A stretch of 53,276 bases of DNA from a bacterium (GTDB lineage Bacteria > NPL-UPA2 > JAUVJM01). Made by a program: the position numbers and the translations under genes. The notes under the pieces are model-generated. The model made no database searches and was not told the origin of the DNA. It saw nothing but the letters and a program-made list of their open reading frames with translations. Where the stretch lies: positions 68,407 to 121,682 of the forward strand of contig JAUWGW010000003.1 in the NCBI GenBank assembly GCA_030606215.1, written 5' to 3'. Shown here piece after piece: positions 1-53,276 of the stretch; the stretch's first letter is position 1, and every line of letters begins with the position of its first letter.

Positions 1-347
1 TCATTTTCTCTCTTGCAGTTCCGCTTTTCCTTGCGGCGAGTCTTCTTTTTGGAAATATCAATGGTGTCATGAATGCCCCTGCCGGTGCCAATGTAGTCCT
101 GTTTGTGTCCGGGATTTTCTGTGTTGGCATTGCGAATGCCTTTAACTACAAAAGCATAAAATTGATCGGGACGTCCATAAGTTCCAATTTTGTCCTCATT
201 ACTCCTTTCTTTACAGCAGTAGTTTCTTACTTTATTTTTGGTGAGGTTTTAAGTTCCTTGCAGGTGATATCCGGCATTGTGCTTGTATCCGGGTGTATTG
301 TGCTATTGCGCGGAGCCAATCTGGTTCATCGTAAAGCACAATGCTAA
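1..347 (+). CDS. EamA/DMT-family transporter, C-terminal part (5' end outside window)
   Basis: The reading frame is open from the left edge (frame beginning at base 3), so the Met at base 69 is internal and only the last ~114 residues are present. The fragment is almost entirely hydrophobic, with about four membrane helices. The last helix pair resembles the C-terminal end of EamA (drug/metabolite transporter superfamily) repeats, with a short pre-helix reading FGEVLSSLQVISG followed by a Gly/Val-rich final helix and a short basic tail. EamA proteins are inner-membrane permeases for metabolites or drugs; the substrate cannot be told from this fragment. It converges on the minus-strand aroD operon. 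Confidence 0.75.
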   Translation, partial: IFSLAVPLFLAASLLFGNINGVMNAPAGANVVLFVSGIFCVGIANAFNYKSIKLIGTSISSNFVLITPFFTAVVSYFIFGEVLSSLQVISGIVLVSGCIVLLRGANLVHRKAQC

Positions 348-540
348 AGATAATGTGGCAGTAGAAATCCTTAGAAATTAGGCAAAAAGGGTACATATTG
401 AAGGTCTGATAAGAGACATTATGTAAACTACGGGATAGAGCAAAGTAATGTCTCAACTACAGTATGTAAGTATCCTAATCTACAATACTTAGGTGGGCTT
501 GTTAAGCTACTACATTAGCATTTTTGAGCACAATGCTGTG

Positions 541-594
541 TTGTCATTCTGAGCACATTCGTTTCACTCAGTATAAACTCCGCGAAGAATCTAT
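541..594. repeat. dispersed repeat element, GTCATTCTGAGC ... GCGAAGAATCT type
   Basis: The stretch begins GTCATTCTGAGC and ends CGCGAAGAATCT, the two conserved ends of a short palindromic element I recall as common in the intergenic DNA of many uncultured bacterial genomes. It lies between the convergent EamA and aroD genes and its right end overlaps the aroD stop codon (591-593). The rest of the gap from 348 to 540 shows no gene or clear terminator. Confidence 0.45.
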
Positions 595-1319
595 AGGAGG
601 TATTTTTTTAACTCAGCATGGAGGGAGGATACACTCATCTGCCCGGATGCGACAGGTTCAGCTATGTATCCATAACTGAGGCATGAGCCGAAGAGAGGTG
701 CGATAATGCGGGAGTTTGTCCCCAGGTCGCCGAGTAAGATAGTTACAAGGGGGTGTTCCCTGGAGTGTTTCAGCGTGAAGCACATAAGCCTCGCTATATC
801 CTCTGCAGAATTGGCGAAAGCAGCAATCTTTGTTATATCCGCTCCTGAGGATAGAGATTCAGATAGTAATTTCTCAATTTCATCATCTGGTGGTGTTTCT
901 GTCAGATTATGTTCTGAAATTATCACACTTTTATTGTGTGACTTTGCTATTTTTATTACTTCATCTCGTATCTCGGCTGTGAGTTCAATATCTATTGCAT
1001 CAACCTCTGGTATGAGTTCTCTGAAGAGTTCGAGCCTCTCACCTTCCTCAAAATTGTATCCTTCTCCCTTTCTTATCGTCGCTATAATTGGTATTTGAAA
1101 CTGTTTCATTTCTGTGAGGGAATTTGCCACTACTTCCCTGCCTTCCTCATGTAGCCGGTCAGCTCTCAATTCCAGAATGTCAACAATATCTCTCTCTACA
1201 AGCTCAGGGAGTTGCGAAAGTTCGCTTTTTAAATGAACTGTTCCAACAATTCTGGGAATTCTCCCGATTTCAAAGTTTCCGAATTTCACCGTAGGATTCT
1301 CTCTGGCCATGAATCTCAT
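591..1319 (-). CDS. aroD: 3-dehydroquinate dehydratase, type I
   Basis: This cytoplasmic shikimate-pathway enzyme dehydrates 3-dehydroquinate to 3-dehydroshikimate. The 242-residue product has the usual type I length and a single TIM-barrel domain. Visible catalytic residues are the proton-shuttling His137 in SEHNLTETP and the Schiff-base Lys164 in ADITKIAAFA; the N-terminal ILELRADRL strand is also typical. It is the last gene of a minus-strand run glyA-folC-EF-like-M20-aroD and its start overlaps the end of the peptidase gene by four bases. A second Met (residue 4) is an alternative start. The chemistry is secure from the motifs. Confidence 0.92.
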   Translation of the reverse strand: MRFMARENPTVKFGNFEIGRIPRIVGTVHLKSELSQLPELVERDIVDILELRADRLHEEGREVVANSLTEMKQFQIPIIATIRKGEGYNFEEGERLELFRELIPEVDAIDIELTAEIRDEVIKIAKSHNKSVIISEHNLTETPPDDEIEKLLSESLSSGADITKIAAFANSAEDIARLMCFTLKHSREHPLVTILLGDLGTNSRIIAPLFGSCLSYGYIAEPVASGQMSVSSLHAELKKYLL

Positions 1320-2659
1320 TCTGCGAAGTTTTTCATAATTAGTGCAATGTGTTTGATGCCTTCAATAAAATCAGTAATTCTAATATTTTCATTAGGCGCG
1401 TGTGGGTTAGATTCGGCATAATCCACTCCGACGGAAACACATGGGATATTCAATCTGCCGCAGAGATTGTACATTGGACCTGTTCCTTTTGATGTAGGAT
1501 AAATGACAGGTTCAAGGTCGTAAATTTCTCTTGCAGACTCTATCGCTATGCGAGAAATTTCAGCATCAAGGGGTGTTTTAAAAGGTTTTGCCTCCCCGAG
1601 CTTGTGAATCTGTATTTCCGGAAACTCTTTTTTCAAGTGGTTCTCCAATTTCTTCAGAATGTCATCCGGCTCCTGTTCAGGGACGAGACGGAAATCAATT
1701 TTGGCAGTCGCCTCATGCGGCAGGACTGTTTTTGACCCCGGGCCTGTGTATCCGGCCCTGAGCCCGCAGATGGTGCATGTAGGTTCGCTTAAATCGCGCA
1801 GTATGCGTTTCTCTCTTTTAAGCCCAAGGAGAAAATTCTTAATTCCTAAACTCTTCTTAATCCTTTCATCTTCCAGTGGGATACTCTTAATAACTTTTTT
1901 CTCTTCCTCTGTCAGAGGGACTACATTCTCATAAAAACCGTCAATTAATATTCTTTCCTGCCTGTTTTTCAGACTATTCAGAGCCCAGGTCAGTTTCCAC
2001 GCAGGGTTTGGAATTGTCGTGGCGCGGGAAGAATGAACATCTCTCATCATTTCCTTGACTTCAAGCTCAACATATAAAATACCTTTAACTCCAAGATATA
2101 TACCGGGTCTTCCCTCAAAATTTTTCTCCCCTGACTCCCAAATACAGCAATCAGCATTGAGCAGATTGCTGTTCTCCTGAACTATCTTATCAAGGTTGGG
2201 ACTGCCAATCTCCTCCTCTCCTTCTACAAAAAATATGATATTAACCGGTGGGGTGCCAACCACCTTCAAAAATGCCTCAACAGCAGACAATCTTGCTATA
2301 AGGTCACCTTTGTTATCTGAAACGCCCCGCGCATATAGCTTCCCGTCGACTAATGAAGCTGAAAATGGTTCATAATCCCATTCCGGGAGGGGTTCTGGCG
2401 GCTGGACATCATAGTGGTTATAAAAGAGAATTGTCTTACTTCCCTTCCCTTTTATCCTGCCATATATTGCCGGGAATCCTTCGTCAACCTGAAGATACTT
2501 TACCTCAGCCCCAAGTTCCAGAAGAAAACTTTTAACAAGTTCTCCTGTTTCTCTCATCCCAGCATTTTGGGTTGAGATGCTCTTCTGCCTGCAAAGTTTC
2601 TGCAGTTTCTCTACAAATTTGTCCTTGTTCTCGTCAATATATGCAAAGATATTTTGCAT
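1316..2659 (-). CDS. M20-family metallopeptidase (dipeptidase-like)
   Basis: This is a zinc peptidase of the M20 family (ArgE/DapE/PepV/carnosinase superfamily), probably a cytoplasmic dipeptidase or amidohydrolase. The 447-residue protein shows the metal-binding HYDVQP motif near residue 80, the bridging Asp in GVSDNKGD near 116, the catalytic and metal Glu pair in VEGEEEIGS near 150, and a dimerisation domain insert from roughly 190 to 330 (HSS motif after RDVHSS). Length and motif order match the DUF-free dipeptidase branch that also contains CNDP-like enzymes. It is translationally coupled to aroD downstream. The substrate is not predictable from sequence alone. Confidence 0.88.
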   Translation of the reverse strand: MQNIFAYIDENKDKFVEKLQKLCRQKSISTQNAGMRETGELVKSFLLELGAEVKYLQVDEGFPAIYGRIKGKGSKTILFYNHYDVQPPEPLPEWDYEPFSASLVDGKLYARGVSDNKGDLIARLSAVEAFLKVVGTPPVNIIFFVEGEEEIGSPNLDKIVQENSNLLNADCCIWESGEKNFEGRPGIYLGVKGILYVELEVKEMMRDVHSSRATTIPNPAWKLTWALNSLKNRQERILIDGFYENVVPLTEEEKKVIKSIPLEDERIKKSLGIKNFLLGLKREKRILRDLSEPTCTICGLRAGYTGPGSKTVLPHEATAKIDFRLVPEQEPDDILKKLENHLKKEFPEIQIHKLGEAKPFKTPLDAEISRIAIESAREIYDLEPVIYPTSKGTGPMYNLCGRLNIPCVSVGVDYAESNPHAPNENIRITDFIEGIKHIALIMKNFAE

Positions 2660-2670
2660 TCTTTGGATTT

Positions 2671-2730
2671 TTACTTTGAGACCTTAACCTTTATCTTGAT
2701 TGTTTTCCCGCAGTGAGGACACTTTTGCAC
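2671..2730 (-). CDS. possible 19-residue zinc-knuckle peptide or remnant
   Basis: Immediately after the stop of the EF-Tu-like gene, a GTG start at 2730 opens 19 codons containing CPHCGK followed by an alternating Lys/Val-Ile tail (TIKIKVKVSK). A single CxxC knuckle could be half of a zinc ribbon, or the tail of an ancestrally fused ribbon domain. There is no good ribosome-binding site, so translation is doubtful. It fills most of the gap before the M20 gene. Confidence 0.2.
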   Translation of the reverse strand: MQKCPHCGKTIKIKVKVSK

Positions 2731-2731
2731 T

Positions 2732-2989
2732 TCAAGCAATAACCTTATACACAGTATCGTGCGGCCTGACTCGCTCTTTAACTTTTGTCCCGACGCTATC
2801 TCCTTTCTTTGCGACTTCAATTGCCTCGTGTTCAATCTGCATAGATTCTACTTTCTGCTCAAAGTTTGTTGTGTGTCCCCGAATGGCAATCGTATCTCCT
2901 ACTTTCAGCTCGCCTTCAGAGATCTCAATAACAGCGGCTTCCACATGGCTGAAATATTTTGCAACCTTACCGATTTTTTTCTCTTCCAT
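2732..2989 (-). CDS. EF-Tu domain 2-like small protein (translation factor beta-barrel)
   Basis: This 85-residue protein consists of a single OB-like beta-barrel resembling domain 2 of translational GTPases: IGKVAKYFSHVEAAVIEI, then GELKVGDTIAIRG, and a C-terminal strand block ending VKERVRPHDTVYKV. It has no GTPase domain. Such stand-alone barrels are known as elongation-factor-like proteins and also occur at the C-terminus of U32 peptidases; their role is not established. The start at 2989 is chosen because AGGAGGTGAG lies directly upstream, although the frame stays open 13 codons further. It sits between folC and the M20 gene in the glyA operon. Confidence 0.8.
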   Translation of the reverse strand: MEEKKIGKVAKYFSHVEAAVIEISEGELKVGDTIAIRGHTTNFEQKVESMQIEHEAIEVAKKGDSVGTKVKERVRPHDTVYKVIA

Positions 2990-3049
2990 TTCCCTCACCT
3001 CCTCCTGTGCGAATTGTATCACAACCATCAGTTGGGTGGAAGATTAAAA

Positions 3050-4489
3050 TCAAGCTTGATTACTTTGATCACGTATAAGATTCAAATACTGCAGTATTTC
3101 TCCAACAAGGAAAAAGGAACCCGCAACACAGACTAAGCTCTCATCTTCTGCCTCGTTTAATGCAATTTTCATAGCATCGGCGGAGGAATTTGCTGAGTGA
3201 AGCAGTCTCGTTTTAGATTGCCACGTCGTCCCGAACGTCTTCGGGACTCCTCGCAATGACATATTGGGGTGGGTATTCACGTTTTTACACAGCCTTGCCA
3301 GGTTTTTTTTCAGATATAATGGCTCTGCCGCCCTTGGATTATTCGCTTTTGTAAGAATTATCTTATATGCAATAGGAAATAACTCCTTCCCTACCCCGCT
3401 GATATCTTTATCAGTACAAATTCCGAAGACAAGAACAATCTTTTTCTCCGGGAAAAGTCTTTTTATTGTGGACGCAAGACTTCTGGAAGCGGCTGGATTG
3501 TGGGCACCATCCAGAAGAATTGGGGGTTTTCCGGGAAACAGTTGAATTCTTCCCGGCCAGGTTGTTTTTTTAAGTCCCCTCTTTATGTAAACCGGGTCAA
3601 TCCCGAGAAACTCCGCTGAACAAAGCGCAGCTCCAGCGTTTAGAATCTGGTGTTTTCCGAGGAGAGGAACTGAAAGAAGGTCATAACTATTTTTGGTTCC
3701 ATATACCTTAAACTTACATCCTTCAAGAGAAATGGATTCCTCTTCAAGATAGATTTGATGTGAGCTCGAAATTCCCGGTGAATCATTTTTCATCCGAACT
3801 TCCGTCATTACAGAGTTTTTCTCTCTACATTTCTCAAGCAGAACCTTGCGCACATCCCTTTTCTGAGTAGTGGTTATGACAGGGATTCCTTCTTTTATAA
3901 TTCCGCTTTTCTCCTTAGCAATTGCAACCCGTGTTTCCCCAAGTTCTCCTGTATGGTCAATATCAATGCTTGTGAAAATGGAGTTCAGGGGTGTTACAAC
4001 ATTTGTTGCATCAAGCCTCCCCCCCATCCCGACCTCAAGAACAGCAAAATCCACTTCTTCACTTGCAAAGTAAAGAAAAGCCATCGCTGTATATATTTCA
4101 AAGAAACTTGGTTTTTCAAGACAATCCTTTTTTAGTTTCTCAACTGCAGATTTTATATCTTCTACAAGAATACATATTTTCTCCTCGGGTATCAACTCAT
4201 CTCCGATTCTTATTCTCTCCCTGAAAGAGATGAGGTGTGGGGAGCTATAAAATCCGGTTTTGAAACCAGCTTCCTTCAGAATAGATGTAAGCATCGCTCC
4301 AGTGGAACCTTTACCGTTCGTCCCTGTAATGTGAATAGCCTTGATTGAATTGTGGGGATTACCGAGATAATTTAGAAGTTTTTCGGTACGTGAGATACTA
4401 TATGTTTTCTTATTATATTTTGAAGGAGGTTTTCTCTCATAATCAACAAAACTCTCAAGGTAAGACAGTGCTTCATCATACTTGCTCAT
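3050..4489 (-). CDS. folC: bifunctional folylpolyglutamate synthase / dihydrofolate synthase
   Basis: This is a Mur-ligase-family ATP-dependent enzyme that adds glutamate to dihydropteroate or folates in the cytoplasm. The 479-residue product carries the P-loop GTNGKGS (56-62), the SSPHL folate-loop motif near 83, the EVGMGGRLDATN block near 152 and the DGAHNP motif opening the C-terminal domain. At ~479 residues it is about 40 longer than usual. Part of the excess is a stretch at residues ~410-425 encoded by an in-frame palindromic repeat (see 3216-3262). The insert falls between strands of the C-terminal domain, so activity is probably retained. It follows glyA by 9 bp; linkage to glyA makes a one-carbon/folate unit. 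Confidence 0.93.
   Translation of the reverse strand: MSKYDEALSYLESFVDYERKPPSKYNKKTYSISRTEKLLNYLGNPHNSIKAIHITGTNGKGSTGAMLTSILKEAGFKTGFYSSPHLISFRERIRIGDELIPEEKICILVEDIKSAVEKLKKDCLEKPSFFEIYTAMAFLYFASEEVDFAVLEVGMGGRLDATNVVTPLNSIFTSIDIDHTGELGETRVAIAKEKSGIIKEGIPVITTTQKRDVRKVLLEKCREKNSVMTEVRMKNDSPGISSSHQIYLEEESISLEGCKFKVYGTKNSYDLLSVPLLGKHQILNAGAALCSAEFLGIDPVYIKRGLKKTTWPGRIQLFPGKPPILLDGAHNPAASRSLASTIKRLFPEKKIVLVFGICTDKDISGVGKELFPIAYKIILTKANNPRAAEPLYLKKNLARLCKNVNTHPNMSLRGVPKTFGTTWQSKTRLLHSANSSADAMKIALNEAEDESLVCVAGSFFLVGEILQYLNLIRDQSNQA
3216..3262. repeat. palindromic dispersed repeat inserted in frame inside folC
   Basis: On the plus strand the element begins GATTGCCACGTCGTCCC and ends CCTCGCAATGAC. 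It contains a perfect 8-bp inverted repeat, GTCCCGAA and TTCGGGAC around a 4-base loop (3228-3247). Its ends match the GTCATTGCGAGG ... GACGTGGCAATC repeat that I recall as widespread between genes in many uncultured bacteria. Here it is translated as part of FolC, adding a peptide that reads SLRGVPKTFGTTWQS. A partial relative lies at 5766-5805. Confidence 0.7.
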
Positions 4490-4498
4490 GCTCTGACT

Positions 4499-5749
4499 TT
4501 AGACTTTGGACTTTTCTGTATAGATGGGAAACTTTTCACAGAGAGCTTTAACTTCTTCTCTGATTTCTTGGCGAAGATTTTTATCAAGTTTACTCTTAAG
4601 AACTTTGCTAATCCTAAGGACGATTTCTTCTACTTCCCCTTCTTTCATCCCTCTGGTTGTGATAGCAGGAGTCCCGAGCCTTATTCCGCTCGTTACAGTT
4701 GGTGGAGTCTCATCAAACGGGACGCTATTTTTATTTACGATAATTCCTGCCTCATCAAGAATATCAGCGGCTTCAGCTCCTGTTATTCCCGTATCTACCA
4801 GGTTCACAAGAACAAGATGGTTATCCGTTCCACCTGACATTAATTTGAACCCTTCTTTCTTGAGACAATCTGCCATATGTTTGGCATTTTTTACCACCTG
4901 TCTTTGATATTCCTTAAACTCAGGTCTCAGTGCTTCACCAAAAGCAACTGCCTTAGCGGCAATCACGTGCATAAGAGGACCTGATTGAATCCCGGGGAAA
5001 ACTGCTTTATCTATTAATTCTGCATATTGGCCTTTGCACATGATCATACCACCTCTGGGGCCCCGCAGTGTCTTATGAGTTGTTGTTGTGACAAAATCAG
5101 CATAGGGTATTGGGTCAGGATGAAGTCCCGTTGCAATGAGTCCGGCAATGTGAGCAACGTCAGCGACCAGATATGCTCCGACCTCATCTGCAATTTTTTT
5201 AAATTCCTTGAAATCAATGGCTCTTGGATATGCGCTCGCTCCAACCATTATTAGTTTTGGTTTCTGCTTAATAGCGAGCGAATGCACCTCCTTCATGTCA
5301 ATTACTTCTTTATCCCTGCTCACTCCATAAAAGATTACTTTATACCACCTTCCGGAGAAGTTCTGTTTCACTCCATGAGTAAGATGTCCGCCATGAGATA
5401 TATGCATTGAAAGTATTGTATCACCTTCTTCAAGCAATGCGAAATATACAGCCAGATTTGCTTGAGAACCGCTATGCGGCTGAACATTTACGTGCTCAGC
5501 TTTGAAAAGCTCTTTTGCCCGCTTGATTGCAAGTTCTTCTACCTCATCAACATATTCACAGCCGTTATAATACCTTTCGCCGGGGTATCCTTCAGCATAC
5601 TTATTTGTCATTATAGAACCCTGAGCCTCAAGTACGGCAGAACTTGCGTAGTTTTCAGACGCTATAAGGTTAACCTTGTATTGCTGGCGTTTTAGTTCCC
5701 TTGAAAAAATCTCAGCTGTTTCCATATCCTGTTTACGTATTGCACTCAT
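4499..5749 (-). CDS. glyA: serine hydroxymethyltransferase
   Basis: This PLP enzyme interconverts serine and glycine while charging tetrahydrofolate with a methylene group; it supplies C1 units and glycine. The 416-residue length is standard. The PLP-binding lysine is Lys226 in the [14 protein letters not shown] signature. N-terminal [12 protein letters not shown] and the NKYAEGYPG block with the tetrahydrofolate- and PLP-contacting residues are intact. It is the first gene of the minus-strand operon with folC directly downstream, which fits joint folate and one-carbon metabolism. A promoter is seen at 5835-5863, giving a leader of about 75 bases. Confidence 0.96.
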
Positions 5750-5765
5750 TTATTTTTTAAGTCCC

Positions 5766-5805
5766 TGGATTCCAACCTCGCTCGCAATGACATAGGATTC
5801 TCTTG
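5766..5805. repeat. partial dispersed repeat (CTCGCAATGACATAGGATT)
   Basis: The sequence CTCGCAATGACATA shares 14 bases with one end of the element inside folC (CTCGCAATGACATA at 3250-3263). It lies in the leader of glyA, between its promoter and its start codon, so it would be transcribed. Only one end of the element is recognisable. Confidence 0.4.
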
Positions 5806-5834
5806 AGCATTTACTATTGGCTTCAACACATGGA

Positions 5835-5863
5835 ATGTTAACATTATCGCAAATGTCTGTCAA
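5835..5863 (-). promoter_or_regulatory. sigma70-type promoter for the glyA operon
   Basis: On the minus strand TTGACA (5863-5858) and TAACAT (5840-5835) are separated by 17 bases. The -35 is perfect and the -10 matches four of six. It points at glyA. The surrounding 5750-5984 gap contains no gene; the right part holds the GGGAGG ribosome-binding site of the divergent gene at 5985. Confidence 0.6.
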
Positions 5864-5984
5864 TTGCAAAAATAAATTTTACTATTCCATTAGGGGCTGA
5901 AATCTGTTATATTTACTCAAAGGGGAAATTGTAAACTTTTTCCCTGATAATCAACCTTAAGTTAAAAGTAATGGGAGGTGTGTT

Positions 5985-7055
5985 ATGAAAATCGGGACAA
6001 AAGACTATAAACAATCTGAACTAAAGCGTAAAATTGGGAATCTATCCCAGCTTGGCGGCACACGACACTATGAGCTATCTTCAGGCAGTTCCAAAGGGTT
6101 GAGGGCCATTGACTTTAATACGGGCACAGGATTCTACTTTACGACACTGCCGGACAGGGCTCTGGATATATCCATTGCTCATTATAAGGGTATAAACCTT
6201 GTCTATCAAACGCCTAATGGCGAAGTCAACCCGGCATATTATGATCCTAGCGGTCTGGAGTGGCTCAGGATTTTCTTTGGCGGACTTCTAACCACGTGTG
6301 GATTGACGTATTTTGGGCCTCCGGGTAAAGATGGTGATGAAGACTTAGGATTGCACGGCCGTTGCACGGCAACACCGGCCAGGCAGGTTTGTGATACTTC
6401 CCACTGGGATGCCGACGAGTATGTAATGGAGGTTTCAGGCTTAATAGAAGAGTGTTGTCTTTTCGGCGACAAAGTGCGGCTGGTCAGAAACATATCGTCT
6501 CGAATCGGTAAAAAATCACTGGTTATAAGAGACAGGGTAGAAAATTTCGGGTTCAGTAAGGCACCTTTTACTATTCTGTATCATGTGAATGGTGGTTTTC
6601 CTCTGTTAGATGATGGAACTTATCTTATTATCTCAGCAGTTAAAATGGAACCTTGTGACGAACATTCTAAAAAATATGTAGATAAAGCGAAAGATTTTAC
6701 CAGTCCCAAACCCGGGTTCCAGGAGCAAAACTATTTGCATTCTATGCTGGCTGATAAGGAAGGATATGGATATGCCGCCCTGATTAATCCCGGAATCGCT
6801 GATGGTTTGGGTCTATATTTAAAGTTCAGGATAGATACCTTGCCATTTCTGTCAGAATGGAAGATGATGGGTGAGGGTGATTATGTAGTAGGCATGGAAC
6901 CGTGCAATGTGAAAATTGATAACCGTGCTGTTTTAAAAGAGAAGAAAATACTTCCATATCTAAAACCGGGTGAAGTTAAAAACATGTATCTTGAAATCGG
7001 CGTTCTGGAAGGCAGTCAGGAAATAGATAAATTTACACAACAAGAACATTTTTAA
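5985..7055 (+). CDS. DUF4432 aldose-1-epimerase-like protein
   Basis: A galactose-mutarotase-fold protein of the DUF4432 branch, 356 residues and apparently full length. Landmarks are the strand block LPDRALDISIAHYKGINLVY (residues ~58-77), the LGLHGRC motif near 124 with a candidate catalytic His, and the MEPCNV motif near the C-terminus, with the Glu that in mutarotases acts as base. The family is thought to act on sugar anomers or sugar derivatives, but no substrate is established. A GGGAGGTGTG site nine bases ahead supports the start. It is a single-gene unit convergent with the fucosidase gene, so a shared role in sugar use is plausible. Confidence 0.82.
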   Translation: MKIGTKDYKQSELKRKIGNLSQLGGTRHYELSSGSSKGLRAIDFNTGTGFYFTTLPDRALDISIAHYKGINLVYQTPNGEVNPAYYDPSGLEWLRIFFGGLLTTCGLTYFGPPGKDGDEDLGLHGRCTATPARQVCDTSHWDADEYVMEVSGLIEECCLFGDKVRLVRNISSRIGKKSLVIRDRVENFGFSKAPFTILYHVNGGFPLLDDGTYLIISAVKMEPCDEHSKKYVDKAKDFTSPKPGFQEQNYLHSMLADKEGYGYAALINPGIADGLGLYLKFRIDTLPFLSEWKMMGEGDYVVGMEPCNVKIDNRAVLKEKKILPYLKPGEVKNMYLEIGVLEGSQEIDKFTQQEHF

Positions 7056-7141
7056 AAATATCAAAAATTATATTCCATTCCAAAAAAGATGGAGGCGTGA
7101 TTCTGAGCCCTCTTGCGACAATAGATCGGCTGTTGAATCTG

Positions 7142-8455
7142 TTATTGCTTTAAAAACAGTTCTATAACCGGCACGGCTACATCTGGTTTTTGTACTGGTA
7201 GAACCAATGTCAGAGTTTTAGAGTTTATTTTTTCAGACATGGAAGAATGTTCTTTTTCCATATTATGTTTTTCTATTTTTATTTCAGAACCGTCGTTCAG
7301 TAATTGCGCATACTCAACCTTATCTGCCATATTATCAAGGTGAATGTGTTTAAATGGCCATGAAAAAATGTGCAGGTAAAGGCGATTACCATTCTGGGTG
7401 AACCTGTGGTCCTGAGGCGTTTTAAACTCACTCTGGGTTGCACCATAAATAGAACGTGAATGCAGCTTCATCCATTCACCTATGTCACTGAGTCTTTCCA
7501 GCGCTTTTGGCTCAAATTCACCTCTTGCTGTAGGTCCAACATTCAATATCATGTTTCCGCCCTTGGAGACTGTATCAATCAGCATCTTGATAAGCATTTC
7601 TGATGATTTCCATGCAAGATAGTTATCCCCAAAACTTCCAGAGCTATCTCTGTGATAACCCCAGCTTCCGTTCAATGTCTGGCACACTTCCCATACAACA
7701 GGCTTGCCATCCATGTGAACCCAGCCACTTGGTTGAAATTGCTCAGGAGTGTAAAGATCCTGCGGAATTTCTGTTCTGTTATTTATGACTACATCCGGCA
7801 TTAACTCACGAATCATTTTTATAAGTTTCTCGGATTGCCAGTCTTCTCTCCCTTTTCCCTTCATTCCGAGATATTCCTGTTGTGAGTAGGAAAAATCAAA
7901 GAATAAAACATCAATCTTTCCGAATTGTGTCATCAGTTCCCGAACCTGACCGTGCAGATACTCAGCATACTTTTTTATATCGCGGTCTTTTGCCTGTTTT
8001 TTGAATTCCTCATCATCGCGCTGTGGATGAATCCCGTCTATCGGGAACTCTGGGTGATGCCAGTCAATAAGGGAATAATATAAACCTATTTTAATTCCCT
8101 CTTTCCTGAAGGCTTCAACAAAGGGCGTAAGAAGGTCACGCTTTGCAGGAGTATTCGTTGCTTTGTAATCAGTAAGTTTTGAATCCCATAAGCAAAATCC
8201 ATCGTGGTGTTTTGTTGTTATGACAGCATACTTCATCCCTGCATCTTTTGCAGCTTTTGCCCAGACTTCGGGAACATATAAATCAGGGTCAAAGTGGTCA
8301 AAGTATTTTCGATACTCCTCATCTGTTATTTTCTCATAGTTCTTAACCCATTCATGTCGTGCGGCGACTGAGTAAATACCCCAGTGAATGAATAAGCCAA
8401 AGCGGTCATGAACAAACCAATCTGTTTTGCCCGGTGTAGATCCAGGTTTAAGCAT
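7142..8455 (-). CDS. alpha-L-fucosidase, glycoside hydrolase family 29
   Basis: A retaining GH29 hydrolase that releases L-fucose from glycans. The ~437-residue protein shows the family's N-terminal barrel motifs FGLFIHWGIYSV, ITTKHHDGFCLW (the paired His binds fucose) and the nucleophile strand IDVLFFDFSY, followed by the NVGPTARGEF block and a C-terminal beta-sandwich from about residue 340. No signal peptide is visible, so it is probably intracellular or acts on imported oligosaccharides. The start at 8455 is preferred over the upstream one at 8491 because GGGAGG precedes it and it avoids overlap with the upstream gene. The missing WND-type signature is normal for the shorter GH29 enzymes. 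Confidence 0.9.
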   Translation of the reverse strand: MLKPGSTPGKTDWFVHDRFGLFIHWGIYSVAARHEWVKNYEKITDEEYRKYFDHFDPDLYVPEVWAKAAKDAGMKYAVITTKHHDGFCLWDSKLTDYKATNTPAKRDLLTPFVEAFRKEGIKIGLYYSLIDWHHPEFPIDGIHPQRDDEEFKKQAKDRDIKKYAEYLHGQVRELMTQFGKIDVLFFDFSYSQQEYLGMKGKGREDWQSEKLIKMIRELMPDVVINNRTEIPQDLYTPEQFQPSGWVHMDGKPVVWEVCQTLNGSWGYHRDSSGSFGDNYLAWKSSEMLIKMLIDTVSKGGNMILNVGPTARGEFEPKALERLSDIGEWMKLHSRSIYGATQSEFKTPQDHRFTQNGNRLYLHIFSWPFKHIHLDNMADKVEYAQLLNDGSEIKIEKHNMEKEHSSMSEKINSKTLTLVLPVQKPDVAVPVIELFLKQ

Positions 8456-8468
8456 TGTATTATCCTCC

Positions 8469-8828
8469 CTATAACTTGTTGTCTTTGCCACCGTTAAGGG
8501 CGAGAAAGCTGTCTCTATCCATCAGGATCAGTGCCTTCATCAGCTTCTCGTTCTCCAGATAGCCCGGTCTGTCTTTCACATAGAGCATGCAGAGCATCTC
8601 TTTGAAACGCATTAGCTCGCCAAGTCTTCTTGCGCCCTCAAGAGCTTCCACCGTCAGGAATAGAAGTTCAAGAGCTCTCTCATAGCACCTTTTTACCTCG
8701 GAGAAATCCTCCGCCTTTACCCATTTTCCTGCGCGGTTCATCTCCGTGGCAATCATGAGAACTTGCTTGGAAAAGGGGAATTCCCTCCATCTCTCAACCG
8801 TCAGCTCTCTGTGATACTTAAGTTTCAT
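8469..8828 (-). CDS. unrecognised 119-residue helical protein paired with DUF5674 gene
   Basis: I do not recognise a named family. The product is predicted mostly alpha-helical and charged, with an internal LELLFLTVEALEGARRL helix resembling a four-helix protein of the kind found in ribosomal-protein S23-like or HEPN-like small proteins. The ATG at 8828 is chosen because the further in-frame start is a TTG. It overlaps the end of the DUF5674 gene by 11 bases, so the two are translationally coupled and probably act together. The fucosidase follows after 13 bases. Confidence 0.6.
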   Translation of the reverse strand: MKLKYHRELTVERWREFPFSKQVLMIATEMNRAGKWVKAEDFSEVKRCYERALELLFLTVEALEGARRLGELMRFKEMLCMLYVKDRPGYLENEKLMKALILMDRDSFLALNGGKDNKL

Positions 8829-9165
8829 AATCAATTAACCTGTCAACTATACGCTTTATCTTATCCCGGATAGCAGAATCCTCAACCTCCATGGAGGAGT
8901 TCTCCTGATGGGGACGGATATTAATAAGAGCAGTGTACTCTATAAATTCATCCTGCTTCCTGAAAGGGTATAGATTGATGCCCCACAAATCTTCCTGGTT
9001 CGAACCCTGTTTGAGGAGGTAAGCCTCCAGGTCCGCATGCAGTTCCGCATCAACAGCAATCAGTCCCTTTCCCACGTCTACGACTACCTTGGTGACCGAC
9101 TTGAAATAGCTCAGATGGTTCTCAACCAGTTGTTTCCTTGTGATTCTCTGACGTATAGTCTCCAT
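8818..9165 (-). CDS. DUF5674 family protein
   Basis: A 115-residue protein matching the DUF5674 pattern as I recall it: VVDVGKGLIAVDAELHADLEAYLL in the middle, a GSNQEDLWGINLYP block, and a YTALINIRPHQEN motif before a helical tail. The function of the family is not known; members are short cytosolic proteins often paired with another small gene, as here. Expression is likely from the promoter within the 85-bp repeat upstream (9221-9249). Confidence 0.75.
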   Translation of the reverse strand: METIRQRITRKQLVENHLSYFKSVTKVVVDVGKGLIAVDAELHADLEAYLLKQGSNQEDLWGINLYPFRKQDEFIEYTALINIRPHQENSSMEVEDSAIRDKIKRIVDRLIDYET

Positions 9166-9195
9166 GACTGAATATGTTATATCTCCCCTGCTCTA

Positions 9196-9280
9196 TTTTA
9201 CCTCTCCACAACTGTTTATGATTATAGGGGCTAACCACAGTGAAATCAAGAAAATTACAAAAAGACCTTAATTGAATTTT
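9196..9280. repeat. 85-bp direct repeat, copy 1 (carries a promoter)
   Basis: Bases 9196-9280 match 11471-11555 in the same orientation with three differences (9212, 9266, 9273), about 96 percent identity. Similarity fades abruptly on the right and after a few bases on the left. The copy lies just upstream of the DUF5674 gene and includes a strong minus-strand promoter. The two copies are 2275 bp apart and enclose the ATPase and Fic genes. Confidence 0.9.
9221..9249 (-). promoter_or_regulatory. promoter of the DUF5674 gene (inside repeat copy 1)
   Basis: Minus strand TTGATT (9249-9244), a 17-base spacer, then a perfect TATAAT (9226-9221). The leader to the DUF5674 start would be about 50 bases. 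The same hexamers occur in repeat copy 2. Confidence 0.65.
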
Positions 9281-9282
9281 TT

Positions 9283-9311
9283 CTGACAAAGTCACTTTTT
9301 TGTGGTATAAT
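9283..9311 (+). promoter_or_regulatory. plus-strand promoter with no gene behind it
   Basis: CTGACA (9283-9288), a 17-base spacer and a perfect TATAAT (9306-9311) point rightward. No plausible reading frame follows on the plus strand before 9420; the next plus-strand material is antisense to the ATPase gene's 3' end. It could drive an antisense or small RNA, or be a leftover. It begins three bases past the edge of the 85-bp repeat. Confidence 0.45.
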
Positions 9312-9344
9312 TTAAAGTAGTAAGATGAGATCAGTCAGTGAGGA

Positions 9345-9412
9345 AAGTCATTGTTGAGTGTAGTAGAAAAGTGAATTTCCTACTCCTTGAAAGCTTGGAT
9401 TACAGGTCATCC
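9345..9412 (-). pseudogene. relic of a pgk 3' end
   Basis: On the minus strand ACCTGTAATCCAAGCTTTC reads PVIQAF and aligns with the last codons of the intact pgk gene (PVIQAL...). AGCTTGGATTACAGGT on the plus strand matches the pgk end (12318-12333) at 15 of 16 bases. Differences fall largely at third codon positions, and a further TTGTTGAGT(G/T)TA block matches downstream of both. It lies between the ATPase stop codon and repeat copy 1, with 9313-9344 unexplained. Confidence 0.4.
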
Positions 9413-9419
9413 CTTTTTT

Positions 9420-10559
9420 CTATATAGATATATTTCTCTGGAGCCATATTTTAAAAAACGGATCTGCAATATAATATTCTGCCTCATCCTTATGCACCAT
9501 GCCATTTTTTATCAAGGCCCTTAGTGATGCCTGCACTGATGAACTTGTACCTAAGTTATACTTAAGGACCGAATCCTTGGAAAAAACCTCTTTTGTTTGC
9601 GAAAGGGCATAAAGAACAGACCTCTGGTGCAGACTTGCCGAATCATATAAACTAAAAAAGAGCTCGTTTTGTGTGTGCATTATTGTATCTATCGCTTTTG
9701 TTATAGCTTCATTACTTACCTTGTGTTTTGCCAGTGACCAGACATTAAAAGATAGTAGCTGAATGTTATATGGAATATTGCTTGAAAGCTCTACAATCTC
9801 CTGAGCCAGTTCTTTCGGAATAACCTTTCCAGAATTGCGAAAACGCCTTCTTACAAAATTTTCCATTTGTTTCCTATCTATCACCGAGATAGGATAAACT
9901 GCCGCAGATTTATAAAGAGCTCTCTCGGAGTTATTGAACATATCCGTAATCATGTGCGTTTTGCTTCCCATGAATATGTAGCAAACATCATTATGGTGCT
10001 GAATAAACGAGCGCACTTTTCGTTCAAAAGCTTTTCCATCTAAGCCTTCTATCTCCTGAAATTCATCAAATACCACCACCACTCTCTTTTTATAAGAAAA
10101 GGCTATTTTTTGCGGCATTTCAAAAACTTCTTCCAGAGTTCTTTCTAAATTAGCTCTGGTCTTGGAGAAATCGAAAGATACTTTCCATATTCCACTCTGG
10201 TCAACCTCAAAACTCGGCACAATTCTTCTAAAGAATCTTGATATTTTCTCCAACCTTTCTTTCCTTGTGATAAGGGCATTACTGATACTGTTGGAGTAAA
10301 CCTCAATGAATTGTGCTTGTGAAGTTGCCTTCTGAATATCTACATAAACAGCAATAACTTCTTTTCTTTTTGCCAGTGCCTCCATTACATTTTTAATAAG
10401 TGAGGTTTTACCCAGCCGCCTGTATGAGTAAATGAATAGATTTTGTCCAGCTTTAATATGCTCGGCAATATCTTTAATTTCCCTTTCTCTATTAGCAAAA
10501 CAATCTCCTGTAACTACCTCTCCAAATTTGAAAGGATTGGACTGGATAGACATTCCCAT
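9420..10559 (-). CDS. archaeal-type AAA ATPase (PF01637-like) with winged-helix tail
   Basis: A STAND/AAA-type P-loop ATPase of the kind first described from archaea. The 379-residue protein has an N-terminal NPFKFGEVV and NREREI box, Walker A YSYRRLGKTSL (44-54), Walker B VVVVFDEFQEI near 160, a sensor strand reading IFMGS, and a C-terminal winged-helix-like region from about 300. Such ATPases are common in mobile and defence-related contexts, but their targets are unknown. AAGGAG precedes two closely spaced ATGs (10559 and 10553). It follows fic by 143 bp on the same strand, and the two lie between the copies of an 85-bp repeat. Confidence 0.85.
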   Translation of the reverse strand: MGMSIQSNPFKFGEVVTGDCFANREREIKDIAEHIKAGQNLFIYSYRRLGKTSLIKNVMEALAKRKEVIAVYVDIQKATSQAQFIEVYSNSISNALITRKERLEKISRFFRRIVPSFEVDQSGIWKVSFDFSKTRANLERTLEEVFEMPQKIAFSYKKRVVVVFDEFQEIEGLDGKAFERKVRSFIQHHNDVCYIFMGSKTHMITDMFNNSERALYKSAAVYPISVIDRKQMENFVRRRFRNSGKVIPKELAQEIVELSSNIPYNIQLLSFNVWSLAKHKVSNEAITKAIDTIMHTQNELFFSLYDSASLHQRSVLYALSQTKEVFSKDSVLKYNLGTSSSVQASLRALIKNGMVHKDEAEYYIADPFFKIWLQRNISI

Positions 10560-10702
10560 AATCTCCTTAACTACACCAACTTGCTTTATACTATTTACTA
10601 TAATGCAATTTAGTATAATACACCTGCAATGTCAAGAGAAATTTTATAGCTACAAGTTTCACACCAAATATTTTGCCGGAAGAGGAGGGAGAGAAAATTG
10701 CT

Positions 10703-11455
10703 CTATTTTAACTCTTTTACAAGTCTTAAGTATTCTCTCAGGCTTTCACATACCATGCTTGAGATAAAATTTACGAACAGTTGATTGTCCGTTCTATTTG
10801 CCCTTCTCAAAGCATTTATATAATCGTTTCTTAGTATTGGGGGAATTATTGTTATAACATAGCCCGTTTGCAATAGAGCTAAATTCATTAGAAGCCTTGC
10901 AGTTCTACCGTTTCCATCTACAAATGGGTGTATATCAGCTAATTCTTTATGGAGAATAGCTGAGTATTCTATAGAGTGATATTTTCTTTTAAGTTCTGGA
11001 ATCCTGTTAACAAATTTCTCCATCAATCCCTTTATTTTATCAGGAGCAGGCGGGATGTAGTCTGAGCCTGTTATGATAACTTTGACCTTCCTATATATCC
11101 CCGCATTATCAGGTGCAATACGATAGTAAAATAGCCTGTGTAAATCCAAGATGTCCTTTTCTGTTATGGTCTTGCCCTTAGCAAGTTTATACAGCAGGTC
11201 GTAAGCTTCACTATGTCCCATAGCCTCATAATGGTCTTTTAATGGTTTCCCCCCGATAGTTATACCATCTTCCAGAACTATCTTAGTTTCTGTTTCCGTT
11301 AGGGAGTTGCCCTCCAAGGCATTGCTTGAATAGGTTAAGCCTATTCTGTAATACTCCTTTAATTGCTTTAAAATGTTTCTTGATAGAGGTCTATATTTAT
11401 CCAGTTCCTTTTTAAGTTCATCTGCTTCCTTTATTCTATTTGTGAAGTTTATCAT
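10703..11455 (-). CDS. Fic-domain protein (AMPylase-like) with N-terminal inhibitory motif
   Basis: Fic proteins transfer AMP or other nucleotide moieties to protein hydroxyls. The 250-residue product has the catalytic loop HPFVDGNGR (176-184) complete with His and the Arg that binds phosphate, and a SNALEG motif at 44-49 that fits the [S/T]xxxE[G/N] inhibitory helix of class II Fic proteins, so the enzyme is probably auto-inhibited. The C-terminal helix bundle may hold a DNA-binding region. The ATG at 11455 follows AGAGGAGTGG; the frame extends 23 codons further into the repeat, which is unlikely to be translated. Transcription probably starts in repeat copy 2. Confidence 0.9.
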   Translation of the reverse strand: MINFTNRIKEADELKKELDKYRPLSRNILKQLKEYYRIGLTYSSNALEGNSLTETETKIVLEDGITIGGKPLKDHYEAMGHSEAYDLLYKLAKGKTITEKDILDLHRLFYYRIAPDNAGIYRKVKVIITGSDYIPPAPDKIKGLMEKFVNRIPELKRKYHSIEYSAILHKELADIHPFVDGNGRTARLLMNLALLQTGYVITIIPPILRNDYINALRRANRTDNQLFVNFISSMVCESLREYLRLVKELK

Positions 11456-11470
11456 AACCACTCCTCTTAT

Positions 11471-11555
11471 TTTTACCTCTCCACAATTGTTTATGATTAT
11501 AGGGGCTAACCACAGTGAAATCAAGAAAATTACAAAAAGATCTTAATCGAATTTT
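11471..11555. repeat. 85-bp direct repeat, copy 2 (carries a promoter)
   Basis: Near-identical to 9196-9280, same orientation. It starts one base past the stop codon of the RelE-type toxin gene and runs almost to the ribosome-binding site of fic, so the whole toxin-to-fic gap is made of repeat. Confidence 0.9.
11496..11524 (-). promoter_or_regulatory. promoter of fic (inside repeat copy 2)
   Basis: Minus strand TTGATT (11524-11519), 17 bases, TATAAT (11501-11496). The predicted leader to the fic start at 11455 is about 35 bases with AGAGGAG at the right distance. Confidence 0.65.
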
Positions 11556-11556
11556 C

Positions 11557-11889
11557 TTAAGTTTTTTGTATTCTCCTGAGTACACGTGCCTGAAGAAGTT
11601 CCTGAAGGTCCCGGCGGCCATCAAATATGCCTATGACATAAAGATTTTTGTCTTGCTGAAGGTAGACGATTCTATACGGCTTATAAAATACTTCTCTGTA
11701 TTCGTAAGTATTTATTCTCTTTAATTCAGGTACTATCCTTCCTCTTTGAGGTGCTTTGCCAAGGCTTAGGATAGTGGTCTTCAGGCGGAGAAAGATATGT
11801 TCAGCGGCTTCGGGCGGGTCGTGTTCCTCAATATAGTTGCAGATTTCTTCTATATCAAGTTCAGCATCTATGGTTAGATAGACATTCAC
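11557..11889 (-). CDS. RelE/ParE-superfamily toxin
   Basis: A 110-residue toxin of the RelE/ParE fold, which acts either as a ribosome-dependent mRNA interferase or a gyrase poison; the sequence does not decide. Visible are the N-terminal LTIDAELDIEEICNYIEE helix, the central PQRGRIVPEL turn and the C-terminal YREVFYKPYRIVYL and VIGIFDGRRDLQELL strands, which hold the basic residues of the family. It overlaps the antitoxin gene by four bases (ATGA), the standard arrangement. Immediately downstream lies repeat copy 2. Confidence 0.9.
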   Translation of the reverse strand: MNVYLTIDAELDIEEICNYIEEHDPPEAAEHIFLRLKTTILSLGKAPQRGRIVPELKRINTYEYREVFYKPYRIVYLQQDKNLYVIGIFDGRRDLQELLQARVLRRIQKT

Positions 11890-12167
11890 TTTTTCTGAAC
11901 ACGCCTGCGACGATTAATATTTGTAAATGCCTTCACAGCCGGCTTAATTTCACCAGATGTTATAGCAGATATGCCCATAGCTGCTATTTTAAGCATAGTT
12001 AAGGAGTCTTGGATTTTCTGATATGATTGTATATCTTGAACAACCATTTTAGCTTCACCATTATGGGTGATAAACATTGGACTATGGGATTCAGAAACCC
12101 TTGACAGGACATCAGATGCGTGTGTTTTAAGATAGGTAATAGGTTTGATGTTCTTGCTTAGCGTCAT
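11886..12167 (-). CDS. Phd/YefM-family antitoxin
   Basis: A 93-residue antitoxin whose N-terminal half shows the Phd/YefM pattern: an opening strand-helix IKPITYLKTHASDVLSRV, then PMFITHNGEAKMVVQDIQSYQKI. This half binds DNA and represses the operon; the basic C-terminal tail (NINRRRRVQKK) is expected to wrap and neutralise the toxin. It is the first gene of the pair, with a strong GGAGGGAG site ahead and the toxin overlapping its stop. A promoter with an overlapping inverted repeat lies upstream. Confidence 0.9.
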   Translation of the reverse strand: MTLSKNIKPITYLKTHASDVLSRVSESHSPMFITHNGEAKMVVQDIQSYQKIQDSLTMLKIAAMGISAITSGEIKPAVKAFTNINRRRRVQKK

Positions 12168-12192
12168 GTTTTTCTCCCTCCTTTCACCTAAT

Positions 12193-12221
12193 ATGGTATC
12201 TTATTTAGGACCAAAGGTCAA
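12193..12221 (-). promoter_or_regulatory. promoter and probable operator of the yefM-relE pair
   Basis: Minus strand TTGACC (12221-12216), 17 bases, TACCAT (12198-12193). An inverted repeat with arms CCTAA and TTAGG (about 12187-12209) overlaps the -10 region, as expected for a Phd/YefM operator. The match to the -10 consensus is only four of six. Confidence 0.45.
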
Positions 12222-12296
12222 GGAGAAAAAACACAACAAAATGAAGTCAAAGAGTTAGGAAGATTGAATTATCGTATTGGTATGACCTTGTTGAGT

Positions 12297-13538
12297 TTAA
12301 CTGGCCTTCTTTTTAAGAGCTTGAATTACAGGTAGCCTTTCGCCAGACAGAAATCTAACAAGCCCTCCTCCAGCAGTGCAGATATAGGATATTCTCTTAT
12401 CCACGCCAAATTTCTTCGCGGCGGCAATTGTATCTCCGCCACCGATGACGGAGAAAGCTTTTGAATCTGCTGCATTCTCCCATAGAGTACGTGTTCCATA
12501 AGCTGATGTATCTTCTTCATAAATTCCTGCAGGGCCGTTCATAAAAATTGTTCCGGCTTTTAATATGAGACCATTATATTTCTCAACGGTTTTTGCTCCG
12601 ATATCCACAATTAGACCATCTGCCGGCAGGGAGGATTTATCCATCTCCACCCTTCTATTTCCCTTCACAATTGCCACATCTTCAGGATACGTCAGTTTCC
12701 CGGGATATTTTTTAAGGAGCTTTTCAGCTACAGGAATAAACTCATTAAGATGCTTTTCTTTAATAAAATCTTCAGTGGTTTTCCCAAGGTTGTAACCGGA
12801 AGCCAGGAGCATTATCTCTCCTACCAAACCACCTGTCAGAACACTGTCCGCTGACCCATTCTCCAGAACCTTCTCCATCATTTTGAAAGCATCAAGTATT
12901 TTTGCGCCTCCGAGAAGAAATAAGCATGGTCGCTCAGGGTTTTCTTTTACTCGCGTGAGAACTTTCAACTCTTCTTCAAAAAGTCTCCCGCAGCCGGAAG
13001 GCAAAACTTCAGGGAAACCGACGAGTGATGGTTCTGAACGGTGGACGCAGGCAAAAGCATCGCAGAGATAAATATCAGCTAATGGTGAAAGTTTTTTCAC
13101 AAGGATAGTCTGTGCCTGTTCCTTTGGTGATAGTTTCACCTGCTTTTCAAAAATTATTGTTTCTTCAGTGTGAATACGAATATTCTCAAGAAGGAGAATC
13201 TCACCATTCTGGAGATTCCGGATAGATTCTCTTGCTGTTGGTCCCACTACATCATCAATAAACTTCACTTCCCTGCCGAGAAATTCTGTTAGTATCTTTC
13301 CGTGTTCCTCAAGAGATGTGAAATTCTGGTAGTCCATAGGGTCAGCCTGATGCGCAAGTAAGACTATCCTGGCTTTCTTATCAGACAATTCTTTGATTGT
13401 AGGCAGGCTTCTCCTTATCCTCGTATCATCCCCCATTTTCTTGGTTTTAATGTCAACAGGACAGTTTATATCAATTCTGAGTAAGACTACCTTACCACTT
13501 ACATCAATATCGTCCAGTGTTTTGATTCTGGCAATCAT
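12297..13538 (-). CDS. pgk: phosphoglycerate kinase, archaeal-type
   Basis: Transfers the acyl phosphate of 1,3-bisphosphoglycerate to ADP. The 413-residue protein looks archaeal rather than bacterial. The opening reads VLLRIDINCPVD instead of the bacterial RVDFNVP, followed by GDDTRI and LAHQADPMDYQNFTSLEEH, the archaeal variant of the substrate loop. The C-terminal nucleotide site SVIGGGDTIAAAKKFG and the GGGLVRFLSG hinge are present. It follows the type II GAPDH gene by 17 bases, so the two successive lower-glycolysis steps are co-expressed. Its 3' end appears to have a second, degenerate copy at 9345-9412. Confidence 0.93.
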   Translation of the reverse strand: MIARIKTLDDIDVSGKVVLLRIDINCPVDIKTKKMGDDTRIRRSLPTIKELSDKKARIVLLAHQADPMDYQNFTSLEEHGKILTEFLGREVKFIDDVVGPTARESIRNLQNGEILLLENIRIHTEETIIFEKQVKLSPKEQAQTILVKKLSPLADIYLCDAFACVHRSEPSLVGFPEVLPSGCGRLFEEELKVLTRVKENPERPCLFLLGGAKILDAFKMMEKVLENGSADSVLTGGLVGEIMLLASGYNLGKTTEDFIKEKHLNEFIPVAEKLLKKYPGKLTYPEDVAIVKGNRRVEMDKSSLPADGLIVDIGAKTVEKYNGLILKAGTIFMNGPAGIYEEDTSAYGTRTLWENAADSKAFSVIGGGDTIAAAKKFGVDKRISYICTAGGGLVRFLSGERLPVIQALKKKAS

Positions 13539-13555
13539 CTTTCACCCCTATGGAC

Positions 13556-14584
13556 TTATTTAAGCCCCAGGCATTTATTGGTGTGTGCGATTGCTTCATC
13601 GCCCGTTTCTTCCATGCTTAACAGACATCGGATGGCATCTATATTCTCGGGAATTACAATAACCTCCTGCGGTATCATATTGATGGAGTAGACTCTGAAA
13701 CCATCGTGGTCAATATAAATTGTTTCCTCCCAAACCGGGACTTCATACATGTCCCCTCTCTCAGAACCCATATCCCTGCAGTAATCAAATATGTGCGAGG
13801 TGGATATGAATCCGTCCTTTAATCGGAAGAGTCTTATGCGCGGCTCGTTACGGAACATCTCAATTACTTCTTCTTTAGTAGTCTTTTTCTTCACATCAAA
13901 GATCATCGTTGTTGCGTGCCCATGGCAAACAGGCGCTGTTACAACAGCAGTAACAACTTTTATATCAGGGCTTATGAAAGAAAAGTCCTCTGCCTGGTGG
14001 CTGGGTATCTCTACGGGCAAAAGCGCATCTACGGGACCCTTATGGGTTTCAGAGACATCTGCCGCCCTTCTGATAATCATGCAGACCATCTCTTTAAGAC
14101 CGAGCGCGCGGTCACAGGTAAAAGCCTGCCGAGCTATACCCATTGTGTTACAGGAAAGCATCTGCACATACTTTAACCCTTTGCACTTATCATAGTTTGC
14201 CATAGGGTGTAGGAGATTCTCCCCCACGCCATATTTTTCTCCCGCCTGGAATATCGCCGGCACATCGTATTTCATGTACATTTCTTTGTTCTTTTCGCCA
14301 ATTCCTGGTGAAGTAGCGTCAATTACGATGTCTACCTCCTTTAACAGGTCTTCCATAAGACCCTTCACAGGGATACCGCTATTTTTCATATCAGAGAGTT
14401 TCTCTTTCAAAGCGCAGTAGATAGGATAGCCTTTGCCTGATTCTACAAGAGCGCGCACCGGGAGAGTAGCCGCTACGTCAACAACTCCCATAAGTTCCAT
14501 ATCATCCTGTTTAACAACGCCATCTGCAATTCTCTCACCGATTGTCCCGTAACCAACGATTGCAACCATCTTTTTTTCACTCAT
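13556..14584 (-). CDS. gap: type II (archaeal-type) glyceraldehyde-3-phosphate dehydrogenase
   Basis: Oxidises glyceraldehyde-3-phosphate to 1,3-bisphosphoglycerate with NAD(P). It is the archaeal type II form, not the bacterial GapA form: Rossmann motif VGYGTIGERIADG at the N-terminus, catalytic Cys145 in LSCNTMGIAR, the RRAADVSETHKGPVD block, and a 342-residue length typical of archaeal enzymes. The start at 14584 is chosen because it overlaps the upstream stop as ATGA and has GAGGGG ahead; the longer frame runs back into the YkgJ gene. Paired with an archaeal-type pgk, it suggests acquisition of both together or an ancient lineage trait. Confidence 0.93.
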   Translation of the reverse strand: MSEKKMVAIVGYGTIGERIADGVVKQDDMELMGVVDVAATLPVRALVESGKGYPIYCALKEKLSDMKNSGIPVKGLMEDLLKEVDIVIDATSPGIGEKNKEMYMKYDVPAIFQAGEKYGVGENLLHPMANYDKCKGLKYVQMLSCNTMGIARQAFTCDRALGLKEMVCMIIRRAADVSETHKGPVDALLPVEIPSHQAEDFSFISPDIKVVTAVVTAPVCHGHATTMIFDVKKKTTKEEVIEMFRNEPRIRLFRLKDGFISTSHIFDYCRDMGSERGDMYEVPVWEETIYIDHDGFRVYSINMIPQEVIVIPENIDAIRCLLSMEETGDEAIAHTNKCLGLK

Positions 14585-15582
14585 AGTGACCCCTCCTCTA
14601 TAGACCATTGACTTATACGGGCACTCTGACATTTTGTGCGAAGACGTCCATCAACAGCCCGAATTGCTTCTCTGAGCATATTCTCTTCGTGAACATTACT
14701 CTCATTCACTTCCCAGTGAAGTGAGAGAGCATTTTTGAGCATCACAATCCTCTCGGAAAGTTTCGTGATAAAAGCAAATGCAACAGCAAATGGAGATTCT
14801 GGTCTGGGAATACCAACCGAACTGACGAGGCAGAAGCGATAGAAAATACCTCTACCAAACCAGAATCTCAGATAGTCAACTAATTTTTTTAGTGTATTTA
14901 TAGGAAGAGGTATTGGATTTGAAGATTCTCTGAGCTGATAGGTGTGGTTCTCTATCTTGAAGATTGAATCCTTTAAGTCAAATTGATACCGCACTATTTC
15001 TCCCTCGGGAGTAAAATGTGTCCCTCTACCATCAGTGATGCTGAAGATACACTCCCACATATCTCCCTGCCTCGCCGGCAGGCGGGCTCCCCCAGTACCC
15101 CTTACTCCCCCTTTATTAATAAAGGGGGCAGGGAGGATTGATGAGGGGGACAAATCGGTCTCTAACAGACTTTCGCACCACGCTAATCCCACTTCCTTAA
15201 ATCTATCCTCGGAAACATATCCAGGTAACTTCTGTAAGACCTCGTCTTTGATTTTCTGAACTCCATGTGATGGGTACTCATCAGACTTTATCCGGAATTC
15301 ACTTCCCTGCCCTACACCAGGACAGCTCAGGTCAATATCAATCTCATCTCCTTCAACATAGAATGGGAAGGCACGACAATAAGCGGGGCGCTCCTCATAT
15401 ATTGCGCATTTCAAATCCTGCCCGAGAAAAACGCAATATCCTCCCTTCTTCAACAAGAACTCATTGTCGGAAAACTCGTCCTTGTCGTATCCTTTTTTCA
15501 CAATTCTTCTGATATCTGCTGGCAGTAAAGCCACTTTATAGCTGCAACACATCCCACAATTTTCAAGACAACGGAAATGCAT
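14581..15582 (-). CDS. YkgJ-family zinc/iron-cysteine-cluster protein with repeat insertion
   Basis: A cysteine-cluster protein: RCLENCGMCCS at residues 4-14, then YCVFL..LKCAIYEERPAYCRAFPF around 49-73, the family's CxxCxxCC plus Cx(n)C pattern that binds zinc or an Fe-S cluster. Its role is unknown; some members are tied to redox or methylation chemistry. The C-terminal half (from ~185) is a mixed helical region I do not recognise. Residues ~145-175 (LPAPFINKGG, LPARQGD) are encoded by palindromic repeat DNA (15061-15150) that keeps the frame. It lies between a Gfo/Idh/MocA gene and gap in one operon. Confidence 0.8.
   Translation of the reverse strand: MHFRCLENCGMCCSYKVALLPADIRRIVKKGYDKDEFSDNEFLLKKGGYCVFLGQDLKCAIYEERPAYCRAFPFYVEGDEIDIDLSCPGVGQGSEFRIKSDEYPSHGVQKIKDEVLQKLPGYVSEDRFKEVGLAWCESLLETDLSPSSILPAPFINKGGVRGTGGARLPARQGDMWECIFSITDGRGTHFTPEGEIVRYQFDLKDSIFKIENHTYQLRESSNPIPLPINTLKKLVDYLRFWFGRGIFYRFCLVSSVGIPRPESPFAVAFAFITKLSERIVMLKNALSLHWEVNESNVHEENMLREAIRAVDGRLRTKCQSARISQWSIEEGSL
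15061..15150. repeat. composite palindromic repeat inserted in frame in the YkgJ-family gene
   Basis: Two palindromes lie side by side: CCTGCC/GGCAGG around TCGCC near 15066-15082, and a perfect palindrome at 15107-15128 running from CCCCC through TTTATTAAT to AAAGGGGG. Both resemble dispersed elements; a shorter relative of the second (CCCCCTTTAATAAAGGGGG) is at 21643-21661. The insertion adds about 30 residues to the protein without a stop codon. Confidence 0.7.
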
Positions 15583-15596
15583 TACTTTTTTTATAC

Positions 15597-16592
15597 TTAC
15601 TGGTCTATTACTACCAATTCCCCTTTCTTGGCTGATTGATAGGCGGCTAAAGTTATCTTTAAATTCTCAAGTCCGTCTTTACCGTCAACGGGAGGTTTCT
15701 TATCATTTATGATACAATCAGCAAATTGCTCAAACTGAACCTGGTACTGGTCAATTGCCTCCGGCAAATCTATTCTTTTTTCGCCATCCTTATTGAGTAA
15801 CCGCAGGACTGGGTCAGTGAAAGGCCCGGCTGTCTTTGCGGCAAGAAGGGTACCTTCAGTCCCATAGACCTCTAATAAATTCTCTCTATGAGGAATAGCG
15901 AAAGAGCTGTCAATTATTCCAACAGCTCCGTTTCTGAACTGCAAAGTTACAACAGATATATCTTCTACGGGATAGTCAAAAGCGGCATTTTGCATAACAG
16001 CGCTGACAGACTCAATCCGCCCCAGAAAAAATTGCAGTAACTCAAGACAATGAGACCCCACATCCATTAAAGCACCGCCTCCACCCAGAGCAGGGTTCTG
16101 GCGCCAGGCATTCTCTACCTTTGGATACCAGAGATGTGTCTGCGCTCTTACTTCAATTACCTTGCCAATCTTACCGCTATCTATTATCTCCTTAATTTTT
16201 TGATGGTAAGGATGAAACCGCCGCATATAGCCAATACCCAGCTTGACATGAGAACCAGCGCAGGCGTCTATCATCTCCTGACATTCAGCTATTGTAAGAG
16301 CCATTGGTTTTTCACAGAGCGCATGTTTCCCGGACTCTGCTGATTTAATGACGTGTTCCTTATGCAGATATACAGGAGTAACAATGTAGACAGCGTCAAT
16401 ATCGCTGTCATCTAAAAGAGTATCCACATTGTCATAGTATTTATTCACACCGTGTTTCTCCGCTAACTTTTTCGCTCTGTCTAAATCTCTCACCATCAGT
16501 GCGTGCAGTTTGCAACCACGGGATTTACACAAAGCCGGAATAGGTTTCTTATCAGCAAAACCGCCCGCCCCGATTACTCCCCAGCGAATCAT
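15597..16592 (-). CDS. Gfo/Idh/MocA-family NAD(P)-dependent oxidoreductase (1 of 3)
   Basis: A cytoplasmic sugar or polyol dehydrogenase of the glucose-fructose oxidoreductase/inositol dehydrogenase family, 331 residues. N-terminal Rossmann motif WGVIGAGGFADKKPIPAL, the conserved CEKPMALT motif whose Lys is catalytic, and the C-terminal substrate sheet opening with MRRFHPYHQKI and VGSHCLELL. The start at 16592 is taken because GGAGGTTCTC precedes it and it overlaps the upstream gene by ATGA; the frame extends 26 codons further. Three paralogues in a row suggest an oxidation, reduction or elimination sequence on one sugar; the substrate is unknown. Confidence 0.9.
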   Translation of the reverse strand: MIRWGVIGAGGFADKKPIPALCKSRGCKLHALMVRDLDRAKKLAEKHGVNKYYDNVDTLLDDSDIDAVYIVTPVYLHKEHVIKSAESGKHALCEKPMALTIAECQEMIDACAGSHVKLGIGYMRRFHPYHQKIKEIIDSGKIGKVIEVRAQTHLWYPKVENAWRQNPALGGGGALMDVGSHCLELLQFFLGRIESVSAVMQNAAFDYPVEDISVVTLQFRNGAVGIIDSSFAIPHRENLLEVYGTEGTLLAAKTAGPFTDPVLRLLNKDGEKRIDLPEAIDQYQVQFEQFADCIINDKKPPVDGKDGLENLKITLAAYQSAKKGELVVIDQ

Positions 16593-17656
16593 TTGAGAAC
16601 CTCCTTTATTCCCACTATTCTTTTTTCCTTTATTGCCTTTTCGGCTGCAAGTGGAACAGCTACGCTCCATTTCCCGATTTCACCGTCGGGATAAGGTTTA
16701 GTGCCCTTTTTTATCGCTTTGAGGAAAGAAAGTTGTTCGTAATATACAGCTCCATTATGACTTCTCTTTTTAATACGTTTTGGAATGTTGATGCGGTAGG
16801 TTCTCTTGTTCTTTTTTGCTCTGCCCCAGGTAAATATCTTCATTGGAGTTTGATAACTTTCAATTTTACCTTTGCTCCCAATTGCGCCCACTTCCAGAGC
16901 ATCGTTTCCGTGTGGAGAGAAGAAACAGAGCCCGAGGCACGTTCTTGCCCCGTTCTCATATTCAGTTATTACCCATGCGTGGTCAATAACATCACGGTGG
17001 TGGTAAAGCACCTCTCCTCCACCGAAAGCACTCACTCGGATTGGTTTTGCTCCAATCATCCAGTTGAAGAGGTCGAAATGATGGCAATCCTTCTCTACCA
17101 GCGAGCCGCCGGACTGTTCCTCCTTCAATATCCAGTCCTTTACTTTTTTCAGGAAAGGGCCGCGGAACTCCTTGCACCACATCATCTGGACTTTGCCAAT
17201 ATCTCCTCTTTTGATGAGCATGTTCATTTTCTGATAGATTGGCGCGTGGCGGTATTCTAAACCAATCTGGAGAATCTTTTCACTCTTCCTTGCCACTTTT
17301 ATCATCTCTTCACAATCTTTGACAGTTGTAGCCATCGGCTTCTCACAGAGCACATGTTTCCCGGCTTTTAGAGCGGCAACGGTAAGCGGACAATGAGTAT
17401 AGTTGGGTGTAGCAATTATTATTCCCTGAAGCTCATCTACAGCCAGGAGGTTTTCTACCCGCCTGAATTTCATTACGTTGCGGGGAGAAACCTTCAACTT
17501 GACGGCTAACTTGCCTGCCTCGTCCAGGTTTTTCTTATAGGTATCACAGATGGCTATTACCTCAGCTTCCGGGATAATAGACAGCGACCTGAGGTGTCCT
17601 TGAGCCATCCCGCCGGCTCCAATAAGCCCCAATTTTACCTTTTCTCTTCTTGGCAT
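16589..17656 (-). CDS. Gfo/Idh/MocA-family NAD(P)-dependent oxidoreductase (2 of 3)
   Basis: The second paralogue, 355 residues. LGLIGAGGMAQGHLRSL binds the dinucleotide; the CEKPMATTVKDC motif carries the catalytic Lys; LEYRHAPIYQKM and EKDCHHFDLFNWM mark the substrate domain, with the His pair typical of the family's active site. It overlaps the first paralogue downstream by four bases, so they are surely coupled. No convincing ribosome-binding site is visible; the repeat element upstream occupies that position. Sequence differs clearly from copies 1 and 3, so this is not a recent duplication. Confidence 0.9.
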   Translation of the reverse strand: MPRREKVKLGLIGAGGMAQGHLRSLSIIPEAEVIAICDTYKKNLDEAGKLAVKLKVSPRNVMKFRRVENLLAVDELQGIIIATPNYTHCPLTVAALKAGKHVLCEKPMATTVKDCEEMIKVARKSEKILQIGLEYRHAPIYQKMNMLIKRGDIGKVQMMWCKEFRGPFLKKVKDWILKEEQSGGSLVEKDCHHFDLFNWMIGAKPIRVSAFGGGEVLYHHRDVIDHAWVITEYENGARTCLGLCFFSPHGNDALEVGAIGSKGKIESYQTPMKIFTWGRAKKNKRTYRINIPKRIKKRSHNGAVYYEQLSFLKAIKKGTKPYPDGEIGKWSVAVPLAAEKAIKEKRIVGIKEVLK

Positions 17657-17659
17657 TTT

Positions 17660-17712
17660 ATTTGAGCGAGCAAGCTCGTCTCTACGTGCAGGGTTTGGCT
17701 TGCCAACCTTTT
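17660..17712. repeat. small palindromic intergenic repeat between two dehydrogenase genes
   Basis: The 66-bp gap between paralogues 2 and 3 contains GAGCGAGCAAGCTCGTCTC and GGTTTGGCTTGCCAACC, each a small inverted repeat. The first resembles the TAGAGACGAGCTTGCTCG element I recall from other genomes. The gap interrupts an otherwise very tight operon. Confidence 0.4.
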
Positions 17713-17722
17713 TCCTGCCCTC

Positions 17723-18757
17723 TCATAGGGGTAGGGTTATAGGTTTATGCTCTATGGCTGATTTATAGGAAGCAAGCACCATTTCAAGAGCCTTATAGCC
17801 ATCTTCTCCTGTCACAGGAGGTTTCTTGTTCTTCTTAATACTTTCTGCGAATTTCTCATGGATTTTTACCATTTCCTGTCCGTCTGGCTCCAACTTCATC
17901 GTTACAAAACTATTTCTGTTCACAGGATTGGTTTTTTTTAGAGAAAGAAGAGACATTTCACCCATAGATGGGCGATACCAGAGGGTTCCTTTATCGCCCC
18001 AGATTTCTATCGTTTCTCCTCTACTTGTTACTCCTTCATGTTGACTGTTGCTCACTTCAAGTTCAGCTATTGCGCCTTTGTTGAACCGGTAAAGAGCAAC
18101 GAGATTATCTTCAACTGTTACTTTCCTGTTGTGGTGGACAAATGTATCCATTTCCGCAAATACTCGCACAGCTTCCTGCCCGAGCAGAAAGCGCAGTGTA
18201 TCGGTCTTGTGAACTCCCCAGCGCATGAGCGGTCCGCCGCCGCATTCTTTTCTATACCACCATTCCTTCTGAAGAAGATTCTCAATAGGTTCATACCAGC
18301 AGGCAATCACCCTTATCTTGAAGACCTTTCCGAGATACCCCCGGCGTATCAGGTTTCTTGCTTTCATCTCAATGTTAATGAACCTTCGCTGGTGTCCCAC
18401 GCAGAGTTTGACCCTTTCTGCTTCACAGACATCTATAATCCGCCGGGCATCTTTCAGAGTTGTGGCAATTGGTTTCTCCACGTATACATGTTTACCTGCT
18501 TGAGCTGAATCAACACAGACCCTAACATGAAGGTGTTGTGGAAGGTTGACAACCACTGCATCTATGCTCTTGTCTCTTAGAAGGTTGTTGTAATCGGCAT
18601 ATGCTTTCTCAATGCCATAATTCTCTGCCGTTTTCTTAACTCTTTCCACATCCAGGTCGCAAACTGCAGATAGTTTCAAGCCTCGCGCTTTCAGCAAGGC
18701 TTTTACCTGAAATACTTCGAATACAGGCCCGCATCCAATGACTCCATACCTGAGCAT
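17723..18757 (-). CDS. Gfo/Idh/MocA-family NAD(P)-dependent oxidoreductase (3 of 3)
   Basis: The third paralogue, 344 residues: YGVIGCGPVFEVFQ dinucleotide-binding loop, VEKPIATTLKDARR catalytic motif and a C-terminal domain with GHQRRFINIEMKARN and MRWGVHKTDTLRFLLG, where the HKxD resembles the active-site His block. The start at 18757 follows CAGGAGGATAG; the longer frame overlaps the preceding gene. It sits four bases after the sugar nucleotidyltransferase gene, so it belongs to the transcript that includes the aldolase and NagB-like genes. Confidence 0.9.
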   Translation of the reverse strand: MLRYGVIGCGPVFEVFQVKALLKARGLKLSAVCDLDVERVKKTAENYGIEKAYADYNNLLRDKSIDAVVVNLPQHLHVRVCVDSAQAGKHVYVEKPIATTLKDARRIIDVCEAERVKLCVGHQRRFINIEMKARNLIRRGYLGKVFKIRVIACWYEPIENLLQKEWWYRKECGGGPLMRWGVHKTDTLRFLLGQEAVRVFAEMDTFVHHNRKVTVEDNLVALYRFNKGAIAELEVSNSQHEGVTSRGETIEIWGDKGTLWYRPSMGEMSLLSLKKTNPVNRNSFVTMKLEPDGQEMVKIHEKFAESIKKNKKPPVTGEDGYKALEMVLASYKSAIEHKPITLPL

Positions 18758-18761
18758 TCCA

Positions 18762-20015
18762 CTATCCTCCTGTAACTCCCCATTTCTTCCTTTCATCAGC
18801 AGTTATCTCATAAACTTTTTTAATCAATTCCACATCTTCATCAGTCTGTTTGACTTTCCGCCGCCCGAGGACTTTTTCTGCTGTTTCAATTGCTTTCTCA
18901 AGTTTGAACTCCTCAAGTTTATTCCCGGAACCCCAGCTAAAGGAAGGAACAAACTTAGGAGGCATACCACCGCTGAAAATGTTACTACAGGCTCCAACAA
19001 CAGTCCCGGTATTAAGAAGAGTCCCGATACCAAGTTTGGAGTGGTCCCCGATGAACGAGCCAACTTTGAGTTCTCCTGAGTTTGTCAGTTCTCCATTGAC
19101 ATATAGCTTCACGGGACCGTAATTATTCTTGATGTCGCTATTTGTGGCGAGAGCTCCCAGGTTTACCCATTCGCAGATGTAGGAGTGTCCAAAGAACCCG
19201 TCATGGAACTTGTTGGCATACCCCTGGAAAATTATCTCTTCTACCTCGCCTCCAACCATTGTTACAGGACCAATAGAGGAGCACTCTCTAACTTTCCCGC
19301 CAACTATCTTTGATTTCTTTCCCACACAGGATGGACCTTCAATGCGGGAATGCGGATAGACAATTGCATCCTCATCAATAATCACAGGTCCGCCTGTTGT
19401 GTCAAGGACGACAAATGGGTGAATCTGCGCAGACTTACCAATAAAAAGTTGAGATTTTTCTCCAACTACGGCGGCTTGAGGAGACAGTTCACCTTCTATT
19501 CTGGCGCCCAGCACATTGAAATCCTCAACTATTTGCTCCCCATTCTTGTTGATGAGATCCCATAAATTGGTAATCAGGAAAACTTTTTCAAGCTGTTTTG
19601 TCGGCGCCGCTCCCTTCACCTTTCCAAGAAAATCAGTAACATTCAGGGAAGCGCATTTCTCAAGCGATGTTTTCTTGAGTCGCGCATAGACAATAGTCTC
19701 TCCGGAAATTCCGACTTCCTCATCTCCTTCTAATGGAATACTGGTCTTCTCATCCATAAGGAGACGGCCATTTATCATTAGCAAATCTTCCTGTTTAAGT
19801 GAATCCAGATTGTTGACCGGAGAGTCAGGCACTCTCTTTTCAAAAGTTGGGACCAGGTGATCCCTCATCAGGAACAAAATCTTATTCTCCGGGAACTTCC
19901 TCACAATCTTTTCCCGGAGAAGGTTGAACCCGCATCTTAACTCAAAAGCAGGACGAAAAAGGGTGAGCGGATAAAGATTTTTCCACCCTCCGTCTTCAAA
20001 AATACATATATTCAT
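18762..20015 (-). CDS. GlmU-like sugar nucleotidyltransferase with left-handed beta-helix
   Basis: A 417-residue protein with an N-terminal NTP_transf_4-type domain (opening ICIFEDGGWKNLYPLTLFRPAFELRCG) and a hexapeptide-repeat left-handed helix from ~200 onward (IDEDAIVYPHSRIEGPSCVG and later repeats), ending in GGMPPKFVPSFSWG. It resembles GlmU, which makes UDP-N-acetylglucosamine, but the family is usually annotated only as putative sugar nucleotidyl transferase. Position beside a NagB-like gene favours an amino sugar as substrate. Cytoplasmic. Confidence 0.85.
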   Translation of the reverse strand: MNICIFEDGGWKNLYPLTLFRPAFELRCGFNLLREKIVRKFPENKILFLMRDHLVPTFEKRVPDSPVNNLDSLKQEDLLMINGRLLMDEKTSIPLEGDEEVGISGETIVYARLKKTSLEKCASLNVTDFLGKVKGAAPTKQLEKVFLITNLWDLINKNGEQIVEDFNVLGARIEGELSPQAAVVGEKSQLFIGKSAQIHPFVVLDTTGGPVIIDEDAIVYPHSRIEGPSCVGKKSKIVGGKVRECSSIGPVTMVGGEVEEIIFQGYANKFHDGFFGHSYICEWVNLGALATNSDIKNNYGPVKLYVNGELTNSGELKVGSFIGDHSKLGIGTLLNTGTVVGACSNIFSGGMPPKFVPSFSWGSGNKLEEFKLEKAIETAEKVLGRRKVKQTDEDVELIKKVYEITADERKKWGVTGG

Positions 20016-20033
20016 CTTTCACCTCCACTTGAA

Positions 20034-20903
20034 TCACGCGGTTTCATATGGTAATGGCAAAACATATTTTGGACTGACGGCTGTTTCCGCAGTGGTAACC
20101 ACAACATAATCCGGATGTTCAGTCAGATAGGTTACAGGATAATCATCACCAGGTTCGCCGAGAACAGCCAGTCTCAGAACCAGATTTGCCCAGTCTATTC
20201 CTGGGATGTCATTGCGGCAGTACAGTCTTACTCTCTTCGCACCTCTTATCTGGTTCATTCCCAATGTTACGGCCTTACGCGGGAAGTTTATCAGGTCCCC
20301 GCCTATTTCGGAGCGGATAGCATTTATGGTTATCGTATACTGGTTCAAATATACGAGGCGCGGGTCAGAATATTTTATATTTGGTTCAGGTTCGTTGAAA
20401 GCTACATGACCATGGATTCCTATGCCGCCGTAGCAGGTATCTATACCACCTGCCTTTCCAATCCTGTCCTTAAGCGTGTGGACATTCTTTTCACTCGGGA
20501 AAATTAACTGCTCTTCGGGAATCATAAGTTCCTTGTCTATATGGCTGAAGAACATATGGTCCATCTCACCCCTGAAGCTAAGTGGATAGTCAGGTGAAAC
20601 AGCTTTCCCCGAATCATCACAGTTCTCATCCATATAGAAGAAGCAACAATTCTTCAAACTGATTCTTTCCTTATTTATTATCTCCTTCAATATTGGGTAC
20701 TGACCTGTAGGGCCAACCGGGAGTATCAGTTTGGTTTGCTTGCCTGATTCATTGTTGGCCTTTATCTCATCAGCAATCGCCCTGGCAAAATGTTCGTGCA
20801 GTTTATCAAGGTTTTCAAGTATCATCAACCTTGCTCCTGCTTTCTGCTTCAACTCGTCAACAGACATACCTAAGAGTTTCCTTGCCTCTTCATTCCTGCT
20901 CAT
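20034..20903 (-). CDS. glucosamine-6-phosphate deaminase/isomerase-like protein (NagB family)
   Basis: NagB-fold sugar isomerase of 289 residues. [15 protein letters not shown] is the phosphate-binding loop (the family usually shows LATGSTP), FYMDENCD holds the Asp72-like catalytic residue, and [14 protein letters not shown] is the diagnostic deaminase signature including the His-Glu dyad. The protein is longer at its N-terminus than NagB. It probably interconverts an amino-sugar or ketose phosphate, but the variant first loop leaves the substrate open. The transaldolase-like gene upstream overlaps by four bases. Confidence 0.85.
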
Positions 20904-21559
20904 TTCACTCCCCCCTTCTGTGGAGCTTTTTTCCAGTCCTGCAAGAATTTCTCCAACCCGATATCTGTCAGAGGATGCTCAAAAAGCATTTTCATAATCT
21001 CAAACCGCATTGTAGTTATATCTGCTCCCATCAGTGCGGAGTCCAGGACATGTATCGGATGCCGTGCGGCAGCGACAATAATCTTTGTCTCAAAACCATA
21101 GTTGTCATAGATTGTCCGAATCTGCTCTACAAGGTCCATTCCATGGTGGCTCACATTGTCAAGACGACCCACGAATGGGCTTACATAGGCAGCCCCCACC
21201 TTGGCGGCTAATAACGCCTGCATTGGCGAGAAGACAAGCGTGAAATTAACCTTTATGCCTTCCCCACTCATCATTTTCGTTGCCTTGACCCCTTCGGGAA
21301 TTGACGGGACTTTGATCACTACATTATCAGCAATTTTGACAAGCTCCCTGGCTTCTTCAAGCATCTCTTCAGCCTTGAGGCTGACAACTTCAGCGCTCAC
21401 GGGCCCATCCACAATCTTGCATATTTCTTTGACCAACTCCTTAAAAGGCATACTTTCCTTGGAGACATGAGTTGGATTGGTTGTTACTCCATCAAGTATC
21501 CCCCAGCTTTTTGCCTCCTTTATTTCATCCATGTTTGCCGTGTCAATAAAAAATTCCAT
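20900..21559 (-). CDS. small transaldolase / fructose-6-phosphate aldolase
   Basis: A 219-residue class I aldolase of the TalC/FSA subfamily. It opens [20 protein letters not shown], has [13 protein letters not shown], the Schiff-base Lys in NVVIKVPS, and the VNFTLVFS and [13 protein letters not shown] strands. Enzymes of this group either transfer dihydroxyacetone or cleave fructose-6-phosphate. Here it is the first gene of the run that proceeds to NagB-like, nucleotidyltransferase, three dehydrogenases, GAPDH and PGK, consistent with making triose phosphates from a sugar phosphate. GGAGGGAGAG precedes the start. Confidence 0.9.
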
Positions 21560-21634
21560 AATTCTCTCCCTCCTCTATTGTTTTGACGTTATTGTTATCC
21601 TGCTTAAGGCATACCCCAACCTATCTCCTTCCCC

Positions 21635-21674
21635 GGCTAAATCCCCCTTTAATAAAGGGGGTAGGAGGATTTAC
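21635..21674. repeat. palindromic repeat CCCCCTTTAATAAAGGGGG
   Basis: The inverted repeat at 21643-21661 sits in a longer interrupted palindrome flanked by AAAT and ATTT, overlapping the stop codon of the exporter gene. No T-run follows on either strand, so it is a repeat element rather than a standard intrinsic terminator, though its hairpin could weaken read-through into the aldolase operon. Confidence 0.6.
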
Positions 21675-23389
21675 ACCCAGATTTCAATCCCGAGAAATCT
21701 AAAAACAAGGAAAAGCAGAATAATTGCTAATGCAGTTTTTAGCTGCTTTTCAGAAAAATAGTGCTGGAATCGGCTGCCTAATAAGCCTCCTATCAAACCT
21801 CCGGCAACAATTGCGAGCACAATCCACAAATCAGGGTAGTAACCCATTCGCATGTAACCAGCGACCCCGGCTACGCACCCAAATGTAGAGGCGAATAAAG
21901 AAATAGGAACAGCAACATACATTGGAAGTCCGCCGAGCATAGTCATAACAGGAACCATCAGGAATCCTCCTCCAATTCCAAATGAAGCATTGACAATTCC
22001 AATAAATATTCCAAGAAACAAAAACAGCGCAATATTTATCCTGAATTCTTCTCCCCAGAAACTAAACCGGTAATCAAATAAGCTGAATTTAATGGTTTTA
22101 GCACGTCCGAGTTTTATTTTTCTTCCTTCTTCTTTAGCTTTTTTTGACTCCTGAGAAAACTTTTCTGTTATCTCTTTAACGGATTTCCTTTTCTTCATTG
22201 CTCTGGGGCTCAGCTCGTATAATGTTCGTAAAGCCATTATTAAAACTATTATGCCTAACCACGGTTTATATACGGTTAAGTTAAGATGTTTTGCAGATAG
22301 TGGAGGCCCTATCCAGAAGGAGCCAATGAAGAGTCCAATTCCAAAGGCTAAAGCCACGGGTAAAGCCAAACGACGCTCTTTGAACCAGTATCGGTATAAA
22401 CCGGACAGGGGGGCAAAGAAGACGAGTGGAAGGTTAGACGGCTTAAGGACATTAGCTCCGTTTACACCCAGAGGACCGGCAGTTCCTATGAACATAACCT
22501 GGAAAGCCGCCATTAGCAAACCGCCTGATGCGCCCACCATGGAATAAATTGTTCCTGCGACAATAGCGCCTAATGTAATCACTGCTGGATTTATATAACG
22601 CCAGCCGCGTGAAAGCCAGAATCCTTTCGGCTTAAGAATGTAAGAACCTATGTTTTTGCCGTTTACATAGACGTCAAACTTGGTATTTGGCGAAGTGTGG
22701 CGGAAAGTTGTAAATGTGGCGCTGAACCTGCCCGTCTTTTTATCAAGGTATATTTCAGTCCCTTTATTCCAATATTCCGACTCATTTTGATAGTCAGTAA
22801 CTACACATCGAGAAAATATGATTACTTTGCCCCTGCAGGTTCTTTCCTTGCCAATTGTGTTAATTCCGAATGGGACCTCATGCGCATAACGCAGGAAATT
22901 CCACTGGCTCTCAGTTTTAATCGGGGCTAAAGCTGATTTTGCTGAATCAGGGATTTCTTCCCACCTTTTGAGTTTAAGCATCTCTGTTTTATAGAGTCCA
23001 CTAAAGAAAAATGCTCCCCCGAAGGCTTTATCTATTATGTATCCGTAGGATTCTGGGTTAGAGGTAACTATGTAATACAAGTAAGGTATTGTAGTATCCC
23101 TCTCAAATTCCCAACTTTTTGCTACATTTGTTAAATGAAGTTTTTCTTTGGGACCAGCAGCTTTCTCAGGAGAGAATGTAGTTTGAGACGAAATTGCAAT
23201 ATTAATCTCTTCCCCTGGCGTGATAACCCCGTTTATTGTAATTGGCTCACCGGCTTCTACTCTGCTGGTTGACAGAGAGGCTGAGACTTCGGCAAAACCT
23301 ACGTTAGCTAAGGAAAGAGTAAACAATAGAATGCCGAAGGGTACAAATTTCAGTAGATACTCAGTTAGCCTTGTGTCAATTTTTAGCAC
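21671..23389 (-). CDS. TSUP (TauE/SafE) sulfite/sulfonate exporter with large extracytoplasmic N-domain
   Basis: A 572-residue membrane protein. A signal-type helix (residues ~15-35) leads into about 250 residues of extracytoplasmic, beta-rich domain (opening VSASLSTSRVEAGEPITING), then a TSUP core of about eight helices from ~270, with the paired family motif GxGGGxLxxP (GASGGLLMAAF and GIGGGFLMVPV) at the start of each half and a long basic cytoplasmic loop (~395-430). TSUP proteins export sulfite or organosulfonates. The next genes upstream encode a redox protein and phosphosulfolactate synthase, which supports a sulfite or sulfonate substrate. The N-domain is an unusual extension. Confidence 0.85.
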   Translation of the reverse strand: MLKIDTRLTEYLLKFVPFGILLFTLSLANVGFAEVSASLSTSRVEAGEPITINGVITPGEEINIAISSQTTFSPEKAAGPKEKLHLTNVAKSWEFERDTTIPYLYYIVTSNPESYGYIIDKAFGGAFFFSGLYKTEMLKLKRWEEIPDSAKSALAPIKTESQWNFLRYAHEVPFGINTIGKERTCRGKVIIFSRCVVTDYQNESEYWNKGTEIYLDKKTGRFSATFTTFRHTSPNTKFDVYVNGKNIGSYILKPKGFWLSRGWRYINPAVITLGAIVAGTIYSMVGASGGLLMAAFQVMFIGTAGPLGVNGANVLKPSNLPLVFFAPLSGLYRYWFKERRLALPVALAFGIGLFIGSFWIGPPLSAKHLNLTVYKPWLGIIVLIMALRTLYELSPRAMKKRKSVKEITEKFSQESKKAKEEGRKIKLGRAKTIKFSLFDYRFSFWGEEFRINIALFLFLGIFIGIVNASFGIGGGFLMVPVMTMLGGLPMYVAVPISLFASTFGCVAGVAGYMRMGYYPDLWIVLAIVAGGLIGGLLGSRFQHYFSEKQLKTALAIILLFLVFRFLGIEIWV

Positions 23390-23833
23390 TTAGATAATGT
23401 CCTTCGTTAATTCTTCTACTGTAAATCTAACTATTTCTGAGCAGAGTTCTTTTCTATCTTTAGAAGCGAAAACATCAGGGTCATCAGTGTGAAATTCTTT
23501 AGTTAATTCATCACAACGCAGGGTTCCATACTTTTCCTTAAATCTATCATAAAGCTGAGCAGATTTCTGGTTAACGGTAGTGATGTCATCCGTATTATTG
23601 TCGCGGCCATATATAATTCCAACAGCTACAAGACCGGCTAATAGACAACCACATAAGTCACCTTTAACTCCGCCAATACCTGTCTTAAATGCTGAGCATG
23701 CTTTGATTGCCTCAGATGGGATATTTGCTATTCCACTGTCCTTAATAGCTTTAACCACAGCCTCCCCGCAGGAGAATCCGCTTAGATAAGCCTCTTTCCC
23801 TTCCTGTCCGATATTCATAACATCCCTTCCCAT
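23390..23833 (-). CDS. C_GCAxxG_C_C-family redox-active protein
   Basis: A 147-residue protein of the split-Cys C_GCAxxG_C_C family: FSCGEAVVKA near residue 21, the ACSAFKTGIGGVKGDLCGC core around 45-63 with three cysteines, then RCDELT and LCSEIV near the C-terminus. The family is thought to bind a metal cluster or act as a thiol-redox protein. No signal peptide is seen. The first ATG (23833) and one five codons in (23818) are both possible; the first has AGGTGAAG ahead. It lies between the phosphosulfolactate synthase and exporter genes, implying a shared sulfur role. Confidence 0.87.
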   Translation of the reverse strand: MGRDVMNIGQEGKEAYLSGFSCGEAVVKAIKDSGIANIPSEAIKACSAFKTGIGGVKGDLCGCLLAGLVAVGIIYGRDNNTDDITTVNQKSAQLYDRFKEKYGTLRCDELTKEFHTDDPDVFASKDRKELCSEIVRFTVEELTKDII

Positions 23834-23837
23834 TTCT

Positions 23838-24632
23838 TCACCTGCTGTCCAGATATGCTTTTTTCAGGGTATCACCCCTTAGTCCCTGCCTCAAAGCTTC
23901 CAGAGCTAAAATTTCCTCCGGCGGCACGTTACCTAAATTGACATTTGTTCCAAATCTCATTATGAGGTATTGCTGCTGGTTCTTAATTGGAGCTTCCCAT
24001 ATGAGACAATCGACGTCTTCAATTCCTGAGATGATGCTATCTACTTCATCTCCCTTGACCTTTCCTTCCTTATCGTATATACCTACTCCTTTACCGGCCT
24101 CTCTTGATTCCACAATAACCTTGAGAGCTCCCTGCTCAAGGTCATCTTTAATTTCCTCGTGCATCAAAGACAAAGCTATTTTCTCATCAGGGTCTTTCTT
24201 CCCAACTTCAGAAATAACTTTGAACCCTGCATCAATTGCCTTCCTGATTATTTCCTTTCTCTGCTCCCTGCCTATTTCTATAGTTCCGTCGGAAACCTCT
24301 ATCATTGTGAACCCCAACTCTTTAGCTCTTTTTAGATACTTCTCATAAACATTCTGCCAGACTGCTACTTCAAGGAAAGTTCCTCCTGGCATGATATCAA
24401 TCCCCGCATCAGCAATAATCTTGTTCTTTTCCTTCAAAACTTCTTCGTCGTAAAAGGCAGATGTCCCGAATGTCAATTTTATATCGTCAATGTAGTCTGC
24501 GGCGATTTTAATTAAATCTTTAGTTGCTTCTACACCCAATCCTTTATCAAGAAGCATTGTATATCCAGTTTGCCTTGGTTTTTTGCTTCTCCCTTCAACG
24601 GGCATTGACAATACATTTTCCCATGCTTTCAT
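23838..24632 (-). CDS. phosphosulfolactate synthase (ComA family)
   Basis: Adds sulfite to phosphoenolpyruvate to give (2R)-phospho-3-sulfolactate, the first step of methanogen coenzyme M synthesis and of sulfolactate formation in some bacteria. The 264-residue protein has a full-length TIM barrel of the PF02679 family: GYTMLLDKGLGV, DDIKLTFGTSAFY, GGTFLEVAVWQNV, IEVSDGTIEIG, EVGKKD and ESREAGKGVGIYD, the last holding residues of the PEP site. No comB or comC relative is in the window. Neighbouring exporter and redox genes hint at sulfite handling. The product could be exported or used for an unidentified sulfonate. Confidence 0.9.
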   Translation of the reverse strand: MKAWENVLSMPVEGRSKKPRQTGYTMLLDKGLGVEATKDLIKIAADYIDDIKLTFGTSAFYDEEVLKEKNKIIADAGIDIMPGGTFLEVAVWQNVYEKYLKRAKELGFTMIEVSDGTIEIGREQRKEIIRKAIDAGFKVISEVGKKDPDEKIALSLMHEEIKDDLEQGALKVIVESREAGKGVGIYDKEGKVKGDEVDSIISGIEDVDCLIWEAPIKNQQQYLIMRFGTNVNLGNVPPEEILALEALRQGLRGDTLKKAYLDSR

Positions 24633-24644
24633 CCTTTATCTCCT

Positions 24645-25622
24645 CTATATAATTCCTTCCCAGCAATTCTGTGAACCTGCAACGAGTTTGAGAATCTTCA
24701 CTAACTGCCTCTTGTCCATGAAATTTCTTATTGCATCAAGCCGCCTGTCTCTTCCAACTGGACTATCGAGCCCTGATACAGGAATTGACTCATAAAGCAA
24801 AACTTCCTCCCCTATTTTCTCAGTAGCATTATTGAAAAGCAATCTAAAAACTACTCTTTCCTTATCCCTCATATCTGACAGATGCACTTTGTCTCTCTTT
24901 TCCTCAACATGGGGGAAGAGGACAACTATTTCAGGGTCGGTTACTTCATCAAATGGAGTCTCAAACTTCCCGAGGTCAACCGCTATTTTCTTGCCCCATT
25001 CATCAGGAGTCTGCGGCAGTTCAATATCAAGTTGCTTAAGAATATCAGGATAACTGTATTTCAGATTGCCAATACGTATATTATCTACCAGAGAACCTTT
25101 ATAGAGATGAAGCTTCCCGCCTTTAATTTCAAAATGGGTCATTTCAGTGGAGAACAGTTTGAGCCCGAGTTCCAATCCCCTCAAGATGAGGCATGTCTTC
25201 CCGCTCCCAGCCGAACCGCAGGCAATGAAAAGGCGCCCGGTCTTTTCATCATACATGCTGCAGGCGTGGAAACTATAGATGCTATATTTCTCTTCAAGCA
25301 GCATCAGCGCATAGCGAAAGATTAGTCCCTCATTGCCAAAGAAGCTGAACCTTAAATCATCAGTTTCCGAAGTCAGTTTAAGGAAAGAACCACTGGCGAG
25401 AATTTCATCATAGAAAATGTTGATTACTGGTATCATAGTTTCCTCATCAACAATTATAAGGTAACTGTCAAGCCCTCCGGAAAATTCTGTCTCGGTAACT
25501 TTATGGAAATCTGTAAGGAGAGACTCATATTCTGCCTTAAGAGGCAATTCGGGCAAAAGTTCTTTTCTGTTGGACAGGAGCCCAATCTTTAGATTAAGTA
25601 TCTTAATTGCTTTCTTAAACAT
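24645..25622 (-). CDS. HprK-like P-loop serine kinase
   Basis: A 325-residue protein with Walker A GSAGSGKT (136-143) in a fold like the C-terminal domain of HPr kinase, after an N-terminal ~110-residue region of unknown function. The stretch after the P-loop resembles HprK-type strand-loop blocks (SFHACSMYD before it). HPr kinase regulates carbohydrate use by phosphorylating HPr, but no ptsH or PTS gene is in the window; several such stand-alone relatives have unknown targets. It overlaps the ROK regulator gene by eight bases, suggesting a joint regulatory unit. Confidence 0.75.
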   Translation of the reverse strand: MFKKAIKILNLKIGLLSNRKELLPELPLKAEYESLLTDFHKVTETEFSGGLDSYLIIVDEETMIPVINIFYDEILASGSFLKLTSETDDLRFSFFGNEGLIFRYALMLLEEKYSIYSFHACSMYDEKTGRLFIACGSAGSGKTCLILRGLELGLKLFSTEMTHFEIKGGKLHLYKGSLVDNIRIGNLKYSYPDILKQLDIELPQTPDEWGKKIAVDLGKFETPFDEVTDPEIVVLFPHVEEKRDKVHLSDMRDKERVVFRLLFNNATEKIGEEVLLYESIPVSGLDSPVGRDRRLDAIRNFMDKRQLVKILKLVAGSQNCWEGII

Positions 25623-26814
25623 GTGTCAGCTCCCACACCTCTTCGCTCTCGCACATAATCAGTGCGGCTGCTCCGAGAGCGCCGATATTATCTCCCAATT
25701 CAGAAAGCGTAATTCTCACAACTTTCCGCGGAACTTCAAGTGCCCTTTCCTCAACGGTTTCTCTAATCCGACTGAGGATTAATTCCCCTGCACTAACAAG
25801 ATTCCCTGCAAGAATAATAAGTTCCGGGTTAAAGAGATTGATTATGTTGGCTATCGCCAGTCCCAGATACTCCCCTGTCTCTTTTGCAATTTCAAGAGCA
25901 ATGCCGTCTCCTGATTTAGCCGCTTGTATTACTATTTCAGGGGTGATTTTTTTCCAATTTCCTTTCACTAACTTATCAATCTTTGAACTCTCACCGTTCT
26001 TCATACGCTTCTTGATTCTTGCCACAATAGCTCGCCCGGAAGCCAATTCCTGCAGACATCCCCTGTTGCCGCACATACATTTTGGCCCGGTTCTATCCAC
26101 AGTCATATGTCCGATTTCCCCGGCGCTTTCACTGACTCCTCTGAATAACTTCCCATCAACGACAACGCCGAGCCCTATCCCGGAGCGCACTCCGAGACAA
26201 ATCATATTATCAACATTGCGTGCCTGTCCAAACCATTTCTCAGCAAGTGCCATTGTGCGCATATTTTTCTCAATGTAGGTCGGCAGTTCAAACTCAAGAC
26301 GCACAAGGTCGCCGATATGGACATCCCGCCAGCCAGGAAGGCTATAGTAGGAAATAGAAATACCTTTTCTGCTGTCAATGAGACCCGGGACTCCCAACCC
26401 GATGCCGAGCATTTTCTCGGTGGAGATACCAGATTTATCTATGACTTGATGTATGCTTTCTATTATTTTCCTGACGATTGTCAGTTTATCGTCTTCGGTT
26501 TCTATCTTTCCTTTTACTGATGCAATTAGATTCCCAGTGAAATCTACCACAACAGCCATAATGCTTGTGGCTTCAAAATCTACCCCAATCGCATACGCCG
26601 CCTCGGGCTTCAATTCCAGGAGAACGGGTTTTCTCCCTCCGCTGGATTCACCCAGCCCTATCTCTCTTATGAACCCTCTGTGAAGCAGGTCATCCACTGC
26701 CTCCCCTACGGTGCCTTTACTGAGGTGTGTTACCTTAGCAATGTCATGCCTGGAAACTGCACCTGAACGGCGAATGATATTCAGAATTTGAAGTTTTCTT
26801 GTGCCTCTTTTCAT
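25615..26814 (-). CDS. ROK-family transcriptional regulator (NagC/XylR-like)
   Basis: A 399-residue repressor: N-terminal winged helix-turn-helix (IRRSGAVSRHDIAKVTHLSKGTVGEAV) followed by the ROK actin-like domain with the sugar-binding GIGLGVVVDGKLFRG and the zinc cluster CMCGNRGCLQELASG. A TTG start further upstream at 26850 is rejected because it would lie inside the promoter; the ATG at 26814 leaves a short leader. Together with the downstream kinase it probably senses a sugar and regulates the following genes. It is the first gene of the minus-strand run to the exporter. Confidence 0.92.
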   Translation of the reverse strand: MKRGTRKLQILNIIRRSGAVSRHDIAKVTHLSKGTVGEAVDDLLHRGFIREIGLGESSGGRKPVLLELKPEAAYAIGVDFEATSIMAVVVDFTGNLIASVKGKIETEDDKLTIVRKIIESIHQVIDKSGISTEKMLGIGLGVPGLIDSRKGISISYYSLPGWRDVHIGDLVRLEFELPTYIEKNMRTMALAEKWFGQARNVDNMICLGVRSGIGLGVVVDGKLFRGVSESAGEIGHMTVDRTGPKCMCGNRGCLQELASGRAIVARIKKRMKNGESSKIDKLVKGNWKKITPEIVIQAAKSGDGIALEIAKETGEYLGLAIANIINLFNPELIILAGNLVSAGELILSRIRETVEERALEVPRKVVRITLSELGDNIGALGAAALIMCESEEVWELTHV

Positions 26815-26834
26815 GAATTCAACCCGTGGCCGAG

Positions 26835-26863
26835 ATTTTACAATATCCAACTAATCCTGTCAA
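26835..26863 (-). promoter_or_regulatory. sigma70-type promoter for the ROK regulator run
   Basis: Minus strand TTGACA (26863-26858), 17 bases, TAAAAT (26840-26835). It is the clearest promoter in the window. The TSS would fall near 26828, only about 14 bases from the ATG and with no ribosome-binding site, so the mRNA may be nearly leaderless. Confidence 0.72.
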
Positions 26864-26959
26864 GCACTTTTTCCACTTTTTCCCTAAGTTCAGGAATTGA
26901 ACAAGAAGAGTGAAGCGGCAAGTTTTCTTGGACTTATGCCGAAAATGGAAAAAGATAGG

Positions 26960-28012
26960 TCAAATGGGGAATCTCTTAAGGTAGTTTTTTTTAACTTCGG
27001 GATTAATCCATGCAATTTCTCTTGGGAATCTTCCCTCAAGAGCACTCCTTATTTCCATTGCCCCTTTTCGCTTAACATCCCTTACAGACCTTGTGGAGGT
27101 GAATGCGCAATGCGGTGTTATTAAAACATTCGGCATTCTCCTCAAAGTATCAAAGGTGGGATTGTTCCCGCTTCTCAAATATGAATTTTGTCTTGGCTCT
27201 CCCTCAATAACGTCAATTGCGATGCCGCTTATCTTGTGAGTTCTTATCGCTGAGATTAAGACAGCGGTGTCCATAACCTCGCCACGACAAACGTTGATAA
27301 TATATGCGCCTTTTTTCATTAACCTGAATTCTTTCCTGCCAAGCATCCTGAATGTTGGGTGTTTCCCCTCCCTCGTCAGAGGAACATTGAGCGAAATTAT
27401 ATCCGCATTTCTCAGTAAGTCAGAGAGTCTTCTCATCCTTTTTGTTTTCTTACGTTCAAAATCAGCAGTGGTTATGAATGGGTCGTAGGAAATTACATTA
27501 AACCCAACCCCGCTTGCTTTTCTGCTCAATGCACCGCCAATTCTTCCAAGTCCAATAATACCCAGAGTTACATCTTTTGCCATATCTGCTTTTATACCCT
27601 GTGCGCTCCAATACCTTTTTCTGACTCTCTCTTCAAATTCCTTTATAGCCCTTATTTTCATAAGAGCAAGGGTTAGCGCATGTTCGGAGACAGCGTCAGT
27701 ACAGTAATCAGGGACAAACGTAACGATAATCCCTTTACGGGTAGCTGCTTTTATATCTATATTATCGTATCCTCCGCCAAACCGCGTAATTATCCTGCAT
27801 CTTTCTAATTTATCAATGATATCCCGCGTGATTCTTGTATGCCGCACGCCAATTCCATCAGCATTCCTGCCGTTCCTGATAATTCTCTGCGTATCACTTG
27901 TTCTTGATGTTCTCTCATCCTTCTTAACTGCGGCAATATCCCTGAGAAGCTTCTTTTCAATCTTTATGTCTTTCCCGTGTATATCAGCTAAGTATACAAG
28001 ATATTTTTTCAT
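26960..28012 (-). CDS. D-isomer-specific 2-hydroxyacid dehydrogenase family protein
   Basis: A 350-residue NAD-dependent dehydrogenase. The nucleotide-binding GIIGLGRIGGALSRKA and the catalytic trio NVCRGEVMD (Arg), DVIEGEP (Glu) and TPHCAFTS (His) are complete. The N-terminal catalytic domain opens KKYLVYLADI. Phosphoglycerate, glyoxylate/hydroxypyruvate and lactate dehydrogenases all look alike here; the sequence does not settle the substrate. It is last in the galE-to-dehydrogenase operon, seven bases after purH, and is separated from the ROK promoter by a ~100-bp gap that holds no gene. Confidence 0.87.
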   Translation of the reverse strand: MKKYLVYLADIHGKDIKIEKKLLRDIAAVKKDERTSRTSDTQRIIRNGRNADGIGVRHTRITRDIIDKLERCRIITRFGGGYDNIDIKAATRKGIIVTFVPDYCTDAVSEHALTLALMKIRAIKEFEERVRKRYWSAQGIKADMAKDVTLGIIGLGRIGGALSRKASGVGFNVISYDPFITTADFERKKTKRMRRLSDLLRNADIISLNVPLTREGKHPTFRMLGRKEFRLMKKGAYIINVCRGEVMDTAVLISAIRTHKISGIAIDVIEGEPRQNSYLRSGNNPTFDTLRRMPNVLITPHCAFTSTRSVRDVKRKGAMEIRSALEGRFPREIAWINPEVKKNYLKRFPI

Positions 28013-28019
28013 TAAATGT

Positions 28020-29549
28020 TCAGTGTTTGAAGTGTCTCATCCCTGTGAAGACCATTGCCATCTTGTGCTTATTGACAGCTTCAATAACTTCCTTATCTCT
28101 GAGTGAGCCTCCGGGCTGGATTATTGCTTTCACTCCTGCTTTTGCTGCTTCCTCAACTGCATCGGGGAAAGGGAAGAAAGCGTCGGATGCCATTACCGAG
28201 CCTTTAGCTAATTCTCCTGCTTTCCTGCAGGCTATTTTTACCGAGTCTACTCTGCTCATCTGCCCTGCTCCTATCCCAACTGTCCTTGTCCCCTGTGCAA
28301 GAACAATTGCATTGGATTTGACATGCTTGCTTATCTTCCATGCGAAGAGAAGAGAACTAAATTCATTGTCGTCAGGTTTTCTGTCGCTTACTATCTGACA
28401 TTTTTCAGTTTTCACCTGACGAAGGTCTTTTTCCTGGAGTAACATCCCCCACTCCACTTTCTTAATGTCCAGTTTGCCGCGTTCAGGTGAATCAGCAATA
28501 ATCAACCTCATATTCTTTTTGCCCTTCAGAATTCTAAGAGCGCCTTCGCTAAATTCCGGTGCTATTACTGCTTCTACGAAAGGAGAGGAAACAATTGCCT
28601 TAGCTGTTTCTTCATCAACCTGCATATTCAGCCCGACAATACTTCCAAAGGCAGATACGGGGTCACATGCGAGTGCCTGTGAATAAGCTTCTGAAAGAGT
28701 TTTCCCGCATGCAGTTCCGCATGGATTTGTGTGCTTTATTACCACTGCGGCCGGCTTTTCAAATTCAGCGCTAATAGAAAAAGCAGAGTCCAGATCGAGA
28801 ATATTATTGAATGAGAGTTCTTTTCCGTGTAATTGTTTGAGGGAACCTTTGCTGATGGTGTCTTTATAGAAACAAGCTTTCTGATGGGGATTTTCTCCAT
28901 AACGCAGTTCCTGTGTCTTTGTAAATCCGAGAGTGAAAGTGTCGGCAAATTTGAATTCTTTGGTGCCGGTAAGGTAATTGCAAATAGCACTATCATATCT
29001 CGCTGTATGTGAGAAAACTTCTGTTCTCAAATTCTCTTTTGTTTCAAGAGACAATTCCCCGCTCTTTTCCTCAAGTTCTTTCAGTATTTCAGGGTAGCGC
29101 GTCGGATTTACAATAACAGTGACAGATTCATAGTTTTTTGCCGCTGACCTGAGCATTGTAGGTCCGCCGATATCTATATTTTCTATTGCAGTCTCAAGCG
29201 TTACATCCGGTTTTGAAATTGTCTCCTCAAAAGGATAGAGATTCACAACAACCATATCAATTGGCAATATATTATGTTTTTGTAATTCTTCCATGTGTTT
29301 TTTATTGTCCCTGCGCGCTAAGAGTCCTCCGTGAATTTTGGGATGGAGTGTCTTAACTCTCCCATCAAGCATTTCCGGGAATCCTGTGTAATCACTTACC
29401 AGTTTGATATCAATACCGTTCTCTTTGAGGAGTTTTGCTGTCCCCCCGGTTGAAAGTATCTCAATTCCGAATTTCACAAGCCCCTTTGCAAAATCAACAA
29501 TTCCCTCCTTATCGGAGACGCTTATCAAAACCCTTTCAATCTTTGCCAT
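28020..29549 (-). CDS. purH: bifunctional AICAR formyltransferase / IMP cyclohydrolase
   Basis: Performs the last two steps of purine synthesis. The 509-residue protein has both modules: N-terminal cyclohydrolase (ALISVSDKEGIVDFAKGL-like opening, STGGTAKLL and TLHPKIHGGLL) and C-terminal formyltransferase with the KHTNPCG block, the GKTLSEAYSQALACDPVSAFG strand and the FFPFPDAVEEAAKAG terminal motif. Length is standard. It follows hppA by 31 bases and precedes the dehydrogenase. GGGGGTAAG sits upstream of the ATG. Confidence 0.96.
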   Translation of the reverse strand: MAKIERVLISVSDKEGIVDFAKGLVKFGIEILSTGGTAKLLKENGIDIKLVSDYTGFPEMLDGRVKTLHPKIHGGLLARRDNKKHMEELQKHNILPIDMVVVNLYPFEETISKPDVTLETAIENIDIGGPTMLRSAAKNYESVTVIVNPTRYPEILKELEEKSGELSLETKENLRTEVFSHTARYDSAICNYLTGTKEFKFADTFTLGFTKTQELRYGENPHQKACFYKDTISKGSLKQLHGKELSFNNILDLDSAFSISAEFEKPAAVVIKHTNPCGTACGKTLSEAYSQALACDPVSAFGSIVGLNMQVDEETAKAIVSSPFVEAVIAPEFSEGALRILKGKKNMRLIIADSPERGKLDIKKVEWGMLLQEKDLRQVKTEKCQIVSDRKPDDNEFSSLLFAWKISKHVKSNAIVLAQGTRTVGIGAGQMSRVDSVKIACRKAGELAKGSVMASDAFFPFPDAVEEAAKAGVKAIIQPGGSLRDKEVIEAVNKHKMAMVFTGMRHFKH

Positions 29550-29580
29550 GTCTTACCCCCTTCTTTTGTGAGTTTCTCTG

Positions 29581-31593
29581 CTAAAGAAATAATGGTGCTA
29601 AAACAAGCGAGATTACAGCCATGAGTTTTATCAGAATGTTTATGGATGGACCAACTGTATCTTTCAAGGGGTCTCCAACTGTATCCCCTACAACTGCCGC
29701 CGCATGGGTTGGAGTTCCCTTCCCTCCATAATTACCCTCTTCAATATACTTCTTGGCATTGTCAAGAGCGCCGCCTGAATTGGCGCTCTGAATACCGAGC
29801 ATAACTCCTGTAATCAATGCTCCGATGAGAACACCTGCAAGTCCTTCTGCTCCAAGGGTGAATCCTATAATAACCGGGACAGCTATTACAATTGCGCCCG
29901 GAACCATCATCCCGTTAATAGCTGTTTTTGTGCTTATATCAACACATTTTGCTGAATCAGGCATCACCTTTCCTTCCATCAACCCCGGAATTTCTTTAAA
30001 CTGTCTCCTCACTTCCCTTATCATCTGAAAAGCGCAATTACCTACTGCTCTAAAAAGCATTGACGAGAACAGGAAAGGAAGCATGCCTCCGAGAAGCAAG
30101 CCCGCTATCACATATGGGTCTTTCATACTGATAATATCTATTCTGGCAGCACTCATGAAAGCAGCCAGAAGTCCCAGTGAAGCAAAAGCCGCTGAACCTA
30201 TGGCAAACCCTTTTCCAATAGCCGCAGTTGTGTTGCCAACAGCATCAAGTTTATCAGTTATTTTCCTGACGGATGGGTCAAGCCTTGCCATTTCTGCTAT
30301 ACCACCGGCATTATCCGCAACAGGACCATAACTATCAACTGCTACCACCATTCCTGTTGTGGCAAGCATTCCCAGAGCCGCCATTGCCACTCCATATGGC
30401 CCTGCAAAATAGTGAGAAACAACAACTGCAACCGCAAGGACAATTACAGGAACAGCAGTGCTTTGCATGCCTACTGCCAGCCCTTCAGTCACGGTAATTG
30501 CAGGTCCTGTCTGCGATTTCTCAGCGAGTCTCCTGACAGGAAAGAAATTTGAGGAAGTGAAAAACTCACTCGTCAATCCAATGATAATCCCTGATATTAC
30601 ACCGGCGACAGCTGCGTAAAATGGTCCAAGGAGTGGGTATTCACCATAGCTTGCGCCAAAATTTCTGACGATAAAATATGTAGCTGAAATGGTCAAGACA
30701 GCCGAGAGATATGTCCCGCCCATAAGAGATTTCTGCGCATTTTTCCTTCCAAACAATTTCACATAACTTATCCCTATTATTGATGAAATGATACCCGCAG
30801 TTGCTATGTAAAGCGGCATAAGTTTAAGTTGAGGCGCTACAAGTCCAAGTCCCCCTGCAATTGCAATGCTTGCAATTATTGATTCAACATAGGATTCAAG
30901 CAAATCTGTCCCAAGTCCTGCAACATCTCCTACATTGTCCCCTACGTTATCTGCAATCACTGCCGGGTTTCTCGGGTCATCTTCGGGAATTCCTGCCTCA
31001 ACTTTTCCAACAAGGTCAGCCCCCATATCAGCGCCTTTTGTAAATATTCCGCCGCCGCTGCGTGCAAAAAGGGCTACGAAACTTGCTCCCATTGCATAGC
31101 CATTAATGATGCTTGGCTCACCCTTGAAGAAGATGTAAACGAGGCACAGACCAAGAAGCGCAAGCCCGACAACACTCATTCCCATAACTCCGCCACTTGA
31201 GATTGCCACTGTTAGAGCTCCTTTTAACCCGGAGTCTGAAGCCGCCTGGGCAGTGCGGCTGTTAGCGCGGGTTGCAATACTCATCCCTATATAGCCTGCA
31301 AGAGCTGATGTGAATGCTCCTGCGATGAAGGCTACTGATGTAGCCCAGCCCAGTCCAACTCCCGGTTTCAGGTATGGCGCAATGGAAATCAAGATTGCAA
31401 CAATAATTACCAACATTGAAACATATGTGTATTCCCGTTTCAGGAAAGCTTTTGCTCCGTCCTGCACTGATTTTGAGATATCCTGCATTAGTTTATTTCC
31501 TGGGTTTTTCCTGAGAACACAGTATATAAGGTAGCAAACATAGAGAAGCGCAGCAATACTTCCTCCCAACGGTATCAACAATTCCTTAGTCAT
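29581..31593 (-). CDS. hppA: membrane-bound pyrophosphatase (ion-pumping, K+-dependent type)
   Basis: An integral membrane PPase that couples pyrophosphate hydrolysis to H+ or Na+ transport. The 670-residue protein has about 16 helices and the signature [12 protein letters not shown]. In the [10 protein letters not shown] motif an Ala occupies the position that is Lys in K+-independent pumps, so this is the K+-dependent type; H+ versus Na+ specificity is not decided here. It overlaps the fumarase subunit gene by eight bases. Its presence suggests an energy-limited anaerobic lifestyle that conserves the energy of pyrophosphate. Confidence 0.96.
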
Positions 31594-32176
31594 TTTCCTC
31601 CTCCGTTAAAGAATTTTCATGTATGCGGGATTTTACCATTATCAACCTTAGCTTTTCCTTATACCAGTCACGACCATATATGTCATTTATGACGATTGCA
31701 GGAAAATCCTTCACCTCAAATTTCCAGAGTGCTTCGGGTCCTAATTCTTTATACGCAATTACTTCCGCCTTGATAATTTTCTGACTGAGTAGAGCTCCTA
31801 TCCCGCCAATTGCTCCAAAATATACAGCCTTATACTTCGCAATTGCTTCTACCACTTCTTCTGAGCGGGCTCCTTTGCCCAGCATGCCTTTCAACCCTGC
31901 AGAAAGGAGTGCTGGCGTATAGGGGTCCATACGATAACTCGTTGTCGGGCCTGCTGAACCAATAACTTCACCAGGACGTGGAGGAGTGGGACCTACGTAA
32001 TAGATTATTTGACCATTAATATCAAAAGGCAGCTTCTCGCCTCTTTGGATTAATTTAGTAAGTTTTTTGTGGGCAGCGTCCCTCGCGCCAAAAAGGATAC
32101 CATTAATGAGGACCCTATCGCCGGCGTGAAGCTGCGATATGATTTTCTCATCAATTGGAGTATTGATCTTAATCAT
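31586..32176 (-). CDS. class I fumarase, beta (C-terminal) subunit
   Basis: The C-terminal half of the oxygen-sensitive 4Fe-4S fumarase as a separate 196-residue subunit, with YVGPTPPRPGEVIGSAGPTTS, the MLGKGARSEE loop that shapes the active site and AVYFGAIGGIGALLSQ. It may equally be the beta part of an L(+)-tartrate dehydratase, but the neighbouring mdh favours fumarate/malate. It follows the alpha subunit after eleven bases; both lie after mdh. Confidence 0.9.
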   Translation of the reverse strand: MIKINTPIDEKIISQLHAGDRVLINGILFGARDAAHKKLTKLIQRGEKLPFDINGQIIYYVGPTPPRPGEVIGSAGPTTSYRMDPYTPALLSAGLKGMLGKGARSEEVVEAIAKYKAVYFGAIGGIGALLSQKIIKAEVIAYKELGPEALWKFEVKDFPAIVINDIYGRDWYKEKLRLIMVKSRIHENSLTEEEND

Positions 32177-32187
32177 GGTCTGAACTT

Positions 32188-33021
32188 TTATAATATCACT
32201 TCCTTACGTCTGCAGGCATGGCAGTTTATGTTTACAGCTACGGGGAGAGTTGCTATATGGCAGGGGAAACTTTCCACATTTACCGCGAGAGCTGTTGTCC
32301 TGCCGCCAAAACCGGCAGGTCCAATACCCAGAGAATTTATCTCCTCAAGAAGTTCCTTTTCCAGCTCTGCCATGAATGAAGATGATTTCTTAAGAGACCT
32401 TGCACAAGCTTTCTTTGCGAGCAACATTGCTTTTTCTACTGTCCCTCCGATTCCAACTCCTATGACCATCGGAGGGCAGGCGTTTGCGCCGGCATTTTTC
32501 ACCTGTTCAAGGACAAATTCCTTGATACCATTTTCGGCATCTCCCGGCTTGAGCATTTTTACACCACTCATATTCTCACTGCCAGCTCCTTTCGCCATAA
32601 CAACTATTTTTACGCTTTCCCCTGGGACAATTTCCATATGAATTACTGGCGGCGTATTATCGCCTGTATTTATGCGTTTTATGGGGTCATTGACAATTGA
32701 AGCGCGCAGATACCCTTCCTTTGTTCCCTCTCTTATCCCTTCTTCAATTGCTTTGTAGATTGGCCCCTCAATTTTTACTCCCTGTCCTATGGAGATGAAT
32801 ATAACAGGAAAACCTGTATCCTGGCAGATCGGGATTTTCTTTTTTGAGGCAATTTCTGCATTCTCAAGTATTTTTTCAATAACTTCCCTTCCCGATTGTG
32901 AATCCTCTTTTTCCAGTGAATCCTTTAGAGCGCCTATTACGTCTTCTGGAAGTTCAAAATTTGCTTCCATCCAGAGCCTTTTTACTTCCTCTTTTATCTG
33001 ACTGGTTTGTATTACTCTCAT
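32188..33021 (-). CDS. class I fumarase, alpha (N-terminal) subunit
   Basis: The 277-residue Fe-S subunit. The cluster-binding cysteines are seen in PICQDTGFP, ANACPPMVIGVGIGG and NINCHACRR at the C-terminus. The two-subunit organisation is typical of anaerobes and archaea. With the mdh gene one base upstream it converts malate to fumarate and links oxaloacetate to fumarate in a partial reductive or oxidative TCA arm. Transcribed with the beta subunit. Confidence 0.92.
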   Translation of the reverse strand: MRVIQTSQIKEEVKRLWMEANFELPEDVIGALKDSLEKEDSQSGREVIEKILENAEIASKKKIPICQDTGFPVIFISIGQGVKIEGPIYKAIEEGIREGTKEGYLRASIVNDPIKRINTGDNTPPVIHMEIVPGESVKIVVMAKGAGSENMSGVKMLKPGDAENGIKEFVLEQVKNAGANACPPMVIGVGIGGTVEKAMLLAKKACARSLKKSSSFMAELEKELLEEINSLGIGPAGFGGRTTALAVNVESFPCHIATLPVAVNINCHACRRKEVIL

Positions 33022-33022
33022 C

Positions 33023-33946
33023 TCACAAAATTTCTTTTATAGATTGTCTGTAAATTGCTGCTGATTTATGGAGCGCCTCTTTTTCTTTATCCGTCAAACT
33101 TATTTCAACTACTTCCCTAACCCCTTTTTTTCCTAGCCTGACAGGTACCCCAACATAGATATCTTTCAGTCCATACTCTCCGTTAAGATAAGCTGAGGCA
33201 GGTAAAAGCGAATTGGTATCTTTCACCATTGCATCCAGCATCATAAGTGTAGCTCCTGCAGGAGCATAATATGCACTGCCTGTTTTGAGAAGAGAGACGA
33301 TTTCTGCTCCACCGGAACGGGTTTTCTCTATTACCCTCTCAATTGTCTCCCTTGATAACACCTCAACAAGGGGTTTTCCAGAAACAGTGGTTTTGGAGAT
33401 TATTGGAACCATTGAGTTGCCATGCCCACCGAGAATAATTGTTGAGATTTCTTGAGGTGGGACTTTACATTCCTGAGCTATAAAATATTTTAGTCTTGCA
33501 GTATCAAGAACTCCTGCCTGTCCGAGCACACAGTTTGGCTTAAAATTACTTTTTTTATATGCAAGGTATGTCATAACATCAAGCGGATTTGTTACGACGA
33601 GGATGATAGATTCAGGCGCATAGGTTGCAATTTCTTTCACAACTGAACTCACAATTTCGGAGTTCTTCTTGAGAAGGTCAAGACGCGACATGCCTGGTTT
33701 TCGCGGGAGCCCTGCTGTTATAACTACAATCTTGCTATTTTTTATCTCTGAGTAATCATCAGTTCCGACTATGCTGTTCTTCTCAAACCCGGCGAGGGCT
33801 CCAGCCTGCATTATATCAAGAGCTTTACCTTTCGCCAGCCCCTCTACATAGTCAATGAGGATGACATTTCCGAGTTTTCTCTCAAGAGTTAGAAATGCAA
33901 GCGTTGCACCTACCTGCCCTGCCCCAATTATAGATATGGTTGACAT
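33023..33946 (-). CDS. mdh: malate dehydrogenase (LDH/MDH superfamily)
   Basis: NAD-dependent interconversion of malate and oxaloacetate. Of 307 residues; ISIIGAGQVGATLAF binds NAD, AGLPRKPGMSRLDLL contains the Arg that selects dicarboxylic substrates (rather than Gln as in lactate dehydrogenase), and LGGHGNSMVP holds the catalytic His. Length fits the LDH-like MDH of anaerobes and archaea. It follows galK by 14 bases and precedes fumarase by one base. Confidence 0.93.
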   Translation of the reverse strand: MSTISIIGAGQVGATLAFLTLERKLGNVILIDYVEGLAKGKALDIMQAGALAGFEKNSIVGTDDYSEIKNSKIVVITAGLPRKPGMSRLDLLKKNSEIVSSVVKEIATYAPESIILVVTNPLDVMTYLAYKKSNFKPNCVLGQAGVLDTARLKYFIAQECKVPPQEISTIILGGHGNSMVPIISKTTVSGKPLVEVLSRETIERVIEKTRSGGAEIVSLLKTGSAYYAPAGATLMMLDAMVKDTNSLLPASAYLNGEYGLKDIYVGVPVRLGKKGVREVVEISLTDKEKEALHKSAAIYRQSIKEIL

Positions 33947-33960
33947 TTAAAGTTCCTTTC

Positions 33961-35331
33961 CTACATCACTTTTTGGGCGCCGTTAGAGGGTTGACAGACA
34001 AAGATGTAATCAGAAAAACTTTGTTCTTTTTTGAAATAATTTTTGTAGTATCCATGAATCATGCCTTTTTTGAACTTGTCAACTTTCTGTCTGTGAACCA
34101 TGTTCACGGTGCATCCACCAAATCCAGCGCCGGTTAAACGCGAGCCAATAGCACCATTTCCTCCGGCAATCTCTACTAATCGGTCCAGTTCGGGGCAGCT
34201 GACCTCATAATCTTCAGCACAACTTTTGTGGGATTGATACATCAGCTGGCCGAATTCGTCCATCTTTTGATTTTCTATACATTCTTTACTTCTTTCTACT
34301 CTCTCAGCCTCAGTAAAGACATGGCGGAGGCGGCTTTTTATCTTCAAACCAGATGACGGCGGCTCAAAATGTGAACCGCTCTTAAGCTTAAAATATCGTT
34401 CACGGATAGCCTCCTCATCCATTTTCAGGAAAAGAGATAATTCTGTTAATGTAAAATCATTCTTTGGAAATATCCTATCAAGCGTGTTGTCAATATTCTT
34501 TAGCAGATATGAAAACCTTGATTTTTTTAAGTCTCCTAACAGGTCAATGTCACATCTCGTCTTATATTTATCTTCAATGAATTTTCTTATCATAGCTGCT
34601 CCGAGACGACATTCAACAACCCTCTGGTTGTAAGCCAAACTTGCGCTGGCAGATTTTTTTGCCTCCACTAATGAATTACATACAACTATCACGTAATTCT
34701 CAGGAAATGGTATATATTCTATTCTTAGAGGGAAGAAGTCAATTTTCAAAACCATCCCGCTTTTTCCCGAGAGAGAGGTGGCCTGGTCCATCCCGCCGCC
34801 TTCTGCCCCGACGTATCTCTCACCCACAGCTAACAGCTCGGCTAAAAATAACTTATCAATATTGAGCTTATTGAAATCATTAATAACAACCGCAGTTGCT
34901 ACTACCAGTGCAGATGATGAACTTAGTCCCGAACCTGCGGGTATATTGCCGTCAATGAGGGCATTCATACCGCATAACAGCTTTTTCTCTTTCTTCTGGG
35001 GTAGATAATCCTGAAGTGTTTGGAAAGCGGCTTTACAATAGTTTCCCCAGTTTCCTTTTGGATAAGGTGGTATTTGGAAATCTATTTCAAACTCTATATC
35101 TTCAAACGATGGGTCAGTATTTTTTATAACTACTTTGTTATCATCGCGCGGGGAAATGCATATAGTTATACCCTGGCGTATTGCCATTGGCAAAACCGGC
35201 AGACCGTTATAGTCAGTATGTTCGCCAATTAGATTAACCCGACCCGGAGCGCGATAGATGGAGAAATATTCCGCTTCAGGGAAAAGTTTCCTGAAATTAC
35301 TTGCTATATTTGCGTACCGTTCACTAAGCAT
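33961..35331 (-). CDS. galK: galactokinase (GHMP kinase family)
   Basis: Phosphorylates galactose at C1 in the Leloir pathway. The ~456-residue protein carries the sugar-binding YRAPGRVNLIGEHTDYNG motif, the ATP-binding PAGSGLSSSSALVVA, GGGMDQATSLSG with the catalytic Asp, and the C-terminal GSRLTGAGFGGC motif. It is longer than the E. coli enzyme (382) by an insertion in the middle (~residues 250-340), so a related GHMP sugar kinase cannot be excluded. The ATG at 35331 overlaps the galE stop and is preferred over 35379, which would overlap galE by 56 bases. Paired with galE. Confidence 0.88.
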   Translation of the reverse strand: MLSERYANIASNFRKLFPEAEYFSIYRAPGRVNLIGEHTDYNGLPVLPMAIRQGITICISPRDDNKVVIKNTDPSFEDIEFEIDFQIPPYPKGNWGNYCKAAFQTLQDYLPQKKEKKLLCGMNALIDGNIPAGSGLSSSSALVVATAVVINDFNKLNIDKLFLAELLAVGERYVGAEGGGMDQATSLSGKSGMVLKIDFFPLRIEYIPFPENYVIVVCNSLVEAKKSASASLAYNQRVVECRLGAAMIRKFIEDKYKTRCDIDLLGDLKKSRFSYLLKNIDNTLDRIFPKNDFTLTELSLFLKMDEEAIRERYFKLKSGSHFEPPSSGLKIKSRLRHVFTEAERVERSKECIENQKMDEFGQLMYQSHKSCAEDYEVSCPELDRLVEIAGGNGAIGSRLTGAGFGGCTVNMVHRQKVDKFKKGMIHGYYKNYFKKEQSFSDYIFVCQPSNGAQKVM

Positions 35332-36262
35332 TTCTCTTGCACCATTCAACTGTTCTCTTAAGACCTTCCTCCATGTCAATTTCTATTTCAAAACCCAATT
35401 TACGCTTTGCCAGTGAATTGTCGCCGAGAGAATGGATTATGTTGCCTTCAGGCAGCGGCAAACATTCACGGGTTGACTTAACATTCATCAGTTCAGAAAT
35501 TTTATCATGCATATCGGAGATTACCACTGACTTTCCAGTTGAGATATTATAAGCGGCTCCTTCAAACTTAGAATCTTTCTCCATTGCGAGAAGATTTGCA
35601 TTTACAACATTTGCTACATAGATCATATCTCTGGTTTGCTTTCCATCCCCAAGCAGTTGGGAAGAGCCTTTCTCACGAATCTGGTCAATTACAATAGTAA
35701 CTCCTCCAGGATGTGGTAAATCTGCATTTTGGCGTGGACCGAATACATTGAAGTATCTTAGAGATACTGTATCAATATCATGCAGTTTTGCAAAAAGCCT
35801 CATATAATTTTCCCCTGTAACTTTTTCCAGACCATAGGGGGAAACGGGAATTAGCAGTGCAGTTTCCTTTATAGGGAGGTCGTCGCAGTATCCATAGACA
35901 GCAGCAGTTGATGAAAAAATCACCCTTTTAACGTTATATTTCACTGCGATTTCAAGTAATTTGACAGTAGCAATTATATTCTGCATTGCGCTCCAGCAAG
36001 GCTTCTTTAGACTGATGTTGACAGAAGTGTTTGCTGCCAGATGAAAGATGTGCTCTTTGCCTTCAACGGCTTTCTCTAAAACTTTCTGCTCCAATATATC
36101 TCCATCAATAAGGTTAATCTCTTTTATAACAGATTTAATATTCTCAGGTTTCCCATGCGACAGGTTGTCAATTACAGTCACATTATGACCTTCTCCAACT
36201 AATCTTTCAGTTAAATGCGAACCTATAAATCCCGCGCCGCCGGTTACGAGCACCTTAGCCAT
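35324..36262 (-). CDS. galE: NAD-dependent sugar epimerase (UDP-glucose 4-epimerase-like)
   Basis: Short-chain dehydrogenase-fold epimerase, 312 residues: VTGGAGFIGSHLTERL binds NAD, FSSTAAVYG gives the Ser, and PYGLEKVTGENY the Tyr-xxx-Lys pair, followed by RYFNVFGPRQ. Neighbouring galK supports UDP-galactose/UDP-glucose as substrate, but relatives acting on other nucleotide sugars look alike. It is the first gene of the run galE-galK-mdh-fumarase-hppA-purH. The 36263-36373 gap ahead contains only short, unsupported open stretches and a weak TTGACA. Confidence 0.85.
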   Translation of the reverse strand: MAKVLVTGGAGFIGSHLTERLVGEGHNVTVIDNLSHGKPENIKSVIKEINLIDGDILEQKVLEKAVEGKEHIFHLAANTSVNISLKKPCWSAMQNIIATVKLLEIAVKYNVKRVIFSSTAAVYGYCDDLPIKETALLIPVSPYGLEKVTGENYMRLFAKLHDIDTVSLRYFNVFGPRQNADLPHPGGVTIVIDQIREKGSSQLLGDGKQTRDMIYVANVVNANLLAMEKDSKFEGAAYNISTGKSVVISDMHDKISELMNVKSTRECLPLPEGNIIHSLGDNSLAKRKLGFEIEIDMEEGLKRTVEWCKRNA

Positions 36263-36373
36263 CTTTCATCCTTTATTTTCCAGCTTTCTTATCTTGTAGG
36301 ATATTGTCTCTGCCCTAAACTTACCTCCTTTGCTATGTCAATTTTTATCATATCAGGAGAAGATTCTTCTCCA

Positions 36374-36520
36374 TTAGTCAGGCGGTAGAGCTTTTTTAGC
36401 CAATGTCATCATCTCTTTGGCAAGCTTGCGATCCTCTTCTTGTAGCGCTTCATAAACAGGTCCATATTTCCGGGCAGCCCTTTCTTCGGATTTATCTTCT
36501 AACTCGCTCTTTAGATACAT
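36374..36520 (-). CDS. possible 48-residue charged protein
   Basis: ATG at 36520 opens 48 codons of a Glu/Lys-rich helical sequence (YLKSELEDKSEER, EALQEEDRKLAKEM, AKKALPPD) ending at 36374. No family is recognised. Codon use looks coding and its orientation matches its neighbours, but the AAGGA ahead of the ATG is too close to be ideal. It may be an orphan antitoxin-like peptide or a gene remnant at the island's left edge. Confidence 0.4.
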   Translation of the reverse strand: MYLKSELEDKSEERAARKYGPVYEALQEEDRKLAKEMMTLAKKALPPD

Positions 36521-36579
36521 ATCCTTGCCTCAATTTTAGCAGGGTTATTATTCAGCTCCAGTAAATTTTGGCAGGGTTT

Positions 36580-36723
36580 CTATTTCCTGTCAATCGATTT
36601 AATTTCCTGAATCATCTGTTTCGATCTGGCTCTACCTTTTGGCTTGTGTTTGGGTTCCCAGCCGTGTTTCCACGGTTTGCACATGGCACATCCCGAAGAT
36701 TTTTTGTCTTTATATTTTGCCAT
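36580..36723 (-). CDS. CxxCKPWKH mini-protein, left copy (47 residues)
   Basis: ATG at 36723 starts MAKYKDKKSSGCAMCKPWKH, a small basic protein with one CxxC next to a Lys/His/Trp-rich segment. I recall similar short proteins (CxLCKPHK) in many uncultured bacteria, of unknown function. The first 32 codons match the right copy at 49519-49614 with five transitions in 96 bases; the last 15 residues differ, ending IQEIKSIDRK. The two copies lie on the same strand and bracket the CRISPR-Cas island. Confidence 0.6.
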   Translation of the reverse strand: MAKYKDKKSSGCAMCKPWKHGWEPKHKPKGRARSKQMIQEIKSIDRK

Positions 36724-36743
36724 TGGTTGATGACTACCTTTGC

Positions 36744-36870
36744 CTATTCCCATACAGATAATTTTTCAAGCACAGCCTTATACACCTGTTCTGGTCTACG
36801 CTTAGTGGTATCAAGCCTAATTTCGGCAGGGATGGATTTGAACTCTTTAAACACTTTTCGCCTGGGCCAA
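36744..36870 (-). pseudogene. downstream half of a frameshifted small gene
   Basis: On the minus strand codons read DWPRRKVFKEFKS then IPAEIRLDTTKRRPEQVYK and a final KLSVWE, a clearly protein-like stretch without a start codon. It begins one frame away from the stop of the 57-codon gene (36871-37044); removing a single T in AGATGATTGG joins them into about 101 residues. Either the gene is broken or the base call is wrong. A GTG at 36854 could start a 36-residue peptide. Confidence 0.45.
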
Positions 36871-37044
36871 TCATCTTATAACAAATGGCACGTTTACCTC
36901 AGAAAGTTTCTTTTGTTTTCTAATTGTTTTTATATCTACAGTATATTTCAAATTCATATAAATAAATCTAAGATAGTTGTCCATTGATAGAGATTTCGCC
37001 TTTGGCATATTTCCTTTTATGACAGGGAGATTTAACTTTTCCAT
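36871..37044 (-). CDS. 57-residue partner of the nucleotidyltransferase (upstream half of frameshifted gene)
   Basis: ATG at 37044, four bases after the stop of the nucleotidyltransferase gene, opens 57 codons: LNLPVIKGNMPKAKSLSMD, NYLRFIYMNLKYTVDIKT, NVPFVIR. I recall short partner genes of this look beside minimal nucleotidyltransferases, though without a family name. It appears truncated by a frameshift (see 36744-36870). Coupled to the nucleotidyltransferase as the second gene of a two-gene module. Confidence 0.5.
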   Translation of the reverse strand: MEKLNLPVIKGNMPKAKSLSMDNYLRFIYMNLKYTVDIKTIRKQKKLSEVNVPFVIR

Positions 37045-37045
37045 A

Positions 37046-37585
37046 TCACTTAATCTCTAATAATATTTTATTATAGATATCTTCTGTGCCGTATTTCTGA
37101 GAGATACTCTTAAATTCTTCGCTTTTGATATCTATATTGTTATACTTTACCAAATCGATAATATCCATCAGGTCCTTATGCTCACGTTGCGAAGGATTAT
37201 TCTTTATTGAGTGGAGCTTAAGTGCTATCAGATGCAAAAGAGATGGAATAAGAAACTTCTGGCTGGCGATAGTAATCTCTTTGGCATCTTTTATAACTTT
37301 ATCTAACGTATTTTTGTCAACAAACATGAAATCAATATCCAGAATATAGTGTTTTACACTTTTTAACCTGCTAAACAACTTCCTCCTGTTATCCTCTTTA
37401 TAGCCTTCTTTTTCTAACAGAACTAATGCTTTCTTGAAATCATTCTCTGTTGTCAAAAAGTCTATATCTGCAGTTTGGTGCGATACGTTATAATAATTAA
37501 CCGCAAAACCACCTATTAGAACAGCGACTGTATGTGTCTTTTTTAATATAGCTGAAACTAAATGAAATTCTGTCTCATATCTCAT
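37046..37585 (-). CDS. minimal nucleotidyltransferase-fold protein (AbiEii/DUF6036-like)
   Basis: A 179-residue protein with a nucleotidyltransferase core: LIGGFAVNYYN followed by TADIDF, the G-G...hDhD pattern that binds metal and NTP, then a second acidic strand ILDIDF and a helical C-terminal half (SLLHLIALKLHSIKN). Similar proteins act as toxins or as antitoxins in nucleotidyltransferase modules (AbiE, MNT-HEPN). The module lies between the island's left mini-protein copy and the CRISPR array. The short gap to the array (37586-37706) holds no gene. Confidence 0.75.
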   Translation of the reverse strand: MRYETEFHLVSAILKKTHTVAVLIGGFAVNYYNVSHQTADIDFLTTENDFKKALVLLEKEGYKEDNRRKLFSRLKSVKHYILDIDFMFVDKNTLDKVIKDAKEITIASQKFLIPSLLHLIALKLHSIKNNPSQREHKDLMDIIDLVKYNNIDIKSEEFKSISQKYGTEDIYNKILLEIK

Positions 37586-37706
37586 CTCTTTTGTTTCCTC
37601 ATAATTGCCTATAATCGAATTTTACCTGAAATAAGTCTATTTAGCAATCGTTTTTTGGAATAAATTTTTTGGGATTAAATAGTGAGGAGCAACGGCCAAT
37701 TTGGGA

Positions 37707-38114
37707 GTTTCAATCCTTGTTTTAATGGATCGTCCTCTCAAACCCCTGCCACAAGAAGCAGGTGTGCAAGGAGAGTTAAGTTTCAATCCTTGTTTTAATG
37801 GATCGTCCTCTCAAACGAGAACAATCAGGGATGCCTATTATCTCATCATCTGAGTTTCAATCCTTGTTTTAATGGATCGTCCTCTCAAACAGGGCTCTGT
37901 TGACACAGATAAATTTGCACTACCCTTTGTTTCAATCCTTGTTTTAATGGATCGTCCTCTCAAACTAAACTAAATCCAGCCCCGAAATATGTCCATGCAG
38001 GAGCGTTTCAATCCTTGTTTTAATGGATCGTCCTCTCAAACTTTGATTTAAGGTATTGTTACTTCTTTCCGTATCGGGTTTCAATCCTTGTTTTAATGGA
38101 TCGTCCTCTCAAAC
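37707..38114 (-). CRISPR. CRISPR array, 6 identical 37-bp repeats, 5 spacers
   Basis: Repeats at 37707-37743, 37780-37816, 37854-37890, 37929-37965, 38005-38041 and 38078-38114, all identical. On the plus strand they begin GTTTCAATCC and end CCTCTCAAAC; on the minus strand they read GTTTGAGAGG ... ATTGAAAC, the conserved tag at the 3' end of type I-B-like repeats, so the array is transcribed on the minus strand. Spacers are 36, 37, 38, 39 and 36 bases. No degenerate end repeat is seen. The cas genes lie on the right, with leader at 38115-38286. Confidence 0.98.
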
Positions 38115-38286
38115 TCCAGTTTCTACACAAGTTACCTGAAAATGGTAAGTTGCCTCTCTCAAGCACAAATGGTTTTCGTCAAATTTATGCAGTTTTTGTA
38201 TTCTCCAAACACTCATCCTCTTCCCTTTTACATGCTTTTGCCTTACTCATCTCTCCAATTTACGGATAGTTACGAAGTTGCCCACA
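38115..38286 (-). promoter_or_regulatory. CRISPR leader between cas4 and the array
   Basis: A 172-bp AT-rich stretch directly upstream (minus strand) of the first-transcribed repeat and following the cas4 stop. This is where a leader belongs. No confident -35/-10 pair is visible; TTTGAC near 38180 may be part of one. Confidence 0.55.
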
Positions 38287-38883
38287 TCAAACACAAATAT
38301 TTTTGTAGCAACAATCAACGCATCTTGCTAAAGACTTTGCCTTACTGGGATAAAAACCATGCTGAATTACGTTCAAAACATCCTTTATTATTTGCTGTGC
38401 GTTCTCAAAATCTTTGTCACTGAAACTCATCTCTTTTAGGAGATATTTGCTCCGGATATAGCAAACGTAACCTTTTCGGACTTCACATTGGTAGTTATCC
38501 TTGATCAAGAGAGCGTATAGCACTGACTGAATTCTATGTGTGCGGTAGATAGTATCTTTATATTCAGCAAATTTATAATCCAGAGGTGCCATTGTACCAT
38601 CTGCAAAGTATAGAACTTCATCTATCTCTCCTCTAAGATGATAACGAGATGATGACAAATATACTATGATGTCTTTTTGGACACACGATATTTTCTTACG
38701 CAGATAATCACGATTTTCCTTCTGTTTTTCCTCGTGTAACTCCCTTCCTTTTAGAACCTTGTATCTTTTTTCTTCATGCTGAGGAATGCATAAACAATTC
38801 ATAAAAAAGATAAATCTTGGACAGAATAGATACTCAATAACTTCAGAAGGCGTAATGGATAAATTTTGCTTGTCCATTCTCAT
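38287..38883 (-). CDS. cas4: CRISPR-associated protein Cas4
   Basis: An Fe-S-cluster RecB-like nuclease that trims prespacers during adaptation. The 198-residue protein has the first cluster cysteine Cys21 in LFCPRF and the C-terminal three Cys188, Cys191 and Cys197 in CVDCCYKNIC; the nuclease motifs LRGEIDEVLYF and LDYKFAEYK hold the Asp and Lys of the PD-DExK core. It is the last cas gene, after cas2, an order (cas1-cas2-cas4) opposite to the common cas4-cas1-cas2. ATGs at 38883 and 38877 are both possible. Confidence 0.93.
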   Translation of the reverse strand: MRMDKQNLSITPSEVIEYLFCPRFIFFMNCLCIPQHEEKRYKVLKGRELHEEKQKENRDYLRKKISCVQKDIIVYLSSSRYHLRGEIDEVLYFADGTMAPLDYKFAEYKDTIYRTHRIQSVLYALLIKDNYQCEVRKGYVCYIRSKYLLKEMSFSDKDFENAQQIIKDVLNVIQHGFYPSKAKSLARCVDCCYKNICV

Positions 38884-38898
38884 ATGCCAGCGGACATG

Positions 38899-40165
<1,267 letters not shown>

Positions 40166-40175
40166 TTTAAAATCC

Positions 40176-40206
40176 TCACCACCGTCCCAAATCCCCGCGA
40201 CACCGA
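40176..40206. repeat. cas6 3'-end duplicate, left copy (31-bp direct repeat)
   Basis: TCACCACCGTCCC ... GACACCGA is identical to 41079-41109. On the minus strand it reads KSVSRGFGTVV, the C-terminal motif of Cas6, and continues RILKCS before a stop that overlaps the cas1 start. Homology extends a little beyond the 31 bases with small gaps. This is what remains of cas6's original junction with cas1. Confidence 0.85.
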
Positions 40207-40218
40207 TTTTCTCCCAGC

Positions 40219-40806
40219 TTAAGTCAAAGGCCCTGCTTCATCAAGTGCTTTTTCCAACAAGTCAGAAATGCCCAGGTCTTCAGCCCATTGTTTAAGATAG
40301 ACCATGTTGAGTTGTTCCCCCTGCACCTTCAAAACACCCAGCACATCACTCCATTGACGGTCTGAGATACATCCTCCAATCTTATACCACTTCAATTTAT
40401 TGATAATAATATCTTCCGGTGTGGCAAAGAAAAGCTGTCGTGGGCTATCTTCAGAAACAGGCTTCGGAAATCGCCGTAAAAAAGCCTGTTTGTCAAAGGG
40501 CTGGTCCTTGAGAATAAACACATCTACTTTGAACATTGTCTCAAGATGAATAAGGTTGAAGGATGACTGGTGCTTGATTGCATCACGGATCATTTCAGCG
40601 TCTACATAAAACTTTTCTTTTAGGGATTCTTCAATAGGAGATATTTGTTCCCGCTTAATATCAGCTACAATGTCCACATCTACCGTCGCACGAGCGACAC
40701 CAAAAGCAGAACTTGCTAAAGAGCCACCTATATGGTAGGCAATACCAAGTTTTTCAAAAACCCTCACAACTTTGAGACTGATCTCAATAATATCGGGATG
40801 TTTCAT
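40219..40806 (-). CDS. nucleotidyltransferase-fold protein inserted in the cas operon
   Basis: A 195-residue protein with IGGSLASSAFG followed by ATVDVDIVAD (the G-S and Asp-x-Asp of the nucleotidyltransferase active site), a third acidic strand FKVDVFIL and a C-terminal helical part with ATPEDIIINKLKWYK. It resembles DUF6036-type nucleotidyltransferases and AbiEii-like toxins. It starts one base after the partner gene ends, so the two are a coupled module. It is unrelated in function to known cas genes and lies exactly between duplicate cas6 ends. Confidence 0.8.
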   Translation of the reverse strand: MKHPDIIEISLKVVRVFEKLGIAYHIGGSLASSAFGVARATVDVDIVADIKREQISPIEESLKEKFYVDAEMIRDAIKHQSSFNLIHLETMFKVDVFILKDQPFDKQAFLRRFPKPVSEDSPRQLFFATPEDIIINKLKWYKIGGCISDRQWSDVLGVLKVQGEQLNMVYLKQWAEDLGISDLLEKALDEAGPLT

Positions 40807-40807
40807 C

Positions 40808-41071
40808 TTACCGGCCCCCCTTTTCTTTTACTAAATCCCTAATTCGTCGAGCCAAAGACGCATCTTTATATAAAAGTGAAACAAATCGTTGTATGCGAGC
40901 ATCCAGCGTTTCCTCAGGATAACGCTCACAAATTCCTTGCCAGGATAATTGACGCGTGGTCTTGCTCAGCGAAACAACCATCTGCAAACGTCGAAAGATA
41001 GTCGCCTTGCGAATCAACCCTATCTGAAACTGCTCAGCTTTCCTATGTGTGTCAGAAGATAATGTTTTCAT
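40808..41071 (-). CDS. 87-residue partner of the nucleotidyltransferase
   Basis: A short, strongly basic helical protein (TLSSDTHRKAEQFQIGLIRKA, LQMVVSLSKTTRQLSWQG, DARIQRFVSLLYKDASLARRI). No catalytic motif is visible and I cannot name the family, although proteins of this appearance commonly precede a nucleotidyltransferase gene, as here. It probably serves as the antitoxin or DNA-binding partner. Its ATG overlaps the last codons of cas6 by four bases, so its translation is coupled to cas6. Confidence 0.6.
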   Translation of the reverse strand: MKTLSSDTHRKAEQFQIGLIRKATIFRRLQMVVSLSKTTRQLSWQGICERYPEETLDARIQRFVSLLYKDASLARRIRDLVKEKGGR

Positions 41072-41739
41072 TTAACCTTCACCACCGTCCCAAATCCCCG
41101 CGACACCGACTTCCCCAGACCAAAATAATCAGGTATTTCAAAATTAACCGAAAAACTTCCCAGAAACCCAAGCATGGGAGTGCGTTTGAGCGAGGTTCTA
41201 ACTTCTTTCATATTGATAATATTTGCCTTAATAGGTTCACAAACTGTATAGCCCAACCCCTTAGACATAGAAATAATATTGCCAACTAATATTTTTGCCA
41301 ATAACTCTTTTTTTTCCCTCTGACCGCTAAGTCTTCTATATTTCTCATAATTCCTTTCATTCAAAGCAAGCCATGGGGTGAGGAAGGAATAAGGGAAAAT
41401 TGTTTTAATTGTGCCATAGAGTTCCTCTTGAAACACTATATCCTTTTTAAGAATCTTATATTTCTCATAGGGTAGTGCAATTGTTTCTCCAACCAAATGA
41501 AGATTAGAGATAAGTTTTGCAGCCTTTCCAATGCCTACTAATAAACAGTTTCTTTGAATACATTTATATTGAACAAGAGGATATCTATACTTGACCGTAC
41601 CATCTTCACTATGTTGGTGAAGCAATATTTCATTTGGATACAGGCCAGCAATGGTTCCCCGTAAGTCTTTTGATTGGAATCCTAACTTATCTATTGACCT
41701 ATCAAACTGTAGACAAACAACAGAACTCAATACTTTCAC
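41068..41739 (-). CDS. cas6: CRISPR-associated endoribonuclease Cas6
   Basis: Processes the CRISPR precursor RNA within repeats. The 223-residue protein belongs to the Cas6 RAMP family with the Gly-rich C-terminal loop GLGKSVSRGFGTVVKVK. N-terminal ferredoxin-like strand CLQFDRSIDK is followed by RGTIAGLYPNEILLHQHSEDG, in which a His (residue ~42) is a candidate catalytic residue. The end of the gene is duplicated beyond the nucleotidyltransferase module at 40176-40206. Its place after cas3, rather than before cas8b, is unusual for type I-B. Confidence 0.88.
   Translation of the reverse strand: MKVLSSVVCLQFDRSIDKLGFQSKDLRGTIAGLYPNEILLHQHSEDGTVKYRYPLVQYKCIQRNCLLVGIGKAAKLISNLHLVGETIALPYEKYKILKKDIVFQEELYGTIKTIFPYSFLTPWLALNERNYEKYRRLSGQREKKELLAKILVGNIISMSKGLGYTVCEPIKANIINMKEVRTSLKRTPMLGFLGSFSVNFEIPDYFGLGKSVSRGFGTVVKVK
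41079..41109. repeat. cas6 3'-end duplicate, right copy (31-bp direct repeat)
   Basis: Identical to 40176-40206 and lying inside the intact cas6 gene, over the codons for the KSVSRGFGTVV motif. The 903-bp period between the two copies equals the nucleotidyltransferase module plus one repeat. Confidence 0.9.
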
Positions 41740-41771
41740 GGTAAGTTATTTGTTAAAGCATTTATTAACTG

Positions 41772-44141
41772 TCATATAATGAATACCCCTGCAGGTGCTT
41801 GATAGTTAAACCCTATTTCATCATCATAGTACCTTGACTCTAAAAAATAAAAATCGCCCCTCCCTTTTATGGCAATATCATCGGGATTGAATTTGTAAGC
41901 ATTTACGGAAATAGAATTCATTGCTATTTTGCTCAAGAGGCTCTTAAGCCTTCTTCTACGTTCCCATCTGTCAATATCTTCTTTGAAAATCTGTTCTATT
42001 TCTTGTTTTAATTCTGGAATATACTTTTCAACTATTAGGCTATATTGCTGCAAATTTCCTCTCAGTTCTTTCCTAATATCAAACTCGTGCTGCTTCCCGC
42101 CCTTAAGATACTTATGAGAGAAATCTATCAAACATTTTGTTCTGTTTTCACCTAAATTCTTACGCTTAAGTTCAATGAAATACTGAGATGCTAAGTCAAA
42201 AACTTTATTTTCCATAACCTCATCACTTTCGCACCCATTCAAAATATCCATTGTCGCATCAAGAGAGAGTCTGCTATCATTGCCATAAACCATTGCACTA
42301 AATTCGCCTGTTGGACAAAAATTACTAACTGCATCTGGATCATACAACCTGACAATCTCAACAATACTTATGTCTTTTTCTCCTTCTCTGTTGCACCGTC
42401 CTGCAACTTGAATAATTGAATCCAATGGACCAAAATCTCGAATTACATAGTCCATATCAATATCCACACCTGCTTCAATACATTGAGTGGTTATAACTAA
42501 CGCCCGTTTTGAACTTTTAATTTTCTCAATCCTATCCAATCTTTCTGCTGGTATAACATAGGAAGAAAGAAAATAGGTTTCTCTATCTCCCACGAAACCC
42601 TTCAGTTCTTCATACACTTGTTTGGCTGAATCCCGTGTATTAAGAACTATCATAATTTTTTCTTCCTTCATCCCTGGAAGATTATTTCTCATTTCATCAA
42701 TAAAGTTATTTATCGCTTTTCTGTTTTTGTGCTTTAGAAGCAGCTTGTAGCGTAACCTTTTCTCAAAATATCTTTCAGGCCCTTTTTCTACATTACCCAC
42801 TCTAATGCTTGGAACAATTTCTTTTGCATTATCTAAAAATCGGGGCTGGGTCGCGGACATAACAAGGAGATAGCTTTTACCTATATTGGTAATATGCCTA
42901 ATAAAAGTAGAAAAAGGATCCCAAAGATGAGTTGGCAAGGCTTGCACCTCATCCATAACAATAATGCTGTTTAATAGATTGTGGAATCTCATAAGATGTT
43001 TGGGCTTGAAACTGAAAAAGGCATACAATAACTGGTCAAAAGTAGTCATTATTATTTGGGATTTCCAGATATTGACAAAAAACTCAGCGGTATTAGGCTC
43101 ATACCCGTTAAACTCGAATGATGAGAGGGAGTGGGTTTTAAGAAATAGTTCTTCAACAGGTTCATTAAGGAATTTTTCGTATTCTTTTGCCGATTGGTCA
43201 ATGATTGAAAGAAATGGCAGGGCAATAATAATTTGAGGGGTAAAACCTAAATCCTCCTGTATTTTGTTTCGCAGTTTTATCGCCCATGAGGCAGCCAATA
43301 AAGTCTTTCCCAGACCAGTTGGCAAGGTCAGTGAATATATATGATTGCTCAAATCAAGTTTCTCCAAATTTTCCATTACATCTTTATAGGCCCTTTCTCT
43401 ATCTGCATTTATATTCGCCTTTCTATTTTTAAACTCCTTTGCCTTATACGCATCAATTGTATATGGATCAATAGGTATAGGTTTTCTTTGATAGAGTTTT
43501 TTATCTTTAACGGCAAGGTATGCTTTATCTGCCTCTAACAGCAAAGAGTAGATAAATAATGTCAATAAACGAGATTCTCTTTTCTGTTCGATTGAAAGTT
43601 CTGACAAATCAGAAAAGATGTCTTCGATGCCGCAATCTACAGCAGTTGGGTTAAGTGAATCTATTTCGACATCCATTTTCACTTCTTTCAAAATCGGCAA
43701 GGTAAAAATCTCTTTTTTGAAAGCCTTTAAACGATCTTCCATCACTGCATCATTTGGCAAGTCTTTTGATAATTTAGAATGGTGAAACGAGATGGCTAAT
43801 AAAGGTGCCAAGGCGATGATTTCGTTCAGGTTATTTTCTTTGCAATAAGTTAAAAGAGGTTCATAGGCAAGTATAGCAGATAGACCAGTATGCTGGTGTT
43901 CTCCATTTGGCCCTTTTTTACCAGTTTCTAACCGCTCCTGAAAATATGTTGTTGCCTTGCCTATATCATGGAATAAAGCAGTTCTTTTAACAAGAGCTTT
44001 TAGATGATCATTGGTAAGACCAAGAGATTCAAACTGCACTCTCTTATCTTCAAGGAGTTCAGTTGCGATATCCGCAACTTGCGCTAAATGTTCTTCCAGA
44101 GGCAGATCGGGATGAGATTTAATATCAGAAAATTGACACAT
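41772..44141 (-). CDS. cas3: CRISPR-associated helicase-nuclease Cas3
   Basis: Degrades target DNA recruited by Cascade. The 789-residue protein combines an N-terminal HD nuclease (HPD near 10, TALFHDIGKATTYF with His58-Asp59, HQHTGLSA near 83, FHHSKL near 120) and a superfamily 2 helicase: Walker A LPTGLGKT (273-281), VMDEVQALP (DEVQ box 397-400), LVMSATQPRF (motif III) and VAGRCNREG (motif VI). Overlap of 17 bases with cas5. All catalytic motifs are present, so the system looks competent for interference. Confidence 0.97.
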   Translation of the reverse strand: MCQFSDIKSHPDLPLEEHLAQVADIATELLEDKRVQFESLGLTNDHLKALVKRTALFHDIGKATTYFQERLETGKKGPNGEHQHTGLSAILAYEPLLTYCKENNLNEIIALAPLLAISFHHSKLSKDLPNDAVMEDRLKAFKKEIFTLPILKEVKMDVEIDSLNPTAVDCGIEDIFSDLSELSIEQKRESRLLTLFIYSLLLEADKAYLAVKDKKLYQRKPIPIDPYTIDAYKAKEFKNRKANINADRERAYKDVMENLEKLDLSNHIYSLTLPTGLGKTLLAASWAIKLRNKIQEDLGFTPQIIIALPFLSIIDQSAKEYEKFLNEPVEELFLKTHSLSSFEFNGYEPNTAEFFVNIWKSQIIMTTFDQLLYAFFSFKPKHLMRFHNLLNSIIVMDEVQALPTHLWDPFSTFIRHITNIGKSYLLVMSATQPRFLDNAKEIVPSIRVGNVEKGPERYFEKRLRYKLLLKHKNRKAINNFIDEMRNNLPGMKEEKIMIVLNTRDSAKQVYEELKGFVGDRETYFLSSYVIPAERLDRIEKIKSSKRALVITTQCIEAGVDIDMDYVIRDFGPLDSIIQVAGRCNREGEKDISIVEIVRLYDPDAVSNFCPTGEFSAMVYGNDSRLSLDATMDILNGCESDEVMENKVFDLASQYFIELKRKNLGENRTKCLIDFSHKYLKGGKQHEFDIRKELRGNLQQYSLIVEKYIPELKQEIEQIFKEDIDRWERRRRLKSLLSKIAMNSISVNAYKFNPDDIAIKGRGDFYFLESRYYDDEIGFNYQAPAGVFII

Positions 44142-44838
44142 ATTTACCCCACACTGGTATTTTTAAAATATTCTTCACATTTTTAAGAGGAATTGTCTCA
44201 CCATCAAGGTTTACTGTAAAGACCTCATGCTCGAAATCTCTTGGCGATTTGATACCTTTTAACCCTTCAAATTCAGTTATGCGTAGTTTATTTTCTTTGG
44301 GTAATGTGTTTATTTTGTCAAAATCTAACTTCCCGTGGAATTCTCGAATAAAAGCACCGTCTACCTCTACATCAACACCATCAATTGAATTCCCCTCAAC
44401 AACATCAGATACTTGGAAATCCGTGCTGGCTATAAATTGGGCAAGCCCAAGATAGGGTGTAAATATAGGCGCTTGTTGTTTCATAAGTTTCTGAATATCC
44501 TGAAGAACAGTATTTTTCCCAGACAGATAAACACGATATTTCGGTGCAACAATCACTTCCACTGATGTCCTGGAAGACTTTTTGTTTGCAGAGTTTCCAG
44601 GGAACCCCTGTCTTGTCAAGTAAGGCATGGATATTGTGCGATATTCACCACATATCTCTATACCACACTGAAGTTCTTGATAAAGACTCAGATCGTCTTT
44701 TTCAATACCGAAAACTGAACCTACAAAACCCATAATTGCAGTTTTTGTAGGACAAGGTTGAGTTAGTCGGTAAACGTTTGTATATGGTACGCAGAAGTGG
44801 GCAAATCGGCCCTTCATCATAAAGGATAAAACTTTCAT
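44125..44838 (-). CDS. cas5: CRISPR-associated protein Cas5 (type I-B)
   Basis: The Cascade subunit that caps the 5' handle of the crRNA. It opens KVLSFMMKGRFAHFCVPYTN, then PTKTAIMGFVGSVFGIEKDD, the G-rich RAMP loop of Cas5b. The ATG at 44838 is chosen because GGAG lies six bases ahead; an upstream ATG at 44850 overlaps the cas7 stop. Length of ~237 residues is standard. Confidence 0.93.
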   Translation of the reverse strand: MKVLSFMMKGRFAHFCVPYTNVYRLTQPCPTKTAIMGFVGSVFGIEKDDLSLYQELQCGIEICGEYRTISMPYLTRQGFPGNSANKKSSRTSVEVIVAPKYRVYLSGKNTVLQDIQKLMKQQAPIFTPYLGLAQFIASTDFQVSDVVEGNSIDGVDVEVDGAFIREFHGKLDFDKINTLPKENKLRITEFEGLKGIKSPRDFEHEVFTVNLDGETIPLKNVKNILKIPVWGKYVSIF

Positions 44839-44849
44839 CGCTGTCTCCA

Positions 44850-46091
44850 TTAATCAAAATCAATATCCGTATCTTCAGTAACTTTTTTCTCCAGATCATT
44901 ATGTAGCTCTTGTTTAAATTGCTCAAGTGTTATTAACCCGTTAGAGGCAAACTTGATGGCTTTTATAGCCTCTTTTCTGGAGCCAACTTTTTCATAAAAC
45001 TTTGTTAAATCCAAAGTAAAATCCTCAATGCTTCTATAAGCTTCTTCTTCAACAGGCTTTTCATTCCTCGTAGCAGGTTTTAATTCAGCACTGTTTATAA
45101 GGTCTCCGAAGTGAAAAGGTTTACTATATTCAATGTCTATCAACAACCTTGGCACCTGGTTTTTGCTTCTGGTATGCCGAGCTCTTGTCCCACGCCACAA
45201 GGCTTTTAAAAACAGTTCGCAGTCATTATCGGTAAGTCCTGTAAATCTAGCTGCATTTTCATTGGCTATTGCACTGGTGGCAAAAAGGCCGTACTCAATG
45301 CAGTGAGTATCACCAAATGATCCGCCCCCATGTTCTGCCTCCTCCTTTTCTCCTGCAGGTTTCTTGTCTGGTGCCATAATGCTGGTAATTTGTTTATTAG
45401 ACTGAACAACTCTGTGCAGTGAGGTTCCCACCTCAATTTGTATGGGTCCAGTCAAAGGGCCACCAATGTCAGCAAGTGGCGTTTTGCTCTTTATTGCCAA
45501 CACACTTCCAAACATTCTTAGATCATAGAAACACTGACACAGATGTTTTCGTAAATCGTTAATTAGATTTGGCCAGTTTTCTCTTTCATCTATCAGAGCT
45601 TTCAACTTTTCAGCAGACTTCTTTTCTTCAAAACTTTTAAAAAGCTTCAATTTTTCTTCTAATGTTTTCTTCTCTTTTTCCAGTTTTTCCTTTTCTTTCT
45701 CTTTAGCTGTAGAAAGCTCTTGTTCGATATTTTGAACCTTTGTTTTGATATCATCCAAAATATTCCCTATTGAAGTTTTAACTACTTCGATCGTTTGCCT
45801 CTTCTTTTCCTCAGAGCCAAAGAAAAAATCTATTATTCGTTCTGTAAGTGTTACTATTCGTGAGGTATCTTCCCCCAAACGAGTTATGAGTATTGAGTCT
45901 ACTCCTTTAATCTTTGATATGTAATCCCTGACTGACCTTTTAACACACACATCTGTTACATCGCACTTCTTTGTGTGCCTGTCTATGCGAGGTTCATTCC
46001 CACTTGGGTCGCCATTCGGGTTGCTCTTGCGAACATCCCATAAAAATAAGGTCTCATGCCTATTACCTAATACAGAATCATTCTTCTTCAT
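44850..46091 (-). CDS. cas7: CRISPR-associated protein Cas7 (type I-B) with coiled-coil insertion
   Basis: The backbone subunit of Cascade. The conserved start ETLFLWDVRKSNPNGDP (13-29) is followed at ~95-172 by a Lys/Glu-rich coiled coil (for example LSTAKEKEKEKLEKEKKTLE) that is absent from ordinary Cas7, and then by RMFGSVLAIKSK with GPLTGPIQIE and the HRVVQSNK thumb region. At 413 residues it is about 100 longer than usual Csh2. The ATG at 46091 follows AAAGGAGGAAAAG; an upstream start at 46112 is less likely. It overlaps cas8b by 14 bases. Confidence 0.93.
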   Translation of the reverse strand: MKKNDSVLGNRHETLFLWDVRKSNPNGDPSGNEPRIDRHTKKCDVTDVCVKRSVRDYISKIKGVDSILITRLGEDTSRIVTLTERIIDFFFGSEEKKRQTIEVVKTSIGNILDDIKTKVQNIEQELSTAKEKEKEKLEKEKKTLEEKLKLFKSFEEKKSAEKLKALIDERENWPNLINDLRKHLCQCFYDLRMFGSVLAIKSKTPLADIGGPLTGPIQIEVGTSLHRVVQSNKQITSIMAPDKKPAGEKEEAEHGGGSFGDTHCIEYGLFATSAIANENAARFTGLTDNDCELFLKALWRGTRARHTRSKNQVPRLLIDIEYSKPFHFGDLINSAELKPATRNEKPVEEEAYRSIEDFTLDLTKFYEKVGSRKEAIKAIKFASNGLITLEQFKQELHNDLEKKVTEDTDIDFD

Positions 46092-48348
46092 TGTCTTTTC
46101 CTCCTTTTTCATTTGCTATTTCTTTATCAGATTTTTGCCAAACAGTTGATATTTTCTCTCTTTGTTCTTCTGGGATTAAACTCAAAAATCCCTCTAATGC
46201 AGAGGTGTCTTTCACATTAAGTTTTTCTTTATTCCCATTCAAGCATTCTTTGATTTCATCTGTTATTTGCATCCCCAATTCTTTAAGTTTTTTATTAATT
46301 GCCTTAACAACATCCTTTTTTAAGATGAAACTCTGTCCAACAGCCCATCCATGACAAAAGGCTATCAAGGCAACTCGGTCGTTATCACATCTTCCACAAT
46401 CATAATAGGCAATGGCTTTAGTAAGTTCTTGCAGTCTTGGACTCGATATAATTTTCTCCTTGTTTTTAATGTAGTTCAGAATCTTTGGGTAAATATCCTC
46501 CAAAATGTCCCCGTAAGTTAATGCCATAGTTCCCAGCCAATTATATGCGGCAAGTCTACTACTGTCTTTCTGGAGATACTCGACATACGAAAATAGACAT
46601 CCAACAAAGAACGGAGCAAGATATTGCTCGTCTTTGAATAAAGGATGCCTTTCAACAAACTCACCTAAGTCTGGCATGGCTGTAAATGAAAAGCGTACTT
46701 TCTCTGTTTCCCCCATAATTTCCACCTCATCTTTAGATTTATTGATTTTTCCTATTTGTTCTAAGAAAACAAATAAAGACAGAAGATTGCCGATATAGTT
46801 ATCTTTTGCATATCTGGCTTTTCTGTCTTCATCTGTTGCATTCCGACTTGTCTTTATCGCAGAAACCAAATTTCCATAGCAATCCTCTGCAATTTCGCTA
46901 CAAGAAATTTCCTGCCCATAAAAAATTGCCCTTAAATAGCGTTCAGTTTCTGATCTCCGTCTACTCTTGTCCTTTTTCTTTTCTTCCCATGGCGGATAGA
47001 ATAGTTGATAAAGTAAATAGAAATCATCCTGGATATTCCATGGACAATTCCGATCTCTGCCTCTCAGAGACCACATCTCATCAAGTTGTTTGTTGGCCTC
47101 CTGCATTGCATTGGCAATTTGCGAAAGCCTGCTTGGCAAAACATCAGGGAATATAATATTCAATCTATCTAATCTTTTTACATCTTTTGTCTCGCCGACT
47201 GTAATATAATCACCAAAAATAAATGTTACAGTAGCATAGGATGGTAATTGGCCAAGCCTGTATAATAATCTTTCCTCCGTAGACGCTGCATCTTTTTTGT
47301 CAGATGAACCCCAGAATCTTTTAAGATTCTCATACAACCTTCTCTTTTCGCTTTGATCTAAGGGAAGTAGCTTTATAGAAGGTAAAACCAAACATTCATT
47401 CCCACCCAACTTGCGTGTTAAAGTTTCAAGTATCCGTTGTTTAAAGATAAACAACAAATCAGCACAACCTTGACATAAACTAAAAGACGCCACCTCAGAA
47501 TATTCAAATGAAGAATAACTCTTTTTCTCCAGCTGATAGAATGATAGTTCTGCAGGCACATGCCACAATTTCAGTAAAGGCTTTTCCCTAAAACATGATG
47601 GGCATGTTCCAATAAAATTTTTAATTTCTAATCTTGTGTCCCTATTCGCAAAATATTTAAGTCCGCCATCAATACCTGCTCTCATTCTTACGAACAATAA
47701 GTAACGCCTGAATAATTCATAGTCTCCAATGGTTTTGTCATCAACAATTATACCTATAAAAATGTCTGCATTAGATTCAAGCGATGAAACTTTATCTTTA
47801 ACTTGTTTATCTATCTCGTTTTTATTTTTATTCAAAACGGCGATTATATTTTTAAGCCATGTTGATTCTTCCTTTTTATCCTTACTCCAAAATAATGGGC
47901 CAGTTTCAGTACGTGTTTTATTCTTTCCCTTGTCTGTATAAACATAACAATAACTATCTGATATAACTTGCAGTGGTTTTATTAACTCATCTATTGAAAA
48001 CTTGCCTTTCTTAAAGTAATCATGAGGACTGCTACGACTTTCCTTGCTTTGCCTTTGCCCAGACCCTTGCCAGAACAAATGACTCGACCAATCATCGACT
48101 TTGTCAATTCCTACATAATTTTCGTAGTCTTTATATTTGACCTTACAACTTTTGTTTTTAGTATTTACATCAACAAACAAAGCATATTTACATTTGCCTT
48201 TCGGATTTACATCTGCCAAAAGTCCTGTTGACTTTTTAGGCACATTTTGAATTAGCTCATCATGAAAATCGTTCCACGACTTACCTTCCGGCAATAATCC
48301 ATTAGAGTGCAAATATAATTCTGTAAGCAATTTAATATCTTTTAGCAT
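46078..48348 (-). CDS. cas8b: CRISPR-associated large subunit Cas8b (TM1802/Csh1-like)
   Basis: The PAM-reading large subunit of the type I-B Cascade. The 756-residue protein has a four-cysteine zinc finger (CPSCFREK at ~257 and CQGCADL at ~295), typical of the TM1802/Csh1 branch, and a helical C-terminal half. Length and neighbours identify it rather than a sharp active-site motif. AAAGGAACAG precedes the ATG. It is the first cas gene; a 227-bp gap and an unrecognised gene (48576-49472) lie upstream. Confidence 0.88.
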   Translation of the reverse strand: MLKDIKLLTELYLHSNGLLPEGKSWNDFHDELIQNVPKKSTGLLADVNPKGKCKYALFVDVNTKNKSCKVKYKDYENYVGIDKVDDWSSHLFWQGSGQRQSKESRSSPHDYFKKGKFSIDELIKPLQVISDSYCYVYTDKGKNKTRTETGPLFWSKDKKEESTWLKNIIAVLNKNKNEIDKQVKDKVSSLESNADIFIGIIVDDKTIGDYELFRRYLLFVRMRAGIDGGLKYFANRDTRLEIKNFIGTCPSCFREKPLLKLWHVPAELSFYQLEKKSYSSFEYSEVASFSLCQGCADLLFIFKQRILETLTRKLGGNECLVLPSIKLLPLDQSEKRRLYENLKRFWGSSDKKDAASTEERLLYRLGQLPSYATVTFIFGDYITVGETKDVKRLDRLNIIFPDVLPSRLSQIANAMQEANKQLDEMWSLRGRDRNCPWNIQDDFYLLYQLFYPPWEEKKKDKSRRRSETERYLRAIFYGQEISCSEIAEDCYGNLVSAIKTSRNATDEDRKARYAKDNYIGNLLSLFVFLEQIGKINKSKDEVEIMGETEKVRFSFTAMPDLGEFVERHPLFKDEQYLAPFFVGCLFSYVEYLQKDSSRLAAYNWLGTMALTYGDILEDIYPKILNYIKNKEKIISSPRLQELTKAIAYYDCGRCDNDRVALIAFCHGWAVGQSFILKKDVVKAINKKLKELGMQITDEIKECLNGNKEKLNVKDTSALEGFLSLIPEEQREKISTVWQKSDKEIANEKGGKDNEEE

Positions 48349-48366
48349 TCTTCTGTTCCTTTATAC

Positions 48367-48468
48367 CTAATACCTATAAAACTCTGGCCGATTCTGATAT
48401 TCGTGACCAAAGAAACCCCGCAGTCGTCGAGCATTATCATATAGCAAGTGACTCTTCCATTTCCAATT
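48367..48468 (-). pseudogene. possible remnant of a coding tail
   Basis: A 33-codon run without start codon reads NWKWKSHLLYDNARRLRG then FFGHEYQNRPEFYRY before TAG. The aromatic and basic composition looks like protein, not random. The neighbouring frame upstream (48437-48575) also looks partly coding (GGPKRLRGEKDIGVPK), so a small gene with a frameshift may lie between the orphan gene and cas8b. No family assignment. Confidence 0.3.
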
Positions 48469-48575
48469 TTAAGGATATACTTTCAATCATATTTCTTTTA
48501 GGGACCCCGATGTCTTTTTCTCCTCTCAACCTCTTTGGCCCGCCCTGAATCTTAATGCTTTCTCTTCCCACCACC

Positions 48576-49472
48576 TCAATTCTTTGATTGATACACATCC
48601 TTGCGAATTTGTATTTTGAACTGTTTGTCTTTTGTAAAATAGCCAAAACTAACATGCAAAAGTGGGATGTCTTTTAGGATTCTTTTTCTTTCTTTCCAAT
48701 CTATATGATAATTTGAGCCCAAATCGTGACTGGAAAGTACCAGCGACTTCGACGAAGTGAGGTATTTAAACCTGTTATGGTCGTCATAGATCATAATATG
48801 GGTGGGGATATCAATTCCTTTGTTCTGACAGCGGGCGAAAAGAAACCCATAGCGAGAATGGTTCTCTCTTTGCCCGGAAGAACCACTTCCTCCTGAAACG
48901 CAAGAGGTTTGACCTTTTTCTACAAAAAAATATGTTTGCACCGCAGAATTTCTATAATCCCAGTAATTCCAGGGATAGGGCACATCATAAATCCTTGCGA
49001 TCTGATAACAAAACCTATCTCTGGTTAACTCTTTTATCTTCTTCTCCCAATCCTCAGGCTTTCGCATCCTTTGATGCGCCTCGTTCAGGAATCTATTTAG
49101 CGACTGTTTGATCAGTAGATCATAAGCATGGTATATCTCTATCTTCTTTTTCTTGACTTTTTTTTCTGCGGCTTGCCGACATTCAATATCATGATCAGAG
49201 AAATATCTATTCACTTTCTCCTGAACTAAAGAACATCTTTCGGTTCTGACCCACCGGACATATTTCTTATCACGCCTATGCTCGCCCTTCAATATATCAA
49301 CGATTACGATAATTGTTTCTAATTTTATTCTGCCGGATATAGCATTCCTGTACATTTTGTCTTCATCAAGGCGGGAGTATATGAGCCGCTCAGGACTAAA
49401 GCCGGCAAATTTCTTCCTGAGGAAATCAGGTACCGGTTTCAGATCAGACAAGAGATAGGTCTTTTTCATCAT
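48576..49472 (-). CDS. unrecognised 299-residue protein upstream of cas8b
   Basis: I do not recognise the family. The protein is basic and soluble, without signal peptide or membrane segment. Notable parts are MMKKTYLLSDLKPVPDFLRK at the start, a KKVKKKKIEIYHAYDLLI region, two close clusters of aromatic residues (YDVPYPWNYWDYRN) and a C-terminal half with IPTHIMIYDDHNRFKYL and LSSHDLGSNYHIDW; the paired His and Asp could be metal or nuclease ligands. The ATG at 49472 follows the stop of the mini-protein by four bases and has GGGAG nearby; a longer frame starts inside the mini-protein gene. It is oriented with the cas genes, so it may be a cas-associated accessory gene. Confidence 0.7.
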   Translation of the reverse strand: MMKKTYLLSDLKPVPDFLRKKFAGFSPERLIYSRLDEDKMYRNAISGRIKLETIIVIVDILKGEHRRDKKYVRWVRTERCSLVQEKVNRYFSDHDIECRQAAEKKVKKKKIEIYHAYDLLIKQSLNRFLNEAHQRMRKPEDWEKKIKELTRDRFCYQIARIYDVPYPWNYWDYRNSAVQTYFFVEKGQTSCVSGGSGSSGQRENHSRYGFLFARCQNKGIDIPTHIMIYDDHNRFKYLTSSKSLVLSSHDLGSNYHIDWKERKRILKDIPLLHVSFGYFTKDKQFKIQIRKDVYQSKN

Positions 49473-49476
49473 CTCC

Positions 49477-49614
49477 CTAATGTCTCTCCTTAGTTTCCTT
49501 GCCCATCTGCTTTGGTCCGGTTCTATCTTTTGGCTTGTGTTTGGGTTCCCAGCTGTGTTTCCACGGCTTGCACATGGCACATCCCGAAGATTTCTTGTCT
49601 TTATATTTTGCCAT
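49477..49614 (-). CDS. CxxCKPWKH mini-protein, right copy (45 residues)
   Basis: ATG at 49614 starts MAKYKDKKSSGCAMCKPWKH and continues SWEPKHKPKDRTGPKQMG to TKERH. Nearly identical to the left copy at 36580-36723 over the first 32 residues. The overlap with the 18-residue leader peptide (TGATG) and the four-base spacing to the next gene suggest coupled translation of all three. Function unknown; the CxxC with clustered Lys, His and Trp could bind metal or nucleic acid. Confidence 0.65.
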   Translation of the reverse strand: MAKYKDKKSSGCAMCKPWKHSWEPKHKPKDRTGPKQMGKETKERH

Positions 49615-49670
49615 CAGTGAAGTTTAACCAGCTCTTTTAGAGAAAGGTTTTCTATCTCAATATTACTCAT
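49614..49670 (-). CDS. possible 18-residue leader peptide
   Basis: ATG at 49670 starts MSNIEIENLSLKELVKLH and stops at 49614-49616 as TGATG with the mini-protein ATG. It begins next to the predicted transcription start, so the message could be leaderless. Its wording resembles the first residues of longer small proteins I recall (LSLEELVKLHN...), hinting at a truncated gene. Translation would favour coupling to the downstream genes. Confidence 0.35.
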   Translation of the reverse strand: MSNIEIENLSLKELVKLH

Positions 49671-49676
49671 AAACCT

Positions 49677-49685
49677 ATTATACCA
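49677..49685 (-). promoter_or_regulatory. extended -10 promoter for the orphan/cas operon
   Basis: Minus strand TGGTATAAT is a perfect extended -10 (TGnTATAAT). No convincing -35 lies 16-18 bases upstream. The start would be near 49670. It is the only good promoter between here and cas8b, so the mini-protein, the 299-residue gene and perhaps all cas genes could be read from it. Confidence 0.5.
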
Positions 49686-49797
49686 AAAAATTCTTGAAAA
49701 AATATTAAAAAATGCTTCTATGCAAGTCAGTGGGAGAGATTACAGCTTTTCATGGTTTCATACTTGCACAGCTCTGAAGAATACTTGCAATTTGAGG

Positions 49798-49825
49798 TTG
49801 ACAGTATTTATGGCGATGGTAGAAT
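49798..49825 (+). promoter_or_regulatory. sigma70-type promoter for the surA-like operon
   Basis: TTGACA (49798-49803), a 16-base spacer and TAGAAT (49820-49825). It lies about 70 bases ahead of the start of the surA-like gene. The rest of the gap 49686-49894 contains nothing else recognisable. Confidence 0.55.
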
Positions 49826-49894
49826 ACAGACGATGAGATGGGATAATTTAATGCCAAATCTATCAGAATGCGGAATAAAGAAAGAGGGGTAACT

Positions 49895-50587
49895 ATGAAT
49901 ACTAAGCGCTCAACACTGACCGCTGGTCACTGTATTTTGAAGGTGGCAGACCTTATATTAATCACAATGCTTATTGTTCTGCCAACACTAATCACCAGTG
50001 CGGAAATAATTGAAGGGATAGCCGCTATTGTGAATGATGAAATCATTACTTGCTCAAAGCTTGAAGAGTTTCTGGCTCCACATCTTCTCTATATTAATCA
50101 AAATTTCTCAGAGGAGGTTAGGCAGGAGAAAATGGTTTTGATGAGGAGAGAACTGCTTGAAGGAATGATTGAGGAGGAACTTTTACTATCTGAGGCAAGG
50201 AAACAAGGGATTGTGGTGTCGGACGAGGAACTAGAGAAGCATTTGGGTGTTATCAAAGGGAAATTTGATTCAGAAGAAAAATTTCAGTTACAGCTCAGTG
50301 AAGAGAAGCTCACCGAAGAAAAGTTTAGGGAAAGGTTAAGAGAGCAGATACTGCTGAAGAATCTCGTTGATTTAAAAATCGCAAGTCAGATTGAAACACC
50401 TTCTGAGGAAGAGATGAAGAAATTTTTCAGGGAAAATAAGAAAGAGTTTAGAACCCGCCAGAAAGAATTCTCTGAAGTGCGCAGGGAAATTGAAAATCGT
50501 CTTTACCGTTTAAAGATGGAAGAAGTGCTGGGCAGATGGCTCAAAGAACTGAAAGAGAAAGCCTACATTCAAATAATAGACAAATGA
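49895..50587 (+). CDS. SurA N-terminal-domain chaperone-like protein, no parvulin domain
   Basis: A ~230-residue exported protein: a signal or membrane helix (ADLILITMLIVLPTLI) is followed by the SurA_N-like IIEGIAAIVNDEIITCSKLEEFL and helices (ELLEGMIEEELLLSEARKQGI, DEELEKHLGVIKGKF) ending in an Arg/Glu-rich tail. SurA is a periplasmic chaperone for outer-membrane proteins; here the peptidyl-prolyl isomerase domains are missing. The ATG at 49895 follows AGAGGGGTAAC; the frame is open nine codons further. The order surA-pdxA-rsmA matches enterobacteria, supporting the family call and a diderm envelope. Confidence 0.82.
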   Translation: MNTKRSTLTAGHCILKVADLILITMLIVLPTLITSAEIIEGIAAIVNDEIITCSKLEEFLAPHLLYINQNFSEEVRQEKMVLMRRELLEGMIEEELLLSEARKQGIVVSDEELEKHLGVIKGKFDSEEKFQLQLSEEKLTEEKFRERLREQILLKNLVDLKIASQIETPSEEEMKKFFRENKKEFRTRQKEFSEVRREIENRLYRLKMEEVLGRWLKELKEKAYIQIIDK

Positions 50588-51594
50588 AGCCGGTTATTGC
50601 AGTCACGATGGGGGACCCTGCAGGAATTGGACCCGAAGTCTGTATTAAAGCGGTTGCAGGAGGGAAAGCTGGTTTCTGCCATCCCGTTATTGTGGGAGCT
50701 GGGAATGTTCTTGAAAATCTAATACGGGTCATTGAACTGAACATCGGTATAAATACCATTAAAAATGTCAGGGACGCAAGGTTCAAAAGGAAGCAGCCAG
50801 ATATTCTGGATGTTGGTGGTGTTCAACTCAATAAACTGGTGCCGGGGAAAATCAGTGCTATGTGCGGGCTTGCTTCCATTAATTATGTCAGGCAGGCAGT
50901 TGCTCTTGCAGTGGACGGTAAGGTAGATGCTATTGTTACAGCGCCAATTAACAAAACTGCAGTGCATCGAGCCAAGCTTGAATATAAGGGGCATACAGAA
51001 CTTCTCAGCGAGATTTTCCGAACTCAAGTAGTGATGATATTTGTGAGCAGGAATCTGCGTATTGCAGTTGTCACAAGACACCTGCCGATAAGGCATGTCT
51101 CAAGGGCAATTACGAAAGAGAGAATACTTGACACAATCAGGATTATATATGAAAATAGAAGGCTTTTAGGATTTGCGGACCCTTCTTTTGCCATTCTTTC
51201 ACTTAATCCACACGCTGGTGAGGGAGGCATCCTCGGAGAGGATGAGAAGAAGAAAATTATGCCGGCAATTAAGGAGGCGAAGGAATCGGGTATTAGAGCG
51301 GAAGGGCCGTTTCCCGCTGATGGATTCTTTGGTGCGAAGAAAGAGAAGGATTTTGATATTATTGTCGCGATGTATCATGACCAGGGATTGATACCGTATA
51401 AAATGAAGGCTTTTGGTCACGGGGTGAATGTAACACTTGGGTTGCCAATCATCCGCACGTCAGTTGACCATGGGACAGCTTTTGATATAGCGGGTAAAGG
51501 AGCTGCTAATCCATCAGGGTTGATAGAAGCAATGAGGTTAGCTTCTCTCATGGTAAGGAGGAAGAAAGTTAATTGCGATGAGGCAGCTGCATAG
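50584..51594 (+). CDS. pdxA: 4-hydroxythreonine-4-phosphate dehydrogenase
   Basis: Oxidises 4-phosphohydroxy-L-threonine in pyridoxal 5'-phosphate synthesis. The 336-residue protein starts MKPVIAVTMGDPAGIGPEV, has APINKTAVHRA, KGHTELLSE and the C-terminal metal-binding YHDQGLIPYK. The ATG at 50584 overlaps the upstream stop by four bases; the frame could begin earlier but runs through the surA-like gene. It lies in the conserved order ahead of rsmA. Confidence 0.94.
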   Translation: MKPVIAVTMGDPAGIGPEVCIKAVAGGKAGFCHPVIVGAGNVLENLIRVIELNIGINTIKNVRDARFKRKQPDILDVGGVQLNKLVPGKISAMCGLASINYVRQAVALAVDGKVDAIVTAPINKTAVHRAKLEYKGHTELLSEIFRTQVVMIFVSRNLRIAVVTRHLPIRHVSRAITKERILDTIRIIYENRRLLGFADPSFAILSLNPHAGEGGILGEDEKKKIMPAIKEAKESGIRAEGPFPADGFFGAKKEKDFDIIVAMYHDQGLIPYKMKAFGHGVNVTLGLPIIRTSVDHGTAFDIAGKGAANPSGLIEAMRLASLMVRRKKVNCDEAAA

Positions 51595-51605
51595 AAGAAA
51601 GGTGG

Positions 51606-52433
51606 GTGTTTATTAGGATTCGCCCGTTGAAGAAGTTAGGACAGAGTTTTCTCACGAATGGGAGAATTAGCCGGCAGATTATAACATGCGCTAAATTGAG
51701 CTGTGAGGATACTGTGCTTGAGATAGGAGCAGGTCACGGAGAACTCACCGGACTGATAGCTGAGAATGCCGGGAAGGTGATTGCAGTTGAGATGGATAAG
51801 AAATTGTGCCGGTTGTTGCATAAAAAATTTTACGAGTTTAAAAATGTGGAAATAATTGAAGGCGATATCTTAAAACTGGATATCAGGAAATTGACCTGGG
51901 GAGGAAAGATAAACCCTAACTGCGCGCGCACGAGCAGGTTAAAAGTTGTTGGCAATCTGCCATATTATATAACAACTCCAATTCTCATGAAGTTGTTTAA
52001 GGAAAAGGACCTCGTAAGTCACTTGATAATAATGGTTCAGAAAGAAGTGGCGGAAAGAATGATTGCCAATCCCGGAAGCAAAAATTGTGGTGCTCTTTCA
52101 GTGTCAGTGCATTACCACGCTAAGGTTGAGGAAGTGTTTCCCGTGAGTAAACACTCTTTCTATCCCAGACCGAAAGTTGACTCCTGCCTCATGAGTATGA
52201 GTATGCGCAGATGTGCTCCCGTCAGTGTTTCTGATGAGGAGCTTTTCTTTTCGTTTATTAAAGGTATATTTGGCGGGAGGAGAAAAATGTTATATAATAC
52301 TATTTCAAGAGTAGTTTCTATTGACAAGAAGGAAGTAGAAAAGCTGCTCCTGAATATTGGTATAAATCCGAAGGCGCGGCCTGAAAATATTAGCCTGAAG
52401 GAGTTTGCAGACATTTTTGATTTAATTAAATGA
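51606..52433 (+). CDS. rsmA: 16S rRNA (adenine(1518)/(1519)-N6) dimethyltransferase
   Basis: KsgA/RsmA dimethylates two adjacent adenines near the 3' end of 16S rRNA. The 275-residue protein has LGQSFLTNGRISRQI, the SAM-binding EIGAGHGELT, EMDKKL, and the catalytic NLPYYITTP; the C-terminal helical domain from ~200 is normal. The start appears to be GTG at 51606 with an AAAGGTGG site close ahead. Overlap with gatC by four bases. Confidence 0.93.
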   Translation: MFIRIRPLKKLGQSFLTNGRISRQIITCAKLSCEDTVLEIGAGHGELTGLIAENAGKVIAVEMDKKLCRLLHKKFYEFKNVEIIEGDILKLDIRKLTWGGKINPNCARTSRLKVVGNLPYYITTPILMKLFKEKDLVSHLIIMVQKEVAERMIANPGSKNCGALSVSVHYHAKVEEVFPVSKHSFYPRPKVDSCLMSMSMRRCAPVSVSDEELFFSFIKGIFGGRRKMLYNTISRVVSIDKKEVEKLLLNIGINPKARPENISLKEFADIFDLIK

Positions 52434-52717
52434 AAATCACATCAGAAGTAGTAAGCCATATTGCAAGACTCTGTCGCATCAGTTTGAGTGATGAGGAGCA
52501 CAAGTTGTTCACCCTGCAGCTCAATCAAATCCTCGCCTATATGGATAAGCTGAACAAACTCAATATCGAAAATGTTGAACCGACTTCTCATGTCCTTCAT
52601 CTTGAAAATGTATTGCGAGAAGATAAGATTTCCCCTTCCCTTCCCCGGGAGAAAATGTTTGTCAACGCACCGGATAAACACAAGGGATATTTCAAAGTGC
52701 CGAGGATAATTGAGTGA
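52430..52717 (+). CDS. gatC: aspartyl/glutamyl-tRNA amidotransferase subunit C
   Basis: Small subunit of the GatCAB complex, which converts Glu-tRNA(Gln) or Asp-tRNA(Asn) to the amide form. The 95-residue protein has the family strand-helix pattern ([33 protein letters not shown]) and the C-terminal [20 protein letters not shown] tail. Its stop overlaps the gatA start by one base (TGATG), so the subunits are made together. Its presence implies that this organism uses the indirect amidation route. Confidence 0.93.
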
Positions 52718-53276
52718 TGAAACTCAATGAACTGACTGCTCATGAAATTAGAGAACTTTTTGAGAAAGGTGAAACTTCAAGCGAGGAAGTTACAAAAGCT
52801 GTATTTGAGAGAATTAATGAGGAGGATGGTAGGATAGGAGCTTATGTAACTTTAACTGAAGAATTAGCTCTTAAACAGGCGAGGATTGTTGATAAGAAAC
52901 GCAAATCGGGAGAGGTGCTGTCTCTACTTGCAGGTATCCCGATATCCATTAAGGACAATATCTGCACAGAAGGGATAAGGACAACCTGCAGTTCAAAGAT
53001 GCTATCAAACTTTATTCCTCCGTATCAGGCAACCGTGCTTGAAAAAATCCTTTCTCAGGATTTAGTTCCAGTGGGTAAAACAAACATGGATGAATTTGCA
53101 ATGGGTTCGTCCACTGAGACTTCCTTCTTTGGTGTTACACGTAACCCCTGGAATCTTCAGATGATTCCAGGAGGCTCAAGTGGTGGTTCTGCGGCTTCAG
53201 TAATAAGTAATGAGACAGTGGTCTCAATCGGTTCAGATACCGGAGGTTCAATCCGCCAGCCAGCCGCTCTATGTGG
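52717..53276 (+). CDS. gatA: aspartyl/glutamyl-tRNA amidotransferase subunit A, 5' part
   Basis: The glutaminase subunit of GatCAB, truncated by the window end after ~186 residues. It opens [19 protein letters not shown], has the catalytic Lys in [10 protein letters not shown] near 75, [15 protein letters not shown], and the amidase signature GGSSGGSAA with the cis-Ser, followed by the nucleophile-bearing [12 protein letters not shown]. Start at 52717 overlaps gatC by one base. No frame problems within the visible part. Confidence 0.95.

Follow-up and report, generated by a model that had tools for sequence, protein, structure and literature searches.

Palindromic repeats translated within genes are usually treated as peculiar to Rickettsia. 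In R. japonica, insertions of Rickettsia palindromic elements (RPEs) are solvent exposed and occur in IleRS, PheRS beta and DNA polymerase III alpha, and RPE-4, RPE-6 and RPE-7 are rich in ATGAC (PMC3767692). RPE-4 and RPE-6 of R. conorii have been assigned, together with the dRS3 repeat of Neisseria, to the superfamily of CGTC-tagged REPs (PMC3733652). Members of this superfamily carry a CGTC tag or one of its variants TGTC and CCTC, a stem opening with complementary A-T and tails that are mostly CCA; they form head-to-head dimers, have no dedicated transposase and include in-frame intragenic copies (Di Nocera et al. 2013, PMC3733652). Roles as RNA have also been proposed for REPs (PMC3733652).

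The element described here lies in the folC gene of a bacterium of the NPL-UPA2 lineage, within a 53,276-nucleotide stretch of DNA referred to below as the window. Very probably, it is a REP-like hairpin repeat that was inserted into folC in frame and is translated as a flexible loop, with the enzyme folding normally and the insertion being neutral or nearly so (Table 1). Read on the minus strand (3261 to 3214), it runs TGTC-ATTGCGAGGA-GTCCCGAA-GACG-TTCGGGAC-GACGTGGCAAT-CTA or, spaced by its parts, TGTC ATTGC GAGGA GTCCCGAA GACG TTCGGGAC GACGTG GCAAT CTA. The stem starts with AT; outer and inner stems (the latter of 8 bp with a 4-nt loop) are split by mismatches, the inner part varies among copies, and the computed fold of the hairpin is -21.6 kcal/mol. 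The element encodes FolC residues 410-425, MSLRGVPKTFGTTWQS, in frame and with no stop. A first-pass annotation had reported a perfect 8-bp inverted repeat at about these residues, and its coordinates, residue range and palindrome are all correct on the sequence. Its claim of an in-frame insertion without a stop also stands, and the size it gave, 15 residues, has to be revised, to about 26 residues by alignment, of which the element itself encodes 16. The whole insertion looks like one full element plus the remnant of a second, inverted copy, that is, a decayed head-to-head pair, a reading that depends on 14 bases. The match of this putative remnant has a p of about 0.0025 against random 45-mers from the window, the comparison sequences having been picked post hoc, after the flank had been seen.

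Table 1. Positions of folC, its palindromic insertion and a further copy in the window.
Feature	Position	Strand	Evidence
folC, folylpolyglutamate/dihydrofolate synthase, 479 aa	3050..4489	(-)	TIGR01499 folC, 374 bits
Whole protein-level insertion, about 26 residues (78 bp), roughly 407-432	3194..3271	(-)	alignments; AlphaFold2 pLDDT
Complete palindromic element in folC	3214..3261	(-)	sequence; covariance-model match G000:C17:71620-71666, E 1.1e-4
TGTC tag	3258-3261	(-)	sequence
Outer stem, 5 bp, ATTGC/GCAAT	3217-3221 / 3253-3257	(-)	sequence
Inner stem, perfect 8-bp arms	3228-3235 / 3240-3247	(-)	sequence
Loop, 4 nt	3236-3239	(-)	sequence
CTA tail	3214-3216	(-)	sequence
Putative remnant of second, inverted copy, GAGACTGCTTCACT on minus strand	3196..3209	(+)	13/14 bases equal the inverted end of other copies
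Degenerate intergenic copy upstream of glyA	5766..5791	(-)	weak covariance-model match G000:C17:74172-74197, E 5.5; sequence

Homologues of FolC were drawn from 60 genomes and genome contigs and then aligned, and 35 of them extend over the site. None of the 35 contains the peptide, and the stretch is therefore an insertion; the comparison that the first-pass annotation had proposed as a possible refutation, conservation of the peptide in distant relatives, did not go against it. In G001, the only genome of the same family compared, FolC has no insert; its identity is 61% over residues 1-403, and a separate match covers residues 433-469, with a gap between the two. The insertion site is a loop of variable length in the alignment, and the reading frame picks up correctly on both sides of the element, as seen from the conserved GSFFLVGEILQYL motif.

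The protein comprises the Mur ligase middle and C-terminal domains and matches structure 1o5z in sequence. Its AlphaFold2 model, computed with nine aligned FolC sequences as input, has a mean pLDDT of 85, with values below 50 only at residues 403-427 (the insert), at residues 22-25 and at the C-terminus, and the helices and strands flanking the insert are modelled confidently. Every top Foldseek match of the model is a FolC, the best solved structures being 1o5z, 2vor and 1w78. Mapped on this model, the insert is predicted to be a disordered loop of the C-terminal domain, around which the fold is predicted to remain intact. This is the sole FolC gene found in the 1.52-Mb genome, the other match being weak, partial and of Mur-ligase type, and for this reason we infer that the insert-bearing enzyme is still functional.

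The repetitive nature of the stretch, likewise proposed from the window, is borne out across the genome, in which the strict pattern TTGCGAG..GCAATC has nine matches and its reversed control none. With a covariance model based on 11 copies, 43 places are found at E up to 10; E is below 0.03 for about 30 of these, and the total is about 40 copies. Tails are mostly CTC or CTA, and in a loose scan 38 of 59 copies have GTCA ahead of the conserved core, against 24 of 34 in G001. Close pairs with their tags outside (head-to-head) account for all five of those listed in G001 and three of six in the own genome. The covariance-model places also include a sister class with the ends CATTCTGAG...AGAATC (for example L095-L107), which keeps the outer stem through two-sided changes, ATTGC/GCAAT becoming ATTCT/AGAAT. 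Coding and intergenic calls were made on individually examined loci. Most copies in the own genome lie outside long reading frames, and four are in frame inside recognisable genes, namely folC, valS and two genes for Eco57I-type methylases, so that the search for further coding copies recommended by the first-pass annotation did find them. The final codons of rnfG are shared with another copy (L001, G000:C1:26583-26616), from which its C-terminus and stop codon seem to come; this terminal overlap was left out of the count of internal insertions.

The valS copy (L004, G000:C11:35558-35592) is read in frame as SLRGAIATWQS in a variable loop of valyl-tRNA synthetase (NF004349, 1023 bits), for which no other gene was found in the genome. 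Pure insertion is less clear here than elsewhere, because the net gain over the 70%-identical ValS of G001 is just five residues and the loop is variable. One Eco57I-type restriction-modification methylase (L008, G000:C21:31075-31110) carries an in-frame copy and is longer by about 20 residues than its closest plasmid homologue, and a second, different one (L003, G000:C5:103330-103357) has its in-frame copy in a variable linker. FolC and ValS share one reading frame of the element (SLRG...), and the two methylases use another (V-I/A-A-S...). In G001, which has 22 strict copies, there are two internal in-frame places in recognisable genes. The apolipoprotein N-acyltransferase gene lnt contains a head-to-head pair in frame (L184, G001:C132:1500-4600), and its Pfam LNT_N match spans 190 residues against 158 profile positions; the linker of an MrfA-like helicase that has an RNase H domain contains a single copy (L177, G001:C65:20400-23500). 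The folC subtype recurs in this helicase, where the peptide SLRGVPKAFGTTKQS is nearly identical to SLRGVPKTFGTTWQS of FolC. A further G001 copy, at an M48 peptidase gene (L178), was rejected as coding, the likely start and the lipoprotein signal lying after the element. Alignments show no repeat in FolC or ValS of G001; as these proteins lack it and the affected G001 genes differ from those of the own genome, the coding insertions of the two genomes are independent. In folC, in the L008 methylase and, judged by Pfam length, in lnt of G001, an in-frame dispersed palindrome sits in a conserved gene and is absent from orthologues, which is the definition of a translated palindromic repeat. No NCBIfam model matched the insert peptides, which are short.

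The strict ends are present in 69 of 290 sampled genomes, whereas the reversed control gives no match in any of the 290. The maximum, 279 strict copies, is reached in G070, a genome of about 3.9 Mb that may offer a system in which to study the spread of the repeat. Eleven genomes supplied 82 distinct copies, whose middle parts are self-complementary despite their differing sequences, with a stem sum of 263 compared with a mean of 198 (sd 6, maximum 223) in 300 shuffles. Because this self-complementarity beyond that of shuffles persists across differing sequences, it indicates that the hairpin is important to the element, at the level of either DNA or RNA.

Compared by description, rather than by the CGTC-1 to CGTC-4 consensus, the element resembles the CGTC-tagged REPs. 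It has a GTC tag directly before a stem starting with A-T, the folC copy having TGTC; it is short and multicopy, with no linked Y1 transposase; it occurs in head-to-head pairs, of which the folC insert would be a decayed case; and its in-frame genic copies include a tRNA synthetase gene, as do theirs. It differs in its CTC or CTA tails, CCA being the tail of most, not all, CGTC-tagged REPs (PMC3733652), and in its architecture: the CGTC-tagged REPs have a single stem of 8-9 bp closed by a loop of 4-5 nt, the present element an outer stem of 5 bp, internal mismatches and an inner hairpin that varies greatly. The GTCAT end of the element is the complement of the ATGAC in which RPE-4, RPE-6 and RPE-7 are rich, and like RPE-1 to RPE-7 it is a palindrome translated in conserved proteins, in exposed loops; in this it works like an RPE. 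RPEs, described from Rickettsia, have inserts of 68-192 bp in the R. japonica list (PMC3767692), which sets them apart from the present element, and a search of the own genome with the RPE4 protein model TIGR03777 (E up to 10) returns nothing. The comparison with Rickettsia drawn in the first-pass annotation was thus apt, since RPE-4 and RPE-6 belong to the very superfamily that the element resembles; its view that a tolerated insertion in an essential enzyme is rare has to be toned down, such a case being unexceptional for repeats of this type in the light of valS here and of IleRS, PheRS beta and DNA polymerase III alpha in R. japonica (PMC3767692). Coxiella likewise has small non-autonomous repeats, the QMITE elements (PMC5896051), which at times lengthen reading frames or intrude into them, but QMITE2 measures 150-190 bp with terminal inverted and direct repeats, and the internal in-frame QMITE cases are in hypothetical proteins (PMC5896051).

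The GTAG REPs mobilised by RAYTs share with the element short palindromes, one tagged end and copies in pairs; unlike in these REPs and the REPtron, the tag here is a GTC end, not GTAG, and no RAYT was found in the own genome, a search for Y1_Tnp returning nothing. The transposase test covered the Y1 (RAYT) class. Of the genomes with the strict repeat, 9 of 12 have Y1 transposases, and of those without it, 11 of 19. Outside the own genome, 17 of 20 Y1-transposase loci belong to repeat-bearing genomes, and none of these 17 has an element end nearby. Mobilisation by RAYTs is thus unsupported by genome content or linkage.

Under the reading that we favour, a short dispersed hairpin repeat whose end is of the TGTC/CGTC type inserted into folC, probably in the form of a head-to-head pair. 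The ribosome would translate through the 78 inserted bases, because they keep the frame and contain no in-frame stop, adding about 26 residues as a flexible loop at the surface, between a helix ending near residue 404 and a strand starting near 429. FolC is predicted to fold normally around this loop, and the insertion would be neutral or nearly so. Copies that break genes would be removed by selection, leaving survivors that are mostly intergenic plus a few in frame. That the insert was instead kept for its usefulness, whether because the peptide forms a new binding loop or because the hairpin in the mRNA tunes folC expression, is improbable: the strength of the hairpin (-21.6 kcal/mol) and the RNA roles proposed for REPs (PMC3733652) would suit such a function, but the insert is situated in a loop whose length varies, is predicted to be disordered and is present in no relative, and similar inserts occur in unrelated proteins in two different reading frames.

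Far less probable still are two explanations that deny the insertion itself. The residues could be native to the lineage and resemble the repeat by chance, a notion helped by there being just one other genome of the family for comparison; against this, the stretch fits a multicopy repeat down to tag, stem and tail and is missing in 35 homologues, so that the idea can be given almost no weight. Equally negligible in probability is an assembly or binning error that joined a repeat into folC. The assembly is fragmented (34 contigs) and chimeras can arise from repeats, yet the element is just 48 bp long, the frame of folC is correct on both sides, as the conserved GSFFLVGEILQYL motif shows, and the in-frame cases in this genome number four.

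The folC element, read as a neutral or nearly neutral in-frame insertion, is one more, solid example of something already known, translated palindromic repeats, and not a new kind of system. A limited literature search returned no earlier report of such repeats for this lineage, and querying the literature with fragments of the repeat likewise brought up no relevant paper. Such repeats are now seen in several genes of two genomes from a different lineage that also has small genomes, and the ends of the repeat have an unusually wide occurrence (69 of 290 sampled species). The insertions in folC, valS and lnt are natural ones with which the tolerance of proteins for inserts of mobile DNA can be tested. 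It is a tentative and rather doubtful proposition that the repeats ending in TCATTGCGAG...GCAATC form one very widespread bacterial family of mobile hairpins, found in about a quarter of the sampled species, with a mobiliser yet to be identified, and, outside Rickettsiales, repeatedly equip essential proteins with translated loops. If true, this widespread family would be a general source of protein insertions.

Follow-up and report, generated by a model that had tools for sequence, protein, structure and literature searches.

'Insertion with long target duplication' is known for restriction-modification (RM) genes (Nobusato 2000; Furuta 2010), and its summaries in PMC3874152, PMC1643837 and PMC3031569 present small addiction-type units that have no known mobile element and lie between long direct repeats of the target, variable in length and on the order of 100 bp. 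In the literature searched, this mode of entry is discussed for restriction-modification genes and no description of it was found for toxin-antitoxin (TA) cassettes. MenAT1 of Mycobacterium tuberculosis (Rv0078B-Rv0078A) contains a small partner adjoining a nucleotidyltransferase of about 195 residues, MenT1, which lengthens the acceptor ends of tRNA and is kept in check by its small antitoxin. The toxicity of MenT1 needs D41, K137 and D152, and its T39 is auto-phosphorylated (PMC10435456, PMC11375011). AbiE or AbiEii-type systems show a polymerase-beta-type nucleotidyltransferase with an upstream partner, and CreTA safeguards the type I-B system beside cas6 in Haloarcula hispanica (PMC9458426).

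The locus described here shows, like CreTA, a TA module (putative in this case) beside cas6 in a type I-B cas operon; unlike CreTA, which is RNA-based and repressed by Cascade via CRISPR-like repeats, it encodes two proteins and no such repeats were seen. With the RM units, as these are summarised in the sources above, it shares the small addiction-type cargo without a known mobile element and the long direct target repeats of variable length, and it differs from them in that the cargo is a putative nucleotidyltransferase TA pair, found in many phyla and here at a cas boundary, and in that some of the repeats are shorter. The cassette and some of its homologues show a target repeat on both sides, one copy of which completes an intact gene, repeat lengths from 31 to 283 bp, and no transposase in the unit. 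These features support an insertion that duplicated the cas6 3' end, and we consider it probable (roughly 0.7) that a MenAT1-like TA cassette entered the cas6/cas1 overlap by insertion with long target duplication.

The cas6-cas1 boundary and its 31-bp repeat

The window, that is, the whole stretch of 53,276 nucleotides that was analysed, contains, on its minus strand, a type I-B operon with the gene order cas8b, cas7, cas5, cas3, cas6, an 87-aa gene, a 195-aa nucleotidyltransferase gene, cas1, cas2 and cas4, and a CRISPR array with six repeats at 37705-38114 in the same locus. The two genes between cas6 and cas1 are as the preliminary description gave them. In transcriptional order, the features of this boundary are:

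41068..41739, minus strand: cas6 (Cas6b), intact (Pfam Cas6b_C 3.9e-44, Cas6b_N 3.5e-20; PADLOC Cas6 1.5e-70)
41079..41109, minus strand: right 31-bp repeat copy, terminal part of the intact cas6 (SVSRGFGTVV)
40207..41078, minus strand: apparently inserted segment, 872 bp; period 903 including one repeat copy
40808..41071, minus strand: 87-aa partner, putative antitoxin (conserved partner family upstream of homologous nucleotidyltransferases)
40219..40806, minus strand: 195-aa MenT1-like nucleotidyltransferase, putative toxin (alignments, model, best PDB match MenT1)
40176..40206, minus strand: left 31-bp repeat copy, apparent cas6 3'-end remnant
39167..40165, minus strand: cas1 (Cas1b) (Pfam Cas_Cas1 3.9e-81)

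The direct repeat is perfect over its 31 bp (40176-40206 and 41079-41109), exactly at the coordinates first reported, and both copies encode the Cas6 C-terminus. The right copy finishes the intact cas6 (KSVSRGFGTVVKVK), the stop codon of which overlaps the partner ATG by 4 bp, and the final 42 bp of cas6 are made up of the right repeat and the cassette junction. The left copy, read in the cas6 frame, gives 17 protein letters (not shown) and has its stop at 40158-40156 inside cas1; its overlap with the cas1 start would be 10 bp, as for an intact cas6 end, which agrees with what had been proposed for this copy. The 872 bp between both copies consist of 7 bp, the partner gene, 1 bp, the nucleotidyltransferase gene and 12 bp, being almost purely two reading frames, and show a G+C content of 42% versus 33-38% in the cas genes.

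Apart from the CRISPR array, an exact direct match of at least 25 bases recurs at just three places in the 53-kb window, and the 31-bp repeat is one of them. Gapped alignment of both repeat sites scores 66, while none of 300 shuffles exceeds 26; this excludes a chance origin of the repeat. The alignment continues weakly both ways, to the partner ATG in one copy and to the cas1 ATG in the other, an extension which is not significant by itself and which suggests that the cas1 start region was perhaps part of the duplicated target. An assembly or chance artefact is hardly credible as a source of the arrangement: the genome is assembled in 34 contigs, and assemblers can be misled by short exact repeats, but the repeat score is far above the shuffles, and the equivalent diverged repeats (85-95% identity), which come from independent loci and independent assemblies, cannot result from false joins.

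The nucleotidyltransferase and its partner

Neither cassette protein is named by Pfam, NCBIfam or PADLOC. The model of the nucleotidyltransferase (pLDDT 95) has MenT1 as its closest PDB structure (Foldseek E 4e-6; VIA Z 16.4, with the next family, ANT(2''), at 13.0), and the active-site residues are G28 S29, T41, D43, D45, D95, K137 and D154. Among 41 homologues, T41, D43 and D45 are conserved in at least 90% and K137 and D154 are invariant; by position, motif and conservation, T41, D43, D45, K137 and D154 correspond to T39, D41, D43, K137 and D152 of MenT1. By its modelled fold and catalytic residues the protein is MenT1-like, which backs the toxin-like character attributed to it from its sequence. 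The 87-aa partner is predicted to form four helices (model pLDDT 93) and belongs to a family with the motif DTxPxxE, conserved directly upstream of the nucleotidyltransferase in most of 80 homologous loci. Fold and sequence searches with the partner gave nothing above noise and no recognisable PDB relative, and no sequence link to MenA1 was found; by analogy with the small antitoxin of MenT1, this four-helix protein is a putative antitoxin. Since MenT1 is the best structural match and the catalytic residues agree, the pair is most likely a TA cassette.

The cassette is comparable to MenAT1 in the small partner adjoining a nucleotidyltransferase of about 195 residues, in the fold, and in the catalytic residues, which are identical and differ little in position, and differs from it in the identity, which is about 16% in the aligned region, in the partner, which has no detectable sequence kinship, and in the lack of a Pfam DUF1814 match. 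Neither Pfam nor NCBIfam gives the nucleotidyltransferase a DUF1814/AbiEii match above cut-off, and it is accordingly not classed with DUF1814. The cassette resembles AbiE or AbiEii-type systems in the polymerase-beta-type nucleotidyltransferase with its upstream partner, and it differs from them in this missing AbiEii profile match and in the partner, which is short and four-helical and has no recognised domain.

Homologous cassettes and duplicated gene ends

Homologous nucleotidyltransferases are present in 32 of 145 related genomes, and an alignment-based search of genome contigs gave more than 500 relatives, and 80 of these loci were retrieved; a single-protein scan of the genome contigs gave no match, the alignment query being the one that matched. 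The cassette has no match in the phage records, viral contigs gave no confirmed relative, and six plasmid records contain distant homologues (32-39%). The neighbours of the retrieved cassettes are unrelated genes, and the cassette is not cas-specific.

In several of these loci the cassette is bracketed by a duplicated gene end, and in the clear cases one repeat copy belongs to the full-length neighbour gene (gene names other than those of cas genes were judged from translations, not from profile searches). Duplicated 5' ends are those of lpxA (about 120 bp, L010) and a hydrogenase maturation protease gene (43 bp, L012), both in the first set, and, among the 80 loci, of hsdR (110 bp, 95%, L103), an ABC ATPase gene (82 bp, L099) and a gene beginning MLFDESIL.. 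(77 bp, L078), and duplicated 3' ends are those of ridA (63 bp, L069), a DUF1841-like gene (94 bp, L070) and a sensor kinase gene (283 bp, 71%, L052). Repeat length is 43-283 bp in the clear homologous cases and 31 bp at cas6-cas1, and 5' gene ends are about as frequent among the duplicated targets as 3' ends. L104 was left out, being a module-in-module duplication with the start of the partner gene inside its repeat. In L103 the hsdR 5' end occurs three times (1867-3667), one interval with an IS200-like transposase gene and the next with the TA cassette, as if one target had been used twice. In L093 (1-1267) a homologous cassette sits within a CRISPR array, with the third repeat on one side and the last visible one on the other.

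Entry of the site-specific integrase type at a gene 3' end, as initially suggested, would explain that the gene end is rebuilt, as at tRNA-type attachment sites. This part of the preliminary description was not borne out: a recombinase gene is absent, the duplications range from 31 to about 280 bp, 5' ends are among the targets and a common core sequence among these was not seen, which makes integrase entry very improbable. The gene-end repeats of variable length (43 to 283 bp) fit long target duplication, not integrase entry. A Cas1-Cas2 origin of the 31-bp repeat, the length of which is about that of a CRISPR repeat, was rejected because the homologous modules have other repeat lengths.

A uniform test, with 900-bp flanks and a direct repeat of at least 40 bits, gave flank repeats in 17 of 77 cassettes of this nucleotidyltransferase family versus none of 30 NUDIX loci (Fisher p = 0.002), several of the 17 matches being other repeats of simple, dispersed or CRISPR type (L049, L076, L057, L105 and the CRISPR repeats of L093). 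Clear gene-end repeats alone give a smaller count and a weak excess over the 30 NUDIX loci, and about 78% of the homologous modules have no detectable flank repeat. A narrower test gave 14/77 cassettes versus 16/700 shifted windows in the same loci (p = 1e-7), where the matches of the shifted-window control cluster in few loci with internal repeats. Other TA-like families also show flank repeats (NTP_transf_8, 4/16; ParE, 7/29; PIN, 4/30), and all TA-like sets pooled differ from the NUDIX loci (0/30), which share their genome set with the ParE and PIN loci, with Fisher p = 0.0017. One canonical TA locus (L186) has a 77-bp perfect repeat. In L196 (643-1784) the start of a glycosyltransferase gene is present three times, with a spacing of about 550 bp, around a ParE-type locus, which suggests successive TA insertions.

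Between cassettes at different loci that share about 70-82% identity, similarity is lost no farther than about 30 bp ahead of the partner ATG and about 20 bp from the nucleotidyltransferase stop in most pairs, and the mobile unit appears to be just the two genes. These sharp ends may be partly an effect of divergence, given the fast decay of conservation outside reading frames; the L068/L074 pair (87%) aligns over 5 kb, which indicates that shared flanks would show in recent relatives. The recurrence of this scar, at many unrelated genes and across many bacteria, suggests that TA genes can spread in this way without a transposase. A duplicated gene end with a cassette that ends at its own stop codon is a readable signature that can be surveyed at scale, and such a survey could quantify TA mobility, put dates on insertions and lead to the machinery involved.

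The boundary in related operons and the proposed insertion

The cas6-cas1 junction without an insert, which the preliminary description had proposed to look for in related loci, is found in G212, where the cas6 stop codon abuts the cas1 ATG directly (L131, L152); G212 is a distant relative, not a sibling strain, with a Cas6 about 42% identical. In two more distant loci (G277, G358) cas1 also comes straight after cas6. This empty order and the same type of scar around the homologous modules back the earlier proposal that the insertion rebuilt the cas6 3' end. Other related loci do not hold one conserved pair without duplicated flanks, the case that would have spoken against an insertion, but different pairs: G007 shows a 63-aa gene and a DUF6036 nucleotidyltransferase gene, G285 a nucleotidyltransferase similar to the DUF6036 one of G007, G093 and G123 a 106-aa gene and an NTP_transf_8 gene, G196 a 91-aa gene and TumE, and G144 an AbiEii-like gene. 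In G046, Cas6 is reduced to a 37-aa C-terminal remnant ahead of cas1. G093 contains a second cas6 end (62 bp, 85%) after the NTP_transf_8 gene, and G123 has, between its inserted pair and cas1, a weak fragment resembling cas6 (score 39 versus a shuffled maximum of 32); the phylum-wide cas6 searches around these two covered 3-4 genomes each. A duplicated cas6 end was sought and not found in G007, G196, G285 and G144. Among cas8, cas7, cas5, cas3 and cas6 of the related operons no inserts were seen where these genes were covered. As read from these gene orders, the cas6-cas1 boundary is a recurrent landing site for TA-like pairs, for which tolerance and selection are both possible reasons. 23S_rRNA_IVP-family proteins are encoded between cas1 and cas2 in G123 (L148 18456-18851) and between cas2 and cas4 in G196 (L149 10935-11303), and ORFs similar to them follow cas1 in G144 and G285.

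The second cas6 end of G093 also bears on capture by homologous recombination, in which a cassette beside a donor cas6, carried on a circle or fragment with the conserved GKSVSRGFG-coding stretch, would have recombined with the resident cas6 and left two copies. The repeat core encodes the most conserved part of Cas6 and, in G093, another module (NTP_transf_8) is likewise bracketed by a cas6-end repeat, as capture would predict. However, the same module duplicates the ends of many non-cas genes, where donor homology is not expected, and no homologous cassette beside another cas6 was found in the genomes searched; we regard capture as unlikely.

The filling of the boundary by different TA-like families (G007, G285, G093, G123, G196, G144), together with the absence of inserts inside cas8-7-5-3-6, could also point to a dedicated CRISPR guard, a role that the preliminary description raised as possible, that is, an addiction pair kept at cas6-cas1 and punishing loss of the operon, with CreTA as a precedent. 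Variable unrelated families fit a tolerant insertion site at least equally well, however, and the fetched homologous cassettes adjoin unrelated genes, no relatives of this operon's Cas proteins being found within 3 kb of 80 homologous modules. Near the cassette no CRISPR repeat copy was found (the exact repeat was sought, degenerate ones not exhaustively; the array is at 37705-38114), and the sequence data give no sign of coupling between the cassette and CRISPR activity. A guard role is accordingly doubtful and this claim is not upheld, although the repeated filling of cas6-cas1 by unrelated TA-like pairs makes the idea that 'TA locks CRISPR in place' directly testable.

For the preferred reading, insertion with long target duplication, the target would have been opened over about 31-50 bp at the cas6/cas1 overlap of the type I-B operon, the cassette joined in, and gap filling would have given a cas6 end at either flank. 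Cas6 would thereby stay whole, cas1 would keep its start region and the cassette would join the operon, where it was probably retained because the toxin punishes loss and the duplication makes the insertion harmless. Toxicity with its neutralisation, a staggered opening whose gaps were filled, and retention through addiction are all inferred; staggered break with gap filling, template switching and recombination with a circle are candidate routes between which the sequence cannot choose. A wider reading, tentative and clearly less likely than the insertion itself, is that two-gene TA cassettes of many families, with nothing else attached, move as units in their own right: a general insertion route that needs no transposase would leave long variable target duplications and so repair the entered gene, and at cas6-cas1 of type I-B operons, as a recurrent landing site, unrelated TA cassettes would link the effector half of CRISPR to its adaptation half.

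The window shows further repeats and TA-like genes. A long direct repeat (9177-9280 and 11449-11555, 53 bp exact within about 105 bp) brackets two genes, one ATPase-like (9420-10559) and one Fic-like (10703-11524), and a ParE-type TA pair (11557-12167) adjoins it; this repeat pair (9177-11555) is possibly a second insertion with target duplication. A 125-bp direct repeat (36599-36723 and 49490-49614, about 87% identical by eye) brackets the entire CRISPR-cas locus and may be a dispersed element or the mark of the locus entering as a unit. A second nucleotidyltransferase (NTP_transf_5, 179 aa) is located at 37046-37585, just past the CRISPR array.
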